Of a stretch of 64,000 nt of DNA, positions 1 to 64,000 are shown in pieces (within the stretch, counting starts at the first letter, position 1; every line of letters starts with the position of its first letter). Origin of the DNA: an uncultured Oscillospiraceae bacterium (lineage in GTDB: Bacteria; Bacillota; Clostridia; Oscillospirales; Oscillospiraceae); the NCBI GenBank assembly GCA_947623745.1, contig CANQHN010000005.1:62001-126000 (forward strand), given 5' to 3'. The position numbers were made by a program, and so were the translations under genes. The notes below the pieces were generated by a model. That model did not search any database and had not been told where the DNA came from. It saw only the letters and a list, made by a program, of their open reading frames with translations.

Positions 1-724
1 GGTCGCAGAAGGCGCCGGCGAAGCGGGTGACCTGGGCGGGGGTCATGCCGTTGGTGCGGGCGTCGGGGGTGTTGGGGATGCTCTCCCAGTCGAAGGCCAC
101 GGGGTAGGTCACGTCGTAGCCCTCTATGGCCTGGAGGATGTACTCCGCCTCCTCCTCTGCCTCCCACACGCTGGTGGCCTGGGAGAAGAAGTAGACCCCC
201 ACCTCCAGTCCGGCGTCCAGCGCCCCCTGGATGTTCTGCTCGAAGCAGGCGTCCGGGAAAATGGCCCCCTTGGAGTAGCCCCGGTAGCCGGCGCGGATCA
301 TGGCGAAGGAGATCCCAGCGTCGGCCGCCTGCTGCCAGTCCACGTCCCCCTGGTAGGCGGACACGTCGATGCCCACGGCGGCGGACTGTCCGTCCTTCTG
401 GTAGGTCAGCCAGCCCAGGTCGTTGGTGGAGAAGCACTCCATGTCATACTCGTTGACGGCCACATCCTCCAGGACCGGGATGACCTGGTCCCGGTATTGG
501 ATGGTGGGCACCGGGCCCTCCGGCTCCGGGGGCAGCTCCGGCTCCTCCGGCGGGGCGGGCTGCATCCGCATCACCATGACCAGGGCGATGCAGGACACGG
601 CCAGTGACAGGGCGGACAGCGCCGCGGCCAGCCTGGCCCACCCGGCGCCGGGCGGGGGGCGCTTGGGGCGCCTGGGCGGAGAGGGCGTCTCCGATACGGG
701 CCGGTCCATCAGTTCTTGCTCCAT
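1..724 (-). CDS. GH25-family lysozyme, membrane-anchored (3' end cut by window edge)
   Basis: Likely muramidase that cleaves peptidoglycan at the cell surface. The 241 visible residues begin with a short basic, proline-rich cytoplasmic tail, a single membrane helix at about residues 30-52 and a proline/glutamate linker. The glycoside hydrolase 25 fold then starts at GIDVSAYQGDVDW, followed by FAMIRAGYRG, the GVYFFSQA strand and the PVAFDWE catalytic segment, with the conserved Asp and Asp/Glu residues present. There is no signal-peptidase site, so it is probably a type II anchored enzyme. The ATG at 724 has a strong AAAGGAG site and a promoter just upstream. The C-terminal part of the barrel lies outside the window. 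Confidence 0.9.
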   Translation of the reverse strand, partial: MEQELMDRPVSETPSPPRRPKRPPPGAGWARLAAALSALSLAVSCIALVMVMRMQPAPPEEPELPPEPEGPVPTIQYRDQVIPVLEDVAVNEYDMECFSTNDLGWLTYQKDGQSAAVGIDVSAYQGDVDWQQAADAGISFAMIRAGYRGYSKGAIFPDACFEQNIQGALDAGLEVGVYFFSQATSVWEAEEEAEYILQAIEGYDVTYPVAFDWESIPNTPDARTNGMTPAQVTRFAGAFCD

Positions 725-774
725 GTCCACTCCTTTCTGTGCGCTGGGCCTGTGTCTTACCGCTGCTGACAAAA

Positions 775-803
775 ATTATAGCAGAATCTGTCGAAGGGCG
801 CAA
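775..803 (-). promoter_or_regulatory. Sigma-A promoter of the GH25 gene
   Basis: Read on the minus strand: TTGCGC, a 17-bp spacer, then a perfect TATAAT. It lies about 50 bp upstream of the GH25 start, so this gene is transcribed separately from the upstream exonuclease gene. Confidence 0.7.
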
Positions 804-812
804 GGCGGGGCG

Positions 813-1568
813 TCACAGCTCCAGCTCCAGCAGCACCGGGCAGTGGTCGCTGCCCTCCACACCGGTGAGGATGTCCGCCCGCCGGATGCGCTCCCGCAGC
901 CGGTCGGAGACCAGGAAGTAGTCGATGCGCCACCCGGCGTTGTTCTCCCGGGCGTGGAAGCGGTAGGACCACCAGGAGTAGATGCCCTCCGCGTCCGGGT
1001 GGAGAAATCGGAAGGAGTCGGTAAAGCCGGAGGACAGCAGGGCGGTCATCTTCTCCCGCTCCTGGTCGGTGAAGCCGGCGTTCATGCGGTTGGTTTTTGG
1101 GTTTTTCAGGTCGATCTCCCGGTGGGCCACGTTCAGGTCCCCGCAGCAGATCACCGGCTTGCTCCGGTCCAGCTCCATCAGGTAGGCGCGGAAGTCGTCC
1201 TCCCACTCCAGGCGGTAGTCCAGGCGCTTCAGGCCGTCCTGGGAGTTGGGGGTGTAGCAGCACACCAGATAGAAGTTATCGTACTCCAGGGTGATGAGCC
1301 GCCCCTCGTGGTCGTGGGCGTCTATCCCCATGCCGCAGGAGACGGACAGCGGCTGGTGGGGCGTGAACACGGCGGTGCCGGAGTAGCCCTTCTTCTCGGC
1401 GGAGTTCCAGAACTCCAGGGCCCCCTCCAGGTCCAGCTCCGCCTGGCCCCGGTCCATCTTGGTCTCCTGCAGGCAACAGAAGTCGGGCTTCTCCCCTGCG
1501 TAGAAGTCCAGGAATCCCTTTTTCAGACAGGCCCGCAGGCCGTTCACGTTCCAGGAAATGAATTTCAT
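813..1568 (-). CDS. xth: Exodeoxyribonuclease III (AP endonuclease)
   Basis: 251-residue member of the exonuclease/endonuclease/phosphatase family that removes abasic and blocked 3' ends in base-excision repair. Visible landmarks are WNVNGLRA at the N-terminus, the metal-binding glutamate in QETKM, the [12 protein letters not shown] active-site segment, the WWSYR / WRIDYFLVS strand and the catalytic GSDHCPV histidine near the C-terminus. Length and motif order are complete. It has its own promoter, divergent from asnA, and ends 88 bp before the GH25 start. Confidence 0.95.
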
Positions 1569-1609
1569 GGCTTTTCCCTCCGCCCGGACGGGCTCATTCA
1601 GATAGTCCC

Positions 1610-1638
1610 ATTATACCGGCTTTTTCGCCCCGTTTCAA
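1610..1638 (-). promoter_or_regulatory. Sigma-A promoter of the exonuclease III gene
   Basis: Minus strand: TTGAAA, 17 bp, TATAAT. It lies 42 bp upstream of the start and is back-to-back with the asnA promoter. Confidence 0.7.
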
Positions 1639-1663
1639 CCGCCCATTTTCCCTGGCAGACGGA

Positions 1664-1692
1664 TTGATTTTTTCTTTGGATGCCGCTATAAT
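1664..1692 (+). promoter_or_regulatory. Sigma-A promoter of asnA
   Basis: TTGATT, a 17-bp spacer and a perfect TATAAT, 75 bp before the asnA start. Confidence 0.75.
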
Positions 1693-1718
1693 GGGGGACT
1701 GTCAGAGATTTCCCGCGC

Positions 1719-1740
1719 CGGCCCCGGTCCGCCGGGGCCG
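1719..1740 (+). other. GC-rich hairpin in the asnA leader
   Basis: Perfect 9-bp stem (CGGCCCCGG / CCGGGGCCG) with a 4-nt loop, between the predicted transcription start and the GGAGG ribosome binding site at 1754. There is no U-tract, so it is not a terminator. It may stabilise the mRNA or affect translation. No T-box motif was recognised. Confidence 0.4.
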
Positions 1741-1766
1741 AGCTCAAACGATTGGAGGCCTTTTCC

Positions 1767-2780
1767 ATGTCTCATACCGTCATCCCCCAGGGCTACCGCC
1801 CCCTGCTCTCCCTGTACGATACCCAGAAGGCCATCAGCCTGCTCAAGCGGCTGTTTGAGGACAGGCTGTCCGGCGAGCTGAACCTGCGCCGGGTGTCCGC
1901 CCCCCTGTTCGTGGCCGCCTCCTCCGGCCTGAACGACGATCTCAACGGCGTGGAGCGCCCGGTGTCCTTCGAGATCGCCCAGGTGCCCGACACCGCCCAG
2001 GTGGTCCACTCCCTGGCCAAGTGGAAGCGCCTGGCCCTCAAGCGCTACCAGTTCCACCCCGGCGAGGGCCTGTACACCGACATGAACGCCATCCGCCGGG
2101 ACGAGGAGCTGGACAACCTGCACTCGGCCTACGTGGACCAGTGGGACTGGGAGAAGATCATCGCCCCCGAGCAGCGCACCCTGGACTGCCTCAAGCAGAC
2201 GGTCAACGCCATCGTGGGCGCCCTGGCGGACACCCAGGACTTCCTGCACTCCGTCTTTCCCCAGCTGTCCGTCCTGCCCAAGCTGCCCCGGCAGGTGGCC
2301 TTCGTCACTGCCCAGGAGCTGGAGGACCGCTGGCCGGAGCTGACCCCCCATCAGCGGGAGACTGAGGCGGTGAAGGAGTACGGCGCCATCTTCCTCATGG
2401 GCATCGGCGGCAAGCTGCGCTCCGGGAAGCCCCACGACGGCCGGGCCCCCGACTACGACGACTGGGACCTGAACGGCGACATCATCTTCTGGGACAGCGT
2501 CAACGCCCAGGCCTTTGAGGTGTCCTCCATGGGCATCCGGGTCAGCCCGGAGTCCCTGGACAGGCAGCTCACCCTGGCCGGGTGCGACTACCGCCGGGAG
2601 CTGCCCTTCCACAAGATGCTGCTGGCGGGGGAGCTGCCCCTGACCATGGGCGGCGGCATCGGCCAGTCCCGGGTGTCCATGCTCCTGCTGGGCAAGTGCC
2701 ACATCGGCGAGGTGCAGTCCTCCCTGTGGGACGCCGACACCGTCCGTATCTGCCGGGAGGCCGGGGTCACCCTGCTGTAA
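1767..2780 (+). CDS. asnA: Aspartate--ammonia ligase (asparagine synthetase A)
   Basis: 337-residue AsnA, which makes asparagine from aspartate, ammonia and ATP. It resembles class II aminoacyl-tRNA synthetase catalytic domains. Characteristic segments are SAPLFV, SGLNDDLNGVERPVSF, QVVHSLAKWKR, the YTDMNAIRRDE loop and the C-terminal GGGIGQSRVSMLLL. The ATG at 1767 follows GGAGG by 8 bases. The frame stays open to a TTG at 1752, but that codon overlaps the ribosome binding site. It is monocistronic: own promoter in front and a strong terminator behind. Confidence 0.96.
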   Translation: MSHTVIPQGYRPLLSLYDTQKAISLLKRLFEDRLSGELNLRRVSAPLFVAASSGLNDDLNGVERPVSFEIAQVPDTAQVVHSLAKWKRLALKRYQFHPGEGLYTDMNAIRRDEELDNLHSAYVDQWDWEKIIAPEQRTLDCLKQTVNAIVGALADTQDFLHSVFPQLSVLPKLPRQVAFVTAQELEDRWPELTPHQRETEAVKEYGAIFLMGIGGKLRSGKPHDGRAPDYDDWDLNGDIIFWDSVNAQAFEVSSMGIRVSPESLDRQLTLAGCDYRRELPFHKMLLAGELPLTMGGGIGQSRVSMLLLGKCHIGEVQSSLWDADTVRICREAGVTLL

Positions 2781-2802
2781 CGCCCAGAGAGAAAACATCC
2801 CC

Positions 2803-2832
2803 ACCGGCCGCCCGGAAGGGCGGCCGGTTTTT
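2803..2832 (+). terminator. Rho-independent terminator of asnA
   Basis: 11-bp stem ACCGGCCGCCC / GGGCGGCCGGT with a GGAA tetraloop, followed by a T tract. Confidence 0.85.
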
Positions 2833-2917
2833 CATGAAAAATTAAGGATTTTTTCGCCGCATATTAAAAGCTGTGTGCTAGGATAGGGCCAATTGACACA
2901 GAAAGAGAGATGGTCCT

Positions 2918-3604
2918 ATGGTCCGCCCCTGGAAATCGGCGCTGCTTTTCGCCGCCCTGGTCCTGTGCGCCGCAGCTGGCTGGTTCTTCCTCCGCACCGG
3001 CTTTTTTGACGCCTTGGACAGCGTCCAGACCCTCCAGGGCTACCTCCAGGGCTTCGCCCCCTACTCCCACCTGTGCTTCTTCCTGCTCCAGCTGCTCAGC
3101 GTGGTCCTGGCGCCTATCCCCAGCAACATCAGCGCCCTGGCGGGCGGGCTGCTGTTCGGCACCCTGCCCGCCTTCCTGCTCACCTTCGGCGCGGTGCTCG
3201 CCGGCTCCATGCTGGTGTTCGCCCTGGCCCGCGCCCTGGGCCGAGACTTCGCTGGCCGGCTGGTGAGTGAAAAGCTGGCAGGGAAGTACCAGGAGGTGAT
3301 CCGCGCCAAGACCGACACCTTCCTGGTCCTGGCCTTCCTGTTCCCCTTCTTCCCGGACGACGTGCTGTGCATCCTGGCCGGGCTGACTGCCATCCCCGCC
3401 GGGCGGTTTTTCCTCATCGTCCTGCTCGCCCGGCCCTGGGGCCTGCTGGCGGCCAGCGCCCTGGGGGGCGCCGCCCTGTCCCTGCCCTTCTGGGCCGTGG
3501 TCCCGCTGGGGGCGGCGGGGCTGGTCCTCTTCCTGCTGGGGATGAAATACGGGGACCGGGCGGAGCGGGCCGTCCTGCGCCGGATCAAAAAGCGGAAAAA
3601 GTGA
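2918..3604 (+). CDS. TVP38/TMEM64-family inner-membrane protein
   Basis: 228-residue polytopic membrane protein of the VTT/SNARE-associated (DedA-like) superfamily. After an N-terminal membrane helix (about 8-25) come the family signature regions: an APIPSNISALAGGLLFG re-entrant segment, GAVLAGSMLVFALARALGRD, the FPFFPDDVLCILAGLT motif and ARPWGLLAASALG. The C-terminus is strongly basic (RRIKKRKK), as expected for a cytoplasmic tail. Relatives are thought to act in lipid scrambling or membrane homeostasis; no substrate can be read from the sequence. An AGAAAGAGAG site precedes the ATG. Confidence 0.85.
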   Translation: MVRPWKSALLFAALVLCAAAGWFFLRTGFFDALDSVQTLQGYLQGFAPYSHLCFFLLQLLSVVLAPIPSNISALAGGLLFGTLPAFLLTFGAVLAGSMLVFALARALGRDFAGRLVSEKLAGKYQEVIRAKTDTFLVLAFLFPFFPDDVLCILAGLTAIPAGRFFLIVLLARPWGLLAASALGGAALSLPFWAVVPLGAAGLVLFLLGMKYGDRAERAVLRRIKKRKK

Positions 3605-3614
3605 AATTCCCCCC

Positions 3615-3664
3615 TTTACAAACAGGCCGGGTCATGGTATGATTCTCACAAATAAGAATGATTC
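3615..3664 (+). promoter_or_regulatory. perR promoter with candidate Per/Fur-box
   Basis: TTTACA, 17 bp, TATGAT (3615-3643). Overlapping and just after the -10 is ATTCT-N8-AGAAT, and directly after that the perfect 9-bp palindrome GAATGATTC (3656-3664). The latter has the NAATNATTN core geometry of Per boxes. The position over the transcription start fits autorepression by the encoded PerR-type protein. Confidence 0.6.
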
Positions 3665-3691
3665 CTGCGAAGGGGAGAGGAGCGACGGAGC

Positions 3692-4111
3692 ATGGAGCGC
3701 TGCACCCGATACAGCAAAAAGCGGGAGGCCATCCTCTCCGCCATCCAGGGCACGGCCTGCCACCCCTCCGCCGAGTGGGTCTACCAGAATCTCAAGACCG
3801 CCCACCCCGACCTCAGCCTGGGGACGGTGTACCGCAACCTGGTACTCTTTCAGGAGCAGGGCCTGGTCAAGAGCGTGGGGGTCGTCAACGGCCAGGAGCG
3901 GTTCGACGGCCGCACCTCGCCCCACAGTCACTTTGTTTGCTCCCGCTGCGGCGCCGTCATCGACCTGCCGGGCATCCAGCCCGACAGGGACCTTGCCCGG
4001 TCCGTCAGCGAGCAATATCAGTTCGCGGTAGAGCGCTGCGAGCTGACGCTTTACGGCACATGCAGCACCTGTCTGCAAAATAAAAACGATCAGGAGGAAG
4101 TAAAAGCATGA
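3692..4111 (+). CDS. perR: Fur-family peroxide-sensing repressor (PerR-like)
   Basis: 139-residue metalloregulator: winged-helix DNA-binding half (about 1-80, with [18 protein letters not shown]) and a dimerisation half. It has the structural zinc pair CSRCG and CSTC. Regulatory ligands sit in [13 protein letters not shown], and Asp in AVIDLPG occupies the place of the PerR-diagnostic Asp104, where Fur has Glu, which favours PerR. It overlaps the next gene by ATGA, giving a perR - reverse rubrerythrin - rubredoxin operon. Peroxide would release repression of detoxification genes that it cotranscribes. Confidence 0.85.
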
Positions 4112-4650
4112 AGAAGTTTGTTTGCACCGTCTGTGGTTATGTCCATGAGGGCGACTCCGCTCCCGAGCAGTGCCCCATCTGCAAGGCCCCCGCCTCCAAG
4201 TTCAAGGAGCAGGCCGCTGAGCGCACCTGGGCCTCCGAGCACGTGGTGGGCGTGGCCCAGGGCGTGGACGAGGAGATCCTGGCCGGCCTGCGCGAGAACT
4301 TCCAGGGCGAGTGCACCGAGGTCGGTATGTACCTGGCCATGGCCCGTGTGGCCCACCGCGAGGGCTACCCCGAGATCGGCCTGTACTGGGAGAAGGCCGC
4401 CTGGGAGGAGGCCGAGCACGCCGCCAAGTTCGCCGAACTGCTGGGCGAGGTGGTCACCGACTCCACCAAGAAGAACCTGGAGATGCGCGTTGACGCCGAG
4501 AACGGCGCCACCGCCGGCAAGACCGCCCTGGCCAAGAAGGCCAAGGAGCTGAACCTGGACGCCATCCACGACACCGTCCACGAGATGGCCCGTGACGAGG
4601 CGCGGCACGGCAAGGCCTTCGAGGGCCTGCTGAAGCGCTACTTCGGCTGA
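4108..4650 (+). CDS. Reverse rubrerythrin (NADH/rubredoxin-linked peroxidase)
   Basis: 180-residue protein with the reversed domain order: an N-terminal rubredoxin-like Fe(SCys)4 knuckle (CTVCGY, CPIC, residues 6-25), then a ferritin-like di-iron four-helix domain ([38 protein letters not shown]). Enzymes of this type in clostridia reduce H2O2 and O2 with electrons from a rubredoxin and belong to the PerR regulon. The start overlaps the perR stop and has an AGGAGG site. A rubredoxin, the likely electron donor, is the next gene. Confidence 0.93.
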
Positions 4651-4664
4651 TCGGAGGGCTGGTC

Positions 4665-4817
4665 ATGAAACACGTCTGCCCCTGCGGCTATGAGTACGAC
4701 CCCGCGGTAGGCGACCCGGAGCACGGCGTCGCCCCCGGCACCCCCTGGGAGGCCCTCCCCGCTGACTGGACCTGCCCCGTCTGCGGCCTGGACAAGGATT
4801 CCTTCGAGGAGGCGTAA
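4665..4817 (+). CDS. Rubredoxin with a shortened first knuckle (CxC)
   Basis: 50-residue rubredoxin, the likely electron donor to the reverse rubrerythrin 14 bases upstream. The core [21 protein letters not shown], the W-T-C-P-V-C-G-L second knuckle and the KDSFEE tail are all typical. The first knuckle reads H-V-C-P-C-G-Y, with one residue between the cysteines where rubredoxins normally have two (C-x-x-C-G-Y). All four cysteines are present. Start ATG with a GGAGGG site; a terminator follows. Confidence 0.9.
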
Positions 4818-4869
4818 CGCCCCAAAGCGCGGCTTTGCCCAGCGCCGCGCTGCATCATGATCCTGAAAA

Positions 4870-4912
4870 TCGGCATAGTCCGGCACTGCGCTGCCGGCTA
4901 TGCCGGTTTTTT
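4870..4912 (+). terminator. Terminator of the perR-rubredoxin operon
   Basis: Two-part stem: CGGCATAG / CTATGCCG outside and CCGGCA / TGCCGG inside, one bulged T, 6-nt loop, then TTTTTT. Confidence 0.85.
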
Positions 4913-4977
4913 ATCTGCAAACGGGAGGGGCGGGGCCGGCGGCGCAGGTCTGCTCTCCAATTCCGTTTGGGCCCGGC

Positions 4978-5006
4978 TTGATTTTATGAGCGGGCTATTG
5001 TACAAT
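4978..5006 (+). promoter_or_regulatory. Promoter of the DNA methyltransferase gene
   Basis: TTGATT, 17 bp, TACAAT, about 30 bp before the start codon. The short leader holds an AAGGGGGG ribosome binding site. Confidence 0.7.
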
Positions 5007-5037
5007 CATCGCAGATACCGTGCAAGGGGGGCCGGTT

Positions 5038-7497
5038 ATGGTCGATTTACCTTTCCTGTGCGCGAATTTGAAGAAAAAACGGTCAAAACTGAAGCAGCGG
5101 GCCGTGGGGGATATGGCGCGGCTCTACTCCTGCCTCAGCAGGCCCTCCAGGCGGACGGAGAAGATCATAGCGGGCTGGAAAGAGGATTTCCGCTCTGTCT
5201 ACGGGGACTTTGCGACAAATCTGTCGAGCAACCAAAAGCTTGACCGGGACGCGGTACTGGAACTTTATGGCATTTCCGCGGCCCCGGGGGGCGACAGGAC
5301 CGAGGCCCTGCAGCTCCTGTTTTTCGCCGTCCAGACCTACTTCAGCCTGCTGATCAAATATGTCATGGCGGATGTTTTGCAAGGCATCCGCGCAGAAAAC
5401 GGTTTTTCCCCCGAGGAGATGATCCTGGGCGGCTTTGCCAAAAAGTACGGGATCACAAACTACTGCTGCGCGGACTGGTACTGCTGGCCAATGTTTGAAC
5501 TGGAAAACGGGCTTGCGGACGTTTTGGAGTCCATCCGCGGCAGCGTCGAAAGCTGTCAGTCGCCGGTTTCCGTTGGGGAGTTCCAGCGAAATAACAGCTA
5601 CGATCACATCAAACAGATCTACGAGGCTGTCATCCCCCAAAAGCTGCGGCACGCGTTGGGGGAGTATTACACCCCGGACTGGCTTGCGGAATCCACCCTG
5701 AAAAGCGCCGTTGAGGCTTACGGCGCGGAACAGGCGGATATTGCGGACCTCTCCATCCTGGACCCGACCTGCGGCTCGGGCACATTTTTGTTCAAGGCGA
5801 TCGCGACAAAGAGAAGGGCGGGCTGCACCCTGTCCCGGATCGTGGAGACGGTGCGGGGGATCGACGTGAACCCGCTCGCCGTGCTGACCGCGAAAACCAA
5901 CTACCTGCTGTCGGTGCTGGATTTAATAGACGGGGAGAGCCCTCTGACCATCCCGGTGTATATCGCGGACGTTGTAAAAGCGGGTGTCCCCGCCGCCGTC
6001 GAGGAGAGCGGTGACTTTGTTCACAGCGGGGACCCCTCAGAGGTGGTAAGGAGGGAGCTTGCGCAGAACCGCCCCGTTGTGAACAGCCTCGCGAAGGCCG
6101 ACATCGTGGTGGGCAATCCCCCCTGGGTCAACTGGGAGTATATGCCGGAGCAGTACCGGCGGGATACGCAGCGGGTATGGCTGGATTACGGCCTGTTCTC
6201 GGCGAAGGGGCGGGAGCTCAGCTTCTCAAAGGAGGATATCTCCGTCCTCATCACCGACATCGTTATAGACCGATTCCTGAAAGACGGCGGGATCATCGGC
6301 TTTGTTCTGAGGCAGGGGGCATTCAAATCGGCGCAAAACGGCGCCGCCTTCCGAAAATTTGAGGTAAAGGGCACCGGCGTCAAGGTGATCAAGGTCGAAG
6401 ATCTCTCAAAGATAAGAGTATTCGAACATGCAACGAACCGCACCGCCCTGTTCTTTGCGAGGAAGGGAGCGAAAAACACCTACCCGGTCCCCTATTATCT
6501 CTGGGAGAAGCGGAGGGACCGGGAGAGGTGCTCGTTCGGCGGATATTCGCAGCTTCAGGAGGTCATGGACCAGGTGAGCGTCACCGAGCAGCGGGCCATG
6601 CCCGCCGTGCAGGGGGACTATACCTCCCCGTGGATCACGGCGGACGCGGAGCGCCTGGATACCATGAAAAAGGTGCTCGGCGCCAACGATTACAGGGCGA
6701 GGACCGGGGTGTTTACCGGCGGCGCAAACGCGGTGTACTGGCTCAAGATCCGCGCGGCGGACGGGGATACCGTGACCGTGACCAACGCGGTGGAGCGCGC
6801 CAGGCGGAAAGCGGAACAGGTCACCACCGATTTGGAAAAAACCTTCGTTTTTCCGATGCTGAAGGGCAGCGGCGTCCGCAGATGGAATGTCAGCTACGAC
6901 ACGTACCTTTTGTGCCCGCACACCGCGCAGACGAAAATGCGGCCTGTCGCCCAGAGAGAGATGGAGGAGAAGGCCCCGCTGACAATGGCGTACCTGCGGC
7001 GTTTCAAGGCCGACCTGGACGGGAGGAACGGCTTTGCCGGCTGGGAGAAAGAGACCCAGCGGCGGGAGTTCCACGCCATACTGAGGGTGGGGGACTACAC
7101 CTTTTCCAGGTATAAGGTCGTGTGGAGGTATATCGCGTCTGAATTTGTCTGCGCCGTGATCGGCACCGTCAATGACCCCTATCTGGGGGAGAAGCTCCTG
7201 CTGCCCAATGAGAAGATCATGTATGTCAGCACGCAGGACGAGAACGAGGCGTACTACCTGTGCGGTATTTTGAGCTCAACTGCCGTTGCGGAATGTGTGA
7301 AAAGCTACATGGACCCCACCAGCATATCCGCGCACGTGCTGAATAAACTAAAGATCCCGCCTTACGACGGGGCAAACCCGGTCCACCGGGAGATCGCGGA
7401 GGTGTGCCGGGCGGGACACGGAAAGAATGACGTGGCCCGGTACATTGAACGGATAGACGCGCTGGCCGGGCGGCTTTATGGGACGAAAGAGCCGTGA
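5038..7497 (+). CDS. Solitary N6-adenine DNA methyltransferase, large type
   Basis: 819-residue SAM-dependent DNA adenine methyltransferase. After a helical N-terminal region of about 200 residues with no recognised nuclease motif comes LGEYYTPDWLAE, the lead-in typical of type I/IIG-style enzymes. Motif I is DPTCGSGTFLF (residue 242 on) and catalytic motif IV is NPPW (residue 360 on). The C-terminal 400 residues, including SYMDPTSISAHVLNKLKIPP, look like a target-recognition region. The ATG at 5038 is placed after AAGGGGGG. No restriction, specificity, BREX or DISARM partner lies nearby. It stands between its own promoter and a 23-bp inverted repeat, and its base composition looks slightly less GC-rich than its neighbours, so transfer is likely. 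It could protect against, or be part of, an unknown defence activity. Confidence 0.85.
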   Translation: MVDLPFLCANLKKKRSKLKQRAVGDMARLYSCLSRPSRRTEKIIAGWKEDFRSVYGDFATNLSSNQKLDRDAVLELYGISAAPGGDRTEALQLLFFAVQTYFSLLIKYVMADVLQGIRAENGFSPEEMILGGFAKKYGITNYCCADWYCWPMFELENGLADVLESIRGSVESCQSPVSVGEFQRNNSYDHIKQIYEAVIPQKLRHALGEYYTPDWLAESTLKSAVEAYGAEQADIADLSILDPTCGSGTFLFKAIATKRRAGCTLSRIVETVRGIDVNPLAVLTAKTNYLLSVLDLIDGESPLTIPVYIADVVKAGVPAAVEESGDFVHSGDPSEVVRRELAQNRPVVNSLAKADIVVGNPPWVNWEYMPEQYRRDTQRVWLDYGLFSAKGRELSFSKEDISVLITDIVIDRFLKDGGIIGFVLRQGAFKSAQNGAAFRKFEVKGTGVKVIKVEDLSKIRVFEHATNRTALFFARKGAKNTYPVPYYLWEKRRDRERCSFGGYSQLQEVMDQVSVTEQRAMPAVQGDYTSPWITADAERLDTMKKVLGANDYRARTGVFTGGANAVYWLKIRAADGDTVTVTNAVERARRKAEQVTTDLEKTFVFPMLKGSGVRRWNVSYDTYLLCPHTAQTKMRPVAQREMEEKAPLTMAYLRRFKADLDGRNGFAGWEKETQRREFHAILRVGDYTFSRYKVVWRYIASEFVCAVIGTVNDPYLGEKLLLPNEKIMYVSTQDENEAYYLCGILSSTAVAECVKSYMDPTSISAHVLNKLKIPPYDGANPVHREIAEVCRAGHGKNDVARYIERIDALAGRLYGTKEP

Positions 7498-7522
7498 GGA
7501 CCCGCCCGAATGCAGATGCAAA

Positions 7523-7571
7523 GAACAAACAGTTATCCCCAGGCCGGCGGCCTGGGGATAACTGTTTGTTC
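7523..7571. terminator. Perfect 23-bp inverted repeat (probable bidirectional terminator)
   Basis: Arms of 23 identical base pairs (7523-7545 and 7549-7571) around a GGC loop, exactly between the convergent methyltransferase and lipoprotein genes. T-rich stem ends (TGTTTGTTC) on each strand fit termination in both directions, although the downstream U-tract is weak. The unusually long perfect stem could also be an end of the methyltransferase cassette. Confidence 0.65.
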
Positions 7572-7609
7572 CAATTGTATTGACTTTGGGAAACGCTATG
7601 AGTGCCGGT

Positions 7610-8533
7610 TCAGTCCTCCGCCGGCTGGGTGCGGGTGTACTGGAAGGAGGTGCCGTCGGGCAGGTACTCCCAGGTGGAGTCGTGGAAGGTCACCGTGGCG
7701 GTATCGCCGTCGACCGTGATTACGCCGGAGATGGGGTTTCCGTTGGGGTCGGTGGCGGTGAAGCTGAGGCCGGAGCCGTCAAGGACGCCTGCGCCGTCCT
7801 TCAGGGCGGCCAGCCGGTAGATCTCGATCTGCACCGTGTAGCCGCCGTCGTCGTCTTGGGCGATAAACAGGCCGGGGGTGTCATTCTCCGTGTCCATATA
7901 CTCACCGACATAGGGGTCGGGCTCGGTGTACCCCACCTCTGTGGCGCCGGGCTTTGTGATATCCAGGCCCCGCTCCCCCATGACCGGCGCGCCGTTCTCC
8001 AGGGAGAGGAAGGGGGAGAACTCCACCGTCTCCCCCTGATACGAGAGGCACACGGTGGCGTCGGCGAAGATATCGCTGACATTACACTGGACGACAAAGG
8101 GCCCGCAGCCGTCTGTCTCAAAGCGGAGCGTGCGTTCCCCCGTCTCGATGTCGTTGGCGTACAGCTCCAGGTCCATGCCATCGTATCTAGGGATCACCAG
8201 GTAGTAGTCGCCGTCGGAGATGATATACCTTGGGACATCCTCGCTTTGCAGGTACAGGTCCGCGTAGTAGTCCCAGTCGTCTATGGCCTGGTAGCCCAGG
8301 TACGCCGCGGCGTACAGCTGCCCCTCCTCGAAGGGGATGGAGTCCGGCTTGACGGAGGGGTGGGACGCGGGCTCGCTGGCGCTGGGTTCGCTGCTGCTGG
8401 GCGGGGTGCTCTGGCTGCTGCTCTGGGCGCTGCCGGGCGCGCTGCCTGCCGCCGGGCCAGGTGTATTCCGGGCGCATCCGGCAAATACCAGCAGGAGGGA
8501 GAGCGCCGCCGCGGTCCATAATGTTCTTTTCAT
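7610..8533 (-). CDS. Secreted lipoprotein of unknown function
   Basis: 307 residues. An N-terminal signal ends in the lipobox LVFAGC (Cys at about 20), followed by a 40-residue Ser/Pro/Ala-rich linker and then a mostly beta domain rich in Tyr, Asp and Gly. Within it, segments such as GLSFTATDPNGNPISGVITVDGD and TVTFHDSTWEYLPDG look like lipocalin-like or beta-barrel strands. No family was recognised. It would be anchored to the outer face of the membrane. It is monocistronic, with its own promoter and tandem repeats in the leader. Confidence 0.8.
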   Translation of the reverse strand: MKRTLWTAAALSLLLVFAGCARNTPGPAAGSAPGSAQSSSQSTPPSSSEPSASEPASHPSVKPDSIPFEEGQLYAAAYLGYQAIDDWDYYADLYLQSEDVPRYIISDGDYYLVIPRYDGMDLELYANDIETGERTLRFETDGCGPFVVQCNVSDIFADATVCLSYQGETVEFSPFLSLENGAPVMGERGLDITKPGATEVGYTEPDPYVGEYMDTENDTPGLFIAQDDDGGYTVQIEIYRLAALKDGAGVLDGSGLSFTATDPNGNPISGVITVDGDTATVTFHDSTWEYLPDGTSFQYTRTQPAED

Positions 8534-8560
8534 AGTCTGACCTCACAGTCTGAAGTGGTT

Positions 8561-8586
8561 TCTTACAGTGGTATCTTACAGTAGTA
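8561..8586. repeat. Two 13-bp tandem repeats in the lipoprotein leader
   Basis: TCTTACAGTGGTA followed directly by TCTTACAGTAGTA (12 of 13 identical), at and just downstream of the -10 box of the minus-strand lipoprotein promoter. The position suits an operator for a protein that binds direct repeats. Confidence 0.6.
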
Positions 8587-8614
8587 TTTTATCAATCGCG
8601 CCGCAAACTATCAA
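8586..8614 (-). promoter_or_regulatory. Promoter of the lipoprotein gene
   Basis: Minus strand: TTGATA, 17 bp, TAAAAT. Confidence 0.65.
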
Positions 8615-8789
8615 GTAAAAATATGGAAATTCCGGCCCTCCCGCCGTGCCGTTTACGCTGCCGATTTGACCGTTTAGGGGCCGGACCGCTTTTCAGCCGG
8701 CGTCAGGGCGGCTGTCCGGGGCCCGCGTGCCTTTTATGGCCGGGGATGCTGCGCCGCATTTGGACCGGTGAGAAATTTTTCGCGGCGCC

Positions 8790-8818
8790 TTGCAACCCGG
8801 CGGCCCGGATGCTATAAT
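8790..8818 (+). promoter_or_regulatory. Promoter of the LytTR regulator gene
   Basis: TTGCAA, 17 bp, TATAAT, nearly 175 bp before the start codon, so the transcript has a long untranslated leader. Between the lipoprotein start (8533) and this promoter no gene is seen apart from the lipoprotein promoter and repeats. Confidence 0.75.
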
Positions 8819-8824
8819 TTGACT

Positions 8825-8990
8825 AGCTTGGATTTGGGCGGAGAGCCCCACGCCCTGCGGGGAAATGGGGCGAAAGACGCCGAAAAATGGTGAGATTGGA
8901 CCCGGGGCGCCCCGGCACACCCTCGCACGATGGAGGGAGGCCGGCGGCGCGGGGCATGGGGCCCCGCCCCGGGAGAGAGGGGGTAATTCT
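8825..8990 (+). other. Long GC-rich 5' leader of the response regulator
   Basis: About 165 nt of untranslated RNA with several potential stems, including GCGGGGC / GCCCCGC close to the ribosome binding site. No known riboswitch class was recognised and there is no clear terminator. Confidence 0.4.
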
Positions 8991-9737
8991 ATGCGCATCG
9001 CGGTCTGCGACGACAATGCCCTGGACCGGGAGATGATCCGCGACCTGCTGAGCGCGGGCTTTTCCGGCACCCAGCTCAGCCCTGAATTCACCCTCTATGA
9101 GAGCGGGCACAACCTGGTTGACGACATCCAGGACGGGATGTGGTTCGACGTGGTGTTTCTGGACATCTATATGGAGGATCACCTGGGCATCGACACCGCC
9201 CGCCGCCTGCGGGAGCTGGAGTACTCGGGGGAAATCGTGTTCCTCACCGCCTCCCCGGACTTCGCCATCGACGGCTACGACGTCTCCGCCGCCGGCTATA
9301 TCCTCAAGCCCATCAGCATGGAGAAGCTGGCGGGCGTGGTGTCCCGCGTCACCCGGAACCTGAAGGAGCGCACCTACACCGTCAACCAGCGCACCAAAGT
9401 GGTCCGCGTTCCCCTGTCCGAGATCCTCTACGTGGAGAGCAGCAATACCAAGTGCATCCTTCACCGGGCGGACGGGAGCGGCTACACCATATACAAGCGG
9501 CTGGACGGCATCGAGCGGGAGTTGAACGACAAGCGGTTCCTGCGCTGCCACCAGAGCTACCTGGTCAATATGGACTACGTCCGCCAGGTGGATAAGCAGG
9601 TCCTGCTGACCACGGGGGAAGTGGTGCTGGTCCGCCAGAGGAACCAGCGGGCCATCCGCCAGGCCTACCTGGCCTACACCACCCAGCGGAAGCGGGAGCG
9701 CGGGGAGCCGGAGGTCCGGCCGCCCGAGGAGAAATAG
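8991..9737 (+). CDS. LytTR-family response regulator (orphan)
   Basis: 248 residues. The receiver domain spans about 1-120: the acidic pair is VCDDN, the phosphoacceptor Asp lies in FLDIYM, then FLTASPDF, and the switch lysine is in ILKPIS. A LytTR DNA-binding domain spans about 140-235 (VPLSEILYVESSNTKC, ERELNDKRFLRCHQSYLVNM). The family normally controls extracellular or surface functions and binds paired direct repeats. No histidine kinase gene is adjacent. The start is the ATG after GAGAGAGGGGG; upstream in-frame codons lack a ribosome binding site. Confidence 0.92.
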   Translation: MRIAVCDDNALDREMIRDLLSAGFSGTQLSPEFTLYESGHNLVDDIQDGMWFDVVFLDIYMEDHLGIDTARRLRELEYSGEIVFLTASPDFAIDGYDVSAAGYILKPISMEKLAGVVSRVTRNLKERTYTVNQRTKVVRVPLSEILYVESSNTKCILHRADGSGYTIYKRLDGIERELNDKRFLRCHQSYLVNMDYVRQVDKQVLLTTGEVVLVRQRNQRAIRQAYLAYTTQRKRERGEPEVRPPEEK

Positions 9738-9881
9738 CCGCCGCGCCCGCCTGAAATTTGCCGATTTCAACGACAGACGCGACGTTTTCTACATTTGCGG
9801 GACAGACAGGCAGTTTTCTGCTATACTGTGGCCGAGTGAAGGATAGTTCTCTTAGTGCCTTTTAGAGAGGAGTGTTTCGAT

Positions 9882-10937
9882 ATGCTCGACAGGATAAAGC
9901 GCTCCGGCGTGCTGTGCCTGGCCCTGCTGACGCTGGCCGGCTGCGCCGCCAAGCCAAGTGAGGCTGCGCCAGCCCCCGCCCCTGCGCAGTCCGTTCCCGC
10001 CGCCCCCGCGGAGGTCCAGGCCCCGGAGGACCCCGAGATCAGCTATGAGGACGCGTTCGTGGACGCGGTGGACCTGGAGACCGTGGAGATCGAGGACGAG
10101 GCCGTGGCCCTGGCCGCCTCCGCCCCCGCCGTGCCCAGCTACCTCACCGTCTCCGCCCCCGGCACCAAGGCCAACCGCAGCAGCAAGGCCGTGATCGACT
10201 ACTCGAATGCCAAGGACGGCTATGTGATGGTGCAGTTCACCGGCTCCACCACGAAGCGCCTGAAGGCGCTGGTCACCGGCCCCACCACCAAGTACCAGTA
10301 CAACCTGGCCCCGGGCAAGTGGGCCACCCTGCCCCTGTCCGACGGCAACGGCAGCTACCAGATCGGGATCTACGAGAACGTGAAGGACACCTCCTATGCC
10401 GCGGTGGTCACCCAGAGCCTGAACGTCACCCTGACGGATGAGTTCGCCCCCTTCCTGCGCTCCAACCAGTACGTGGACTTCGAGGCCGCGCCCGATACCA
10501 TCGCCAAGGCGGAGGAGCTGTGCGCCGGCCTCACCAAGCCGCTGGAGAAGGTGGAGGCTGTCTACACCTACGTGGTCAACAACCTGACCTACGACAAGCA
10601 GCTGGCCGCCACCGTCCAGAGCGGATACCTGCCCGCGCTGGACAAGGTGCTCTCCAACAAGACGGGCATCTGCTTCGACTACGCCGCCCTGATGACCGGG
10701 ATGCTCCGCAGCCAGGGCGTGCCCTGCAAGCTGGTGGTGGGCTACGCCAGCACCGCCTACCACGCGTGGATCAGCGTATGGTCCGAGAGCGACGGGTGGA
10801 TCGAGGGCGTGGTCTATTTCGACGGCACCTCCTGGCAGCGGATGGACCCCACCTTCGCCTCCTCCGGTAAGCAGAGCGAGTCTATCATGCAGTACATCGG
10901 CAACGGCCAGAACTACTCCGCCAAGTACTTCTATTGA
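9882..10937 (+). CDS. Transglutaminase-like lipoprotein
   Basis: 351 residues. Signal peptide with lipobox TLAGC, an Ala/Pro-rich linker, a beta-rich middle domain and a C-terminal transglutaminase-like (papain-fold) domain. The Cys-His-Asp triad is visible as KTGICFDYAALMTGMLRSQG (Cys), AYHAWISVW (His) and QRMDPTF (Asp). Members act on surface proteins as proteases or cross-linkers. The ATG at 9882 follows AGAGAGGAG. A terminator after it separates it from the pilus-like operon. Confidence 0.9.
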   Translation: MLDRIKRSGVLCLALLTLAGCAAKPSEAAPAPAPAQSVPAAPAEVQAPEDPEISYEDAFVDAVDLETVEIEDEAVALAASAPAVPSYLTVSAPGTKANRSSKAVIDYSNAKDGYVMVQFTGSTTKRLKALVTGPTTKYQYNLAPGKWATLPLSDGNGSYQIGIYENVKDTSYAAVVTQSLNVTLTDEFAPFLRSNQYVDFEAAPDTIAKAEELCAGLTKPLEKVEAVYTYVVNNLTYDKQLAATVQSGYLPALDKVLSNKTGICFDYAALMTGMLRSQGVPCKLVVGYASTAYHAWISVWSESDGWIEGVVYFDGTSWQRMDPTFASSGKQSESIMQYIGNGQNYSAKYFY

Positions 10938-10992
10938 CCGCCGCGGACCGGACGAAAACTTTTCCTTTACGAACCGGGCAAAAGAGTATAAA

Positions 10993-11026
10993 ATGGGCTT
11001 GCGATTTCCGCAAGCCCATTTTTTTT
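10993..11026 (+). terminator. Terminator of the transglutaminase gene
   Basis: 11-bp stem ATGGGCTTGCG / CGCAAGCCCAT, loop ATTTC, then eight T residues. Confidence 0.9.
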
Positions 11027-11070
11027 GCCCGCCTGGCCGGGGCGGGTCTTGGATTGGAGAGCTGCTGGAC

Positions 11071-12117
11071 ATGGAAAAACGGAAATTATCCAACGACGAG
11101 ATCAGCGCCCTGTGTCTGGGCCTGTCGATGCTCCTCCACGCCGGCGTGGGGGTGGGGGACGGCCTGTCCCTGCTGGCCGAGGAGGAGTCCGATGCCGCCC
11201 ACCGCGCCCTGCTGGCCCAGATGGCGCAGCGGGTGGACGACGGCGCCCCCCTGGCCGCCGCCTTCCGGGAGACGGAGCGCTTCCCCGACTATGTCTGCGG
11301 GCTGCTGGAGGTGGGCGAGGCCGCCGGCCGCACCGAGGAGGCCCTGTCGGCCCTGTCCCACCACTATGAGGACCGCGCCCGCCTGGACCACCAGGTCCGC
11401 GCCTCCCTGCTCTACCCCGCCATCCTGCTGGTGATCATGCTGGCGGTCATCGCGGTGCTCCTGGTGCGGGTGCTGCCCGTGTTCAACGAGGTGTACGCCT
11501 ACCTGGGCGGCAGCCTGACCGGCGTGGCCGGGGGCCTGCTGGCCCTGGGACAGGCCCTGGACCGGGCCATGCCTGTGCTGTGCGTCCTGCTGGGGGCCGT
11601 GGTGGTGTTCCTGGCCGTTTTCGCCGCGTCCGCGTCCTTCCGGGACAGGGTGATGTCCCTCTGGCGCAAAAAGATGGGGGACAGGGGGATCTCCCGCAAG
11701 ATCAACACCGCCCGCTTCGCCCAGTCCCTGTCCATGGGCCTGAGCAGCGGCCTGCCCCTGGAGGAGGCTTTGTCCATGGCCGCCTCCCTGCTGGAGAGCG
11801 TGCCCGCCGCCAAGGGCCGGTGCCTGGATTGCCTGAAGCGGCTGGAGAACGGCGAGGGCCTGGCCGCCGCCATGCGGGAGTCCGGGGCGCTGCCCCGGGC
11901 CGAGTGCCGCCTGCTGGACCTGGGCCTGCGCAGCGGCACCGGGGACACCGCCATGGAGCAGATCGCCCGCCGCCTGTCTGAGGAGAGCGAGACCGCCCTG
12001 GAGGAGAAGGTGGGCCAGGTGGAGCCCGCCCTGGTGATGGTCACCTCCGTGCTGGTGGGCCTGATCCTGCTGTCCGTCATGCTGCCCCTCATGAACATCA
12101 TGACCGCCATAGGGTAA
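11071..12117 (+). CDS. Type II secretion/type IV pilus platform protein (GspF/PilC family)
   Basis: 348-residue inner-membrane platform protein with the family's duplicated architecture. Two cytoplasmic GspF helical domains (about 10-120, with LLHAGVGVGDGLSLLAEE and LLEVGEAAGRTEEAL; and about 210-320, with SMGLSSGLPLEEALSMAA and LDLGLRSGTGDTAMEQIA) are each followed by membrane helices. It would recruit pilin subunits and couple to the ATPase encoded at the end of the same cluster. The ATG at 11071 follows a GGAG site. First gene of a six-gene operon with gaps or overlaps of at most 19 bp. Confidence 0.88.
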   Translation: MEKRKLSNDEISALCLGLSMLLHAGVGVGDGLSLLAEEESDAAHRALLAQMAQRVDDGAPLAAAFRETERFPDYVCGLLEVGEAAGRTEEALSALSHHYEDRARLDHQVRASLLYPAILLVIMLAVIAVLLVRVLPVFNEVYAYLGGSLTGVAGGLLALGQALDRAMPVLCVLLGAVVVFLAVFAASASFRDRVMSLWRKKMGDRGISRKINTARFAQSLSMGLSSGLPLEEALSMAASLLESVPAAKGRCLDCLKRLENGEGLAAAMRESGALPRAECRLLDLGLRSGTGDTAMEQIARRLSEESETALEEKVGQVEPALVMVTSVLVGLILLSVMLPLMNIMTAIG

Positions 12118-12123
12118 AAGACC

Positions 12124-12480
12124 ATGGAGAGAAGAACGAAGAAGCGCCTGTTCGGCGCGCTGCGGGGGCTGCTTCTGCCGGTGGCGGCCCTGGCGGTCCT
12201 GCTGTGCTTTTTCACCGGCGTGTCCAATTTGCAGAGCAGCAGCGGCGACGAGGGAAAGCGGCAGCTGGAGGAGTCCATCCGCCGCACCGCCGCCGCCTGT
12301 TACGCCGCCGAGGGCATCTACCCGCCCACCGTGACCTACATGGAGCAGAACTACGGCCTCCAGGTGGACGAGAACCGGTACGCCGTGGACTACCGGGTCT
12401 TCGCCTCCAACCTGATGCCGGATTTCACGGTGCTGGAGCGGACCGGGGAGCCGGGGGCTCTCGGAGAGACAGAGGGGTGA
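12124..12480 (+). CDS. Small membrane-anchored pilin-like protein 1
   Basis: 118 residues: basic N-terminus, one membrane helix at about 12-35 and an alpha-helical start of the exported part (GKRQLEESIRRTAAACYAAEGIYPP) followed by a short beta region. This is the lollipop layout of pseudopilins. There is no canonical prepilin site (Gly before a hydrophobic residue with Glu at +5). It lies 6 bp behind the platform gene, which supports a role in the same apparatus. No named family recognised. Confidence 0.7.
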   Translation: MERRTKKRLFGALRGLLLPVAALAVLLCFFTGVSNLQSSSGDEGKRQLEESIRRTAAACYAAEGIYPPTVTYMEQNYGLQVDENRYAVDYRVFASNLMPDFTVLERTGEPGALGETEG

Positions 12481-12487
12481 GGAAAGG

Positions 12488-12979
12488 ATGACGCGCCGCC
12501 GCAAACAAAAACATGAGATCACCGGCCTTATCGCCCTGGTGCTCTTCGGCGTGTTCGCCGTGTGCATCCTGTCGGTGCTGCTCACCGGGGCGGACGTGTA
12601 CCACCGCCTCACGGTGCGGGACCGGGACGCCTACGCCCGGCGGACCTGCGTACAGTACATCGCCACCAAGGTCCGGCAGGCACAGTCCGGCTCCGCCGTG
12701 TCGGTCACGAATTTTGACGGCGCGGACGCCCTTGCCCTGGCCGAGGACATCGACGGGGAGACCTACGTCACCCGGATCTACTGCTGCGGCGGGTGGCTGC
12801 GGGAGCTGTTCACCGCAGAGGGTGGGGAGTTCCACCCCGAGGACGGAGAGAAGGTCATCGAGGCCCGAGATATGCAGCTGGAGCTGGAGGACGGCCTGCT
12901 GACCGCCGTCATCACCGACGGCGCGGGGACGGAGACAGAGCTGTCCCTGTTCCTCCGGGGAGAGGGGGCGGCGGCATGA
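12488..12979 (+). CDS. Small membrane-anchored protein 2 (DUF4860-like)
   Basis: 163 residues: basic N-terminus, single membrane helix (about 12-34), then an exported domain with a predicted helix after YHRLTVRDRDAYARRTCVQYIATKV and several beta strands. It resembles the DUF4860 family of clostridial pilus-associated proteins, by recollection only. Its last codons overlap the next start by ATGA. Probable minor pilin-like subunit of the operon. Confidence 0.7.
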   Translation: MTRRRKQKHEITGLIALVLFGVFAVCILSVLLTGADVYHRLTVRDRDAYARRTCVQYIATKVRQAQSGSAVSVTNFDGADALALAEDIDGETYVTRIYCCGGWLRELFTAEGGEFHPEDGEKVIEARDMQLELEDGLLTAVITDGAGTETELSLFLRGEGAAA

Positions 12980-13416
12980 GGAGCAAAGCGCCCCTGGCCC
13001 TGATGGAGCAGGCCGTCATGGTCCTGGTGTTCGCCCTGGCGGCCGCCCTGTGCCTGCGGGTGTTTGTCTGGTCGGACCAGACCTCCAGGCGGGGCGAGGC
13101 CCGGGACCGGGCCCTTGTGACCGCCCAGTCCATGGCCGAGATCTATAAAAGCTGCCAAGGCGACGTGGACGAGGCCATCGCCCGGATGGGCGGCGTGACG
13201 GGCGCCGGCGGCGATTGGACCCTGATCCTGGACGGGGAGGGGGAGACCGTGGACGATTTCGGCGGCGTCCTCCGCGCCCAGATCCTCGCCCCGGAGCGCA
13301 GCCAGGACGGGCGGCTCTGGACCACGCAGGTCAACGTGTGGGCCCTCCGAAACGGAGAGGCGGATGGGGAGCCCCTGTGCACCCTCCCCATTGCGTACCA
13401 GGGGGAGGCGGCCTGA
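12976..13416 (+). CDS. Small membrane-anchored pilin-like protein 3
   Basis: 146 residues. N-terminus APLALMEQAVMVLVFALAAAL closely imitates a mature type IV pilin helix: after Pro, the run L-A-L-M-E places Glu at +5, although Pro rather than Gly is at -1. The helix is followed by an extended helix (RRGEARDRALVTAQSMAEIYKS) and a beta-rich C-terminal part. Best pilin candidate in the operon. Start overlaps the preceding stop, so translation is coupled. Confidence 0.75.
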   Translation: MRSKAPLALMEQAVMVLVFALAAALCLRVFVWSDQTSRRGEARDRALVTAQSMAEIYKSCQGDVDEAIARMGGVTGAGGDWTLILDGEGETVDDFGGVLRAQILAPERSQDGRLWTTQVNVWALRNGEADGEPLCTLPIAYQGEAA

Positions 13417-13417
13417 C

Positions 13418-13846
13418 ATGAACGAGGAAAAACGCAGATTTTCTCCGCCCATGGTGGGCGGCAGCTCCCTGCTGGTGATTTTCGCCGTGCTGTGCCTGAC
13501 CATCTTCGCGCTGCTGTCCCTGTCCACCGTCCAGGCGGACGACCGGCTGGGGGACGCGGCGGCGGAGGCCGTCACCGGCTACTACGCCGCCGACATCCAG
13601 GCGGAGATCATCCTGGCCCGGCTGCGGACCGGGGAGATCCCCGAGTGGGTGACGGTGACGGACAGCGGCGTGCTCACCGCCAGCTATGCCTGCCCCATCT
13701 CGAACACCCAGGAGCTCCAGGTGGAGGTGGTTTTCCCCGGCGGCCTGGGGGACGACTACGAAATCGTCCGCTGGCAGGCCGTCTCCACCGCCGACTGGCA
13801 GCCGGACGACAGCCTGACCGTCTGGGACGGCGAGCCAATCTTCTGA
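13418..13846 (+). CDS. Small membrane-anchored pilin-like protein 4
   Basis: 142 residues: short basic tail, membrane helix about 14-38, then an alpha helix (DRLGDAAAEAVTGYYAADIQAE) and beta strands ending at a typical short C-terminus. Same layout as the preceding three proteins, without an obvious prepilin cleavage site. Starts 2 bp after the preceding stop. Confidence 0.7.
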   Translation: MNEEKRRFSPPMVGGSSLLVIFAVLCLTIFALLSLSTVQADDRLGDAAAEAVTGYYAADIQAEIILARLRTGEIPEWVTVTDSGVLTASYACPISNTQELQVEVVFPGGLGDDYEIVRWQAVSTADWQPDDSLTVWDGEPIF

Positions 13847-13865
13847 CATCGGGAGGTTTTTGCAC

Positions 13866-14921
13866 ATGGAAATCACGGATTATCTGCGCCTTGCTGTGGA
13901 GCACGGCGCGTCCGATTTGTTCATCGTGGCCGGCAGCCAGGTGAGCTACAAGGTCAAGGGCACCATCCGGACCATCAGCGAGGGGAAGGTGTTCCCCCCG
14001 GAGACCGAGCGGCTGATCTCTGACCTGTATGTCCAGGCCAGGCGGGACATGGACCGCTACCGCCAGGTGGGGGACGACGACTTCTCCTTCGCCCTCCCGG
14101 GCCTGGCCCGGTTCCGGGTCAACGCCTACCGCCAGCGGGGCTCCATGGCCGCCGTGGTGCGGGTGGTGGCCTTCGATATCCCGGACTGGAGGGCGCTGCA
14201 CATCCCGGAGCAGGTCATCGAGCTGGCTGAGGTGGACCACGGCATGATCCTGGTCACCGGCACCGCCGGCAGCGGCAAGTCCACCACCCAGGCCTGCATC
14301 ATCGACCGGGTGAACCAGACCCGCAGCTGCCACATCATCACCCTGGAGGACCCCATCGAGTACCTCCACCGGGATCGGAAGAGCATCATCAGCCAGCGGG
14401 AGATCGCCATCGACACGGAGAACTACCTCACCGCCCTGCGCTCCTGTCTGCGGCAGGCCCCGGACGTGATCCTGCTGGGGGAGATGCGGGACCACGAGAC
14501 CATCCGCACCGCCATGACCGCCGCCGAGACCGGCCACCTGCTCATCGCCACCCTGCATACCAGCGGCGCCGTCAATACCATCGACCGGATCATCGACTCC
14601 TTCCCGCCGGTCCAGCAGGCCCAGATCCGCATCCAGCTCAGCGCGGTGCTCCACACGGTGGTGTCCCAGCAGCTGATCCCCAGCGTGGACGGCGGCCTGG
14701 TGCCCGCCTACGAGATCATGCACATGAACGGGGCCATCAAGAGCATGATCCGGGACAGCAAAAGCCACCAGATCGACAACGCCATCGCCTCCGGCGGCGC
14801 CGAGGGCATGATCACTATGGACCAGTCCATCCTGAACCTGTACAAGCAGGGCCTCATCGACAAGGAGACCGCGCTGAGCTTCGCCGTCAATGAGGAGCAG
14901 CTCAAGCGCCGCCTGGGCTGA
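13866..14921 (+). CDS. pilT: PilT-type secretion ATPase
   Basis: 351-residue hexameric motor ATPase. After an N-terminal PAS-like domain (DYLRLAVEHGASDLFI) come Walker A (GTAGSGKSTT), the Asp box (LEDPIEYLH), Walker B (VILLGEMRDHETI), the His box (LIATLHTSGA) and the PilT-specific C-terminal AIRNLIRE-like motif, here AIKSMIRDSK. This pattern is that of retraction ATPases (PilT), not of PilB/GspE assembly ATPases, which are longer and have a tetracysteine site. It is the only ATPase in the operon. The ATG follows a GGGAGG site. Confidence 0.9.
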   Translation: MEITDYLRLAVEHGASDLFIVAGSQVSYKVKGTIRTISEGKVFPPETERLISDLYVQARRDMDRYRQVGDDDFSFALPGLARFRVNAYRQRGSMAAVVRVVAFDIPDWRALHIPEQVIELAEVDHGMILVTGTAGSGKSTTQACIIDRVNQTRSCHIITLEDPIEYLHRDRKSIISQREIAIDTENYLTALRSCLRQAPDVILLGEMRDHETIRTAMTAAETGHLLIATLHTSGAVNTIDRIIDSFPPVQQAQIRIQLSAVLHTVVSQQLIPSVDGGLVPAYEIMHMNGAIKSMIRDSKSHQIDNAIASGGAEGMITMDQSILNLYKQGLIDKETALSFAVNEEQLKRRLG

Positions 14922-14975
14922 CCCCGCGGAGCGGGGGACAGGGGGAGGAAACATCACATTTTTGGGGGAGCAGAC

Positions 14976-16076
14976 ATGGTTAAGCTGCTGATCGTCTTTG
15001 GGACCAGGCCGGAGGCCATCAAAATGTGCCCGCTGGTGAAGGAGTTCCGCCGCCGGGGCAGAATGGAGGTCCGGGTGTGCGTCACCGGCCAGCACCGGGA
15101 GATGCTGGACCAGGTGCTGGGGCTGTTCGAGGTGGTCCCGGACTACGACCTGCAGATCATGCAGAAGGGACAGACCCTCTACGACGTCACCACCAGGGTC
15201 CTGTGCGGGATGAAGGAGGTGCTGGAGGACTGCCGGCCGGATCTGGTATTCGTCCATGGCGACACCACCACGGCCTTCGCCTCGTCCCTGGCCAGCCTGT
15301 ACCAGCAGATCCCCGTGGCCCACGTGGAGGCGGGGCTGCGCACCAACAACATCTACTCCCCCTTCCCGGAGGAGTACAACCGGCAGGCCATCGGCCTGGT
15401 GGCCCGGTATCACTTCTCCCCCACCCGGAGGGCGGCGGACAACCTGCTCCGGGAGGGGAAGCCGGCGGAGCACATCTTTGTGACCGGCAACACCGTGATC
15501 GACGCGATGCAGACCACGGTGCGGCCGGACTACGACAGCGAGATCACCCGCTGGGCCAAGGACAGCCGCCTGCTCATGATGACCGCCCACCGCCGGGAGA
15601 ACCTGGGGGAGCCCATGCGCGGCATGTTCCGGGCGATCCGCCGGGTGGCGGAGGAGTATCCGGACGTGAAGGTGCTCTACCCCGTCCACCCCAACCCGGC
15701 GGTGCGGAGGGTGGCCAGTGAGGTCCTGGGGGGCTGTGGCCGGATCAGGCTCATCGAGCCCCTGGACCCCTTCGACTTCCACAACCTGATGAACCACGCC
15801 TACCTCATCCTGTCGGACAGCGGCGGCGTCCAGGAGGAGGCCCCCGCCCTGGGGAAGCCCGTGCTGGTCATGCGCGACACCACGGAGCGGCCGGAGGGCG
15901 TGGAGGCCGGGACGCTGGAACTGGTGGGGACCCGGGAGGAGCCCATCTACCGCGCCTGCCGGTCGCTGCTGGACGATCCGGAGAAGTACCAGAGGATGAG
16001 CCGGGCCCAGAACCCGTACGGGGACGGCAGGGCCAGCCAGCGCATCGCGGACATCATCGAGCGGGACTTCCTGTGA
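14976..16076 (+). CDS. wecB: UDP-N-acetylglucosamine 2-epimerase (non-hydrolysing)
   Basis: 366 residues. Interconverts UDP-GlcNAc and UDP-ManNAc, the precursor for wall teichoic acid linkage units or capsule. GT-B fold with GTRPEAIKM at the N-terminus, the HGDTTTAFASSLASLYQ and HVEAGLRT segments, TAHRREN, VHPNP and the nucleotide-binding SDSGGVQEEAPALGKP near the C-terminus. Full length. It sits 54 bp after the ATPase gene and ahead of a terminator, so it could be the last gene of the same transcript. Confidence 0.95.
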   Translation: MVKLLIVFGTRPEAIKMCPLVKEFRRRGRMEVRVCVTGQHREMLDQVLGLFEVVPDYDLQIMQKGQTLYDVTTRVLCGMKEVLEDCRPDLVFVHGDTTTAFASSLASLYQQIPVAHVEAGLRTNNIYSPFPEEYNRQAIGLVARYHFSPTRRAADNLLREGKPAEHIFVTGNTVIDAMQTTVRPDYDSEITRWAKDSRLLMMTAHRRENLGEPMRGMFRAIRRVAEEYPDVKVLYPVHPNPAVRRVASEVLGGCGRIRLIEPLDPFDFHNLMNHAYLILSDSGGVQEEAPALGKPVLVMRDTTERPEGVEAGTLELVGTREEPIYRACRSLLDDPEKYQRMSRAQNPYGDGRASQRIADIIERDFL

Positions 16077-16122
16077 GCCCGCGAAAAGGAGACAGCGCCA
16101 TCGCGGTTTTCGCCCGCGTTCA

Positions 16123-16153
16123 GCCGCGCCCGCCCTGCGGGCGCGGCCTTTTT
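16123..16153 (+). terminator. Terminator after wecB
   Basis: 10-bp stem GCCGCGCCCG / CGGGCGCGGC, loop CCCTG, then TTTTT. Confidence 0.85.
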
Positions 16154-16187
16154 GCGCAATTTACGGCGAAAAGTGAGAAATTTCCAC

Positions 16188-16232
16188 TTCCACTTGCCGG
16201 GTGGATGTGGTATAGTAACAATGTATTACTAT
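16188..16232 (+). promoter_or_regulatory. rlmB promoter with overlapping palindrome
   Basis: TTCCAC, 17 bp, TATAGT (16188-16216). The -10 box is embedded in the perfect inverted repeat ATAGTAA-N7-TTACTAT (16212-16232), which is well placed for a repressor. Confidence 0.6.
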
Positions 16233-16303
16233 GATTAGACAAAACTGTACTGTGCCCGCCGGGCCCGCCCGGCGGCGCACATCCCGATAAGGAGGTCCGC
16301 CCC

Positions 16304-17089
16304 ATGGACAAACGCCCCCCTCTGCGCCGCTCCGCCCCGGTGGAGACAGAGAACGACGGCGTCATTGAAGGCCGCAACGCGGTGGTGGAGGCCCTGCGGG
16401 CCGGCGTGACCATCGACAAGATCTATCTGCTGAAGGGCGAGACCGACGCCGTGCTGGGCCATATCGCCTCCACCGCCCGGGAGAAGGGCATCGTGGTGGT
16501 GGACGCCGACCGGCGCAAGCTGGACAACATGAGCCGCACCCACTCCCACCAGGGGGTCATCGCCCTGGCCGCCGTGCGGGAGTATGTGGAGGTGGAGGAC
16601 ATCCTGAACATCGCCCGGGAGCGGGGGGAGGCCCCCCTCATCGTGGTGTGCGACGAGCTCAGCGACCCCCACAACCTGGGGGCGGTCATCCGCACCGCCG
16701 ACGCCGCCGGGGCCCACGGGGTCATCATCCCCAAGCGCCGCTCCGCCGGCCTGACCGCCGTGGTGGCCAAGACCTCCGCCGGCGCGGTGGCCCACGTCCC
16801 GGTGGCCCGGGTGCCCAACCTCCCCACCCTGCTGAAGGACCTGAAAAAACAGGGCATCTGGGTCTTTGGCACCGCCGCCCAGGGGACCACCTCCCTCTAC
16901 CAGGCCGATTTGAAGGGCCCCGCCGCCATCGTCATCGGCAGCGAGGGCAGCGGCATGGGCCGCCTGGTGGAGGAGAACTGCGACTTCACCGTGTCCATCC
17001 CCATGTTTGGGAAGATCAACTCCCTCAACGCATCCGCCGCCGCTGCCGTCCTGCTGTACGAGGCGGTGCGCCAGCGCACCTGCGGCTGA
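16304..17089 (+). CDS. rlmB: 23S rRNA 2'-O-ribose methyltransferase, SpoU/TrmH family (RlmB-like)
   Basis: 261 residues. Substrate-binding domain (about 20-95: EGRNAVVEALRAGVTIDKIYL, HQGVIALAA) and a SPOUT knot domain with the three signatures DELSDPHNLGAVIRTADAAG, VIGSEGSGMGRLVEE and the C-terminal IPMFGKINSLNASAAAAVLLYE. Family members methylate G2251 of 23S rRNA or related sites; a tRNA target cannot be excluded. Start ATG with GGAGG. The next gene begins 25 bp later. Confidence 0.92.
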   Translation: MDKRPPLRRSAPVETENDGVIEGRNAVVEALRAGVTIDKIYLLKGETDAVLGHIASTAREKGIVVVDADRRKLDNMSRTHSHQGVIALAAVREYVEVEDILNIARERGEAPLIVVCDELSDPHNLGAVIRTADAAGAHGVIIPKRRSAGLTAVVAKTSAGAVAHVPVARVPNLPTLLKDLKKQGIWVFGTAAQGTTSLYQADLKGPAAIVIGSEGSGMGRLVEENCDFTVSIPMFGKINSLNASAAAAVLLYEAVRQRTCG

Positions 17090-17114
17090 CCTTTCGATAT
17101 GCTGAGGATCGAGC

Positions 17115-19721
17115 ATGAGCGATAAAGAGAAGAAAAAACCGAATACCTCCGAGGAGCTCATCGACGTCAAGTCCCTGATCCGCGGCGCCGACGGAGGCGG
17201 ATTCACGCTGGAGGACATCCTGTCCGAGTACGGCGTGGACGCCGCCCCCCGGTCCGCCGCGCCGGTCCAGGGGCCCGCGCCGGCGGCGAAGCCTGCCCAA
17301 ACGGCCGCCCCGGTCCGAGATAGCGCTCCGGCCTTCCCGGCCGGCGCGCCGGCCGCCGACCTGCCATGGCCCGAGGCGAGGCCCAAGCCGAAATACACCG
17401 GCAACGTGGTCTCCTTCCCCGGCGGCGGGGCCCGGCGGGAGGAGGAGCCTGAGAGCGCAGAGGAGACGCCGGAGCCCGCTCCGGAGCAGCCCAGACCCGC
17501 TGCCCCGCGCCCCGCGGGGGGGACGGAGAAGTCGAAGGTGTTCCCGGGGGAGCTGGAGGTCACGCCCGGCCCGGCGGCGGCGTCCCGTCAGCGGACGCCG
17601 TCCGCCTATCAGGAGAGCGCCGCGGCGCCCGAGGAGAAGCGGGCCCCCGCCAGGGAGCGGAAGAGCGCGTCCAGGGGGCGCAGGGGCGGCGCGAAGGAGA
17701 GCGGACCAAGCCCACAAGTGTCCCGCACTGTAAAAAGAGAGAAAAGGGCCGCCTCCGGGACCATGACGGCGTTCCCCGGGGACATGGACGGCCTCTCCCG
17801 TCAAAAACCGAGACCGGAGCCCATCCAGGCGGAGACCCGGGAGGCGGAGGACCCGGACAAGGTCATCGACTTCCCGGAGCAGAAGCCGCCCCGGGACGGC
17901 CTGTTCCAGAAGATCAAGGAGAAGGCGGACGACTACGCCGACCAGATGTTCCAGGAGTCGGAGCAGATGGACATGGAGGAGATCCGCCGCCGGGAGCGGC
18001 TGATCCCCGGCACGGACGAGGAGGACACCGACGACATCCGCTACGTCCGCCGCCCCCGCCGGGAGGACCCGCCCCAGCCCGACCTGCCCCCCCAGGAGCT
18101 GGCCCGGACGTATGCGTCGGGGCTGGGCGGCCTGCGCCTGCGCACCCTGGCGGTGATCCTGCTGACGGCGTTCGAGGTGCTCATGGCCATGCTGCCCGCG
18201 CTGGGCTTTGTGTGGCGCGGCCCCATGAACAGCTACCGCCTCCAGGTCCTGGTGTGCGCCGGGCCGCTGGTGCTGGGGATGCTGCTGGGCAGCGACGTGC
18301 TGGCCCAGGGCATCATCCGGACAACCCAGATGAAATTCGGCATGGACAGCCTGACGGTCCTGTCCTGCTGCTTCACCCTGATCGACGCGCTGACCCTGGC
18401 GGCCAGCCAGAACCGGAGCGGACAGCTGCCCTACTGCGGGGCGGCGCTGGCCTCCCTGGCGCTGACCATGCACGGGGAGTACCACAAGCGCTGTGCCCTG
18501 CGGCTGAGCTGCCGCACCGCCTCCACCTCCGCCGAGCCCTTCCGGGTCACCCTGGACGAGGGGAAGTGGAACGGCAAGGACACCTACGCCAAGTGGGTGG
18601 GCACCAGCGAGAGCTTCGGCAGCCAGATCCAGGAGGACGACGGCGCCCAGCAGATCTACCGGGTGGTGTGCCCGGTGCTGGCTGTCGCCTGTGTGCTGCT
18701 CTCCCTCATCGCCTCGGTGGGGGCGGGGAACGCGGAGCACATCTGGTGGGCCCTGAGCGCCTCCTTCACCGCTTCCAGCGCTCTGGGGGCCGGCATCGCC
18801 TATGGCCGCCCCTTCCATAAGATCGCCCGCCGTCTGGCCCAGGGCGGCTCGGCCCTGGCCGGCTGGCCGGGAGTGGTCAACTCCCGCCGGGGCAGCCGGG
18901 TGCTGCTCACCGACGGCGACCTGTTCCCCACCGGCTGTGTCACCATGACCCGGGTGGAGATCTTCGGGGAGTTTCCCCTGGAGCGGGTCACCGCCTATGC
19001 CGCCACCCTCATCCGGGACTCGGGCAGCGGCCTGGAGAAGCCCTTCCGGGACATGCTGCGCTCCCAAGGGGGCCTGTACCGCACCGCCGAGGGCCTGACC
19101 TGCTACGAGGGAGGCGGCCTGTCCGGCGTGATCCGGGGGGAGCGGGTGCTGGTGGGCTCCGCCTCCTTCATGACCCTGATGGACATCCACCTGCCCCCGG
19201 GGATGAACGTGAAAAACGCGGTGTTCTGCGCCATCGACGGGGAGCTGGCGGGGATTTTCGCCCTGAACTACGCCCTGCCCGACGCGGTGTTCCCCTCCCT
19301 GGAGGCCCTGCTCCACGAGCGGGTGGTCCCGGTGCTGGCCACCCGGGACTTCAATATCATCCCGGCCATGCTCCACCAGCGGTTCCGCCTGGCCTCGGAT
19401 AAGATGGACTTCCCCACTGTCCAGCGCCGCCGGGAGCTTTCCGACCCGGGCCAGAGCCACAACCCGGTGCTCACCGCGCTGCTGTGCCGGGAGGGGCTGC
19501 TGCCCTTCGCCGAGACGGTGGTGGGGGCGCGGCGGCTGCGCCGCTGCACCCAGCTGGGGGCGGTGCTCTGCTGCGTCAGCGCGGCGCTGGGGATCATGGT
19601 GAGCGCCTACCTGGTCTCGGTGGAGGCGTTCGTGTCCCTGTCCCCGCTAAACCTGCTGGTCTACATGTTCATGTGGCTGCTGCCCGTCTGGTTCCTCACC
19701 GACTGGGCGCCGCGGTATTGA
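17115..19721 (+). CDS. Degenerate P1B-type ATPase-like membrane protein with long disordered N-terminus
   Basis: 868 residues. Residues 1-330 are low-complexity (Pro/Ala/Glu/Arg). From about 340 the layout follows heavy-metal P-type ATPases: two pairs of membrane helices, a short cytoplasmic insert, two more helices, a cytoplasmic block and a final helix pair. The block ASSALGAGIAYGRPFHKIARRL matches the position of the family's CPC-containing helix but has no cysteine, and VLLTDGDLFPTG (596-607) occupies the place of DKTGTLTxG without the phosphorylated Asp. RVLVGSASFM resembles the nucleotide-domain end. The TGES and GDGxND motifs are missing. It is probably a pseudoenzyme; role unknown. 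It lies 25 bp after rlmB and ends at a strong terminator. Confidence 0.6.
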   Translation: MSDKEKKKPNTSEELIDVKSLIRGADGGGFTLEDILSEYGVDAAPRSAAPVQGPAPAAKPAQTAAPVRDSAPAFPAGAPAADLPWPEARPKPKYTGNVVSFPGGGARREEEPESAEETPEPAPEQPRPAAPRPAGGTEKSKVFPGELEVTPGPAAASRQRTPSAYQESAAAPEEKRAPARERKSASRGRRGGAKESGPSPQVSRTVKREKRAASGTMTAFPGDMDGLSRQKPRPEPIQAETREAEDPDKVIDFPEQKPPRDGLFQKIKEKADDYADQMFQESEQMDMEEIRRRERLIPGTDEEDTDDIRYVRRPRREDPPQPDLPPQELARTYASGLGGLRLRTLAVILLTAFEVLMAMLPALGFVWRGPMNSYRLQVLVCAGPLVLGMLLGSDVLAQGIIRTTQMKFGMDSLTVLSCCFTLIDALTLAASQNRSGQLPYCGAALASLALTMHGEYHKRCALRLSCRTASTSAEPFRVTLDEGKWNGKDTYAKWVGTSESFGSQIQEDDGAQQIYRVVCPVLAVACVLLSLIASVGAGNAEHIWWALSASFTASSALGAGIAYGRPFHKIARRLAQGGSALAGWPGVVNSRRGSRVLLTDGDLFPTGCVTMTRVEIFGEFPLERVTAYAATLIRDSGSGLEKPFRDMLRSQGGLYRTAEGLTCYEGGGLSGVIRGERVLVGSASFMTLMDIHLPPGMNVKNAVFCAIDGELAGIFALNYALPDAVFPSLEALLHERVVPVLATRDFNIIPAMLHQRFRLASDKMDFPTVQRRRELSDPGQSHNPVLTALLCREGLLPFAETVVGARRLRRCTQLGAVLCCVSAALGIMVSAYLVSVEAFVSLSPLNLLVYMFMWLLPVWFLTDWAPRY

Positions 19722-19732
19722 GGATACATAGT

Positions 19733-19769
19733 AAAACAGCGGGCCGCCCACCGGGCGGCCCGCTGTTTT
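19733..19769. terminator. Bidirectional terminator
   Basis: 17-bp perfect stem AAAACAGCGGGCCGCCC / GGGCGGCCCGCTGTTTT with loop ACC, between convergent genes. A or T runs on both sides serve both strands. Confidence 0.9.
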
Positions 19770-19777
19770 GGTGCTGT

Positions 19778-20704
19778 TTAAATGTGTTTTTCCAGCCAGG
19801 CGAGCAGGTCGTCCAGCACCTCCTGCCGGTTGATCTCGTTGAACATCTCGTGCCGCCCGCCGGGGTAGAGCTTCATGGTCAAATCCCTGGTGCCCCGCTT
19901 CTGGAAGTAGCCGTACACCTTTTTGACCCCCTCGCCCATGCTCCCCACCGGGTCCTGGCCGCCGGACATGAGGTAGACCGGGGTGTCCGGGTCCATCTGC
20001 CCCAGGGCCCTGGGGCTGGCGATGTACTGCAGCCCCCCCATCATGTCCCGGAACAGGCCGGCGGTGGGCTGGAAGGAGCACAGCGGGTCGGCCAGGTAGG
20101 CGTCCACCGCCCTCTCGTCCCGGCTGATCCAGTCAGCGCTGGTGCGGTTGGGCTTGAACTTCTTGTTGTAGGCCCCCAGGGACAGCTCGCTGACGATGGG
20201 GCTGACCGTCTTATCCCCCTGGAGGCAGCAGATGAGCCCGGCCAGGGCCTTGCCCAGGGCCACCAGGGCCGCCGGCTCCTGCCCGGTGCCGGAGAGCACC
20301 GCGCCGGATACCTCACCGGGGTAGCGGCACAGGTAGGTGCGGGTGAGGAAGGAGCCCATGGAGTGCCCCAGCAGGAAGTAGGGGAGGCCGGGGTACTTCT
20401 CCCCCTGGAGCTGCCGCAGCCGGCGCACGTCCGCCGTCACCAGGGTCCAGCCGTCGTATTTTGCGAACCAGCCGTACTCGCCCTCCCGGGCGGTCTGGCC
20501 GTGGCCCAGGTGGTCCCCGCCGCACACCGCGAACCCGTGGGCGGCCAGGAACCGGGCCACGTGGTCGTACCGGCCGATGTGCTCGGCGATGCCGTGGACG
20601 ATCTGCACCACCGCTTTCGGCTCCCCCTCGGGCAGCCACTCCCGGACAAAGATCTGGTGGACGCCGTCGCTGGAGGGGAAGCGGAAAGAATTTTGATTTT
20701 CCAT
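19778..20704 (-). CDS. Alpha/beta hydrolase, monoacylglycerol lipase / lysophospholipase type
   Basis: 308 residues of the serine aminopeptidase S33 / Hydrolase_4 family. The oxyanion region is VQIVHGIAEHIGRYDHVARFL, the nucleophile elbow is LGHSMGS, the acid lies in YLMSGGQDPVG and the histidine in YPGGRHEMFNEI. Likely hydrolyses lipid esters in the cytoplasm. The ATG has a GGAGGA site and its own TTGACG / TACACT promoter. No signal peptide. Confidence 0.9.
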   Translation of the reverse strand: MENQNSFRFPSSDGVHQIFVREWLPEGEPKAVVQIVHGIAEHIGRYDHVARFLAAHGFAVCGGDHLGHGQTAREGEYGWFAKYDGWTLVTADVRRLRQLQGEKYPGLPYFLLGHSMGSFLTRTYLCRYPGEVSGAVLSGTGQEPAALVALGKALAGLICCLQGDKTVSPIVSELSLGAYNKKFKPNRTSADWISRDERAVDAYLADPLCSFQPTAGLFRDMMGGLQYIASPRALGQMDPDTPVYLMSGGQDPVGSMGEGVKKVYGYFQKRGTRDLTMKLYPGGRHEMFNEINRQEVLDDLLAWLEKHI

Positions 20705-20739
20705 GGCGTATCCTCCTCTTTTGTGTTATAGTACCTTCT

Positions 20740-20767
20740 AGTGTATCACGTTTCCGCGCCCCGTCAA
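20740..20767 (-). promoter_or_regulatory. Promoter of the lipase gene
   Basis: Minus strand: TTGACG, 16 bp, TACACT. Confidence 0.65.
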
Positions 20768-20771
20768 GTGG

Positions 20772-21398
20772 TCACAGCCCCTCCAGCACCCGGCGGATGC
20801 CCTCCATGCGCTCCTGGGCGCGCACGGCCAGCTCCTGACACAGGGAGGCCAGGCAGAAGTCCCGCACCTCCTGGGCGCCCTGTAAGCATTTGGCGCGCAG
20901 GGCCTGCTCGGCGCTGAACCGCTCCCGCAGCGCGTCGGGGAGGGCGGGGAGCGGTCCGGGGGCCCGGTCGGGCCGCCGGTCCCGGCGGCCGGTGAGCAGG
21001 AAGTACACCGCCCCCAGCCGCCGCAGGCACAGCCGCTGGTCGGCGGCCAGGGCCCCCAGCTGCCGGTTGACCTGGCCACGGGCCTGATAGGTCAGGGCCC
21101 GGTAGGTCTGCCAGCCGCACTGGGCGTCGTCCATCAGCTCCTGGAGCAGCTGGGTATAGGTCAGGGAGGACTCCCCCAGGCAGGGCGCGGCGTACTGCGC
21201 CTCCTCCTGTGCTGCCAGGGTCGGGACGCTGGCCTCCCGGTCCGGGGCGGCCCCCTCCGCGCCCTCCGATCGGGCCGGACCCAGGCCGATGGGGCTGGCT
21301 TCCTCGTCCGGCATCACCCGCCGCCACACCCGCTCGAAGGCCTCCCGGTCCGGGGCGGGGACGGGGGCGTCCGACCGGCGCAGTTCCTCAATATCCAT
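20772..21398 (-). CDS. Hypothetical helical protein (possible ferritin-like fold)
   Basis: 208 residues, predicted almost wholly helical after an acidic, disordered first 75 residues. The core (LTYTQLLQELMDDAQCGWQT, QVNRQLGALAADQRLCLRRL, FLLTGRRDRR) has the helix spacing of ferritin-like proteins, but clear ExxH iron ligands are not seen. Start ATG with a perfect AGGAGGG site. A TTTCAA / TAGGAT pair 17 bp apart may be its promoter. Function unknown. Confidence 0.7.
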   Translation of the reverse strand: MDIEELRRSDAPVPAPDREAFERVWRRVMPDEEASPIGLGPARSEGAEGAAPDREASVPTLAAQEEAQYAAPCLGESSLTYTQLLQELMDDAQCGWQTYRALTYQARGQVNRQLGALAADQRLCLRRLGAVYFLLTGRRDRRPDRAPGPLPALPDALRERFSAEQALRAKCLQGAQEVRDFCLASLCQELAVRAQERMEGIRRVLEGL

Positions 21399-21473
21399 AG
21401 CGTTCCCTCCTGTCAAAGCCTTTCCCGCCATCCTATGCGCCCGGCGGCCATTTTGAAACAAAGGAGCTTTTCC

Positions 21474-21914
21474 ATGCCTGAGATCCAACACCGCGACCCC
21501 ATCCCCCGGGTCAACGCCCCCGGCCAGTTCTCCTATGAGAACGGCATTTTCGTCACCCGCGTGGAGCCCGGGCTGGCCCAGGGGGTGCTGAGGGCAGGGC
21601 CCACCAGCATCAACCCCCACGGCCAGGTCCACGGCGGCGCCCTGGCCACCCTGATGGACACCGTGTCCGGCTGCTGCGCCTGCTCCAAGGGGGGCAGCTG
21701 CGTCACCGCCAACTGCTCCATGGAGTTCCTGCGCCCCGGCGTGGGCGGGGACCTCACCTGCACCGCCATCCCCAAGAAGCTGGGGCGCCGCCTGTCAGTG
21801 GTCCAGGCGGAGGTGCGGGATGCAGCCGGAAAAACGATTGCAACCGGAACCTATACATTTTTCATGTATTTTGAAGAAAAATCCCGGAACGGCGGGCAGG
21901 ATTTTGGAAAATGA
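21474..21914 (+). CDS. PaaI-family hotdog thioesterase
   Basis: 146 residues with the hotdog fold: INPHGQVHGGALATLMDTVSG is the active-site helix region (HGG followed by the Asp), and NCSMEFLRPG and the central beta strands follow. Hydrolyses acyl- or aryl-CoA thioesters; substrate unknown. The second ATG (21474) is chosen because it follows AAAGGAG; the first in-frame ATG 39 bp upstream has none. Divergent from the preceding gene. Confidence 0.88.
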   Translation: MPEIQHRDPIPRVNAPGQFSYENGIFVTRVEPGLAQGVLRAGPTSINPHGQVHGGALATLMDTVSGCCACSKGGSCVTANCSMEFLRPGVGGDLTCTAIPKKLGRRLSVVQAEVRDAAGKTIATGTYTFFMYFEEKSRNGGQDFGK

Positions 21915-21915
21915 C

Positions 21916-21944
21916 TTGACAAATCTGAAAGCCCGTGGTAGGAT
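21916..21944 (+). promoter_or_regulatory. Promoter of the lysine riboswitch / nhaC transcript
   Basis: Perfect TTGACA, 17 bp, TAGGAT, ending 19 bp before the riboswitch P1 stem. Confidence 0.85.
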
Positions 21945-21962
21945 ACTTGCAATTCCATATTG

Positions 21963-22130
21963 AATTGGATAGAGGCGCGGCGCTCATGCGTACCGCGGGA
22001 CAAGGCCAGGCAGCCGTCCCGGGGGAGAGGGGGCGCCGCCGAAGGGGCGCCCGGCCTGCCTGGGCGGTCGTCCCTGGGCCGCGGGAGAACATCCCGCGGA
22101 CTGTCACGTGCAGTGGAGCGCTATCCAAAT
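21963..22130 (+). ncRNA. Lysine riboswitch (L box)
   Basis: All the conserved blocks are present in order: P1 5' strand TTGGATAG followed by AGGCGCGG, the internal GGGGGAG and GCCGAAGG blocks, then GACTGTCA, and finally TGGAGCGCTATCC, whose CTATCCAA closes P1. Length about 165 nt is typical. Lysine binding would stabilise P1 and allow the downstream terminator to form, shutting off the transporter. Confidence 0.96.
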
Positions 22131-22156
22131 GCCCGCCCCTCCCGGCGCGGACATTT

Positions 22157-22187
22157 GCCGCGGTACGTTCTGCTGCCGCGGCTTTTT
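22157..22187 (+). terminator. Expression-platform terminator of the lysine riboswitch
   Basis: GCCGCGG / CCGCGGC stem with a 12-nt loop followed by TTTTT, between the aptamer and the coding region. Confidence 0.85.
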
Positions 22188-22240
22188 CGCGCTGAGAGGG
22201 GGCTGTGTGTCCCCCAGTGACAAATGGAGGGAAAGACAAA

Positions 22241-23980
22241 ATGAGACACAGAAAGATCCGATTCTCCCGCGTCCTGCTGGCGGTGATGCTGCTGCTGGCC
22301 ATGGTGACCACGGCCTACGCCGCCGGGGACCCCACCGAGGAGGTGGGCAGCAAGTACATCGAGTGCCCCGACTGCGGCACGCTGACCGTGGTGCTGTCTG
22401 AGGACGGCCAGGCCGTCCCCTGCGAGACCTGCCAGGACTCCGAGTACCCCGGCTACGTCCTGTCCCCCAGCAATTTCTACAACACCGCCTTCGCCCTGCT
22501 GCCCCCGGTCATCGCCATCGCCTTGGCCCTGATCACCAAGGAGGTCTACTCCTCCCTGTTCATCGGCATCCTGGTGGGCGGCCTGCTCTACTCCAACTTC
22601 TCCTTTGAGGGCACCGTCACCCACGCCTTCAGCGACGGCATCGTGGCCTCACTGGCCGACAGCTACAACGTGGGCATCCTGATCTTCCTGGTCATCCTGG
22701 GCACCATGGTGTGCCTGATGAACAAGGCCGGCGGCTCCGCCGCCTTCGGCCGCTGGGCCCAGAAGAACATCAAGAGCCGGGTGGGCGCCCAGCTGGCCAC
22801 CATCGTGCTGGGCTGCCTGATCTTCATCGACGACTACTTCAACTGCCTCACCGTGGGCAGCGTCATGCGGCCTATCACCGACCGGCACCGCGTCTCCCGG
22901 GCCAAGCTGGCCTACCTCATCGACGCCACCGCCGCCCCCATCTGCATCATCGCCCCCATCTCCTCCTGGGCCGCCGCCGTGGCCGGCTTCGCTGAGGACG
23001 GCCAGGGCCTGACCCTGTTCATCCGGGCCATCCCCTACAACTTCTACGCCCTGTTCACCATCGTGATGATGGTGGGCATGGTGCTGATGAAGGTGGAGTT
23101 CGGCTCCATGGCCCACCACGAGCGCAACGCCATTGACAACGGCGACCTGTTCTCCGGCTCCAACCCCTACGCCATGATGGAGGACGAGGTGGACGAGAGC
23201 AGGGGCACTGTGATGGACCTGGTGTTCCCCGTGCTGGTGCTGGTGGTGTGCTGCGTCATCGGCATGATCTACTCCGGCGACTTCTTCTCCGGGGAGAACT
23301 TCGTGGACGCCTTCTCCAACTCCGACGCCTCCGTGGGCCTGATGCTGGGCTCCGCCTTCGGCCTGCTGTTCGCCATCATCTACTACCTGGTCCGCAGGGC
23401 CCTGACCTTCAAGCAGATGATGGAGTCCATCCCCGAGGGCTTCAAGGCCATGGTCCCCGCCATCCTGATCCTCACCTTTGCCTGGTCCCTGAAGGGCATG
23501 ACCGACTCCCTGGGCGCCAAGTACTTCGTGCGTGACTTCGTCAAGGCCAACGCCGAGAACATGGCCATGTTCCTGCCGGTCATCGTGTTCGTCATCGGCT
23601 GCCTGCTGGCCTTCGCCACCGGCACCAGCTGGGGCACCTTCGGCATCCTGATCCCCATCGTGCAGAGCGTGTTCCCCATGGACAACCCCCTGGCCATCAT
23701 CTGCATCTCCGCCTGCATGGCCGGCGCGGTGTGCGGCGACCACTGCTCCCCCATCTCCGACACCACCATCATGGCCTCCGCCGGTGCCCAGTGCGACCAC
23801 GTCAACCACGTGTCCACCCAGCTGCCCTACGCCATCCTGTGCGCGGTGGTGGCGGGCGTGGCCTACATCCTCGCGGGCCTGCTGGCCTCCGCCGGCCTGC
23901 CCGGCCTGATCGCCCTGCCTGTGGGCATCGTGCTGATGATCGGCGTGCTGCTGGTCCTGAAAAACCGTCAGAAGGCGTAA
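22241..23980 (+). CDS. NhaC-family transporter under lysine control (predicted lysine uptake)
   Basis: 579 residues. An N-terminal signal-like helix (to about TTAYAA) is followed by an exported stretch with two Cys pairs (ECPDCG and CETCQ, a zinc-knuckle spacing) and then some 11 membrane helices of the NhaC antiporter family (FIDDYFNCLTVGSVMRP, APICIIAPISSWAAAV, GTSWGTFGILIPI, CGDHCSPISDTT). NhaC-like proteins behind lysine riboswitches have been predicted to be lysine transporters (LysW), so lysine rather than Na+/H+ is the likely substrate. Start ATG with TGGAGGG. A terminator follows. Confidence 0.9.
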   Translation: MRHRKIRFSRVLLAVMLLLAMVTTAYAAGDPTEEVGSKYIECPDCGTLTVVLSEDGQAVPCETCQDSEYPGYVLSPSNFYNTAFALLPPVIAIALALITKEVYSSLFIGILVGGLLYSNFSFEGTVTHAFSDGIVASLADSYNVGILIFLVILGTMVCLMNKAGGSAAFGRWAQKNIKSRVGAQLATIVLGCLIFIDDYFNCLTVGSVMRPITDRHRVSRAKLAYLIDATAAPICIIAPISSWAAAVAGFAEDGQGLTLFIRAIPYNFYALFTIVMMVGMVLMKVEFGSMAHHERNAIDNGDLFSGSNPYAMMEDEVDESRGTVMDLVFPVLVLVVCCVIGMIYSGDFFSGENFVDAFSNSDASVGLMLGSAFGLLFAIIYYLVRRALTFKQMMESIPEGFKAMVPAILILTFAWSLKGMTDSLGAKYFVRDFVKANAENMAMFLPVIVFVIGCLLAFATGTSWGTFGILIPIVQSVFPMDNPLAIICISACMAGAVCGDHCSPISDTTIMASAGAQCDHVNHVSTQLPYAILCAVVAGVAYILAGLLASAGLPGLIALPVGIVLMIGVLLVLKNRQKA

Positions 23981-23990
23981 CAAATCCAAG

Positions 23991-24030
23991 TAAAAAGCCG
24001 GCCCTCCGCAGCGCGGAGGGCCGGCTTTTT
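23991..24030. terminator. Bidirectional terminator
   Basis: 18-bp stem AAAAAGCCGGCCCTCCGC / GCGGAGGGCCGGCTTTTT with loop AGC, between convergent genes. Confidence 0.9.
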
Positions 24031-24043
24031 AAATGGTGTCAGG

Positions 24044-24172
24044 TCACGATTCCTCTTCCTGCTGGGCCTTCTCCTGGAGGACCTGGATGGCGTAGTCCAC
24101 GGCGGGGAGGGCCTTCGCGGCGCAGTACTGGCGGATGGCGTCCAGTTCCTTGATGGCTTCCTGTGTAGTCAT
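24044..24172 (-). CDS. Small hypothetical protein, 42 residues
   Basis: Encodes MTTQEAIKELDAIRQYCAAK and continues as one amphipathic, acidic helix to EEES. It has an AAGGAG site 10 bp before the ATG and is followed at once by the shared terminator, which supports translation. No family recognised. It begins 82 bp downstream of the preceding minus-strand gene and may share its transcript. Confidence 0.6.
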   Translation of the reverse strand: MTTQEAIKELDAIRQYCAAKALPAVDYAIQVLQEKAQQEEES

Positions 24173-24254
24173 GTTATCCACGCTCCTTTTTCCTTGCTTT
24201 ATAGTACAATACTACCACAAAAAAGAAGAAAACGCAATAGGTTTTTAGAGATAT

Positions 24255-24677
24255 TCACCCCTGGAAGGTGTCGCTGTCGATGAGGATGTTGTCGGTGCCG
24301 TGCTCGTCGAACTCGTTGATATAGGCCTCGATGCGGCTGGTGAGCTCGGCGTAGTTGCTCTCGTCGATGGGCACGTCGTCCATGTCCCGCCGGGCCAAGT
24401 CCTCGGCCAGGATGTCGAAGAACACGTTGTTCTCATACTCGGCGATGGCCTCGTGGATGCCGCCCTCCACGAACAGCTGGGAGGGGACGACCTCCCCCTC
24501 ATATACCTCGGCCAAGGCGGGCATACCCTCCAGCATGGCCTTGGCGAAAACCAGGCTCTCCACCTCGTCGTAGTCGGCAAAGCGCTCCTCCCCCCGGGTG
24601 GAGTTCAGGATCCAGTTGCCGATATACACCAGGTCCAGCAGGCGCCGGAATTGTTTTTGCGTCAGCTCAAGGTTCAT
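24255..24677 (-). CDS. Hypothetical acidic protein
   Basis: 140 residues, strongly acidic and mostly helical (LTQKQFRRLLDLVYIGNWIL; DYDEVESLVFAKAMLEGMP; FFDILAEDLARRDMDD). No membrane segment, no cysteines and no recognised family. The ATG at 24677 follows AAGGAGG; the frame is open further upstream but without a start signal. It has a consensus promoter about 90 bp upstream. Confidence 0.75.
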   Translation of the reverse strand: MNLELTQKQFRRLLDLVYIGNWILNSTRGEERFADYDEVESLVFAKAMLEGMPALAEVYEGEVVPSQLFVEGGIHEAIAEYENNVFFDILAEDLARRDMDDVPIDESNYAELTSRIEAYINEFDEHGTDNILIDSDTFQG

Positions 24678-24771
24678 AGTGGCAGGACCTCCTTGTGTCC
24701 GAACCGAAAACCAAACATGTGTGTATCTGCCCGCGGGACGGGCCGCCGAAACGGCCTGCTCCGCAGACAAT

Positions 24772-24799
24772 ATTATAGTATATGTGCCGCGTTTGTCAA
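24772..24799 (-). promoter_or_regulatory. Consensus promoter of the acidic hypothetical protein gene
   Basis: Minus strand: perfect TTGACA, 16 bp, perfect TATAAT. Confidence 0.8.
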
Positions 24800-24973
24800 T
24801 CGCTCCCGGCCCGGCCTGTCCAAAAAAAGTGCGCCCCGGCCCCGCCCGCGGGGACAGTTGGAGGGACGGGAAAAGGGGGGAGCGCGCCGCGCTCCGGAGG
24901 GGCCCTCCGCGAAAAAGCCCGGAAATTCGGGGCCCGGCGGCCCTTTTTCCGGAAAAATAAAGGCGTAAAGCCC
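24800..24973. other. Gene-free GC-rich spacer
   Basis: No gene is seen between the divergent promoters. The stretch is GC-rich with short self-complementary segments, such as GGAGCGC-GCC-GCGCTCC at 24879-24895, and no clear regulatory site. Confidence 0.5.
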
Positions 24974-25002
24974 TTGCAATCGGCGCGGCGGTGTGGTATA
25001 GT
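24974..25002 (+). promoter_or_regulatory. Promoter of the rimP-nusA-infB operon
   Basis: TTGCAA, 17 bp, TATAGT, preceded by TGTGG as an extended -10-like element. The same TGTGG-TATAGT block occurs at the rlmB promoter. Confidence 0.75.
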
Positions 25003-25024
25003 AGGGAGGAAGGTAAGGTTGACT

Positions 25025-25052
25025 AGAGTGGGGTTTCGGCTCCGCTCTTTTT
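25025..25052 (+). promoter_or_regulatory. rimP leader hairpin / attenuator
   Basis: 9-bp stem AGAGTGGGG / CTCCGCTCT (two G-U pairs), loop TTTCGG, followed by TTTT. Terminator-like hairpins of this AGAGTGGG type commonly stand before rimP in Firmicutes and may attenuate the operon, plausibly through NusA. Confidence 0.65.
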
Positions 25053-25104
25053 GATTGAAAAAAACGGGCAGGCATTTTTTGCCGCCCGGGACGGGAGGAA
25101 ACGG

Positions 25105-25560
25105 ATGGCAAAGGTCACCGACACCGCGGCGCAGCTGGCGCTGCCCATCGTGGAGGCCGCGGGCTGTTCCCTGTGGGATGTGGAGTACGTCCGCGAGGCG
25201 GGCAGCTGGTTCCTCCGGGTGTATATCGACAAGGAGGGTGGCGTCTCCATCGACGACTGCGAGGCGGTCTCCCGCCCCCTGTCCGACGCGCTGGACGAGG
25301 CCGACCCCATCGAGGGCAGCTACGTGCTGGAGGTGTCCTCCGCCGGGGCCGACCGGACGCTGAAAAAGCCGGAGCACTTCCAGCAGTTCCTGGGCGCGGA
25401 GGTGGAGGTCCGGCTCTACCGCCCCCGGGAGGGCCGGAAGGACTTCGTGGGCAGGCTCCTGTCCTGGCAGGATGGGGACGTGACCCTGGACATCGCCGGG
25501 GAGCCGGTGCGCTTTGAGAAGAAGGAGGCCGCCCAGGTGCGGCTGTATCCGCGTTTTTGA
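25105..25560 (+). CDS. rimP: Ribosome maturation factor RimP
   Basis: 151 residues; needed for 30S subunit maturation. N-terminal alpha/beta domain (IVEAAGCSLWDVEYVREAGSW, LRVYIDKEGGVSIDDCEAVS), the conserved YVLEVSSAGADRTLKKPEHF linker and a C-terminal SH3-like domain. First gene of the operon; nusA follows 43 bp later. ATG with GGGAGGAAACGG. Confidence 0.95.
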   Translation: MAKVTDTAAQLALPIVEAAGCSLWDVEYVREAGSWFLRVYIDKEGGVSIDDCEAVSRPLSDALDEADPIEGSYVLEVSSAGADRTLKKPEHFQQFLGAEVEVRLYRPREGRKDFVGRLLSWQDGDVTLDIAGEPVRFEKKEAAQVRLYPRF

Positions 25561-25603
25561 TTCAAAACTGGCCGGACGTCTCCGGCCGCAGGAGGAACTG
25601 ACA

Positions 25604-26839
25604 ATGGCTAAGAGGACAACTAAGAAGGCCGTCAGCAACGAGCTGGACAGCAAGGAATTTTTCGCCGCCATCGCCCAGATCGAGGCGGAGAAGGGCATCA
25701 AGAAGGGCTATATGCTGGAGAAGATCACCCAGGCGCTGGTCTCCGCTTACAAGAAGGACCACGAGGGCGTGGGCGACAATCTCATCGTGGAGGCCGACGA
25801 GCAGGCCGGCAGCGTGCGGATGTTCCTGCGCAAAGAGGTGGTGGAGGAGGTCGACGACCCCGGCACCGAGATCAGCCTGGAGGAGGCCCGCCAGTCCCTG
25901 CCCCGCGCCGGGGTGGGTGACACCATCCGCATCGAGGTCAAGCCCAAGAACTTCGGCCGCATCGCGGCCCAGACCGCCCGCCAGGTGATTATCCAGGGCA
26001 TCCGGGAGGCCGAGCAGGGGATGATCTTCGACGAGTTCACCTCCAAGGAGCACGAGATCATCACCGGCGTGGTCACCCGCATCGACCCCCGCTCCGGCGC
26101 GGCGGCCATCCGCATCGGCTCCGGCGGCGAGAGCACCGACGCCTACCTGGGCGTCAACGAGCAGGTGAAGGGCGAGACCTACCGGGAGGGCAGCCGCCTG
26201 CGCGTCTATGTGGTGGAGGTCCGCCGGGCCACCAAGGGGCCTCAGGTGCTCATCTCCCGCACGCACCCGGGCCTGGTCAAGCGCCTGTTCGAGCTGGAGG
26301 TGCCCGAGATCTACGACGGCACCGTGGAGATTCGCTCCATCGCCCGGGAGGCGGGCAGCCGCACCAAGCTGGCCGTCTGGTCCGCCGACCCTAATGTGGA
26401 TCCCATCGGCGCCTGCGTCGGCCCCAGGGGCCAGCGGGTGAACAGCATCGTGGATGAGCTCAAGGGCGAGAAGATGGACATCATCAAGTGGTCCGAGGAC
26501 CCCGCCGAGTATATCGCCGCCGCCCTGTCCCCCGCCGACGTGATCAGCGTCATCCCCGACGAGGAGGGCAAGAGCTGCCGCGTGGTGGTGCCCGACGACC
26601 AGCTGTCCCTGGCCATCGGCAAGGAGGGCCAGAACGCCCGCCTGGCCGCCAAGCTCACCGGCTATAAGATCGACATCAAGCCCGCCTCCGCCCCCATGGA
26701 GGAGCCGGAGGAAGAGGACGACATCCCTGAGCCCAGGCTGGTGTGCTCCGCCTGCGGCTATGTCGTCCCCGAGGGGGAGCCGGCGCCGGAGGTCTGTCCG
26801 GCCTGCCAGGCCCAGGGGAAGTTCGAGCCGATGACCTGA
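25604..26839 (+). CDS. nusA: Transcription termination/antitermination factor NusA with extra C-terminal zinc knuckle
   Basis: 411 residues. N-terminal RNA polymerase-binding domain (about 1-130), S1 domain (about 135-200) and two KH domains with [19 protein letters not shown] and [20 protein letters not shown]. After an acidic linker the protein ends in a roughly 30-residue module with CSACGY and CPAC pairs (from about residue 380), which spaces like a rubredoxin or zinc ribbon and is absent from the about 370-residue Bacillus NusA. It modulates pausing, termination and probably the rimP leader. AGGAGG precedes the start. Confidence 0.95.
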
Positions 26840-26900
26840 GAGCGCGCAGGGGCCGCCCCTGCGGAAGAGATTTGAACAGTCCAGAGAGGGGGCCGCTCAA

Positions 26901-27182
26901 ATGCCCAAGAAAATACCGATGCGCCAATGCGTCGGCTGCCGGGAGATGAAGCCCAAGCGGGAGCTGATCCGGGTGGTCAAGTCGCCGGAGGGGGAGATCT
27001 CCCTGGACTTCCGGGGCAAAAAGCCCGGCCGGGGGGCCTACGTGTGTCCCCAGCAGGCGTGTCTGGCCAAGGCGCGCAAGTCCAAGGCGCTGGAGCGGGC
27101 CTTTGAGACGGCCCTGCCCCCGGAGGTATATCAGGCCCTGGAGGAACAGATGAGGGAGGTGCCGGCGGACGATGTCCCATGA
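26901..27182 (+). CDS. rnpM: YlxR family protein (RNase P modulator RnpM)
   Basis: 93 residues. The YlxR/DUF448 signature is intact: MPMRQCVGCREMKPKRELIR-like start, DFRGKKPGRGAYVC and the C-terminal CLAKARKSKALERAF helix. YlxR proteins bind RNA, and the Bacillus homologue modulates RNase P. The gene overlaps the next by 11 bp, in the standard nusA-ylxR-ylxQ-infB order. Confidence 0.93.
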   Translation: MPKKIPMRQCVGCREMKPKRELIRVVKSPEGEISLDFRGKKPGRGAYVCPQQACLAKARKSKALERAFETALPPEVYQALEEQMREVPADDVP

Positions 27183-27786
27183 CCCCGTCCTGAACCTGCT
27201 GGGCCTGGCCCGGAAGGCGGGCAAGCTGGAGATCGGCGAGGAGCCGGTGGGCGCGGCCTGCCGCGCCCGGCACGCCCGGCTTATCATCCTGGCCGGCGAC
27301 GCCGCCCCCAACACCGTGCGCCGCGCCGCCCACTTCGGGCAGGCGGGCAATGTGCTCTGGCTGCAGGTGCCCCACACCAAGGCCCAGCTGGGCTATGTCC
27401 TGGGCCGGGGGAGCTGCGCCATGTCCGCCCTCACCGACGTGGGGCTGGCCGCCGCCCTGGCCGGGCATCTGGCCCGCCTGGACCCGGGGCGCTACGGCAG
27501 CGCCGCCCAGCTGCTGAGGGCCAAGGCTGACAAGGCCCTGGAGCGGCAGAAGGAGCAGCGCCGGCACGAGAAGAATCTCGCCCAGGGCCGGAAGAAGCCC
27601 TGGGCCCCGCCCGCGCCGGAGTCCCCCAGAGCGCCGGAGCGCCCTCCCCGTCCGAGCGCTAAAGCCGCGCCCAAAAGCGGCCCCCACGCCGCGCCGTCCC
27701 GGCCCAAGGCCGGCCCCGGCGGCAGACCGGCCCGTCCCGGCCCCGGAGGCCGAAAACTGAGCGGTCCGTTCAAGCCAAAACCCTAA
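27172..27786 (+). CDS. ylxQ: L7Ae-family ribosomal protein-like YlxQ with long disordered tail
   Basis: 204 residues. Residues 1-100 are the L7Ae/L30e RNA-binding fold ([51 protein letters not shown]), expected to bind kink-turn RNA. The remaining 100 residues are a Pro/Lys/Arg/Ala-rich tail of low complexity, longer than usual for YlxQ (about 100 residues in Bacillus). The start overlaps the ylxR end. Confidence 0.88.
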
Positions 27787-27805
27787 TATGCGAGGTGGCT
27801 TTCCT

Positions 27806-30226
<2,421 letters not shown>

Positions 30227-30237
30227 CTGCGCGTTTT

Positions 30238-30265
30238 GCGGGGCGGGCGAGGACGCCCGCCCCGC
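30238..30265 (+). other. Strong intercistronic hairpin after infB
   Basis: Perfect 12-bp stem GCGGGGCGGGCG / CGCCCGCCCCGC with AGGA loop and no U-tract. It may stabilise the infB mRNA or cause pausing rather than termination. Confidence 0.5.
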
Positions 30266-30289
30266 GCTGTATCTGGAAAGGAGCATTCA

Positions 30290-30739
30290 ATGAGCCGTGT
30301 CCTTCTCATCGCCGCCGACAAACAGCTGCCCCTGTGCGACCGGCGGGAGTACCGGGAGCGGGAGGTGGGGGGATCCACCGTCGGCTTTCCCTGCGGATTC
30401 CAGGTCTCGGAGCACCGCTATTACCGGGAGGCGGCGGATGCGCTGGGCTTTGCGATGAAGCCCTTCCAGTACGAGCTGTCCCTGGAGCGGGGCCAAGCCG
30501 GCCTGGATGGTCTGCTGGACTACCTCCGGGCCAATTTCGCCCCCGGCGAGGAGGCGGAGCTGTGGTCCCTGTGGGTGGGGACCGGCGGCGGGGAGCGGCC
30601 CCGGCGCTGCCAGGGAACGCTGGAGGAATTTGACCTGGACGCCCTGGGTATGCTGACAGAGCTGCGGTATGAGCCGGACCTGACCGGGGAGTTCCCCGGC
30701 GGGCTCATCTCCCAGGTCTGTCTCACCGTAGAAATTTGA
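30290..30739 (+). CDS. Hypothetical protein inserted between infB and rbfA
   Basis: 149 residues, soluble, mixed alpha/beta (SRVLLIAADKQLPLCDRREY; REAADALGFAMKPFQYELSL; LDGLLDYLRANFAPGEEAEL; ISQVCLTVEI). No family recognised. Good GGAAAGGAG site. It breaks the usual direct infB-rbfA neighbourhood, and both junctions are short, so it is cotranscribed with translation genes. Confidence 0.75.
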   Translation: MSRVLLIAADKQLPLCDRREYREREVGGSTVGFPCGFQVSEHRYYREAADALGFAMKPFQYELSLERGQAGLDGLLDYLRANFAPGEEAELWSLWVGTGGGERPRRCQGTLEEFDLDALGMLTELRYEPDLTGEFPGGLISQVCLTVEI

Positions 30740-30775
30740 CCGTTCGGGGGCGCGTCCCCCGGAAAGGAGAACACC

Positions 30776-31165
30776 ATGGCAAGCAATCGACTGGGCCGCA
30801 TCAACGAGGAGATCGTGCGGGAGATATCCGCCCTGATCCCCACGGTGAAGGACCCCCGGGTCACCGGGATGATCTCGGTGACGGCGGCGGAGGCCACCCC
30901 CGATCTGAAATACGCGAAGATCTATATCAGCGTGCTGGACAAGAGCGACTGCGACCAGGTACTCAAGGGGCTCAAGTCCGCCTCGGGCTACCTGCGCCGG
31001 GAGCTGGGCCGGGCCCTGCGTCTGCGCTACACCCCGGAGCTCACCTTCGTCCGGGACGACTCCATCGACAAGGGCGCCCACATCCTGAGCCTGCTCCGGG
31101 ACCCCGAGGTGGTCAAGCCCGCCAACCCCGCCAACGCGGACATCGTGCTGGAGGAGGACGAATGA
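30776..31165 (+). CDS. rbfA: Ribosome-binding factor A
   Basis: 129 residues, KH-like 30S maturation factor. Typical start (RLGRINEEIVREISALIPTV), KDPRVTGMISVTAAEATPDL, YAKIYISVLD and the LRLRYTPELTFVRDDSIDKG strand. Its TGA overlaps the next ATG. Confidence 0.95.
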   Translation: MASNRLGRINEEIVREISALIPTVKDPRVTGMISVTAAEATPDLKYAKIYISVLDKSDCDQVLKGLKSASGYLRRELGRALRLRYTPELTFVRDDSIDKGAHILSLLRDPEVVKPANPANADIVLEEDE

Positions 31166-32124
31166 ACATGACCTTTCAGGAGGCGGCCGCCTTTCTGACG
31201 GCCCATGACGGCTATTTGATTTTGACCCACGTGCGCCCGGACGGGGACACCATCGGCTGCGCCGCCGGGCTGTGCCGCGCCCTGCGGCAGCTGGGCAAGA
31301 CGGCCTGTGTGCTGTACAACCCGGAGGCCACCGCCATCTTCACCCCCTACCTGGAGGGGCTGCTGGCCCCGGAGGGGTACGAGCCGGAGACGGTGGTGAG
31401 CGTGGATATCGCCTCCCGGGGGCTGTTCCCGGACAACGCCAGGCAGTACCTGGAGCGGGTGGAGCTGGCCTTTGACCACCACCCCTCTCAGGAGTTCTTC
31501 GCCAGAAACACCTGCCTGGACGCCGGCCGGGCGGCCTGCGGCGAGCTGGTCTACGACGCGGTGAAGTGCCTGGGCCCCGTGGGGCCGGACATCGCCCTGC
31601 CCCTGTATGTGGCCGTGTCCACCGACTGCGGCTGCTTCGTCTACTCCAACACCACCCCCGCCTGCCACCGGATCGCCGCCGAGCTGATGGAGACGGGGTT
31701 CGACTGCTACCCCGTCAACCGCCGCCACTTCCGCACCAAGTCCTTCAAACGCCTGAAGCTGGAGGGGATGCTGGCCGCGGGGATGGAGCTGCGGGACGGC
31801 GGGCAGACCGCCATCGTCACCCTCACCCTGGATATGCTGGCCCAGCTGGGGGCGAAGGAGGAGGACGTGGACGACATCTCCGCCTTTGTGGGCCAGGTGG
31901 AGGGGGTCAGGACCGGCGTCACCCTGCGGGAGCTGAAGCCCGGGGTGTGCAAGCTGTCCCTGCGCACCGACCCGGGGGACCTGAACGCCAGCGCCGTGTG
32001 TAAGCTGCTGGGGGGCGGGGGCCATGCCGCCGCCGCCGGGGCCACCCTGGAGGGGGTCACCATGGCCCAGGGCCGGCAGGCCGTGATCGACGCCATCCAG
32101 ACCGTGCGGAGCGGACAGCTGTGA
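31162..32124 (+). CDS. nrnA: DHH/DHHA1 phosphoesterase (NrnA-like oligoribonuclease / pAp phosphatase)
   Basis: 320 residues. DHH domain with LTHVRPDGDTIGCAAGL, VVSVDIAS, AFDHHPSQEFF and STDCGCF metal ligands, then the DHHA1 domain with LLGGGGHAAAAGA. NrnA degrades nano-RNA and 3'-phosphoadenosine 5'-phosphate. Start ATG overlaps the rbfA stop; the stop TGA overlaps a GTG that begins a duplicated truB start (see the next entry). Confidence 0.93.
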   Translation: MNMTFQEAAAFLTAHDGYLILTHVRPDGDTIGCAAGLCRALRQLGKTACVLYNPEATAIFTPYLEGLLAPEGYEPETVVSVDIASRGLFPDNARQYLERVELAFDHHPSQEFFARNTCLDAGRAACGELVYDAVKCLGPVGPDIALPLYVAVSTDCGCFVYSNTTPACHRIAAELMETGFDCYPVNRRHFRTKSFKRLKLEGMLAAGMELRDGGQTAIVTLTLDMLAQLGAKEEDVDDISAFVGQVEGVRTGVTLRELKPGVCKLSLRTDPGDLNASAVCKLLGGGGHAAAAGATLEGVTMAQGRQAVIDAIQTVRSGQL

Positions 32125-32300
32125 ACGGGATTTTGGTCATCGACAAGCCCCAAGGCTGGACCGCGTCGGAACACGGCCTTGCGGAACGCGGCGCCGCTGG
32201 GGCGGCCCCGCTTATCCTTGCGGCCGGTCCCTCCTTTTCGCGGCAAACCCGCTGCGCTGGGCTTTGCCGCGAGTTTCCGAAAGGGGGGCGAAGGCCGTGA
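32121..32300 (+). pseudogene. Duplicated truB 5' end forming a 59-codon leader reading frame
   Basis: GTG at 32121 overlaps the nrnA stop (GTGA), and the first 14 codons read VNGILVIDKPQGWT, identical in protein to the true truB start at 32297. At DNA level the two 42-bp copies differ at several silent positions. After codon 14 the frame runs through an unrelated hairpin-rich 134-bp insert and stops at a TGA that overlaps the real truB GTG, again as GTGA. This looks like the original truB start, cut off by insertion but still able to couple translation. Confidence 0.75.
32163..32296. repeat. 134-bp hairpin element inserted at the truB start
   Basis: Between the two truB start copies. It contains a perfect 10-bp stem TCGCGGCAAA / TTTGCCGCGA (32238-32272) and short terminal inverted repeats TCGGAA (32166) and TTCCGA (32275). 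The core GCGCTGGGC-TTT-GCCGCG has a counterpart, GCGCTGGGC-AAA-GCCGCG, on the opposite strand around 4828-4851, so it may belong to a dispersed small repeat family. Confidence 0.5.
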
Positions 32301-33172
32301 ATGGGATCCTGGTCATTGACAAGCCCCAGGGCTGGACCAGTATGGACGTATGCGCCAAGCTGCGGGGCGTGTTCCACGAGAAGCGGGTGGGCCACGCCGG
32401 GACGCTGGACCCCGTGGCCACCGGGGTGCTGCCCGTGTTTTTCGGCCGCGCCACCCGGGCGGTGGAGTTCGCGGCGGAATCCGACAAGGAATACATCGCC
32501 AACTTAAAACTAGGTGTGATCACCAACACCCAGGACACCACCGGCCAGGTGTTGGAGGTCCGGCCTGTCACGGCCGGCCGGGACCAGGTGGAGGCCGCGC
32601 TGGAGCGGTTCCGAGGGGAGATCTCCCAGGTGCCGCCCATGTACTCCGCCGTCAAGGTCAACGGAAAAAAGCTCTACGAGCTGGCCCGAAAGGGCCGGGA
32701 GGTGGAGCGCAGGCCGCGGCAAATCGTCATCAAAGCGCTGGAAATTACAAATTGTATTAGCCCCGAGGAGTACGAGCTGCGGGTGCTGTGCTCCAAGGGC
32801 ACCTATGTGCGCACCCTCTGCCACGACATCGGCCAGGTCCTGGGCTGCGGCGGGTGTATGTCCGCCCTGCGGCGGAGCAGGGCCGCCGGCTTTACCCTGG
32901 AGCAGGCGGTCCCGCTGGAGCAGGTGCTCTCCGACCCCGACCCCGCCGCCCTGCTGCTGCCGGTGGACGCCTACTTCGCCGGCCGGCCGGAGCTGGTCCT
33001 GGGGGGAGAAAAGGAGAAGCGGGTGCGCAACGGGGGCGCCGTGGAGGCCCCGGACGTCCCCGGCGGGGAGTACCGGGTCTACGGCGCGGACCGGACGTTC
33101 CTGGCCCTGGCCAGGGTCGAGGGCGGCGTCCTGAAAACGGTGAAGAGCTTTTTCGACGTCCCCCGGAGCTGA
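32297..33172 (+). CDS. truB: tRNA pseudouridine(55) synthase
   Basis: 291 residues; makes pseudouridine 55 in the T-loop of tRNAs. VGHAGTLDPVATGVLPVFFG contains the catalytic Asp. SQVPPMYSAVKVNGKKLYELA, SKGTYVRTLCHDIG and a PUA-like C-terminal domain (EKRVRNGGAVEAPD) are present. The start is the GTG at 32297, set by the downstream copy of VNGILVIDKP and a GGGGGGCGA site. It overlaps the leader frame stop. Confidence 0.95.
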   Translation: MNGILVIDKPQGWTSMDVCAKLRGVFHEKRVGHAGTLDPVATGVLPVFFGRATRAVEFAAESDKEYIANLKLGVITNTQDTTGQVLEVRPVTAGRDQVEAALERFRGEISQVPPMYSAVKVNGKKLYELARKGREVERRPRQIVIKALEITNCISPEEYELRVLCSKGTYVRTLCHDIGQVLGCGGCMSALRRSRAAGFTLEQAVPLEQVLSDPDPAALLLPVDAYFAGRPELVLGGEKEKRVRNGGAVEAPDVPGGEYRVYGADRTFLALARVEGGVLKTVKSFFDVPRS

Positions 33173-33199
33173 TTTTTGACCTCAAAGGAGAAATCCCAT

Positions 33200-34105
33200 T
33201 TGAACGATACCAAACGAGTGATCGCCCTGGGCTTTTTCGACGGTGTCCACACCGGCCACGGAGCGCTACTGAATACGGTGCTCCGGCGGGCCGGGGAGCT
33301 GGGGGCGGTGCCCACCGCCTTCACCTTCGACCGCCAGCCGGCGGCGGCCATCACCGGCACCCAGGTGCCCCTGCTGAGCAGCCTGGAGGACCGGATCTGG
33401 CTCATGCGCTCCGGCTACGGCATCCGCGAGGTGGTGGTGGCCAATTTCGACAGCATGATGCGCATGGACTGGCAGGAGTTCATCCGGGGCTACCTGGTGC
33501 GGGACCTGGGCGTGGTCCACGTGGTGGCCGGCCACGACTTCCACTTCGGCTACATGGGCAAGGGCAACCCGGAGCGGCTCCAGGCCCTGTGCCGGGAGTT
33601 GGGCGTGGGCTGCGACATCATCGGCAAGGTGGAGCGGGACGGCATCACCGTGTCCTCCACCTACATCCGCACCCTGGTGGCCCAGGGGGAGATGGAGCGG
33701 GCCATGGAATTTCTGGGCCACCCCCACATCCTCAGCAACCGGGTGGCCCACGGCAAGCACATCGGCACCGGGCGGCTGGGGTTCCCCACCGTCAACCTGC
33801 GGGTACCCGAGGGGGTCATCGTCCCGGCCTTCGGGGTGTACGCCACCCAGGTCTGCGTCCGGGAGGAGCGGTACCCCGCCGTGACCAACGTGGGGGTGCG
33901 CCCCACCGTGCGGGACAACGACGGCCGGGTGACCGTGGAGGGCTTTATCCTGGATTTCAGCGGCGACCTGTACGGGGAGCAGCTGCGGGTGGAGTTCTAC
34001 ACCCAGCTCCGAGGGGAGCGGAAATTCCCCACCCTGGAGGCCCTGGGGGCGGAGATCGCCCGCAACGCGGAGCAGACAAGGACTTATTTCAAAACGCAGA
34101 GGTGA
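33200..34105 (+). CDS. ribF: Bifunctional riboflavin kinase / FAD synthetase
   Basis: 301 residues. The N-terminal FMN adenylyltransferase domain has LGFFDGVHTGHGALL, FTFDRQPAAAI, GHDFHFGY and VSSTYIR; the C-terminal riboflavin kinase domain has GTGRLGFPTVNL and GVYATQV. Converts riboflavin to FMN and FAD. The TTG at 33200 is chosen because AAAGGAG lies 9 bp before it; the earlier in-frame TTG has no such site. Last gene of the operon; the next starts 50 bp later. Confidence 0.94.
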   Translation: MNDTKRVIALGFFDGVHTGHGALLNTVLRRAGELGAVPTAFTFDRQPAAAITGTQVPLLSSLEDRIWLMRSGYGIREVVVANFDSMMRMDWQEFIRGYLVRDLGVVHVVAGHDFHFGYMGKGNPERLQALCRELGVGCDIIGKVERDGITVSSTYIRTLVAQGEMERAMEFLGHPHILSNRVAHGKHIGTGRLGFPTVNLRVPEGVIVPAFGVYATQVCVREERYPAVTNVGVRPTVRDNDGRVTVEGFILDFSGDLYGEQLRVEFYTQLRGERKFPTLEALGAEIARNAEQTRTYFKTQR

Positions 34106-34155
34106 CACAGGACCCTTAACAGCATAGGAGGACAGCCGGATCGGGAGGTGCGCGT

Positions 34156-35529
34156 ATGCCGTATACCAAGAACACCCGCTATGAGAAGATGTACCCGCTC
34201 TTTTTGTGCTACAGCGGCCTGCTGCTGCTGGCGGCGCTGGTGCTGGACCGCCCGGAGGACATCCTGCGGGGGCTGTGGGTCATCGTCACCTCGGAGGACA
34301 CGCTGATCACTGACTATGTGAAGATTGCCGGGCCCGGCGGGGCGCTGGCCAACTCCGCCCTGGTGACCGCCTTCGCGGCCTGGGTGCTGCGCATGTCCAA
34401 GGAGCCCCTCAACGGCTTCTCCATGGTGGTCATCGGCCTGATGTCCGGCTTCTCCCTGTTCGGCAAAAACATTTTGAACATCTGGCCCATCGTGCTGGGC
34501 ACCTGGCTGTACGCCAAGGTGCGGAAGGAGCGGTTCGGCAAATACGTCACGGTGGCCCTGATGTCCACTGCCCTGGCCCCTATTATCAGCTACATCGCCC
34601 TGGACAACGGCTGGGGCCACCCCATTTGGGGCCTGGCGGCGGGGCTGCTCATCGGGTTTGTCATGCCGCCCCTGTCGGCCTACACCTACAAGCTGCAAAA
34701 CGGCATGAACCTGTACAACCTGGGCTTTGCCTGCGGTCTGGTGGGGATGCTGCTGGTGCCGCTGATGACCGCCATGGGGGCCGACCCCAATACCTACTAC
34801 CGCTGGGCCACCGGGTACAGCCGCCCGTTCGGCACCATGCTGTGTGTTCTGTGCATCGCCCTGATCGTGGGCGGGCTGTTCTTCTGCAAGACCCCCTGGT
34901 GGGCCGCCTTGGCGGGCTACCGCCGACTGTTGCGCACCACCGGCCGGGCCCCCAGCGACTATCTGCGCATGTTCGGCTTTGCCCCGGTGTTCATCAACGC
35001 CGGCGTCAACGGCCTGATCGGCACAGCCTACATCCTGCTCACCGGCGGGGAGCTCAACGGCCCCACGGTGGGCGGCATCCTGACCATCATGGGGTTCTCT
35101 GCCTTCGGCAAGCACGCCCGCAACATCGTGCCTGTGATGACCGGGGTGTTCCTGGGGGCCATGGTGATGGAGTTCTCCATCAACGACGGCGCGGTGCAGC
35201 TGGCCTGCCTGTTCTGCACCACTCTGGCCCCCATCTCCGGCTACTTCGGCTGGCCCTTCGGGCTGCTGGCCGGGTTCCTCCACTCCGCCCTGGTGCTCAG
35301 TGTGGGCTCGCCGGTGTCCGGCCTGAACCTGTACAACAACGGCTTCTCCGGCGGGCTGCTGGCCATCATCCTCTATCCCATCATCACAGACGTGGTCCGC
35401 GGCCGGCGGCCCGAGCTGCGCGACGAGGACTACTTCGATATCATCGAGCACGAGAGCCCCCAGATGGCGCCGGAGGACGAGGTGGTGGAGCCGGCCCTCC
35501 AGGAGGAAAAATCCCAGGATGTGGATTAA
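34156..35529 (+). CDS. DUF1576-family polytopic membrane protein
   Basis: 457 residues with about 11-12 membrane helices and an acidic cytoplasmic C-terminal tail. Two related halves are visible: NGFSMVVIGLMSGFSLFGKN and VGGILTIMGFSAFGKHARN; also YKLQNGMNLYNLGFACGL and VSGLNLYNNGFSGGLL. This indicates an internal duplication as in secondary transporters. It matches what is remembered of DUF1576; function and substrate unknown. Confidence 0.8.
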   Translation: MPYTKNTRYEKMYPLFLCYSGLLLLAALVLDRPEDILRGLWVIVTSEDTLITDYVKIAGPGGALANSALVTAFAAWVLRMSKEPLNGFSMVVIGLMSGFSLFGKNILNIWPIVLGTWLYAKVRKERFGKYVTVALMSTALAPIISYIALDNGWGHPIWGLAAGLLIGFVMPPLSAYTYKLQNGMNLYNLGFACGLVGMLLVPLMTAMGADPNTYYRWATGYSRPFGTMLCVLCIALIVGGLFFCKTPWWAALAGYRRLLRTTGRAPSDYLRMFGFAPVFINAGVNGLIGTAYILLTGGELNGPTVGGILTIMGFSAFGKHARNIVPVMTGVFLGAMVMEFSINDGAVQLACLFCTTLAPISGYFGWPFGLLAGFLHSALVLSVGSPVSGLNLYNNGFSGGLLAIILYPIITDVVRGRRPELRDEDYFDIIEHESPQMAPEDEVVEPALQEEKSQDVD

Positions 35530-35546
35530 AATTGCGTAAGAAACCC

Positions 35547-35575
35547 TTGCGTCCAGGGGAGGAATCAGGTACAAT
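35547..35575 (+). promoter_or_regulatory. Promoter of the DUF1934-argS operon
   Basis: TTGCGT, 17 bp, TACAAT, 57 bp before the start codon. Confidence 0.75.
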
Positions 35576-35631
35576 AGGGTGCCCTGCGGCAGAACGCCGC
35601 GGCGGACATCCTGTGAACTTGAGAGGCTGCC

Positions 35632-36072
35632 ATGGAACAAGAGGTCATTATTTCCATCAAGGGGATCCAGAACTATGTCCACGCACAGCCGGACCAGGTG
35701 GAGCTGGTCACCAAGGGCTGGCTGATCCGGGATGAGGAGGGCTATCTGCTGTCCTACCAGGAGAGCGAGGTCACGGGCCTGGAGGGCACCCTGACCACCT
35801 TCCAGGTGGAGCCGGAGCGGGTCACCCTGGTCCGGACGGGGGAGTTCAACTCCCAGATGGTCTTTCAGGAGGGGCGGCGGCACCTGTCTATGTACGAGAC
35901 GCCCTTCGGCTCCATGTCCATCGGGGTCAACACCCGCCACCTGCTGGTAGAGCTGGACGAGAGCGGCGGGGAGATCGAGATCGACTACGCCATTGAGATC
36001 GACCACACCCTGGCCGGGCGCAACGTGTTCCAGATCAGCGTGCGCCGCCCCGATAAAGCCCCGGAACAATGA
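35632..36072 (+). CDS. DUF1934 calycin-like beta-barrel protein
   Basis: 146 residues, all-beta (EVIISIKGIQNY, GWLIRDEEGYLLSYQESE, FQVEPERVTLVRTGEFNSQM, FGSMSIGVNTRHLLVELD). Resembles DUF1934/YwiB proteins, which have a lipocalin-like barrel and are often encoded just before argS, as here. Ligand unknown. Confidence 0.85.
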   Translation: MEQEVIISIKGIQNYVHAQPDQVELVTKGWLIRDEEGYLLSYQESEVTGLEGTLTTFQVEPERVTLVRTGEFNSQMVFQEGRRHLSMYETPFGSMSIGVNTRHLLVELDESGGEIEIDYAIEIDHTLAGRNVFQISVRRPDKAPEQ

Positions 36073-36125
36073 ATCAGTCCCCGCGCAGGAAGGCGCGGCA
36101 TCCCGCAAGAAAAGGTGATTGTAAT

Positions 36126-37874
36126 ATGTCCAATATGATCCAAGCGGCCCGCCGTCAGGTGGCCGAGCTGACCCAGGCGGCATACGAGAGGGCCGCCGCC
36201 GCGGGGACCCTCCCCGCCGGGGCGCAGGTGAGCGCCACCATCGAGATCCCCAAGGACACCGCCCACGGGGACTACGCCTCCTCCTTCGCCATGGCCGGGG
36301 CCCGCGCCCTGCATAAGGCCCCCCGGGCCATCGCCCAGGCCATCGTGGACAACCTGGAGCTGGAGGGCAGCTACTTCGAAAAGGTGGAGATCGCCGGGCC
36401 GGGCTTCCTCAACTTCACCCTGGGCCCCAAGTGGTACGGCGAGGTGCTCGCTGACATCGAGGCCGAGGGGGAGCGCTACGGCGCCGCCGGCGAGGGCTCC
36501 GGCCAGAAGGTGATGGTGGAGTTCGTCTCCGCCAACCCCACCGGGCCCATGCACATGGGCAACGCCCGGGGCGGCGTGCTGGGGGACACCCTGGCCAACG
36601 TGCTGGAGCGGGACGGCTGTGACGTGTGGAAGGAATTCTACGTCAACGACGCCGGCAACCAGATCCACAAGTTCGCCGTCTCCATCTACGCCCGCTGTAT
36701 GCAGCAGATCCTGGGGGAGGAGAACTACGCCTTCCCCGAGGAGGGCTACCACGGGGACGACATCCGGGAGCTGGCCCAGGGCTTCCTGGCCCAGTGCGGG
36801 CAGTTCCCCGGCCAGACCGGCGAGGAGGAGTGGCTCAGCGCCATGGCCGAGTACGGCCTGTCGGTGAACATCCCCAAGATGAAGGAGGACCTGCGCCGCT
36901 ACGGCATCGAGTACGACCAGTGGTTCTTCGAGTCGGAGCTGCACAACAGCGGCTATGTGGCTGAGACGGTGGGCCTGCTCACCGACAGGGGCTGGACCTA
37001 CGAGAAGGACGGGGCCCTGTGGCTGAACACCACCGCGCTGCTGAAAGAGAAGTATATGCGGGAGGGCAAGACCCGGGAGCAGGTGGACAAGCTGGACCTG
37101 AAGGACGACGTGCTGCGCCGGGCCAACGGGTTCTACACCTACTTCGCCGCCGACATCGCCTACCACCGCAACAAGTTCGAGAAGCGGGGCTTCGACAAGG
37201 TGATCAACGTCTGGGGCGCCGACCACCACGGCCACGTGGCCCGGCTCCAGGCCGCCCTGGACGGGCTGGGTCTGGACGGCTCCGGCCGGCTGGTGATCGT
37301 GCTGATGCAGCTGGTGAACCTGCTCCAGGACGGCAAGCCCGTGCGCATGTCCAAGCGCTCCGGCAAGGCCATCGCCCTGCACGACCTGCTGGACGAGATC
37401 AGCGTGGACGCCGCCCGGTACTTCTTCAACTCCCGGGCCGCCACCAGCCCCCTGGACTTCGACCTGGACCTGGCCGTGCGCCAGGACAGCGAGAACCCGG
37501 TGTACTATGTCCAGTACGCCCACGCCCGGATATGCTCCCTGGTCGCCCGCCTGAGGAACGAGGGGGCGGCAGTCCCCGCCGCCGGAGCGGTGGACGCGGC
37601 GGTGTTCACCGCCCCCGAGGAGATCGCCCTCATCAAGGCTCTGTCCCAGCTGCCCGAGGAGATCCACCTGGCCGCCCGGGACTACGACCCCAGCCGCATC
37701 AACCGCTATCTGGTGGCGCTGGCCGGGGATTTCCACCGGTTCTACAACGCCTGCCGCATCATGGGCGAGGCGCCGGAGGTGCGCTCCGCCCGGCTGAAGC
37801 TGGCCGACACGGTGCGCAGCGTCCTGGCCAACGGCCTGGGGCTGCTGGGCGTGTCCGCACCGGAAAAGATGTGA
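36126..37874 (+). CDS. argS: Arginyl-tRNA synthetase
   Basis: 582 residues, class I synthetase. N-terminal additional domain (TIEIPKDTAHGDYASSFAMA), HIGH-type motif ANPTGPMHMGNARGG, connective segments, the VWGADHHGHVARLQ motif, a KMSKS-type site MSKRSGKAI and the C-terminal anticodon-binding DALR domain (INRYLVALAGDFHRFYNACR). Start is the ATG at 36126 with an AAAAGGTGA site. A terminator follows. Confidence 0.97.
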   Translation: MSNMIQAARRQVAELTQAAYERAAAAGTLPAGAQVSATIEIPKDTAHGDYASSFAMAGARALHKAPRAIAQAIVDNLELEGSYFEKVEIAGPGFLNFTLGPKWYGEVLADIEAEGERYGAAGEGSGQKVMVEFVSANPTGPMHMGNARGGVLGDTLANVLERDGCDVWKEFYVNDAGNQIHKFAVSIYARCMQQILGEENYAFPEEGYHGDDIRELAQGFLAQCGQFPGQTGEEEWLSAMAEYGLSVNIPKMKEDLRRYGIEYDQWFFESELHNSGYVAETVGLLTDRGWTYEKDGALWLNTTALLKEKYMREGKTREQVDKLDLKDDVLRRANGFYTYFAADIAYHRNKFEKRGFDKVINVWGADHHGHVARLQAALDGLGLDGSGRLVIVLMQLVNLLQDGKPVRMSKRSGKAIALHDLLDEISVDAARYFFNSRAATSPLDFDLDLAVRQDSENPVYYVQYAHARICSLVARLRNEGAAVPAAGAVDAAVFTAPEEIALIKALSQLPEEIHLAARDYDPSRINRYLVALAGDFHRFYNACRIMGEAPEVRSARLKLADTVRSVLANGLGLLGVSAPEKM

Positions 37875-37902
37875 CAAAGGCAGAAATACGGCCTGAACAG
37901 TC

Positions 37903-37933
37903 GGAAAACGCGCCCCAGGGCGCGTTTTCCTTT
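37903..37933 (+). terminator. Terminator after argS
   Basis: 13-bp stem GGAAAACGCGCCC / GGGCGCGTTTTCC with a CA loop and a short T-rich tail. Confidence 0.75.
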
Positions 37934-37960
37934 CAGAGAGACGGGAAAGGAGCGTGCGGC

Positions 37961-38581
37961 ATGGACCTGGAGAAGCTGGCGTCGGAGCTCGCCGGCCGGG
38001 AGCCGGGGCTGATGGACGCCAAGCGGCGCTACGCCGTGCTGGTCCCCCTGGTGGAGCGGCCGGAGGGGCTGTCCCTGCTGTACGAGGTGCGGGCGGCCAG
38101 CCTGCGCCGCCAGCCCGGGGAGGTGTGCTTCCCCGGCGGGCGGATCGAGGGGGCGGAGTCCCCGGTAGAGTGCGCCCTGCGGGAGACCTGGGAGGAGCTG
38201 GGCATCCCGGCGGAGGATATCCGGGTGCTGGGCCAGCTGGATTTCATCGCCCACCGGGCCAACTTCATCATGTACCCCGTCCTGGGGGTGGTGGACGCCC
38301 GGGCGGCCCGGCGCCTGACCGTCAATCCGGCGGAGGTGGGGGAGACCTTCTTCGTCCCCCTGTCCTACCTGCGGGAGCACCCCCCCCTGGAGTACAACTA
38401 CACCCTCACCCCCACCGCGCCGGAGCCCTTCCCCTACGAGCTCATCGGCATCCCACGGGACTACCGCTGGCAGCCGGGGATCGAGTACGTCCCCGTCTAC
38501 CCCTGGAGGGAGCACACCATCTGGGGCCTCACCGGGCGCATCACCAGGCACCTGGTCTCCCTGCTGGAGGGGCGGCCTTGA
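37961..38581 (+). CDS. Nudix hydrolase, CoA pyrophosphatase type
   Basis: 206 residues. The Nudix box starts at GGRIEGAESPVECAL and continues through RETWEELGI with all metal-binding Glu residues. The upstream LRRQPGEVCFPGG and the later NPAEVGETFFVPLSYL are typical of CoA/acyl-CoA diphosphatases (NudL/YeaB group). Start ATG with GGAAAGGAG. Its stop overlaps the next gene's TTG start. Confidence 0.9.
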   Translation: MDLEKLASELAGREPGLMDAKRRYAVLVPLVERPEGLSLLYEVRAASLRRQPGEVCFPGGRIEGAESPVECALRETWEELGIPAEDIRVLGQLDFIAHRANFIMYPVLGVVDARAARRLTVNPAEVGETFFVPLSYLREHPPLEYNYTLTPTAPEPFPYELIGIPRDYRWQPGIEYVPVYPWREHTIWGLTGRITRHLVSLLEGRP

Positions 38582-39216
38582 GCGCCCTGGAGCAGCTGGG
38601 GCCCTACACCCTGGCCGTCCCCGACGGGGTGTTCTCCCTGGGGGGCGACGCCCTGGAGCTGGGGGCCTTCGCCACGGTGAAGCGGGGTTGGCGGGTGTGC
38701 GACCTGGGTACGGGCAGCGGCGCGCTGCTGCTTTTGCTGGCCCGGCGGGCCGGGGGGCTGTCCCTCACCGGCGTGGAGCGCCACGCCCCCTCCGCCCAGG
38801 CGGCCCGGGAGAACCTGCGCGCCAACGGCCTGGAGGGGGAGATTTATACAGACGACCTGCGAACGTGCCCCCTTCCGGCGGGGCAGTTCGACCTGGTGAT
38901 CTCCAACCCGCCCTACTTCCCGGTGGGCAGCGGAAAGAGCGGCGGGCCCTTCCGCAGCGAGGAGTCCTGTACGCTGGAGGAGCTGTGCGCCGCGGCGGCC
39001 CGGCTGACCCGGAACGGCGGCCGGTTCGCCCTGTGCCACCGGCCGGAGCGGCTGACTGACGTGCTGTGCGCCCTGCGCGCCTGCGGGCTGGAGCCCAAGC
39101 GGCTTCAGCTCGTATCCCACAGCCCGGCCCACCCGCCGGCGCTGCTGCTGGTGGAGGCGGTGCGGGGCGGCGGCCAGGGGCTGGAGCTGCTGCCGGAGCG
39201 CTTCACAGGAAAATAG
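38578..39216 (+). CDS. tRNA1(Val) adenine-N6 methyltransferase-like protein (TrmN6 family)
   Basis: 212 residues, Rossmann-fold small methyltransferase. N-terminal FSLGGDALELGAFATV, SAM motif I VCDLGTGSGALLLLLA, catalytic NPPYF preceded by FDLVIS, and the LTRNGGRFALCHRPERL strand. YfiC/TrmN6 relatives methylate adenine 37 of tRNA1(Val). Starts with TTG overlapping the Nudix stop (TTGA) with GGAGGGG 6 bp before, so translation is coupled. Confidence 0.88.
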   Translation: MSALEQLGPYTLAVPDGVFSLGGDALELGAFATVKRGWRVCDLGTGSGALLLLLARRAGGLSLTGVERHAPSAQAARENLRANGLEGEIYTDDLRTCPLPAGQFDLVISNPPYFPVGSGKSGGPFRSEESCTLEELCAAAARLTRNGGRFALCHRPERLTDVLCALRACGLEPKRLQLVSHSPAHPPALLLVEAVRGGGQGLELLPERFTGK

Positions 39217-39236
39217 TGGGGTTTTTCGCCGGGCCC

Positions 39237-39265
39237 TTGCCTGAAACGGCGATTTGGTGTATCAT
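39237..39265 (+). promoter_or_regulatory. Promoter of the CAP/SLH protein gene
   Basis: TTGCCT, 17 bp, TATCAT, 35 bp before the start codon. Confidence 0.65.
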
Positions 39266-39299
39266 GAGAAAAAGGAAAACCCGGGAGGGGGATTGTAAA

Positions 39300-40391
39300 A
39301 TGAAAAAATGGACGGAACGGCTCGCCGCGGCGGCCCTGGCCGCGATCCTGCTGGTGTCCCCCGCCTTTGCGGCGGGAGGCCGGTTCAGCGATGTGCCGGA
39401 GGACTACTGGGGATACGCCCACATCGAACAGGCCGCAGCCCAGGGCTGGGTGAACGGGAACGGCGACGGGACCTTCTCGCCGGACCGTGAGTTGAGCGGC
39501 GCGGCGGTGTGCGCCATGCTGTCCAACCTGCTGGGCCGGGAGGTGGATGCCGGCGGCAACTGGCAGCTGGCCCACATGGAGGCCGCGCGGGAGCTGGGTC
39601 TGCTGGAGGGCACCCGGTTCCTCAGCGGGTACAGCAAGGCGGACGGCTGGTCCGAGCAGGCGATCAGCGCCCCGCTCACCCGCTACGATATGGCTGTGAT
39701 CGTATACAACCTGGGCAGTGCGGACCTGGACGGCTTTGCCATGCCGAAGCTCACAGACGCCCAGCTGACCCAGGCCAGGAGCGGCCTGTCGGATTACGAG
39801 TCTATCCCGAAGGCCTACCGCCAGGCGGTGACCGCCGTGTGCGCCGCGGGGATCGCCTCCGGGCAGAACGACGGGGCCTTCCACGGGGAGGACAGCCTGA
39901 CCCGCGCCCAGGCCTGTGTGTTCCTGGTGAACATCCACGAGAAGATGGGGACCGGCAGCGCGTCCACCCAGCTGGAGCCGGACGCGGACGGGGAGTACAC
40001 GGCCCGGGTGATCAAGCTGGTGAACGAGGAGCGCGCCAAGCAGGGGCTTGCCCCCTTGGAGCCCTACGAGCGCCTTCAGAAGGCCGCCCAGGTCCGGGCG
40101 GTGGAGATTGTGGGGAAGTTCAGCCACACCCGGCCTGACGGCACCGGCTTCCAGACGGCCGTGGAACAGGCCGGCGGCGCGATGTCCAACATCTCCATGG
40201 TGGGCGAGAACATCGCCGCCGGCTACTCCAGCCCCGAGGCCGTGGTGGAGGGGTGGATGAATTCCCCCGGCCACCGCGCCAACATCCTGGAGGCGGAGTT
40301 CACCCACATCGGCGTGGGCTACGAGTATCTCCCCGGCACCACCTACAAGTACTACTGGTCCCAGGAGTTCGCGGCTGTTGAGGGCGGCTGA
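39300..40391 (+). CDS. Secreted SLH-domain protein with C-terminal CAP/SCP domain
   Basis: 363 residues. Signal peptide (MKKWTERLAAAALAAILLVS, cut near AFAAGG), then two to three S-layer homology repeats (FSDVPEDYWGYAHIEQAAAQ; NGNGDGTFSPDREL; GIASGQNDGAFHGEDSLTRA) and a CAP domain with LVNEERAKQGLAPLE, KFSHTRPDG, GENIAAGYSSPEAVVEGWMN and SPGHRANIL. SLH repeats bind pyruvylated wall polymer, so the CAP domain is held at the surface; its biochemical role is unknown, as for most bacterial CAP proteins. A GGGAGGGGG site precedes the ATG. Confidence 0.92.
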   Translation: MKKWTERLAAAALAAILLVSPAFAAGGRFSDVPEDYWGYAHIEQAAAQGWVNGNGDGTFSPDRELSGAAVCAMLSNLLGREVDAGGNWQLAHMEAARELGLLEGTRFLSGYSKADGWSEQAISAPLTRYDMAVIVYNLGSADLDGFAMPKLTDAQLTQARSGLSDYESIPKAYRQAVTAVCAAGIASGQNDGAFHGEDSLTRAQACVFLVNIHEKMGTGSASTQLEPDADGEYTARVIKLVNEERAKQGLAPLEPYERLQKAAQVRAVEIVGKFSHTRPDGTGFQTAVEQAGGAMSNISMVGENIAAGYSSPEAVVEGWMNSPGHRANILEAEFTHIGVGYEYLPGTTYKYYWSQEFAAVEGG

Positions 40392-40417
40392 CTGCGGGGA
40401 CGGAAAGGACGGCCCCC

Positions 40418-41248
40418 ATGCCAGGAAAACTCTGTCTGGTCCCCACCCCCATCGGCAACCTGGGGGACATCTCCCCCAGGATGGCGGAGGCCCTGGCCCA
40501 GGCGGACTTCATCGCCGCTGAGGACACCCGGGTCTCCCTGAAGCTTCTCAACCACCTGGGGCTGAAAAAGCCCCTGGTGTCCTACCACCGGCACAACACG
40601 GATACCGGCGGACAGGCTGTCCTGTCCCGCATCCTGGCCGGGGAGAACTGCGCCCTGGTCACGGACGCCGGGATGCCGGCCATCTCCGACCCGGGGGAGG
40701 AGCTGGTGGCCCTGTGCGCCCGGAACGGGGTGCAGGTGGAGTGCATCCCCGGCCCCTGCGCCCTGGTCACCGCCCTGGCTGTGTCCGGCCAGCCCACGGG
40801 GCGGTTCACCTTTGAGGGCTTTCTGCCCATGAACAAGAAAAACCGCCGCGCCCGGCTGGAGTCCCTGCGGGGCGAGGAGCGGACCATGGTCTTCTACGAG
40901 GCCCCCCACAAGCTGCGCGCCACCCTGGAGGATCTGGCCGGGACCTTCGGCCCGGAGCGGGAGCTGTCCCTGTGCCGGGAGCTGACCAAGCTCCACGAGG
41001 AGGTCATCCGCACCACTCTGGGCCAGGCCGCGGCGCTGTACCGGGAGGAGCCCCCCCGGGGGGAGTTCGTGCTGGTGCTCCGGGGCGCCCCGCCCCGGGA
41101 GGAAGGGGAGGCCACCCTGGAGGACGGCCTGGCCCTGGTGGAGCGCCTGCGGGGGGAGGGGCTGTCCCTCCGGGATGCGGTAAAGCGGGCGGCCAGGGAG
41201 CTGGGCCTGTCCCGAAATGAGCTGTATGATCTGTCCCTTGGACAATAA
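40418..41248 (+). CDS. rsmI: 16S rRNA (cytidine1402-2'-O)-methyltransferase
   Basis: 276 residues of the tetrapyrrole methylase fold. LVPTPIGNLGDISPRM, AEDTRVSLKLLNHLG, SYHRHN, LVTDAGMPAISDPG, GPCALVTALAVSG and EAPHKL are all characteristic of RsmI. The C-terminal segment LSLRDAVKRAARELGLSRNE is the usual helix-turn-helix-like tail. Follows the CAP gene by 26 bp; terminator directly at the stop. Confidence 0.96.
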   Translation: MPGKLCLVPTPIGNLGDISPRMAEALAQADFIAAEDTRVSLKLLNHLGLKKPLVSYHRHNTDTGGQAVLSRILAGENCALVTDAGMPAISDPGEELVALCARNGVQVECIPGPCALVTALAVSGQPTGRFTFEGFLPMNKKNRRARLESLRGEERTMVFYEAPHKLRATLEDLAGTFGPERELSLCRELTKLHEEVIRTTLGQAAALYREEPPRGEFVLVLRGAPPREEGEATLEDGLALVERLRGEGLSLRDAVKRAARELGLSRNELYDLSLGQ

Positions 41249-41281
41249 AAAAGCGCCGCCGGATGTCCGGCGGCGCTTTTT
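41247..41281 (+). terminator. Terminator of rsmI
   Basis: Stem AAAAAGCGCCGCCGGA / TCCGGCGGCGCTTTTT with a TG loop; the stem starts within the stop codon region. Confidence 0.9.
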
Positions 41282-41301
41282 GGCCTGGATTTTGATAGCA
41301 G

Positions 41302-41330
41302 GAAAAAGACCCTATACAGAGCGTATAGGG
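41302..41330 (-). terminator. Terminator of the AbrB-type regulator gene
   Basis: 8-bp stem CCCTATAC / GTATAGGG, loop of 5, followed on the minus strand by TCTTTTT. Confidence 0.8.
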
Positions 41331-41367
41331 CTTTTGGACCGCTTAAGAGGGAATGCAGGGAAGGCGG

Positions 41368-41619
41368 TCAGGGCTTGGCGGCCTCCTGGAGGGCCTTGAT
41401 GCACTTGGGGCAGACATTCTTGCCGCGGAAAACGATGATGTCCTTCGCGTCGTCACAAAAGACGCAGGAGGGCTGATATTTTTTCAGCACGATAGAGGGG
41501 CCGTCCATGTAGATCTCCAGGGAGTCCTTCTCCGCGATATCCAGGGTGCGCCGGAGCTCGATGGGCAGCACGATCCGGCCCAGCTCGTCGACCTTCCGCA
41601 CGATGCCAGTAGATTTCAT
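41368..41619 (-). CDS. AbrB-type transition-state regulator with C-terminal zinc knuckle
   Basis: 83 residues. N-terminal SpoVT/AbrB swapped-hairpin DNA-binding domain (STGIVRKVDELGRIVLPIEL, the classic signature), then a treble of beta strands and a C-terminal CVFC...CPKC pair that should bind zinc. The family controls growth-phase and sporulation genes. The ATG at 41619 follows AAAGGA. Own consensus promoter and terminator. Confidence 0.93.
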   Translation of the reverse strand: MKSTGIVRKVDELGRIVLPIELRRTLDIAEKDSLEIYMDGPSIVLKKYQPSCVFCDDAKDIIVFRGKNVCPKCIKALQEAAKP

Positions 41620-41703
41620 ATCAAACATTCCTTTCAATCCCGCCGGCCACGCCCCCGCCAGGGGCAGCCGGTGGGTAATTTATACAGCATGAGGACAAAT
41701 TTT

Positions 41704-41731
41704 ATTATACTACAAAGTTTTTATCTGTCAA
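41704..41731 (-). promoter_or_regulatory. Consensus promoter of the AbrB-type gene
   Basis: Minus strand: perfect TTGACA, 16 bp, perfect TATAAT, in an AT-rich island. The rest of the 41620-41970 gap holds no gene and contains the spmA promoter candidate. Confidence 0.85.
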
Positions 41732-41918
41732 CCGTTTATGTGAAAATATTGCGAAATTTGCGCGGAAATACAGATGTGGAGAAATTTACAAGGGGGAAAA
41801 AGGAGAGGCCCGGGGCGAAAAATGAATAAAAAGAGACAAAAATGGGTTTTTTGCTCGAAAGAGGAAAAATCCTTTTTGCCGTGAGAAAGTTCGCTTCGCA
41901 GCCGCCGCGCCCCGGCAG

Positions 41919-41947
41919 GCATATTTTGTCCCCCGCCCCGTATAAAT
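41919..41947 (+). promoter_or_regulatory. Candidate sigma-E-type promoter of spmAB
   Basis: GCATATT, 14 bp, GTATAAAT, 23 bp before the spmA start. The -35 and spacing match the sporulation sigma-E pattern (ATATT, 13-15 bp, CATAcaaT), fitting mother-cell expression of spore maturation genes. Confidence 0.55.
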
Positions 41948-41970
41948 GGGACAGGAGGGGGCGTTTCGTT

Positions 41971-42549
41971 ATGACGATGACGGTGATCTGGACGGGGATG
42001 GTGGTGCTCTCCGTGCTGTGCTCCATGGCCACCGGCCAGCAGGCCCAGGTGGCCGCCGCCGCGGCGGAGGGGGCCGGGGCGGGGGTGGAGCTGTGCCTGT
42101 CAGTGGCGGGGATGATGTGCCTGTGGATGGGCGTGATGGAGGTGATGCGCCGCTCCGGGCTGGCCGGGGGCCTGTCCAGGCTGCTCCGGCCGGTGCTCAG
42201 GCGGCTGTTCCCCTCGGTGTGCCGGGACCGGGAGATCATGGACAGCATCTCCGCCAATGTGTCGGCCAACCTGCTGGGCCTGGGCAACGCCTCCACCCCC
42301 CTGGGGCTGGAGGCCGCCCGGCGGCTGAGCCGGAAAAGCCCCGGCGTGGCCTCGGACGCGCTGTGTATGCTGGTGGTGTGCAACACCGCCTCCCTCCAGC
42401 TCATCCCCACCACCGTGGCGGCGGTGCGCTCGGCGGCGGGGAGCGGGACGCCCTTCGACATCCTGCCGGCGGTGTGGCTGGCCTCGGCCCTGTCGGTGGG
42501 GGTGGGTGTATCGGCCTGCAAGCTGTTCGCCCGTATCTGGAGGAATTAG
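41971..42549 (+). CDS. spmA: Spore maturation protein A
   Basis: 192 residues, four to five membrane helices of the nucleoside-recognition (Gate) family. Typical segments are GVELCLSVAGMMCLWMGVME, SISANVSANLLGLGNASTPL and MLVVCNTASLQLIPTTV. SpmA and SpmB act together in spore core dehydration. The ATG at 41971 follows AGGAGGGGG; the open frame upstream has no start signal. spmB begins 3 bp after the stop. Confidence 0.92.
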   Translation: MTMTVIWTGMVVLSVLCSMATGQQAQVAAAAAEGAGAGVELCLSVAGMMCLWMGVMEVMRRSGLAGGLSRLLRPVLRRLFPSVCRDREIMDSISANVSANLLGLGNASTPLGLEAARRLSRKSPGVASDALCMLVVCNTASLQLIPTTVAAVRSAAGSGTPFDILPAVWLASALSVGVGVSACKLFARIWRN

Positions 42550-42551
42550 GC

Positions 42552-43079
42552 GTGCTGGATCTGTTCTTTACCATGCTGGTCCCCCTGACGATTGCCGGCG
42601 TGGCCCTGTACGGGGCGCTGCGCCGGGTGGATGTGTACGACGCGCTGGTGTCCGGCGCGGGGGAGGGGCTGGCGGTGCTGGCGCGCATCGCCCCCGCCCT
42701 GGTGGGCCTGCTGACGGCGGTGTATATGCTCCGGGCCTCCGGGGCGCTGGATTTGGCCGCCCATGCCCTCGCCCCCCTGCTGGACAGGGTCGGGCTGCCC
42801 TCGGAGCTGCTGGGGCTGATGCTGGTGCGGCCTATCAGCGGATCGGCGGCCCTGGGCGTGGGGGCGGAGCTCATCGAGACCTACGGCCCGGACTCCTACC
42901 TGGGCCGGGTCGCGGCGGTGATGCTGGGCTCCACCGAGACCACCTTCTACACCGTCGCCGTCTATTTCGGGGCGGTGGGCGTCTCCAGGACCCGCTACGT
43001 CGTCCCCGCCGCCCTGTGCGCCGACGTGACGGGATTTCTGGCCGCGGCCTGGGCGGTGCGGCTGTGCTTTGGGACGTGA
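42552..43079 (+). CDS. spmB: Spore maturation protein B
   Basis: 175 residues, membrane protein of the same Gate family as SpmA. VDVYDALVSGAGEGLAVLAR, LMLVRPISGSAALGV and MLGSTETTFYTVAVYFGAVG are diagnostic. GTG start with GGAGG, coupled to spmA. Confidence 0.93.
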   Translation: MLDLFFTMLVPLTIAGVALYGALRRVDVYDALVSGAGEGLAVLARIAPALVGLLTAVYMLRASGALDLAAHALAPLLDRVGLPSELLGLMLVRPISGSAALGVGAELIETYGPDSYLGRVAAVMLGSTETTFYTVAVYFGAVGVSRTRYVVPAALCADVTGFLAAAWAVRLCFGT

Positions 43080-43083
43080 CGCG

Positions 43084-43123
43084 GGACCGCTTTCCCCCGT
43101 TTCTGGGGGAAAGCGGTCCTTCT
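43084..43123 (+). terminator. Terminator of spmAB
   Basis: 15-bp stem GGACCGCTTTCCCCC / GGGGGAAAGCGGTCC with a 6-nt loop and TTCT tail. Confidence 0.8.
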
Positions 43124-43126
43124 GTC

Positions 43127-43159
43127 AAAAAAAGCCTTCCACCCCTGGGGGCGGAAGGC
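43127..43159 (-). terminator. Terminator of the ABC transporter operon
   Basis: GCCTTCC / GGAAGGC stem followed on the minus strand by a run of seven T residues. Confidence 0.85.
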
Positions 43160-43176
43160 GGGAATGTTTCCGGTTT

Positions 43177-43758
43177 TCATACAACTTTCAGGGGCGGTCC
43201 CTGGAAAAAAATGATGTTGTGGGCCAGGGAGAGGATTTCCGGCTCGTGGCTGGCGATCACCACCGGGGTGTCCAGCTGGCGCAGGTAGTCCATGATGGTC
43301 CGGGCCCGGGACAGGTCTACCCCGGCGAAGGGCTCGTCCAGCAGGTACAGATCGGCGTCCAGGGCCAGGCACCGGGCCAGGGCCAGCCGCCGGCCCATAC
43401 CGCCGGACAGGGAGGCGGGGCGGGCGTACCGCTCCCCCTCCAGCTGGGCCAGGCGGAGCAGGGGGGCCACCATCTCCCGCCGCTGGGGAGGGAGCACGTC
43501 GGTCAGGTGCTGCTCCACAGTCCGCCAGGGCAGCAGCCGGTCCTCCTGGAACAGGATGGCGGTGCGGGCCGGGGAGACGCCGGTGACGGAGCCGCCCTGC
43601 GGGGACTCCAGGCCGGCGATGCACCGCAGCAGGGTGGTTTTCCCGCAGCCGGACGGGCCGGACAGGGCGGTGACGCCCCGTTCGGGGATATCCAGGGAGA
43701 AGCGGTCCAGCACCGGCTTGTCCCCGAAGGAGAGGGTCAGGTCCCTGATCTGGATCAT
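43177..43758 (-). CDS. ABC transporter ATP-binding protein (SsuB/TauB-like)
   Basis: 193 residues, short but complete nucleotide-binding domain: Walker [11 protein letters not shown]-loop [13 protein letters not shown], signature [15 protein letters not shown], Walker [13 protein letters not shown] and H-loop ASHEP. About 50 residues shorter than typical SsuB, mainly at the C-terminus. Its start overlaps the permease stop by ATGA. Energises import with the permease and binding protein encoded before it. Confidence 0.92.
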
Positions 43759-44537
43759 GCCTCGCCCCCCTTCCAGCGGTCCAGCAGGCGGGCGATGAGC
43801 CGCTCCAAAAGCAGGCTCAGGGCCACCACCAGGGCCGTCCAGGCGAACAGCTCCGGCACCAGCAGGTACAGCCGGGCGTTGGAGATCTCCCGGCCCACGG
43901 ACAGGGGGGGCAGGCACAGCACCTCGGCGGCGATCCCCGATTTCCACGCAAGGCCCATGGCGGTGGACAGGGCGGTGAGAAAGTAGGGGCGCACGCAGGG
44001 CGCGTAGATGAGGCGGATCGTCCGGCCGGTGGAAAAGCGGTAGGCCCGGGCCAGCTCCAGCAGCTTGGGGTCGGTCTCCTGGATGCCCCGGGACAGGTTG
44101 GCCCACACCACCGGCAGCACCATCATGGCGGAGATGACCACCGGCACCCAGCCCCGGTGGACCCAGAGCAGCACCAGCAGGATGAAGGACACCACCGGCG
44201 CGGCCCGCACCACCCGGATGGCGGGGGAGAGCACCGCGTCCGCCAGGGGGAAGGCGCTGGTGAGGGTGGCCAGGGCCAGGCCCAGCAGCGTCCCCAGGGT
44301 CATCCCGGCCAGGATGCGGGCCAGGGAGAGCAGGGCGGTGAGCCAAAACTCCTTGGTCCCGGCCAGGGACACGAAGGCGGCGGCCACCGAGGCGGGGTAG
44401 GGCAGCAGCAGCTCGTTGCCGTGCCCCCCCAGGGCGGCGTCGATGGCCATGGCCCCAAGCTGCCAAGCCCCCAGCCAGAAGGCCGGGGGCAGTAGGGCCC
44501 GCACAAGGCGGTTATGGGAGATAGTAGAAGTCGTCAT
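43755..44537 (-). CDS. ABC transporter permease (nitrate/sulfonate/taurine-type)
   Basis: 260 residues with six membrane helices and the BPD_transp_1 cytoplasmic EAA-like loop ([20 protein letters not shown]). [19 protein letters not shown] and the C-terminal [20 protein letters not shown] are typical of the SsuC/TauC group. The ATG lies inside the end of the binding-protein gene (26-bp overlap), so the two are translationally coupled. Confidence 0.9.
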
Positions 44538-45612
44538 AGGGCATAGCGCCGCCGATGGAATCGGGGTTGGCGGAGTTGAGGACGGAGAAGTAGTTCTGGA
44601 TGGTGTCCCGCATTTCGTCGCCGGTGAGGAAGGCCAGGTTGCATTGGGGGATGGCGGCCTTGGCGATGGCGGCGTTGGCGGTGATGCCGTACTGGGCCAC
44701 CAGCTCGGCGGCCTGGTCCAGGTTGGCCGGGTCGGACATATAGCGGATGGAGTCCTCATAGCAGTCCAGGAAATGGGCCACGCTGTCGGGGTTCTCCTTC
44801 AGAAACGCCGTGCGCACAGCCACACAGCCCATGGCCAGTGGGCTGGAGGACACCTTGTCCCACTCCGCGGACAGGTCCAGGGCCTGGCGCACCCCGGAGT
44901 CCTTCAGCAGCAGGCCGGTGGCGGCGGGGACGGGGAGCATACACACCCCGGCGTCCTCCGAGGACATCTTGGCGGTGATCTCCTGGGGGGTGAGCCACTG
45001 GATGGTCACGTCGGCGGCGGGGTCCAGGTGGTTCTGGGTCAGGACGTAGTTGAGGATATACTCCGGGTTGGCCCCCTGGCCGGTGGCGTAGATGGTCTTG
45101 CCCGCCAGATCGGCCACCGACTGCACGCTCTCCCCCTTCTCCAGGATGTAGAGCACGCCGTAGGTGTTCACCGCCAGCATGGTGATGTTGCCGTCGGTGC
45201 GGTTGTAGAGGGTGGCGGCCATGTTGGTGGCGATGGCGGCGATGTCCACCTCGCCGCTGTTCAGAGCGGCCACCACCTGGTCGTTGGCGTCCACGATGGA
45301 GAAGCTGTCCAGCGAGTCGTTGGAGGGGTCGTCGTCCTCATTGTCGGCCAGCAGCTTGGCCGCGCCCACTCCGGTGGGGCCGGAGAGGAACATAGCCTTG
45401 GGGAGAATCAGATCAGCGGCGGCGGAAGAGCTGCCGGCGCTGGAGGAGGCGTCCCCGGGAGCGCTGGTGCTGGCAGAGCTGGCCGGCGCGCTGCTGGAGG
45501 CGGGGGGATCACCGCCGGGCTGCTTCTGGCAGGCGGACAGGGGGAGGCCCAGCAGGCTCACGCACAGCAGGGCCGCGAGAAATTTGCGCAGGTTCATGGT
45601 TTCGTGGTTCAT
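44512..45612 (-). CDS. ABC transporter substrate-binding lipoprotein (NMT1/SsuA-like)
   Basis: 366 residues. Signal with lipobox GLPLSAC, Ser/Ala-rich linker, then a two-lobed periplasmic-binding fold (KAMFLSGPTGVGAAKLLADN; SGEVDIAAIATNMAATLYNR; VADLAGKTIYATGQGANPEY). The SsuA/TauA/THI5 group binds sulfonates, nitrate, bicarbonate or pyrimidine precursors; the ligand cannot be deduced here. The ATG at 45612 overlaps the regulator stop; an ATG at 45597 is an alternative start. Confidence 0.88.
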   Translation of the reverse strand: MNHETMNLRKFLAALLCVSLLGLPLSACQKQPGGDPPASSSAPASSASTSAPGDASSSAGSSSAAADLILPKAMFLSGPTGVGAAKLLADNEDDDPSNDSLDSFSIVDANDQVVAALNSGEVDIAAIATNMAATLYNRTDGNITMLAVNTYGVLYILEKGESVQSVADLAGKTIYATGQGANPEYILNYVLTQNHLDPAADVTIQWLTPQEITAKMSSEDAGVCMLPVPAATGLLLKDSGVRQALDLSAEWDKVSSSPLAMGCVAVRTAFLKENPDSVAHFLDCYEDSIRYMSDPANLDQAAELVAQYGITANAAIAKAAIPQCNLAFLTGDEMRDTIQNYFSVLNSANPDSIGGAMPYDDFYYLP

Positions 45613-46292
45613 CCTTTCGTAATATGGGCGGTCATGACGATGTCATCCAGTGCCGCCAGGTCAGGGACGCGGATGGTCTTTCCCTCCCGCAGGATGATGC
45701 CGGCATCCTCCAGGGTGCTGAAAGCCCGGTACAGAGAGGCCCGGCTGAGCCCCAGGCGCTTGGACAGCTCCGTGGCGGAGCAGGTCAGCGAGCCGTTCTG
45801 GGTATTGGACAGCAGGTAGCGGCCCAGCCGCAGCTCCGCCCCCGAGGTGGCCAGGGCGTGGAGCCGGGCACTCAGGAAACGGATACGGCCGGTGAGGTAG
45901 CGCAGGTAGTTTTGCCGCAGGAGGGTCTGCTCGCTCAGCAGCGCGTCCAAAAGCTCCTCGCTGAGCAGCAGGGCAGTACACGGCGACAGGGCCGTGAGGG
46001 TGGAGGCGTACTCCGCCGCCCGGTTGTACAGGGCGGCAGCCCCGAACAGGGAACCCGGCTTGAGCACGCTTACGGTCAGAGGAGGCTTGCTCACCCGGAC
46101 CTGACCGGCCAGCAGGATACCCAGGCTGCGCCGGAACCGGTCGGGCTGGTAAATGGATGTCCCGGCGGGGTACTCCTCCAAAGTACACCCATCCCGCTCC
46201 AGAACGGCCGCCACCGTCTGGGGAGGTACGTCTGTAAACAGCGCCGAGGAACACAACAGTGACATCTGTTTCTCTGTCAGCTGGCAGCTCAT
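45609..46292 (-). CDS. Crp/Fnr-family transcriptional regulator
   Basis: 227 residues. N-terminal cyclic-nucleotide-like beta-roll (YPAGTSIYQPDRFRRSLGIL, SVLKPGSLFGAAALYN), dimer helix and C-terminal winged helix with recognition helix TCSATELSKRLGLSRASLYR. No Fnr-type cysteine cluster, so an unknown effector is sensed. First gene of the operon with the ABC transporter, preceded by a consensus promoter and a palindrome of CRP geometry. The ATG at 46292 (GAGGTG site) is preferred over the one at 46325. Confidence 0.9.
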   Translation of the reverse strand: MSCQLTEKQMSLLCSSALFTDVPPQTVAAVLERDGCTLEEYPAGTSIYQPDRFRRSLGILLAGQVRVSKPPLTVSVLKPGSLFGAAALYNRAAEYASTLTALSPCTALLLSEELLDALLSEQTLLRQNYLRYLTGRIRFLSARLHALATSGAELRLGRYLLSNTQNGSLTCSATELSKRLGLSRASLYRAFSTLEDAGIILREGKTIRVPDLAALDDIVMTAHITKG

Positions 46293-46317
46293 AGAATACA
46301 CCTCATTCACCAGAATA

Positions 46318-46367
46318 TGTCTCATTTAAGACAAGGAAATTGTAAAACAGCGCCGCACAAATGTCAA
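46318..46367 (-). promoter_or_regulatory. Promoter and candidate Crp-family operator of the ABC operon
   Basis: Minus strand: perfect TTGACA, 17 bp, TACAAT (46339-46367), then across the expected transcription start the palindrome TGTCT-N6-AGACA (46318-46333). The 5-6-5 layout equals that of CRP sites (TGTGA-N6-TCACA), which suggests autoregulation by repression. Confidence 0.65.
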
Positions 46368-46431
46368 GGGTTTGGAATAAGATGGGAAAGAAAAACATGG
46401 CGGAAAAAATCCGCCGGAAGGGGGAGATCTT

Positions 46432-46686
46432 ATGCCGAATTGTCAGCGGGGAAGGCGCGGCGGCCGGCCGGCCGCCGTTCAAGCCGGGTGCGGGAACACT
46501 CTTACGCTCCAGCAGGCCCAGGCCCTGGAGGGGGATGTGCCCGTCCGCCGCTATCCCAACCCCATCGAGACAAAGGACGGCGGCAGCTGCGCCTGTCAGC
46601 TCCGGGAGCTCAACCGCGTCCTGGACCACCAGAACGAGCTGCTGGGACATATCCTGGCCCTGCTCACCGCCCGGCTTGATCCATAA
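46432..46686 (+). CDS. Small hypothetical protein
   Basis: 84 residues, with a GGGGGAG site before the ATG. N-terminal part Gly/Arg-rich, then TLTLQQAQALEGDVPVRRYP and a C-terminal helix (LRELNRVLDHQNELLGHILA) that could form a coiled coil. No family recognised. It stands alone between divergent and convergent genes. Confidence 0.55.
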   Translation: MPNCQRGRRGGRPAAVQAGCGNTLTLQQAQALEGDVPVRRYPNPIETKDGGSCACQLRELNRVLDHQNELLGHILALLTARLDP

Positions 46687-46690
46687 ACAG

Positions 46691-46717
46691 GAGCGCCCCC
46701 GGGTCCCGGGGGCGCTC
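46691..46717. terminator. Hairpin between convergent genes (weak terminator)
   Basis: Perfect 12-bp stem GAGCGCCCCCGG / CCGGGGGCGCTC with loop GTC. T tracts on both sides are short. Confidence 0.5.
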
Positions 46718-46720
46718 ACC

Positions 46721-47278
46721 TTATTTCAGACTCTCCAGATAGGCCGCGGGGCCGGACTGGTACAGGTCGCCGCCGTGGGCGTCCAGGATGACGGTGAGGG
46801 GGAAGTTTTTCACCTCCAGGCGGCGCACCGCCTCACAGCCCAGATCCTCCCAGCAGATGACCTCCAGCTCCTCTACGCTCTCGGCCATCAGGGCCCCGGC
46901 GCCCCCCAGGGCGGCCAGGTAGACGGCCCCGTTGCGCACCACCGCGTCCTTGACGGCCTGGTTCCGGGCCCCCTTGCCAATCATGATGGCCTGGCCCAGG
47001 TCCAGGAGCCGGGGGGAGTAGGCGTCCATCCGCCCGCTGGTGGTGGGGCCGGCGGAGCCGATGACCTGCCCGGGGCGCTCCGGGGTGGGGCCCACGTAGT
47101 ACAGAGCAGAGCCCTCCACCGGGAAGGGCAGCTCCTTTCCGGCGTCCAGCAGCTCCATCATCCGCTTGTGGGCGGCGTCCCGGGCGGTGTAGACGGTGCC
47201 GGACAGCAGCACCGTGTCCCCGGCCCGCAGGGGGGCCAGGTCGGCGGGGGTGACGGGGGTGGTCAGTTTATATTCCAT
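46721..47278 (-). CDS. Class I fumarase / L-tartrate dehydratase-type hydro-lyase, beta subunit
   Basis: 185 residues of the Fe-S hydro-lyase C-terminal family. VLLSGTVYTARDAAHKRMME, YYVGPTPERPGQVIGSAGPT, TSGRMDAYSPRLLDLGQAIM and the IGKGARN segment are typical. Pairs with the alpha subunit encoded upstream to form a [4Fe-4S] dehydratase, most likely fumarase. AGGAGGG site lies in the end of the small membrane-protein gene. Confidence 0.92.
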   Translation of the reverse strand: MEYKLTTPVTPADLAPLRAGDTVLLSGTVYTARDAAHKRMMELLDAGKELPFPVEGSALYYVGPTPERPGQVIGSAGPTTSGRMDAYSPRLLDLGQAIMIGKGARNQAVKDAVVRNGAVYLAALGGAGALMAESVEELEVICWEDLGCEAVRRLEVKNFPLTVILDAHGGDLYQSGPAAYLESLK

Positions 47279-47281
47279 GGG

Positions 47282-47434
47282 TCAGTCCCTCCTGTTTTTC
47301 AGATCTTCAATAGCGTAGACGATACATCCCGTAGCGGCGGCACCCATCGCCAGAAGTCCGCCCGGTAGACCCAGGAACATCCCAAAGTAGCCCACCGTAA
47401 GGACGATCAATGCGGAGACGATTGCCTTTGTCAT
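47282..47434 (-). CDS. 50-residue membrane protein between the fumarase subunits
   Basis: Begins MTKAIVSALIVLTVGYFG, contains two short hydrophobic stretches (about 4-20 and 24-41, Gly-rich turn between them) and ends in the charged IEDLKNRRD. It sits 18 bp after the alpha-subunit stop and 3 bp before the beta-subunit start, with a GGGAGGGAACGG site, so it belongs to the operon. No known family; a membrane tether or a phage-holin-like small protein are possible readings. Confidence 0.7.
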   Translation of the reverse strand: MTKAIVSALIVLTVGYFGMFLGLPGGLLAMGAAATGCIVYAIEDLKNRRD

Positions 47435-47452
47435 GGCCGTTCCCTCCCCGGA

Positions 47453-48292
47453 TCACAGCTCCGCCGAGGCCCGGCGGGTGACGTGGCAGCTGACATTGAC
47501 CGCCACCGGCAGGCCCGCCACATGGGTGGGGGCCGCCTCAATGGCCAGCCCCAGGCAGGTGGTCTGGCCGCCGAACCCCTGGGGGCCGATGCCCAGGGCG
47601 TTGATCTCCTCCAGCAGCTCCGCCTCCAGCGCGGCGTAGAAGGGGTCGGGGTTGGGGACGTCCAGGGGCCGGAGCAGGGCGTGTTTGGCCAGGGCGGCCA
47701 CCTTGTCGAAGGAGCCCCCCACGCCGATGCCCAGGATGATGGGGGGGCAGGGGTTGGGCCCGGCCAGGCGCGCCGTCTCCACCACGAACTTCTTCACGCC
47801 CTCCACCCCGTCGGCGGGCTTGAGCATCCCCAGGCGGCTCATGTTCTCCGAGCCGAAGCCCTTGGGGGCCACGGTGAGCTTGAACCCGTCCCCGGGGACG
47901 ATACGGACAGTAATCGCGGCGGGGGTGTTGTCCTCCGTGTTGACCCGGCGCAGGGGGTCGCCTACGATGGACTTGCGGAGGTAGCCCTCCCCGTAGCCCC
48001 GGCGGACCCCCTCGTGGATGGCGTCCTCGAAATTGCCCTCAATATGGACCTCCTGTCCCAGCTCCACAAAGATGCAGGCCATGCCGGTGTCCTGGCAGAT
48101 GGGCACGCACCGGCTCTGGGCCAGCTCCACGTTGTCCCACAGCAGGTCCAGGGTCTGCCTGGCCAGGGGCCAGGGCTCCTCCTGGCGGCGGCGGTCCAGG
48201 GCGGCTGCCACGTCGGGGGGCAGCTGGGTATTGGCCCGGATACACAGCTCGGCCACGGCGTCGGTGATGGCGGCGGCGGTCACAGTCCTCAT
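47453..48292 (-). CDS. Class I fumarase / L-tartrate dehydratase-type hydro-lyase, alpha subunit
   Basis: 279 residues. Fe-S ligand cysteines are in PICQDTGMACIF, in GPNPCPPIILGIGVGGSFDK and later in the chain; also ALGIGPQGFGGQTTCLGLAI. This is the catalytic subunit of the two-part enzyme that interconverts fumarate and malate (or dehydrates tartrate). First gene of the operon. Confidence 0.93.
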   Translation of the reverse strand: MRTVTAAAITDAVAELCIRANTQLPPDVAAALDRRRQEEPWPLARQTLDLLWDNVELAQSRCVPICQDTGMACIFVELGQEVHIEGNFEDAIHEGVRRGYGEGYLRKSIVGDPLRRVNTEDNTPAAITVRIVPGDGFKLTVAPKGFGSENMSRLGMLKPADGVEGVKKFVVETARLAGPNPCPPIILGIGVGGSFDKVAALAKHALLRPLDVPNPDPFYAALEAELLEEINALGIGPQGFGGQTTCLGLAIEAAPTHVAGLPVAVNVSCHVTRRASAEL

Positions 48293-48408
48293 AGCGGTAT
48301 CTCCTCTCCGGGCGGCCTGCCGCCCGCGGTTTTCCCTATTTTATCAGAAAGGGCGGGCAAATGCAACGCGCGGCGCCCCCCATTCGCGGAAAAAGGCGCC
48401 GCGGCGGC

Positions 48409-48443
48409 AAAAAAACGGGCGGCCCTGCGGCCGCCCGTTTTTC
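48409..48443 (-). terminator. Terminator of SLH protein 1
   Basis: Stem ACGGGCGGCC / GGCCGCCCGT with a CTGC loop and, on the minus strand, a run of T residues after it. Confidence 0.85.
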
Positions 48444-48450
48444 CAATCGT

Positions 48451-50094
48451 TTAGTTGTTCGCGGCGTTGTAGAGGAAGGAGATGATCTGCGCCCGGCTGC
48501 AGATGGAGTTGGGGGCGAAGGAGCCGTCGCCCATGCCGGAGGCGATCTCATTCTCCACCGCCCAGGCCACAGCCTGGCGGTAGGGGGCGCTGGTGGGGAT
48601 GTCGTAGAAGACATTCTGGCCCTCCTCGGGGGAGCCGGCCTGCTTCCACAGGTACTGCACCGCAGCGGCCCGCGTACACTGGTCGTTGGGCCGGAAGGAG
48701 GTGCTGGTCACGATGCCGCGCCGGTAGGCCCACAGGGCGGCGTTGTAGTACCAGGCGCCCTGGGGCACGTCGATATAGGGGTTGACGGTCCCCACCACGG
48801 GCTTGCCCGCGGCGCTCCACAGCATGGAGATGATCTGGGCGTTGGTGCAGGTGGCGTCGGGGGCGAAGGTGCCGTCGCCCATGCCGGTGGTGATGCGGTT
48901 CGCCACGGCCCACTTCACCTGCTCAAGGGCCCAGTGGTTGGTGGGGACGTCGGTAAAGTCGGGGACGTTGATGGGGGTGACATCCCGCCAGATGGCGTCG
49001 ATGTGGCCGTTGTCCCGGGGGGTGAAGGTGTCGCCGGGGGCGTAGCGCTTCACGCCGATGGTCCAGTGGTCAAACTCCTTGCCGGTGGGGGTGGTGAAGC
49101 CCAGCGCCTCGGGGGTGGGGAGGACCGCGTCCTTCCTGGCCTCCTTGGGGGTCATACTGATGATCTTCTGCTCACCGGTGGTGCCGTTGTAGCTGCTGTA
49201 GAAGATGTGGACGGTGTCCGTGTCCTCCCAGACGGGGTACAGGGTCAGGTCCCCATTGCCCGGCATGTAGGTGTCGGCGGAGGTCCAGAGGATCTCCGTC
49301 CCGTCGGGGATGTTGGTCCAGCCGCCGAACTGCTTGCCCTTGGGGGGCTTGATGTAGCCGAAATCGCTGATGTCCTTCAAGTCGATCTCCTGGCGGCGCA
49401 CGTCAGAGTCGCGGTAGAGGAAGGAGAAGGACCTCCCGTCCACCTGGTAAGTGACGGTGCAGTCCAGAAGGTCGTCCGTCCAGATGGGCTCAAAGACCAC
49501 GTGGGCGTCGTTGATCACGCAGTGGCTGGCGGAGATGTACTCCTCACCGGGGACGGGGGAGTCCTGCCAGGGGGGAAGGATGGAGCTCTTCCAGCCCACG
49601 ATGGCCCTGCCCTCGGGGACGGGGACGGAGATGCTGGCCCCCACGTTGGGGAGCTTGACCACGCCGTTCTCCATAGAGGGGAGGGCGATGACGGTGCCGG
49701 CGTCGCAGTAGTACTCGCTGCTGATGGAGCCGACCTTGAACTCAACGAAGCAGTTGATCCAGGTGGCGTACAGGGACACGTGGCCGGTCAGGTTGATCAC
49801 GTCGCCGGGGCCGTAGACGGAAGTGGTCCCCTCCATACGCCAGCCCTCGAAAGCCAGGCCCCAGGGGGCCAGCCCGATGTCCGCCGGGGCCTTGAGTGTG
49901 TAGAGGCCCGCCGGGGCCTCGTCCATATAAACAAAATGGCGGCTGTCGCCCGAATTGTAGGCGACGAGGCACTGAGAGGCCTGGGCGGCCGTGCCGCCGT
50001 TCCCCGCGGCGGGTGCCGCCGCGGCAGCCGCCGGACTGACCAGCAGGGAGGCCGCCAGGGAGAGGGCGAGCATAAGAGAGAGCCATTTTTTCAT
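48451..50094 (-). CDS. Cell-surface protein with InlB-type repeats and three SLH domains (paralog 1)
   Basis: 547 residues. Signal peptide (cut after about VSPAAAAA), an N-terminal region of beta repeats with the GW...YGPGD...ATW pattern of Listeria-Bacteroides/InlB B-repeats (about 60-365), then three SLH domains (FTDVPTNHWALEQVKWAVAN; YIDVPQGAWYYNAALWAYRR; YDIPTSAPYRQAVAWAVENE). SLH domains tie it to the cell wall. It is a tandem paralog of the next gene upstream, sharing domain order and even the sequence around the ribosome binding site. Confidence 0.92.
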   Translation of the reverse strand: MKKWLSLMLALSLAASLLVSPAAAAAAPAAGNGGTAAQASQCLVAYNSGDSRHFVYMDEAPAGLYTLKAPADIGLAPWGLAFEGWRMEGTTSVYGPGDVINLTGHVSLYATWINCFVEFKVGSISSEYYCDAGTVIALPSMENGVVKLPNVGASISVPVPEGRAIVGWKSSILPPWQDSPVPGEEYISASHCVINDAHVVFEPIWTDDLLDCTVTYQVDGRSFSFLYRDSDVRRQEIDLKDISDFGYIKPPKGKQFGGWTNIPDGTEILWTSADTYMPGNGDLTLYPVWEDTDTVHIFYSSYNGTTGEQKIISMTPKEARKDAVLPTPEALGFTTPTGKEFDHWTIGVKRYAPGDTFTPRDNGHIDAIWRDVTPINVPDFTDVPTNHWALEQVKWAVANRITTGMGDGTFAPDATCTNAQIISMLWSAAGKPVVGTVNPYIDVPQGAWYYNAALWAYRRGIVTSTSFRPNDQCTRAAAVQYLWKQAGSPEEGQNVFYDIPTSAPYRQAVAWAVENEIASGMGDGSFAPNSICSRAQIISFLYNAANN

Positions 50095-50143
50095 CCTGAT
50101 TCCACTCCTCTGAACTTATTATGCCAAGGGTAAGGTTACCATC

Positions 50144-50172
50144 ATTTTACTCTACAATCTCCGCTAACGCAA
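50144..50172 (-). promoter_or_regulatory. Promoter of SLH protein 1
   Basis: Minus strand: TTGCGT, 17 bp, TAAAAT. Confidence 0.7.
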
Positions 50173-50194
50173 GGGGATTGTCGAATATTTTGAA

Positions 50195-50226
50195 AACGCG
50201 CCGCAGAATTCTTTCCGCGGCGCGTT
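50195..50226 (-). terminator. Terminator of SLH protein 2
   Basis: 10-bp stem AACGCGCCGC / GCGGCGCGTT with a 12-nt loop; a short T-rich tail follows on the minus strand. Confidence 0.65.
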
Positions 50227-50238
50227 CTCTTTTGTGGA

Positions 50239-52296
50239 TCATAACCTGGCCATGGCGTTGTAGATGAAGGTGACGATCTGGGCCCGGGTGCAGATCATAT
50301 CCGGGGCAAAGGTGCCGTCTCCCATGCCGGAGGTGATCTGGTTGGCCGCCGCCCAGGCCACCGCCCGGGCGTAGGGGGCGCCGGCGGGGACGTCGGTGAA
50401 GCCGGTCCCCTCCGCGGCGGGGGAGCCGGCCTGCTTCCACAGGTACTCCGCCGTCATGGCCCGGGTGCAGCCGGTGTCCGCCCGGAAGGCGCCGGTGTCC
50501 ACCATGCCCTGCTCATAGGCCCACAGGGCGGCGTTGTAGTACCAGGCCCCCGCCGCCACGTCAGAGTACGGGTTTTCAATGGCGGGGACCGGCTTGCCCG
50601 CGGCGTTCCACAGCATGGAGATGATCTGGGCGTTGGTGCAGGGGGCGTCCGGGGCGAAGGTGCCGTCCCCCATGCCGGAGACGATCTTGTTCTCCACCGC
50701 CCAGGCGATGAATTTGGCGGCCCAGTGGGTAGGAGGGACGTCGGTGAAGTCGGAGGCGGACGGAGCGGGCTGCGCCGGGGCAGCGGAGTTCTTTTCAAAG
50801 GACGCGTTGATGGAGAGCGAGGTATCGGGCATACGGAAGGAGTACTTGCTCTCGGTCACCTTTTGCAGGGCTACGGTGGTGTTGGCCTCGTCCCGGAGCT
50901 CCAGTTTTTTCAGCTGATAGCCGGAGTCCGGCTGGACGGTGATGGTCACCAGGTCCTTGTAGGAGGCCCTGCCGGGCTGAAAGACCAGTTTGCCCCCGTC
51001 GAAGGAAAAGACCTTCTCCCTGTCCTCCGCGGTGGCGGCGCGCCAGATGGCGTCGATGTTCGCCCCGTCATAGACCTCAAAGGTGTCCCCCGGGGCGTAG
51101 TGGGTGCCGGAGATGGTCCAGTAGTCGAACACCTGCCCGGCCGGGGTGGTGAAGCCCAGCTCGCCGGGCGTAGGCAGCAGGAGCGCTCTGCCGGGGGCCA
51201 CGCTTATGTTCCGCTCCTCCCCGGAGGAGCCGTTGTAGCTGTTGAACCGGACGTGGATGGAGCCCATATCCTCCCACACGGGGTAGAGGGTGAGCTTGCT
51301 CCGGTCCGGCCGGTAGTCGTGGTTGGGCCACCACTGGAACCCGGGCAGGTCCGGGTCGGAGGTCCAGCCCGCGAACTGTTTCCCGGAGGGGGCCCTGACG
51401 CCGCTGAAGTCTGTGATGTCCTTCAGGTGGATGATCCCGTTGTCCAGCTGGGAGTCGTAGTAGTAGAAGTGGAAGGACTGCCCGTTCACTACGTAGGTGA
51501 TGGCGCAGGCCAGCTCGTCGTCCGCCCAGACCGCATCAAAGTTGGTCTGATACTGGGTCAAGGTGAACCGGCTGCCGGGGGCGCAGGTCTCGCCGTAGAC
51601 CGGGCTGCTGCGCCAGGGGAGATAGTAGCGGACCTGCCAGCCCGCGAGAGCCTTCCCGTCGGGGACAGGGACCTGTTTCGCGCTCCCGCCGTCCAGGATC
51701 GAGAGGGAGCCGTTTTGGATGGTGGGCAGAGTGATGGCGGAGCCGGCGTCAAGGTAGGAGGTCCCGCCGGAGGAGCCGACGCTGAATACGATGCAGCACG
51801 GGGCCCAGGTGGCGCTGAGTGTGATATTGCCGCTTAATTGGAGGACATCGCCGGGGCCGTAGAGGGAGTCGGTCCCCCCCAGCTTCCAGCCGCCGAAAGC
51901 GCTGTCCCGCTGGGTCAGGCCCGTCTCCTCCGGGGACTTGACCACATAGCGCCCGGCGGGCGCCGCATCCTTAAAGATCGTGTACCGCTCGTCCCCCGCG
52001 TCGTAGGTGATGTAGTACCACTGGGAGGGATCCTGGGCCTCGACAGGGATCCACTCGCCCGGCGTAACTTCCGCCGTACCGCCGGGGCCGGTCACGACCG
52101 CGTCCTGGCTGTAATCCGGCTGGACGTCCACCTTGCCGGAATTGGGCGCGGGGGACAGCTCGCTGGTGCCGGACCGGGAGGGGTATGGATCGACGGGGGT
52201 CGCGGTTATGGTGGCAGCCGATACCGGGCCGGCCAGCAGCGACAACGCCAGAGAGAGGGCGAGGCTGAGAGAGAGGATCTGTTTCGTCTGTTTCAT
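50239..52296 (-). CDS. Cell-surface protein with InlB-type repeats and three SLH domains (paralog 2)
   Basis: 685 residues. Signal peptide ending near GPVSAA, a linker, the same beta-repeat module as paralog 1 (KDAAPAGRYVVKSPEETGL, YGPGDVLQLSGNITLSATW, HVRFNSYNGSSGEERNI), then an added roughly 65-residue beta domain (LVTITVQPDSGYQLKKLEL, FRMPDTSLSINASFEK) absent from paralog 1, and three SLH domains. The start is the ATG at 52296 with AAGGAGCGGAACCAGG, nearly the same leader as paralog 1. The frame is open far upstream, but that is antisense to DUF554 sequence. Confidence 0.92.
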   Translation of the reverse strand: MKQTKQILSLSLALSLALSLLAGPVSAATITATPVDPYPSRSGTSELSPAPNSGKVDVQPDYSQDAVVTGPGGTAEVTPGEWIPVEAQDPSQWYYITYDAGDERYTIFKDAAPAGRYVVKSPEETGLTQRDSAFGGWKLGGTDSLYGPGDVLQLSGNITLSATWAPCCIVFSVGSSGGTSYLDAGSAITLPTIQNGSLSILDGGSAKQVPVPDGKALAGWQVRYYLPWRSSPVYGETCAPGSRFTLTQYQTNFDAVWADDELACAITYVVNGQSFHFYYYDSQLDNGIIHLKDITDFSGVRAPSGKQFAGWTSDPDLPGFQWWPNHDYRPDRSKLTLYPVWEDMGSIHVRFNSYNGSSGEERNISVAPGRALLLPTPGELGFTTPAGQVFDYWTISGTHYAPGDTFEVYDGANIDAIWRAATAEDREKVFSFDGGKLVFQPGRASYKDLVTITVQPDSGYQLKKLELRDEANTTVALQKVTESKYSFRMPDTSLSINASFEKNSAAPAQPAPSASDFTDVPPTHWAAKFIAWAVENKIVSGMGDGTFAPDAPCTNAQIISMLWNAAGKPVPAIENPYSDVAAGAWYYNAALWAYEQGMVDTGAFRADTGCTRAMTAEYLWKQAGSPAAEGTGFTDVPAGAPYARAVAWAAANQITSGMGDGTFAPDMICTRAQIVTFIYNAMARL

Positions 52297-52340
52297 CCTG
52301 GTTCCGCTCCTTCTGTTCAGATTTGGCTGGTGACGATTTG

Positions 52341-52369
52341 AGTTTACCTTATTTTTTCTCTTTATGCAA
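52341..52369 (-). promoter_or_regulatory. Promoter of SLH protein 2
   Basis: Minus strand: TTGCAT, 17 bp, TAAACT. Confidence 0.65.
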
Positions 52370-52384
52370 GGAGATCGCGGATAA

Positions 52385-52423
52385 AAACAGGGAACGCGCC
52401 GCGGAAATGATTTCCGTGGCGCG
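52385..52423 (-). terminator. Terminator of the DUF554 gene
   Basis: 13-bp stem CGCGCCGCGGAAA / TTTCCGTGGCGCG (one G-U pair) with loop TGA; GTTTTTAT follows on the minus strand. Confidence 0.75.
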
Positions 52424-52433
52424 CAGCTCTTGG

Positions 52434-53159
52434 TCATATAGGGAGGAAGCTGGAAAGGATGCCGCCCACCACCAGGGCCGGGAGCATGTTGGCCACCCGG
52501 AATTTGGTCCCAAAGGCCAGGTTGCAGCCCAGGCAGAAGATCATCACCGAGCCCAGGTGGGACAGACTGGCGATGACCTGGGCGCTGAACACCGGGGCCA
52601 GGAGGCTGGCGCAGATGGTCACGCCCCCCTGGAGTACGCCCACGGGCAGGGCGGAGAAGAGGGCCCCCTTGCCGTAGGTGGAGGTGCAGATCATCACCAT
52701 CATGAAGTCCAGGATGGACTTGGTGAACAGGGTGGACGGGTCGTGGGAGAGGGCGTCCTGCATGGCGCCCACGATGGCCATGGCCCCGATGCACACCACC
52801 AGGGAGGTGGTGACGAAACCCTCCACGAACTTGTTGTCCTCGCCCCGGCTGGCCTTTGCCCGGAGCCACTCCCCCAGGCGCTCCAGCTTACCCTCAAAGT
52901 CCAGGAACTCGCCGATGAGCACGCCGATGACCAGGGACAGGATGAGTCCCAGGGTGTCCCCGGAGGCCAGGGACCCGCCCTGCACCTGCATCATCCCGGG
53001 CAGAGCGCCGGTGGCCCCGATGAACAGGGTGCACACGCCCAGGATCTTCATGATGGCGTCCTGATAGTGGGGCTTCAGTCCCCCCTTGATGACGTATCCG
53101 ATGCCGCCGCCCACCAGGATGGCCAGCACGTTGACGACCGTTCCAATGCCAGTGAACAA
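52434..53159 (-). CDS. DUF554-family membrane protein
   Basis: 241 residues, about seven membrane helices. GTVVNVLAILVGGGIGYVIK, the central LILSLVIGVLIGEFLDFEGK and GFVTTSLVVCIGAMAIVGAM match the DUF554/YdfK family, putative small-molecule transporters of unknown substrate. TTG start with AAAGGT 9 bp before; no better start is present. Confidence 0.88.
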   Translation of the reverse strand: MFTGIGTVVNVLAILVGGGIGYVIKGGLKPHYQDAIMKILGVCTLFIGATGALPGMMQVQGGSLASGDTLGLILSLVIGVLIGEFLDFEGKLERLGEWLRAKASRGEDNKFVEGFVTTSLVVCIGAMAIVGAMQDALSHDPSTLFTKSILDFMMVMICTSTYGKGALFSALPVGVLQGGVTICASLLAPVFSAQVIASLSHLGSVMIFCLGCNLAFGTKFRVANMLPALVVGGILSSFLPI

Positions 53160-53187
53160 GAGATCACGACCTTTGTCTGTTTAGAGG

Positions 53188-56100
53188 TTACCTGTAATAC
53201 TCCGCGCCCGACTCGAACAGGGGCTGGAGCTTGACGCCGGAGATGTTGACGCCCACGAAGGGCCCTCGGCGCTCGGTGTGGCACATCTTGCCCAGCACCC
53301 GGCCGTCCGGGGAGAGGATGCCCTCGATGGCCTGCATGGAGCCGTTGGGGTTGTAGGCGATGTCCATGGTGGGCCGGCCCTCCAGGTCCACGTACTGGGT
53401 GGCCACCTGGCCGTTGGCGATGAGCTGGTCGATGACCGCCTGGGGGGCCACGAAGCGGCCCTCGCCGTGGGAGACGGGGACGGCGTGCAGGTCGCCCACC
53501 TTACACTGGAGCATCCAGGGGGACTGGACGCTGGCGATCCGGGTGGTGACATAGCCCGACTGGTGGCGGCCGATGAGGTTGTAGGTCAGGGTGGGGCAGC
53601 TCTCGTCCATGGGGCGGATCTCCCCGAAGGGCACCAGACCCAGCTTGATGAGGGCCTGGAAGCCGTTGCAGATGCCCAGCATCAGGCCGTCCCGGTTTTT
53701 CAGCAGGTCATGGATGGCGTCCGAGAGGGCGGGGGAGCGCAGGAAGGAGGCGATGAACTTGCCGGAGCCGTCCGGCTCGTCGCCGCCGGAGAAGCCGCCG
53801 GGGATGATCACGATCTGGCTGGCGCGGATGGCCTGCTCCAGAGCCTGGGCCGACTGGGCCAGCAGGGAAGTGGACAGGTTGCGCAGCACCAGGATCTCCG
53901 GCTCGATGCCCGCCTGGCAGCAGGCGTTGGCCAGGTCATACTCGCAGTTGTTGCCGGGGAATACGGGGATGATGGCCCGGGGCCGGGCGATCCTGTGCTT
54001 GGCCACGATGGGGGCCCGCTTGTCCCAGGAGATGGGCTCCACCAGCTCGGCGGTGCCCGCCCTGGTGGGGTAGACGTCCTCCAGGACGGCCTCGTTGAGG
54101 GCGAGCAGCTCGTCGATGGGGGCGGAGTCGGCCCCCAGGTCAATGACCGGCTGGGCAGTGGTGACGCCCAGCTTTTCCGCGCCGGGCAGATCTACCTCCT
54201 TGGTCAGCTCGGCCACGATGGCGCCGGGGCAGGGCCCGTACCAGGGGGCCCCGGCGTCCGGGGCCTTTTTGAAGCCGATGCGGTTGCCGAAGGACATCTT
54301 CATCACCGCCTCGGCGGCGCCGCCGGCCTCTACGGCCCAGGCGGCCCTGACCTTGCCCGCCTCACACAGGGCGTGGAAGGTGTCCCAGACGGACTTCACG
54401 TTCTCGGCGCTGGAACTGCCGGGGGTAAAGAGGTACACCGGGTGGTCCGGCTCCTTGAACTCGGGGGAGAGGACCTTGTTTGCCTTGATGGGGGCGATGG
54501 CGAAGGAGATTAGGGTGGGGGGCACGTCCCTGTCCAGGAAGGAGCCGGACATGGAGTCCTTGCCGCCGATGGCGGCGCAGCCCAGCTCCAGTTGGGCGTC
54601 CAGGGCCCCCAGCAGGGCCTGGAAGGGTTTGCCCCAGCGCTGGGGGTCGTCCCGAAGCTTCTCAAAGAACTCCTGGAGGGTGAGGTAGGCGTCCTTGTAG
54701 TCCGCGCCGGCGGCCACGATTTTGGCCACCGAGGTGACCACGCTGGCGTGGGCCCCGGTGTAGGGGTCGGCGGACATCCAATCCGGGTCGAAGCCCCAGG
54801 ACATCAGGCTGGCCTGGTCGGTGCTCTGGCCGGGCAGGACGGGGAACAGGGCGGACATGGCCTGGGTGGGGGTGCGCTGGGTCCGGCCGCCGAAGGGCAT
54901 GAGCACGCTGGCCGAGCCGATGGAGCCGTCGAACCGCTCCACAAGGCCCCGGCGGGAGGCGCACTTCAGGCTGCCCGCTGTCTCCCGCAGGCTGCCCCCG
55001 CAGATAAAGCCCAGGGGGCGCTTGGCCTCGGGGACAGAGACCGCGGTGTGCTTGCTGGCCCCGTTGGTGTTGAGGAAAGCCCGGGACAGGTCGGCGATGG
55101 TCCGGCCCTTCCAGGTCATGACCATCCGGGGGGACTCAGTGACCACCGCCACCCGGTAGGCCTCCAGATTCTCCCGCCCGGCGGCGGCGATGAACTGATC
55201 GGCGTCCTCGGGGGCGACGACCACCGCCATGCGCTCCTGGCTCTCGGAGATGGCCAGCTCCGTGCCGTCCAGGCCGTCGTACTTCTTACGCACCGCGTCC
55301 AAGTCGATCTCCAGCCCGTCGGCCAGCTCGCCGATGGCCACGGACACGCCGCCGGCGCCGAAGTCGTTGCAACGCTTGATGAGCCGGGTGACATCCCCGT
55401 CCCGGAACAGGCGCTGGATCTTACGCTCCTCGGGGGCGTTGCCCTTCTGGACCTCGCTGGCCATGGTGACCAGGGATTTCTTGTTGTGGCTCTTGGAGGA
55501 GCCGGTGGCGCCGCCGATGCCATCCCGGCCGGTGCGGCCGCCCAGCAGGATGACCACGTCCCCCGGCTCGGGGCGCTCCCGGCGGACATTCTCCGCGGGG
55601 GCCGCGCCCACCACCACGCCGCACTCCAGCCGCTTGGCGATGTAGCCCTCGTGGTAGACCTCGGCCACGTGGCCGGTGGCCAGGCCGATCTGATTGCCGT
55701 AGGAGGAGTAGCCCGCCGCCGCCGTCACCGCCAGCTTGCGCTGGGGCAGCTTGCCCGGGGTGGTCTGCTCCAGGGGCACCCGGGGGTCGCCGCCGCCGGT
55801 GAAGCGCATGGCCTGGTGGACGAATACCCGGCCGGACAGGGGGTCCCGGATGCAGCCGCCGATGCAGGTGGCCGCGCCGCCGAAGGGCTCGATCTCCGTG
55901 GGGTGGTTGTGGGTCTCGTTCTTGAACATGAGCAGCCAGTCCTGCTGTCTGCCGTCCACCTGGGCGGGGACGCGGATGGAGCAGGCGTTGATCTCCTCGC
56001 TCTCGTCCAACTCGGGCAGCTGGCCCCGTTTTTTCAGCACCTTGGTGCCCAGGGTGGCGATATCCATCAGGGTCTGGGGCCGCCGGGCGGCCTTCTCCTC

Positions 56101-56886
56101 CCCGTAGACCTCCACCCGGGCGGCCAGATACCGCTCATAGGCGGCCCGCACGTCGGGGTCCTGGATGTCCACGGCGTCGATGTGGGTGGAGAAGGTGGTG
56201 TGGCGGCAGTGGTCGGACCAGTAGGTGTCCACCACCCGGACCTCGGTGATGGTGGGGTCCCGGCGCTCCTCGTTTTTGAAGTAGTTCTGCAGGAATTTCA
56301 GGTCGTCCAGGTCCATGGCCAGGCCCAGGGAGTCCAGCAGGGCCTTCAGCCCGGCGTCGTCCAGGGCGATGAAGCCGTCGATGACCGCCACGTGGTCGGG
56401 GGCGGGGTGCTCCCGGACCAGGGTGTCGGGCTTGTCCATAGAGGCCTCCCGGCTCTCCACCGGATTGATGAGGTAGCCCCTGATCCTGTCCAGATCGGCC
56501 TGGGACAGGGCGCCGTCCATCAGGTACACCTTGGCATAGGCGATCAGGGGGCGGTCCACCCCGGCCATGAGCTGGATGCACTGGGCGGCGGAGTCGGCCC
56601 GCTGGTCGAACTGGCCGGGCAGGGCCTCTACGGCCAGCAGGGTGTGGGGCTGGGCTGGGCGGGGGAAGTCCTCGTCATACACCGCGTCCACCTGGGGCTC
56701 GGAAAAGACGATGGTTTTGGCCTGCCGGTACACCTCCGGGGCGATCTGATCGGCGTCGTAGCGGTTGAGGATGCGCACGCCGGTCAGCCCGGCCACGCCC
56801 AGCTGCTCCCGCAGCTGGCGGCACAGGCCCTGGGCCTCCACATCGAAACCGGGGCGCTTCTCGGAGTAACAGCGGAAAACACTCAT
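53188..56886 (-). CDS. purL: Phosphoribosylformylglycinamidine synthase, single-chain
   Basis: 1232 residues; fourth step of purine synthesis, converting FGAR and glutamine to FGAM. N-terminal PurS-like segment, FGAM synthase core with the EVRVVDTYWSDHCRHTTF and FKNETHNHPTEIEPFGGAAT motifs, a second AIRS-type repeat (AIGGKDSMSGSF) and a C-terminal class I glutamine amidotransferase with the catalytic Cys in GICNGFQ and PVSHGEGRF. This fused form is common in clostridia. ATG with GTGGAGGAATC; TTG starts are not needed. Confidence 0.96.
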   Translation of the reverse strand: MSVFRCYSEKRPGFDVEAQGLCRQLREQLGVAGLTGVRILNRYDADQIAPEVYRQAKTIVFSEPQVDAVYDEDFPRPAQPHTLLAVEALPGQFDQRADSAAQCIQLMAGVDRPLIAYAKVYLMDGALSQADLDRIRGYLINPVESREASMDKPDTLVREHPAPDHVAVIDGFIALDDAGLKALLDSLGLAMDLDDLKFLQNYFKNEERRDPTITEVRVVDTYWSDHCRHTTFSTHIDAVDIQDPDVRAAYERYLAARVEVYGEEKAARRPQTLMDIATLGTKVLKKRGQLPELDESEEINACSIRVPAQVDGRQQDWLLMFKNETHNHPTEIEPFGGAATCIGGCIRDPLSGRVFVHQAMRFTGGGDPRVPLEQTTPGKLPQRKLAVTAAAGYSSYGNQIGLATGHVAEVYHEGYIAKRLECGVVVGAAPAENVRRERPEPGDVVILLGGRTGRDGIGGATGSSKSHNKKSLVTMASEVQKGNAPEERKIQRLFRDGDVTRLIKRCNDFGAGGVSVAIGELADGLEIDLDAVRKKYDGLDGTELAISESQERMAVVVAPEDADQFIAAAGRENLEAYRVAVVTESPRMVMTWKGRTIADLSRAFLNTNGASKHTAVSVPEAKRPLGFICGGSLRETAGSLKCASRRGLVERFDGSIGSASVLMPFGGRTQRTPTQAMSALFPVLPGQSTDQASLMSWGFDPDWMSADPYTGAHASVVTSVAKIVAAGADYKDAYLTLQEFFEKLRDDPQRWGKPFQALLGALDAQLELGCAAIGGKDSMSGSFLDRDVPPTLISFAIAPIKANKVLSPEFKEPDHPVYLFTPGSSSAENVKSVWDTFHALCEAGKVRAAWAVEAGGAAEAVMKMSFGNRIGFKKAPDAGAPWYGPCPGAIVAELTKEVDLPGAEKLGVTTAQPVIDLGADSAPIDELLALNEAVLEDVYPTRAGTAELVEPISWDKRAPIVAKHRIARPRAIIPVFPGNNCEYDLANACCQAGIEPEILVLRNLSTSLLAQSAQALEQAIRASQIVIIPGGFSGGDEPDGSGKFIASFLRSPALSDAIHDLLKNRDGLMLGICNGFQALIKLGLVPFGEIRPMDESCPTLTYNLIGRHQSGYVTTRIASVQSPWMLQCKVGDLHAVPVSHGEGRFVAPQAVIDQLIANGQVATQYVDLEGRPTMDIAYNPNGSMQAIEGILSPDGRVLGKMCHTERRGPFVGVNISGVKLQPLFESGAEYYR

Positions 56887-56954
56887 TTTGATTCCTCCAC
56901 AAAATTATATATCGTATCGTTTTGTACCGGCGCTGTATCGCTTTTTCTTTCCTG

Positions 56955-58493
56955 TCAGCCGACGGCCAGGGGGTCGACCGCCCAGTTCTCCAGGCCGTAA
57001 AAGATGTTGTTCTGCTTGGGCTCCAGCCCGGCCAGACGGCCCCACTGGGTGAGCACCGTGCCGTCCTTGAAGCAGATGGGGATCAGCGGAGCGTTCTCTG
57101 TCAGGTGCTCCAACAGGGCCTTCGCGGCGGAGACGCGGCCCTCCCCCTGGGCGGCGCGCAGGGACCACAGCATGGAGTCAGTCTCCCAGTCCGACCAGCC
57201 CCCGTAGTTGAGCGCGCCGCTGGAGGCGAGCAGGGCGGTCAGGTCGAAATCGGCGGTGAGGACCACCTCGCCCAGGTACAGGTCGAACTCGCCGTCACGC
57301 AGGGCGGAGCGGTACTGGTCCCAGGGCAGCGCGGCCACCTCTACCTCCAGCCCGGCGGCCTGGAGCTGGTAGGCCACGTAGTCCGCGGCGGAGGACTTGG
57401 CGCTGTTCTCGCTGTTGACCAGCAGGCGCAGGGGGCTGTCCGGGCCGCGGGCGGTTTGGAGCTGCTGGACCAGCTCAGAGGGGGAGTAGTCCCACGCCTC
57501 GGCCAGGGAAACGTCGTACAGGGGGCTGTCCGGGTGGACGGGGAGCACGGCGGGGACGGCGTGCCCGGCGAAGGGGACGGAGACCACGGCCTCCCGGTCG
57601 ATGCCACGGCCCAGGGCCCGGCGGGCCTGGGCGGTGCTGCACCAGCCGTCCCTGGTGTTGAGGCCCAGGTAGATGAGGTCCGTGGAGGCGTAGTCCCAGA
57701 TCTCGTAGCTGCCGGAGTAGCCCAGGGCGTTGGTGGCGGTCAGGTCGGCGTCCAGGGCGGTGATCTCCCCGGACTCGAAGCCGGCGATGAGCTGGTCGGT
57801 CTGCTGGATGGGGCACAGGCGGATGGTCTGGGAGGGGACGGGCTTGCCCTGCCACCAGTCGGAGCGGGCGGCCAGGACGGGGACGCCCCCCTCCTCGGCC
57901 ATCAGGTAGGGCCCGGTGCCGAAGGGCCGCTCCCCGTCGTCCAAGGCGATGGGGATGTCCAGCAGAGCGGGCAGAGCGCCATTGGGGGAGCTCAGGGTGA
58001 AGGTGACGGTGGCCTCATCCCCGGTGATGGAGGTCACCTCGTTCAGCCGCCCGGCGTAGCGGGGGCTGGAGTCCAGCGCCAGGTCCAAGGCCTGGGCGGC
58101 CACATAGCCGGTGAGGGGGGAGCCGTCGGAGAAGGTGACGCCGGGGCGCAGGGTGAACACCCAGGTCAGGCCGTCCTCACTCACAGACCAGGACTGGCAC
58201 AGCACCCCGCTGGCCTGGAAGTCACCATCCACGGCGAACAGGGGCTCGTACAATAGCGGGGCCAGGGCCAGGTTGGCCCGGTTCTCCGCCAGGGTGGGGT
58301 GCAGGGAGTAGTCAGGGTAGTAGGCCAAAGTGAAGGGCAGGCGCTCCGCCGGCCCCTGGGGGCGGCTGTCGGCCGGCGCGGACAGGTCCGGGTCGGGCCC
58401 GGGGACGCTGGAGGACGCGGCGGGGGCGGGGGCGCGCTCGCAGCCGCTCAGCAGCAGGGCGGCGGCCAGGGCGAGGGAAAGCAGTTTCTTCAT
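56955..58493 (-). CDS. Peptide/nickel-type ABC substrate-binding lipoprotein (SBP_bac_5)
   Basis: 512 residues. Lipobox LLLSGC, then a family 5 extracellular binding protein: LHPTLAENRANLALAPLLYE, WVFTLRPGVTFSDGSPLTGY, FGTGPYLM, LIYLGLNTRDGWCSTAQARR and a C-terminal LIPICFKDGTVLTQ. Relatives bind oligopeptides or nickel. No permease or ATPase genes lie beside it, so it is an orphan component here. ATG at 58493 with AGGAGTG; starts 10 bp after pgeF and probably shares its transcript. Confidence 0.9.
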   Translation of the reverse strand: MKKLLSLALAAALLLSGCERAPAPAASSSVPGPDPDLSAPADSRPQGPAERLPFTLAYYPDYSLHPTLAENRANLALAPLLYEPLFAVDGDFQASGVLCQSWSVSEDGLTWVFTLRPGVTFSDGSPLTGYVAAQALDLALDSSPRYAGRLNEVTSITGDEATVTFTLSSPNGALPALLDIPIALDDGERPFGTGPYLMAEEGGVPVLAARSDWWQGKPVPSQTIRLCPIQQTDQLIAGFESGEITALDADLTATNALGYSGSYEIWDYASTDLIYLGLNTRDGWCSTAQARRALGRGIDREAVVSVPFAGHAVPAVLPVHPDSPLYDVSLAEAWDYSPSELVQQLQTARGPDSPLRLLVNSENSAKSSAADYVAYQLQAAGLEVEVAALPWDQYRSALRDGEFDLYLGEVVLTADFDLTALLASSGALNYGGWSDWETDSMLWSLRAAQGEGRVSAAKALLEHLTENAPLIPICFKDGTVLTQWGRLAGLEPKQNNIFYGLENWAVDPLAVG

Positions 58494-58503
58494 GGGCACT
58501 CCT

Positions 58504-59310
58504 CTACAAAAGCTGGATCAAGGCGGCCATGCTGCCCCGCCGGTCCCCCAGCCTGCGGTGGGACCAGAACTCCCCCGGGCCGCAGGCGGTGCAGGCGGAG
58601 CAGACCGCGATGTGCTCCGGGCGCAGCCCGGCGCGCTCCAGCCAGCGGGCGTTGGCCCCCTTCAGGTCCACGAGGAATTTCCCCTCCCGGGGACCGGGGC
58701 GGATAAAGGGCTCCGCGTCCGTCCCCAGGCCGTCCCGCAGGCCGCCGGGGACGTCGGCGTGGGTCTCGAAGCAGCAGGACCCGATGCCGGGGCCGATGGC
58801 GGCCAGGATGTCCGCCGGGTCGCAGCCGTAGCCCGCCCGCATCCGCTCCGCCGCCTCGGCGGCGATGCCCAGGGCGGTGCCCCGCCAGCCGGCGTGGGCG
58901 GCGGCGATGACCCGCTTTTTCGGGTCGTACAGCAGCACCGGGATGCAGTCGGCGGAGAAGATGGTCAGGCACACCCCGGGCTCATCAGTGATGAGGCCGT
59001 CGGCCTCAAAGGTGCCGGGGAGGGCGGCGTCGGGCAGGATGTCCCTCCGGCCCACCCGGCGCACCAGCGCCCCGTGGACCTGGTGGTTCTTCACCAGGGC
59101 GGTGGGGTCGGCCCCCGCGGCGGTGCAGAAGCGGCGGAAGTTCTCCCGCACATTGTCCGGCGCGTCCCCCCGGTTGGCACCCAGGTTCAGGCTGTCCCAC
59201 GGGGCGGGAGACACGCCACCCAGCCGGGTGGAGAAGCCGTGGGCGGTCCCGGCGAAGCCGCCGCAGGCGTAGAAAGTCACTCCGCCGCGCTCCCGCCGGA
59301 CGATCTCCAT
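58504..59310 (-). CDS. pgeF: Peptidoglycan editing factor / multicopper polyphenol oxidase-like protein
   Basis: 268 residues of the YfiH/LACC1 family. The zinc-binding His/Cys residues are in KNHQVHGA, SADCIPVLLYD and AAHAGWRG; GPGIGSCCFE is conserved too. Homologues act as purine nucleoside phosphorylase/deaminase-like enzymes or remove wrongly built cell-wall precursors. Complete, with its own promoter. Confidence 0.93.
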   Translation of the reverse strand: MEIVRRERGGVTFYACGGFAGTAHGFSTRLGGVSPAPWDSLNLGANRGDAPDNVRENFRRFCTAAGADPTALVKNHQVHGALVRRVGRRDILPDAALPGTFEADGLITDEPGVCLTIFSADCIPVLLYDPKKRVIAAAHAGWRGTALGIAAEAAERMRAGYGCDPADILAAIGPGIGSCCFETHADVPGGLRDGLGTDAEPFIRPGPREGKFLVDLKGANARWLERAGLRPEHIAVCSACTACGPGEFWSHRRLGDRRGSMAALIQLL

Positions 59311-59347
59311 GGCAGGTCCCCCCCTTACGTCAAATTTTTGTGAATGT

Positions 59348-59376
59348 ATTGTATCCTAAAACCGCGCCGCTGGCAA
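59348..59376 (-). promoter_or_regulatory. Promoter of pgeF
   Basis: Minus strand: TTGCCA, 17 bp, TACAAT. Confidence 0.7.
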
Positions 59377-59440
59377 GCCACAACAGGGGAGAAATGCGCC
59401 GGATATTTTCGCGGGAATGGGTGCAAAAGCACGAAGGGGG

Positions 59441-59469
59441 AGAAAAAGCGCCCGGCGCAGGCCGGGCGT
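59441..59469 (-). terminator. Stranded chromosomal terminator (minus strand)
   Basis: 8-bp stem CGCCCGGC / GCCGGGCG with GCAG loop and, on the minus strand, GCTTTTT after it. It ends the high-GC gene remnant just to its right. Confidence 0.65.
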
Positions 59470-59490
59470 GGGGCGAAGGCGGGGGGCAGA

Positions 59491-59550
59491 TCAGGAGGGA
59501 CCCGCGCCGGAGGGGACCCGTTCCAGCGCCGCCACCATCTCTACTAATAC
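59491..59550 (-). pseudogene. 3' remnant of a chromosomal gene at the mobile-element junction
   Basis: High-GC minus-strand coding tail reading E-M-V-A-A-L-E-R-V-P-S-G-A-G-P-S and stop at 59491, followed by a proper terminator. Upstream of it (from about 59540) the sequence turns AT-rich. The simplest reading is that the mobile element entered near the 3' end of a gene. The parent gene cannot be named. Confidence 0.4.
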
Positions 59551-59572
59551 TAGGATATTGGAAAATATGGCC

Positions 59573-60361
59573 TCAAGGGGTATTTTTGCCTGATATTCCC
59601 TCTTTAGGCATCTTTCTTAATCTGAACTTATATTCTTTGCGTAGAGTTCCAGATTCATCTTTATCGTCCTCATAGGTGTAGTCCACCAAGGAAAAAATCC
59701 CCTGATAATAGTATTCCTGAGGGGAGAACTTAACGAATAAATGAATCTGTTTTCCTTGGACCTCAGCATCAACAATTGCCTTGTTCCCTGATGCCATTTT
59801 CTGATCGCCGATTTTACCTTCGCCCGAGTATATGTAGTCACCGTCCGTTGTCCAATGATCATGGTACACAAATCCACTTTTCTTTTTATCGATCGATGAA
59901 ACCAAAATTACGGTTGACTCGGTTTTGTTTATACCCTTACCAAAGCCAGCAATCTTAATACCAAATTGATCTTCTACTTGTTGATATGTGAGAATGGGCT
60001 GCTTGGACAGGTACTTGACATTGTAATCAGGACGGAAGCCGTCTTCAATATTATTAAGCCTTTTTATTGTTTGGAGAGCTTGTCGCTCGGTAACACGGTG
60101 ATTCTCGGCAGCATGGACAGCTGCTGCTGTCTGCCTCTGCAGTTCAACTGCTTGTTTTAAAACGCTGATTTCATCCATAATAGCTGTCTGCATAGATGGA
60201 TCTACCGCCATAATGAACTTCTCAAAGGAATCCGGGTACAGAAACTTTGCGGACTTTGAGTCAAACTGTACCGTAATATAGTTTCCAGTTACGTCTGTTA
60301 TAGCGCCAATTCCATATACTTTATGCTTTACTACCAAATTTAACAATTCTATGTTTTCCAC
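59573..60361 (-). CDS. Mobile-element protein with SRA/YDG-like C-terminal domain
   Basis: 262 residues, AT-rich gene unlike its left neighbours. N-terminal about 50 residues form a small beta domain (VKHKVYGIGAITDVTGNYI, VQFDSKSAKFLYP) found in many clostridial accessory proteins; a helical linker follows. Residues about 167-250 (HDHWTTDGDYIYSGEGKIGD, GNKAI, IHLFVKF, YYYQGIFSLVDYTYEDD) follow the pattern of SRA/YDG-type domains that recognise modified bases in restriction proteins. No nuclease motif was found. GTG start with AAAGGTGGGG. The SRA-like call rests on pattern memory only. Confidence 0.55.
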   Translation of the reverse strand: MENIELLNLVVKHKVYGIGAITDVTGNYITVQFDSKSAKFLYPDSFEKFIMAVDPSMQTAIMDEISVLKQAVELQRQTAAAVHAAENHRVTERQALQTIKRLNNIEDGFRPDYNVKYLSKQPILTYQQVEDQFGIKIAGFGKGINKTESTVILVSSIDKKKSGFVYHDHWTTDGDYIYSGEGKIGDQKMASGNKAIVDAEVQGKQIHLFVKFSPQEYYYQGIFSLVDYTYEDDKDESGTLRKEYKFRLRKMPKEGISGKNTP

Positions 60362-60525
60362 TTATGACCCCACCTTTGCAACACGTAAACATCTTTGATT
60401 CTACATCAGTTTCTTTTCCCCATAGCGTTGCTTTAGCCTAATCCATGTAGTGCACCGAATGACAAGTAGGCTATTCTTGACTATTTCTCTGCCTAAAACA
60501 CAATGATTTGCGCAATACACATAGT

Positions 60526-62223
60526 TTATGTGCTAGATACATGTGACATCAATACCACCGCCTCAACTTGCTGTTCATTAGTTCTAACAAAAAGTGCGCC
60601 ACTTTCTCCGTCATAGGTCACAGGGAAAGTAAAGTGGATGGATTTCACAAAATGCCCGTCAGCACGTTTCTCTCTATATAGCTCGATATAGGAAATCATA
60701 GCCTGTAAAAGAGCTTTTTTATCCTCCGGCGTCATTATATCATAATATTTACTGAATCCGTCCAGCATTTCAAAAATGGATTGCTTCGTCATAGCCGACT
60801 TTTCAGCCATGGAGATTTCTTTATTTATTTCATCAAGCCTGCTTTGAGCTTCGTCGATCTTCTCATAAAGGTCATCCAAAATACGGTTCAGGCTGTCAAC
60901 TCGTTTTTCATAATGCTTATCGCTGGCGTCCAATTCTGTAAGCCTTTTTTCAGTAGAAATCAGATTACCGCTATACTTGCTCTGTTCAGATATAACGGCA
61001 TCCCGCTTCTTTTTCAGCGCTTTCAAATCCGTTGCACAATCCACTTTCTTGGAAACAAGCTCAACAAACTCAGGGATTGTAACCATAGACGCGATAACAT
61101 CTCTGACTTCCTTTTCCAGCTTCGTACCGCTGTAATACTTATTGGCCAGAGAACAAGAGACACCATTTCGCTCTCTCCCGGATATGCAGCGATAAGAAAT
61201 ATAGCGCGGATAAAACCCTTCTTTGCCATTCTTCCTCGGTCTTGGGGGCGCTGTATATCCAAAAATGTTTTTACCGCAGTCTGGGCATTTGATTAGTCCC
61301 GTCAAAGGATAAACCGTGGTGCTGTCACTCCTTGTTTTTCTGTGGCGAATGTTCTCGCTCAGTTTTGCTCCAGCTTTTTCAAACATTTCAGGTGAAATAA
61401 TTGCCTCATGGACGCCCTCGACGAGAATAATTTTGCTCTCGTCTTTCTGCTTCACCACTTTGGTTTCATTATTTGTCCCCTCGACCTTGACCGTATGCCG
61501 TCTGCCATAGGCTATCTTGCCTTCATAGATAGGGTTTTTCAGAATCGACCGCACGGTCCTTTCGGTAAAAACGGAAAACCGGGTATTGCCCCGCTGCTCA
61601 CGCTTCATGCCTTCATCATTCAGCTTCTTAGTGATATAACGGATTGTCTGCCCTTCCTCGGTATATAAGCGGAATATTTCCTTTACTATCTCTGCTTCTT
61701 CCGGGCATACCACCAGCGATTTATTATCAATGGCATACCCAAAGGGAGCCTGTGCGCCGTTCCAAAGGCCGCTCCTTGCCTTTTGCTGCCGTCCCGCAAG
61801 CGTCTGTTCATGAATATTCTCCAGCTCCACTTCGGCAACCGCGCCCATGATGTTCGCAATCATTTTGCCGGTAGCCGTTGAAGTATCAATGCCGTCTTTT
61901 ACTCCTAAAAGGCCAATACCAAAACTTGCCAGCTCTTGAAGATATTTTGCGGTATCGCTTGTATTTCTCGCAAATCTCGACAGCTTGAACACCAGAACAT
62001 ATCTGATATTATCCTTTTTGCTTCGTATGTCGTCCATCATCTGATTAAAGGCTGGCCTATGCTCTGCGTTCTTACCGGATTTCCCCTCATCGGAATATTT
62101 GCCGACAATATTGATCTCGCGCCTTTTGGCGAATTCTCTGATTTCTTCCTCTTGGGCATCAAGAGAAAAGCCATCAACTTGGATAAGCGTTGAAACACGA
62201 GTGTAGATGTAAGCATTATCCAT
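60526..62223 (-). CDS. Large serine recombinase
   Basis: 565 residues. Resolvase-type catalytic domain with the nucleophile Ser11 in YIYTRVSTLIQVDG and arginines in FKLSRFARNTSDTAKYLQEL; recombinase domain (about 160-280: APFGYAIDNKSL, VRSILKNPIYEGKIAYGRRH); zinc ribbon with CPDCGKNIFG and a second Cys pair; long coiled coil (about 395-480) and a C-terminal tail. It should integrate and excise the element by site-specific recombination. Clearly AT-rich. AAAGGATG site before the ATG. Confidence 0.95.
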   Translation of the reverse strand: MDNAYIYTRVSTLIQVDGFSLDAQEEEIREFAKRREINIVGKYSDEGKSGKNAEHRPAFNQMMDDIRSKKDNIRYVLVFKLSRFARNTSDTAKYLQELASFGIGLLGVKDGIDTSTATGKMIANIMGAVAEVELENIHEQTLAGRQQKARSGLWNGAQAPFGYAIDNKSLVVCPEEAEIVKEIFRLYTEEGQTIRYITKKLNDEGMKREQRGNTRFSVFTERTVRSILKNPIYEGKIAYGRRHTVKVEGTNNETKVVKQKDESKIILVEGVHEAIISPEMFEKAGAKLSENIRHRKTRSDSTTVYPLTGLIKCPDCGKNIFGYTAPPRPRKNGKEGFYPRYISYRCISGRERNGVSCSLANKYYSGTKLEKEVRDVIASMVTIPEFVELVSKKVDCATDLKALKKKRDAVISEQSKYSGNLISTEKRLTELDASDKHYEKRVDSLNRILDDLYEKIDEAQSRLDEINKEISMAEKSAMTKQSIFEMLDGFSKYYDIMTPEDKKALLQAMISYIELYREKRADGHFVKSIHFTFPVTYDGESGALFVRTNEQQVEAVVLMSHVSST

Positions 62224-62288
62224 TGTAAGAGCATCCTTTCAGATTTGATAACCACACCGCAGAAATCGGCCTTGTCAGTAGTAGACAT

Positions 62289-62474
62289 CTATTTGTTGCT
62301 ATTATAAATGATGACACCATAGAAATCAACCCCATAAGCGCAAAAATAAGGCGAGGAGTCCGCTTGGGACTCCTCGCTCTCCTCATGTTTTTTATTCTTG
62401 TACTTCATAAGAAGTTCAGCGATCATCGCAGAACATCTGATGAAGTTTTCGTCACACATCAGCTCCTTGTTCAT
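62289..62474 (-). CDS. Small mobile-element protein
   Basis: 61 residues beginning MNKELMCDENFIRCSAMIAE, then a basic/acidic helical middle (KYKNKKHEESEESQADSS) and a hydrophobic, Tyr-rich end. A GAGGAAG site precedes the ATG at 62474. It lies 10 bp after the relaxase gene and 65 bp before the recombinase, so it is probably cotranscribed. No family recognised. Confidence 0.65.
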   Translation of the reverse strand: MNKELMCDENFIRCSAMIAELLMKYKNKKHEESEESQADSSPYFCAYGVDFYGVIIYNSNK

Positions 62475-62484
62475 AGGCACTTCC

Positions 62485-63444
62485 TCAGCGAGACTTCTGC
62501 AATCCAACAGACCGCCTCCTGTAAGCCTCTAAAAGTTCGGGCGGAATGTGATCCACCAGCGCATGAAGCTCCCGAAGCTCCTGCTCCATTTTTCCGTATT
62601 TCAATTTATCGGAAATTTTCTCCTTACCAGCATTTTTGGCGGTTTGCAGCTCCGCAGCTAATGTGGCATTTTCAGCCGAAAGCTCTTTATAAGCCCTGTC
62701 ATATTTTCTCAGCTTTGTACGCATAGCCTCCGCAGCAGGAATATACTTATCCAGCAGAGTTTCCATTTCCTCTGACTTTGCTTTCTTGTTGAGAAGATTC
62801 GTGTCTGCCATCAACGCCGTGATTTGTTCTTTCATTCGGCTTAAATGGATAGCCTCCTTATAAATCCTCGGCGGGATGTGTGTCCTGCCGGTCTCGCTGG
62901 CGCTCTCGCCCCGCTCCAGGTCGGGGTACTTGCGGACCATGTGTTTCCAAAACTCGTCCTGCCACCACGTCAGCTTCTTCTTGTTGCCAACGATGTCCTT
63001 GGCACTCAGACGTTTGTCCGGCGTCAGGGGGACAAAGGACAGGTGCATGTGAGGTGTCTTTTCGTCCATGTGGACCACGGCGGACAGGATGGTTTCTTTG
63101 GCCTGATATCTTTCAATGAAGGTCAAGGCGTCCTCAAAGAACGCCCTGACCTCCACGCTTTTCCTGCCCTTGAAGAACTCCGGGCTGGCGGTCACCAGGA
63201 CCTCCACCACCCGGACACTGTCCTTCCTGGTGCGGCATCCCGCCGCCGCGATCTGCCGCTCGGCTTCAGCCCGGTACTTTTGCCGGGGATGGATGAGATG
63301 GAAATTCAGACGGCTGCGGCTGGTGTCGATATCGGGGTTACTGGCGTACTTCTCTTTGGCCCGTTCATTGTGGGCCTCAATGGGGCCGATCTCCGGCCCC
63401 TTGTATTTTGCGAAGCGCAGGATGGCATATTGCGCCTTCTGCAC
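62485..63444 (-). CDS. MobV-family relaxase (plasmid mobilization/recombination protein)
   Basis: 319 residues. The metal-binding motif VVHMDEKTPHMHLSFVPLT (H125 to H134, H-x-D-E-x-T-P-H-x-H) and the N-terminal QYAILRFAKYKG are typical of MobV/Pre proteins, which nick oriT. The C-terminal third is a coiled coil. The GTG at 63444 is chosen because AAAGGAGG precedes it. Base composition changes inside the gene: the N-terminal half is GC-rich and the C-terminal half AT-rich. Repeats just upstream are a candidate oriT. Confidence 0.92.
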   Translation of the reverse strand: MQKAQYAILRFAKYKGPEIGPIEAHNERAKEKYASNPDIDTSRSRLNFHLIHPRQKYRAEAERQIAAAGCRTRKDSVRVVEVLVTASPEFFKGRKSVEVRAFFEDALTFIERYQAKETILSAVVHMDEKTPHMHLSFVPLTPDKRLSAKDIVGNKKKLTWWQDEFWKHMVRKYPDLERGESASETGRTHIPPRIYKEAIHLSRMKEQITALMADTNLLNKKAKSEEMETLLDKYIPAAEAMRTKLRKYDRAYKELSAENATLAAELQTAKNAGKEKISDKLKYGKMEQELRELHALVDHIPPELLEAYRRRSVGLQKSR

Positions 63445-63486
63445 GGTGGTTCCTCCTTTGTAAAAATAGTGAGACTCCAAACGATG

Positions 63487-63543
63487 TGTACGTTCTGTAC
63501 ATACGTACATAAATAGCGATCTGTACGCATGTACGGAGTGTAC
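63487..63543. repeat. TGTAC repeat cluster (candidate oriT or iterons)
   Basis: Five direct copies of TGTAC start at 63487, 63496, 63522, 63530 and 63539, with an inverted GTACA at 63505. Spacings of 8-9 bp within two groups resemble iterons. The cluster lies between the relaxase start and the primase end, where MobV origins of transfer are commonly found. Confidence 0.6.
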
Positions 63544-63568
63544 GGATGATTTGGGGTCAGCGTACTTT

Positions 63569-64000
63569 TCAAAATGTCCTGGTCAGCACCCGCAGGCCGA
63601 GAAAGCCCCTGGCCCGCCGGCTGCCGCCGATGTAGACGTTGTTCGTGGGTGTGATGCCATAGGTCCCGCTGTTTTGGGAGAGGTGGCCGCAGAAGCTTTT
63701 CATGGACAGGCAGTTATAGGCGTTGTCCTCACACCACAGCTTGTAGGCGGCGTAGAGGTCGCGAGAACTGGCAGCGGCGTCCCGCTCAAAAGCGATGTAC
63801 CCTGTAGACCGCATGAAATCCACGGCGTTGTTGCCATTGGAGACGGATTCCTCCAGATTCCTCTGGGCCCTCTCGCTGATGGTGAACTGGTAGCTGTGGG
63901 CAGTCAGCCGCCGCAGGCCCTCCAGGGCCCACAGGAGGATGCCCTCCGCCTCGGCGCACATCTTTTCCGCGAGGAACGGGTCGTCCACCCGGTCCGCCGG
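63569..64000 (-). CDS. Phage/plasmid primase-helicase, C-terminal part (5' end outside window)
   Basis: 144 visible residues. AEAEGILLWALEGLRRLTAH is the end of the D5/P4-type SF3 helicase region, and RDLYAAYKLWCEDNAYNCLS with MKSFCGHLSQNSGTYGITPT is the winged-helix end seen in phage/plasmid primases. The reading frame continues past the right edge. It would replicate the element after excision or transfer. Confidence 0.8.
   Translation of the reverse strand, partial: PADRVDDPFLAEKMCAEAEGILLWALEGLRRLTAHSYQFTISERAQRNLEESVSNGNNAVDFMRSTGYIAFERDAAASSRDLYAAYKLWCEDNAYNCLSMKSFCGHLSQNSGTYGITPTNNVYIGGSRRARGFLGLRVLTRTF

Follow-up and report, generated by a model that had tools for sequence, protein, structure and literature searches.

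A phosphorylated aspartate is the defining feature of the textbook enzyme superfamily of P-type ATPases, and no Post-Albers cycle of the known kind is possible in the absence of the DKTGT, TGES, GDGxND and CPC motifs. For P-type ATPases, PMC10654040 describes both DKTGT and the glutamate of the A domain. In human TMEM94, also termed ERMA, the P-type layout is present, TGES is missing and ATPase activity is undetectable; nucleotide was unseen at the proposed site, yet an ATP analogue was bound with micromolar affinity, according to its structure paper (PMC12134183). The non-pump status of TMEM94 is disputed (PMC13322241). We consider TMEM94, itself disputed, as probably the nearest precedent in idea for the bacterial protein described here, which we term pseudo-P1B. 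The two are alike in having a P-type layout and in the loss of TGES, a likeness in idea; unlike pseudo-P1B, TMEM94 is eukaryotic and has ten helices, an A-like domain and a candidate aspartate, D417. Among the few papers returned by our literature search, which makes for weak evidence of absence, we recognised none that deals with a family of inactive P-type ATPases in bacteria or with the pseudo-P1B gene.

Judging from its anatomy, pseudo-P1B is almost certainly derived from a P1B ATPase and has lost catalysis. It resembles the P1B-1 ATPase CopA (PDB 3rfu, 7r0g and 3j08) in the order of its membrane segments and in the spacing of 36 residues from M3 to the CPC column and 43 from there to the catalytic aspartate column. 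As in P1B-1 copper ATPases, its P and N domains are collinear, and both the glycine of the N-domain 'GN' stretch and the aspartate of TGD are retained. Unlike these enzymes, it lacks DKTGT, CPC, TGES and GDGxND and has lost the His-Pro column, its actuator region is reduced to about half, and it begins with a long and variable N-terminus. The protein is P1B by descent yet has none of these catalytic signatures, and is therefore not to be filed as a P1B ATPase.

The window, the whole 64,000-nucleotide stretch of DNA analysed here from an uncultured Oscillospiraceae bacterium, carries the pseudo-P1B gene at positions 17115..19721 on the + strand, with GAGGA immediately 5' of its ATG start and a product of 868 residues. 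Directly upstream lies rlmB (16304..17089, +), encoding the 23S rRNA G2251 2'-O-methyltransferase (NCBIfam TIGR00186, 244.3 bits against a cut-off of 160.15), and 25 bases separate its stop from the pseudo-P1B start. A consensus scan placed terminator-like hairpins before rlmB (16123..16147, +) and after the pseudo-P1B gene (19732..19770, +; 18 pairs) and none in the gap between the two genes; promoter-like sites scanned for in 15900–20100 numbered zero. Judged solely by the consensus scan and the spacing, rlmB and pseudo-P1B look like one two-gene transcription unit. The same scan marked a weak terminator-like hairpin within the pseudo-P1B gene, at 18194–18206.

The first-pass annotation had taken the gene for a conserved pseudo-pump adjoining rlmB, and this arrangement recurs across the order: rlmB lies upstream on the same strand, less than 1500 bases away, in 94 of the 96 remote loci; in 87 of those 94 the intergenic distance is −60 to 120 bases. 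The two misses are L211, which has no upstream sequence, and L031, which has 3.5 kb of it without rlmB. A first locus set, sharing 22 loci with the 96-locus set, showed rlmB in 96 of 106 loci, and nine of its ten misses lie at most 250 bases from a contig end. In 36 of the 96 loci the pseudo-P1B gene is followed by an EF-G-like gene in the same orientation, and in two more such a gene is located upstream in the opposite orientation; in 33 of these 38 cases it is less than 440 bases away. One representative was identified by family search and the others by BLAST similarity to it. Inspection by eye of the window's downstream ORFs to 23 kb found no EF-G-like gene. Four other large neighbour clusters were placed, three of them mostly on the opposite strand and overlapping or beside the pseudo-P1B gene, and one of these three had no NCBIfam match. 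The fourth is an 8-oxoguanine DNA glycosylase-like gene that occurs in 13 loci at mixed positions.

Searched on its own, the window protein gave zero matches in Pfam, in PDB sequences and in PADLOC; a single NCBIfam match (hisF, E 0.02) and a single PHROGs match (E 0.52) were both judged to be chance. In all four family libraries searched the gene thus stays below threshold. Run against all PDB chain sequences, a profile built from 24 family members (A4) matched 29 distinct sequences at E ≤ 0.01, all 29 of them P-type ATPases and CopA 3rfu the best at 6.9e-32, which confirms the kinship first proposed from the letters. For the profile of only the window protein and its 80 close relatives (A2), the top match was the copper ATPase HMA4, at a weak 1.3e-4, and the eight matches up to E = 1 included a single unrelated flavoprotein (0.046). 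Nine of ten remote members matched CopA/ATPase-IB (P1B) models of NCBIfam (best match CopA, 2.9e-16), all nine under the curated cut-offs, and L033 did not; Pfam found the P-type family in none of the ten and returned two weak unrelated matches.

Profile–profile comparison by hhalign aligned the family to 25 rows of P-type ATPases from related genomes at 99.96% (E 6.4e-39), and the close-relative profile alone reached 94.9%. As controls, an RlmB profile and profiles reversed over their whole length gave 0–1.5%, and reversed sections at most 3.0%. Section by section, the P/N core scored 98.8%, MA–M2 93.8% and M3–M4 49.6%, with M5–M6 weak at 3.9% and the actuator region at 0%. Homology to P1B ATPases therefore extends over the membrane part and the P and N domains, M5–M6 being weak when taken alone. 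The control rows are 25 kept of 34 P-type loci (L056–L059 and L140–L169), chosen for DKTGTLT and GDG; they represent 24 distinct proteins, L056 and L155 being the same gene, and L057 has no CPC and is probably not P1B. DKTGT in 25 of 25 rows is by construction, because the rows were selected for DKTGTLT; the nine dropped loci all carry DKTGT, TGE[SP] and GDGxND, with a different residue after DKTGT. The 16 best matches of the family profile outside the order, which were not selected by motif, all have DKTGT, TGE[SPT] and GDGxND.

Hydropathy averaged over the family peaks at residues 353, 384, 422, 445, 526, 552, 826 and 856, in the P1B order, with a weak ninth peak at 708 inside the P/N core. 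Under a stricter cut-off the window sequence alone misses the peaks at 445 and 552 and adds others at 708–712 and 794, so that the predicted count of eight membrane segments (MA, MB and M1–M6) depends on the family average and on the alignment. The equivalents of MA, MB, M1 and M2 fall at about residues 335–455 (18117..18479, +), as judged by hydropathy and section match, those of M3–M4 at residues 516–566 (18660..18812, +) by spacing and alignment, and those of M5–M6 at residues 803–868 (19521..19718, +) by hydropathy and W854. Medians in a joint alignment of 95 remote members and the window against the 25 controls revealed identical distances from M3 to the CPC column (36 residues), from there to the catalytic aspartate column (43) and on to GxG (69), and nearly the same distance from GxG to the TGD aspartate (84 versus 85). 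Peaks, spacing and profile match together bear out the P1B layout of the first-pass annotation from about residue 335 onward.

Two intervals are shortened, M2 to M3 (78 residues between anchors versus 144) and TGD to M5 (anchors 745–826, 81 versus 113), and the deletions therefore fall on the actuator region and on the GDGxND part of the P domain. The excised parts comprise about half of the actuator region, TGES included, and a stretch of about 32 residues that would hold GDGxND. What is left of the former, residues 456–515 (18480..18659, +), is recognised by the M2–M3 spacing; as this region taken alone has no P-type similarity, we do not claim the remnant as an actuator domain. The end of the P-domain remnant, residues 749–802 (19359..19520, +), is delimited by gapped columns and spacing around the deleted GDGxND stretch.

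Two sets of relatives, which may share genomes, were surveyed for the catalytic motifs: 80 close members and 96 remote members; counts by column refer to an aligned set of 96 that includes the window. On whether relatives share the loss, the answer is uniform: neither DKTGT nor GDGxND occurs in the window protein, in any of the 80 or in any of the 96 remote members, and the GDGxND columns are gapped in 95–96 of the 96 aligned ones. TGES is absent from the window protein and from all 80 close members; TGE[SPTA] occurs, as TGEA, in two of the 96 remote members, about 357 residues into the 560-residue core and outside the actuator region. The CPC position in M4 reads SAL in the window, with proline in 70 of the 96 aligned members and flanking cysteines not conserved, and [CST]P[CH] is found in four of the 96 remote members, away from the M4 site. 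At the histidine column of SEHP, 86 of the 96 aligned members have Gly, Ser, Cys or Thr and the window reads GSG, so that His-Pro is lost there; an HP-like string anywhere in the unaligned core occurs in 25 of the 80 close and 5 of the 96 remote members. The annotated absence of CPC, TGES and GDGxND from the window protein is thus upheld.

The replaced phosphorylation loop, TDGDLFPTG (residues 599–607; 18909..18935, +), lies 43 residues from the CPC column and about 291 residues into the core; the catalytic column is occupied by T599, followed by D600-G-D602-L-F-P605, just as the first reading of the letters had it. One remote member, L277, carries a D[KR][TS]G string (DKSG), at about residue 349 of the 560-residue core. 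In the 96 aligned members the catalytic column most often holds Asp (25), followed by Thr (22), Arg (12) and Ser (10); the lysine column holds Asp (D600) in 72 and Lys in none; the glycine column is D/E (D602) in 90, and further on come F/Y, in 91, and Pro (P605), in 83. The family motif is approximately D-x-[DE]-hydrophobic-[FY]-P (DxDxFP), whose strict form is present in all 80 close and in 58 of the 96 remote members. An aspartate at the exact catalytic column in 25 homologues is formally at odds with the first-pass reading of a lost catalytic residue, but because lysine never follows it and the GDGxND columns are gapped, we read these 25 aspartates as part of the acidic DxDxFP loop.

Other residues are kept. 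The N-domain end GGGLSGVIRGERVLVGSASFM (residues 666–686; 19110..19172, +) has G668 in 93 and G681 in all 96 members, and its VLVGSASFM stretch aligns with the P1B 'GN' stretch, in agreement with the earlier assignment of a nucleotide-domain end. At the TGD position, TRDFNI (residues 743–748; 19341..19358, +), T/S at 743 is kept in 71, D745 in 91 and the family-specific N747 in 81 members. The first-pass description of a dead pump accordingly holds for the catalytic motifs but not for every catalytic-domain residue, as the TGD aspartate survives. W854 is kept in 89 members, and the residues kept in at least 65% of the 96 include no Cys, His or Met, nor any Lys after residue 745. An aspartate at the catalytic column in 25 and D745 in 91 members are odd for a purely structural remnant.

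The N-terminal extension (residues 1–333; 17115..18113, +), delimited by composition and dN/dS, is close to the roughly 330 residues originally annotated and consists of 14% P, 13% A, 11% E and 10% R; it is presumed to be disordered and cytosolic. Pfam found no match in it, and only sub-threshold matches in ten N-termini from the 24 longest proteins listed. Measured as what precedes the last 530 residues, the N-termini of 93 proteins, the window's included and four too-short ones excluded, range from 131 to 938 residues; in member L037 the N-terminus is nearly absent. A short motif, FTLEDILSEY (residues 30–39; 17202..17231, +), is the sole match of the motif expression in the window, and similar motifs (FSLDDILAEF-like, near the N-terminal start) occur in 36 of 93 N-termini (92 remote and the window's), against a mean of 0.05 and a maximum of 1 in shuffled sequences, the expression having been composed after the members were viewed. 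A looser expression matched 69 segments, repeats dropped, in 104 ORFs of earlier sets, a count of segments and not of carriers. In its own genome pseudo-P1B is the only motif-profile match better than E = 2, and most strong matches among 60 relatives are to frames as long as members of the pseudo-P1B family; a match was also seen in a 182-residue frame (G025:C187, E 8.8e-6). A PopZ/DUF2497-like reading of the motif was considered and found no support, as a search of the own genome for PF10691 gave zero matches at E ≤ 10.

The core is under purifying selection in close relatives, 80 of which were retained from 123 matches; those named among the matches listed include Pseudoflavonifractor, Flavonifractor, Lawsonibacter and Intestinimonas. 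Among the 80, 42 pairs qualified; in 20 non-overlapping ones, none of which includes the window gene, core dN/dS was 0.046–0.332, and in all 17 pairs with both values computed the N-terminal part exceeded the core. Of 60 genomes examined by protein search, the own one included, 56 have the gene. Within the order, which we take to be the Oscillospirales, a profile search matched 243 of 247 genomes at E ≤ 1e-30, covering 134 of 135 genera, and 241 of 247 better than 1e-50, as judged by E-value, with sequences inspected for the fetched ones only. Two genomes of one genus, G235 and G293, matched at about 1e-33; these are probably ordinary P1B matches, the gene seemingly being missing there, and four further genomes of the 247 gave no profile match, so that the gene may not be indispensable. 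In a phylum sample, four genomes of the order matched at 4.5e-149 or better, whereas 55 of the 295 genomes outside it matched, none better than 1.3e-37, nearly all within profile positions 211–509 of 574 and one spanning 16–487; no family-level match was found among these 295. Outside-order matches in a class-wide search with one remote protein were mainly frames aligning to the P/N core only. One relative, G057 (L048), has an in-frame TGA in the gene.

A gene kept beside rlmB in nearly all examined genomes of the order suggests a pump turned into something else. Since the Post-Albers cycle is impossible as known, we read pseudo-P1B as a pump by origin, retained in the membrane as a partner-recruiting platform or sensor, an interpretation of function to which we give a probability of roughly 55%; the scaffold or sensor role as such we hold at about even odds. 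A copper-type P1B ATPase ancestor would have lost pumping and then been conserved as a membrane platform, with the phospho-aspartate intermediate presumably no longer formed. The P/N remnant, with its DxDxFP loop and TGD aspartate, may be a module that binds either a protein or a small ligand at the inner membrane face, and the flexible N-terminus, with its helix-like F-x-L-[DE]-[DE]-I-L-x-E-[FY] motif, might catch a cytosolic partner. Our first guess is a ribosome- or translation-linked partner, because of the apparent co-expression with rlmB and the EF-G-like gene in 36 of 96 loci. Given D745 and the acidic loop, ligand binding or some unknown chemistry is still conceivable. In a bolder and rather unlikely form of this proposal, a copper pump at the root of the order would have become an essential, lineage-defining membrane hub, whose tail and dead P/N domains recruit RlmB-linked and EF-G-linked translation factors.

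The section-wise comparison also bears on a metal or ligand sensor of the transceptor type, in which the membrane part would bind a metal or lipid and the dead domains relay the signal without hydrolysis: MA–M2 and the P/N core are just the sections still matching P-type ATPases, and the helix-4 proline and W854 are largely kept, but CPC is lost, the few [CST]P[CH] strings lie elsewhere, and Cys, His and Met are missing from the widely kept residues. We consider such a sensor unlikely, though credible. The acidic loop invites another reading, of a re-tooled enzyme acting on another substrate, with DxDxFP as a HAD-type DxD phosphatase or phosphotransferase site: its candidate motif I residues, D600 (72/96) and D/E602 (90/96), sit one residue off the P-type aspartate column, and with D745 and T/S743 the acidic cluster could bind Mg2+. 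Against it, the GDGxND stretch, which we take to be HAD motif IV, is deleted, and its acidic residues are lost with it across the family; a kept lysine after residue 745 is wanting, and the first D is missing in 24 of 96 members, making re-tooling quite unlikely.

Pseudo-subunits often regulate active paralogues, and the own genome has four loci that pass the Pfam cut-off for E1–E2 ATPases and that each encode DKTGT and GDGxND; pseudo-P1B could be a regulatory subunit of one of these true P-type ATPases, but the conserved neighbour is rlmB, and P-type ATPases are absent among the other large clusters identified. We hold such a role, or that of a passive channel or facilitator, to be very unlikely. 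Failure of the single sequence in family libraries and the in-frame TGA in one relative could suggest a decaying pseudogene or chance resemblance, but family-level matches across 241 of 247 genomes, a core dN/dS of 0.05–0.33 in 20 close pairs and the PDB profile match at 6.9e-32 refute the pseudogene, chance and shadow-ORF readings, leaving them a negligible likelihood.

In summary, a strongly constrained family without the aspartate motif, nearly order-wide among the genomes sampled and found in none of 295 sampled outside the order, would show that the P-type scaffold can be useful without its engine. Pseudo-P1B may offer a clean prokaryotic system for asking what role a dead P-type ATPase can play, a matter debated for TMEM94. 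If the platform reading is true, it would represent a prokaryotic P-type pseudo-ATPase acting as an organiser instead of a transporter.

In a profile search of 247 genomes of the order, both genomes of the genus g166 (G235 and G293) gave matches at the ordinary P1B level only, and the pseudo-P1B ATPase gene may therefore have been lost from them. The gene may also have been lost from G391, G206, G258 and G270, in which the same search found no match. In one relative, the gene copy (locus L048, G057:C38:4824-6551) is interrupted by an in-frame TGA, downstream of which a 430-aa ORF remains; the TGA represents either real decay or a sequencing error.

On the strand opposite the pseudo-P1B ATPase gene in the window lies an open frame of 811 aa (17025-19460, minus strand), which we read as a GC-rich shadow ORF. 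Downstream of the gene, inspection by eye suggested a monoglyceride-lipase-type hydrolase-like ORF (19778-20704, minus strand) and an NhaC-type antiporter-like ORF (22205-23980, plus strand). Among the 96 remote loci, 36 carry an EF-G-like gene downstream on the same strand as the pseudo-P1B ATPase gene, as exemplified by L227:2-1861 (minus strand; NF009381, 767.9 bits).

The profile of the N-terminal motif also matches G025:C187:3364-3420 (plus strand, E 8.8e-6) inside a 182-aa frame, which is possibly a second motif carrier or a duplicated fragment.
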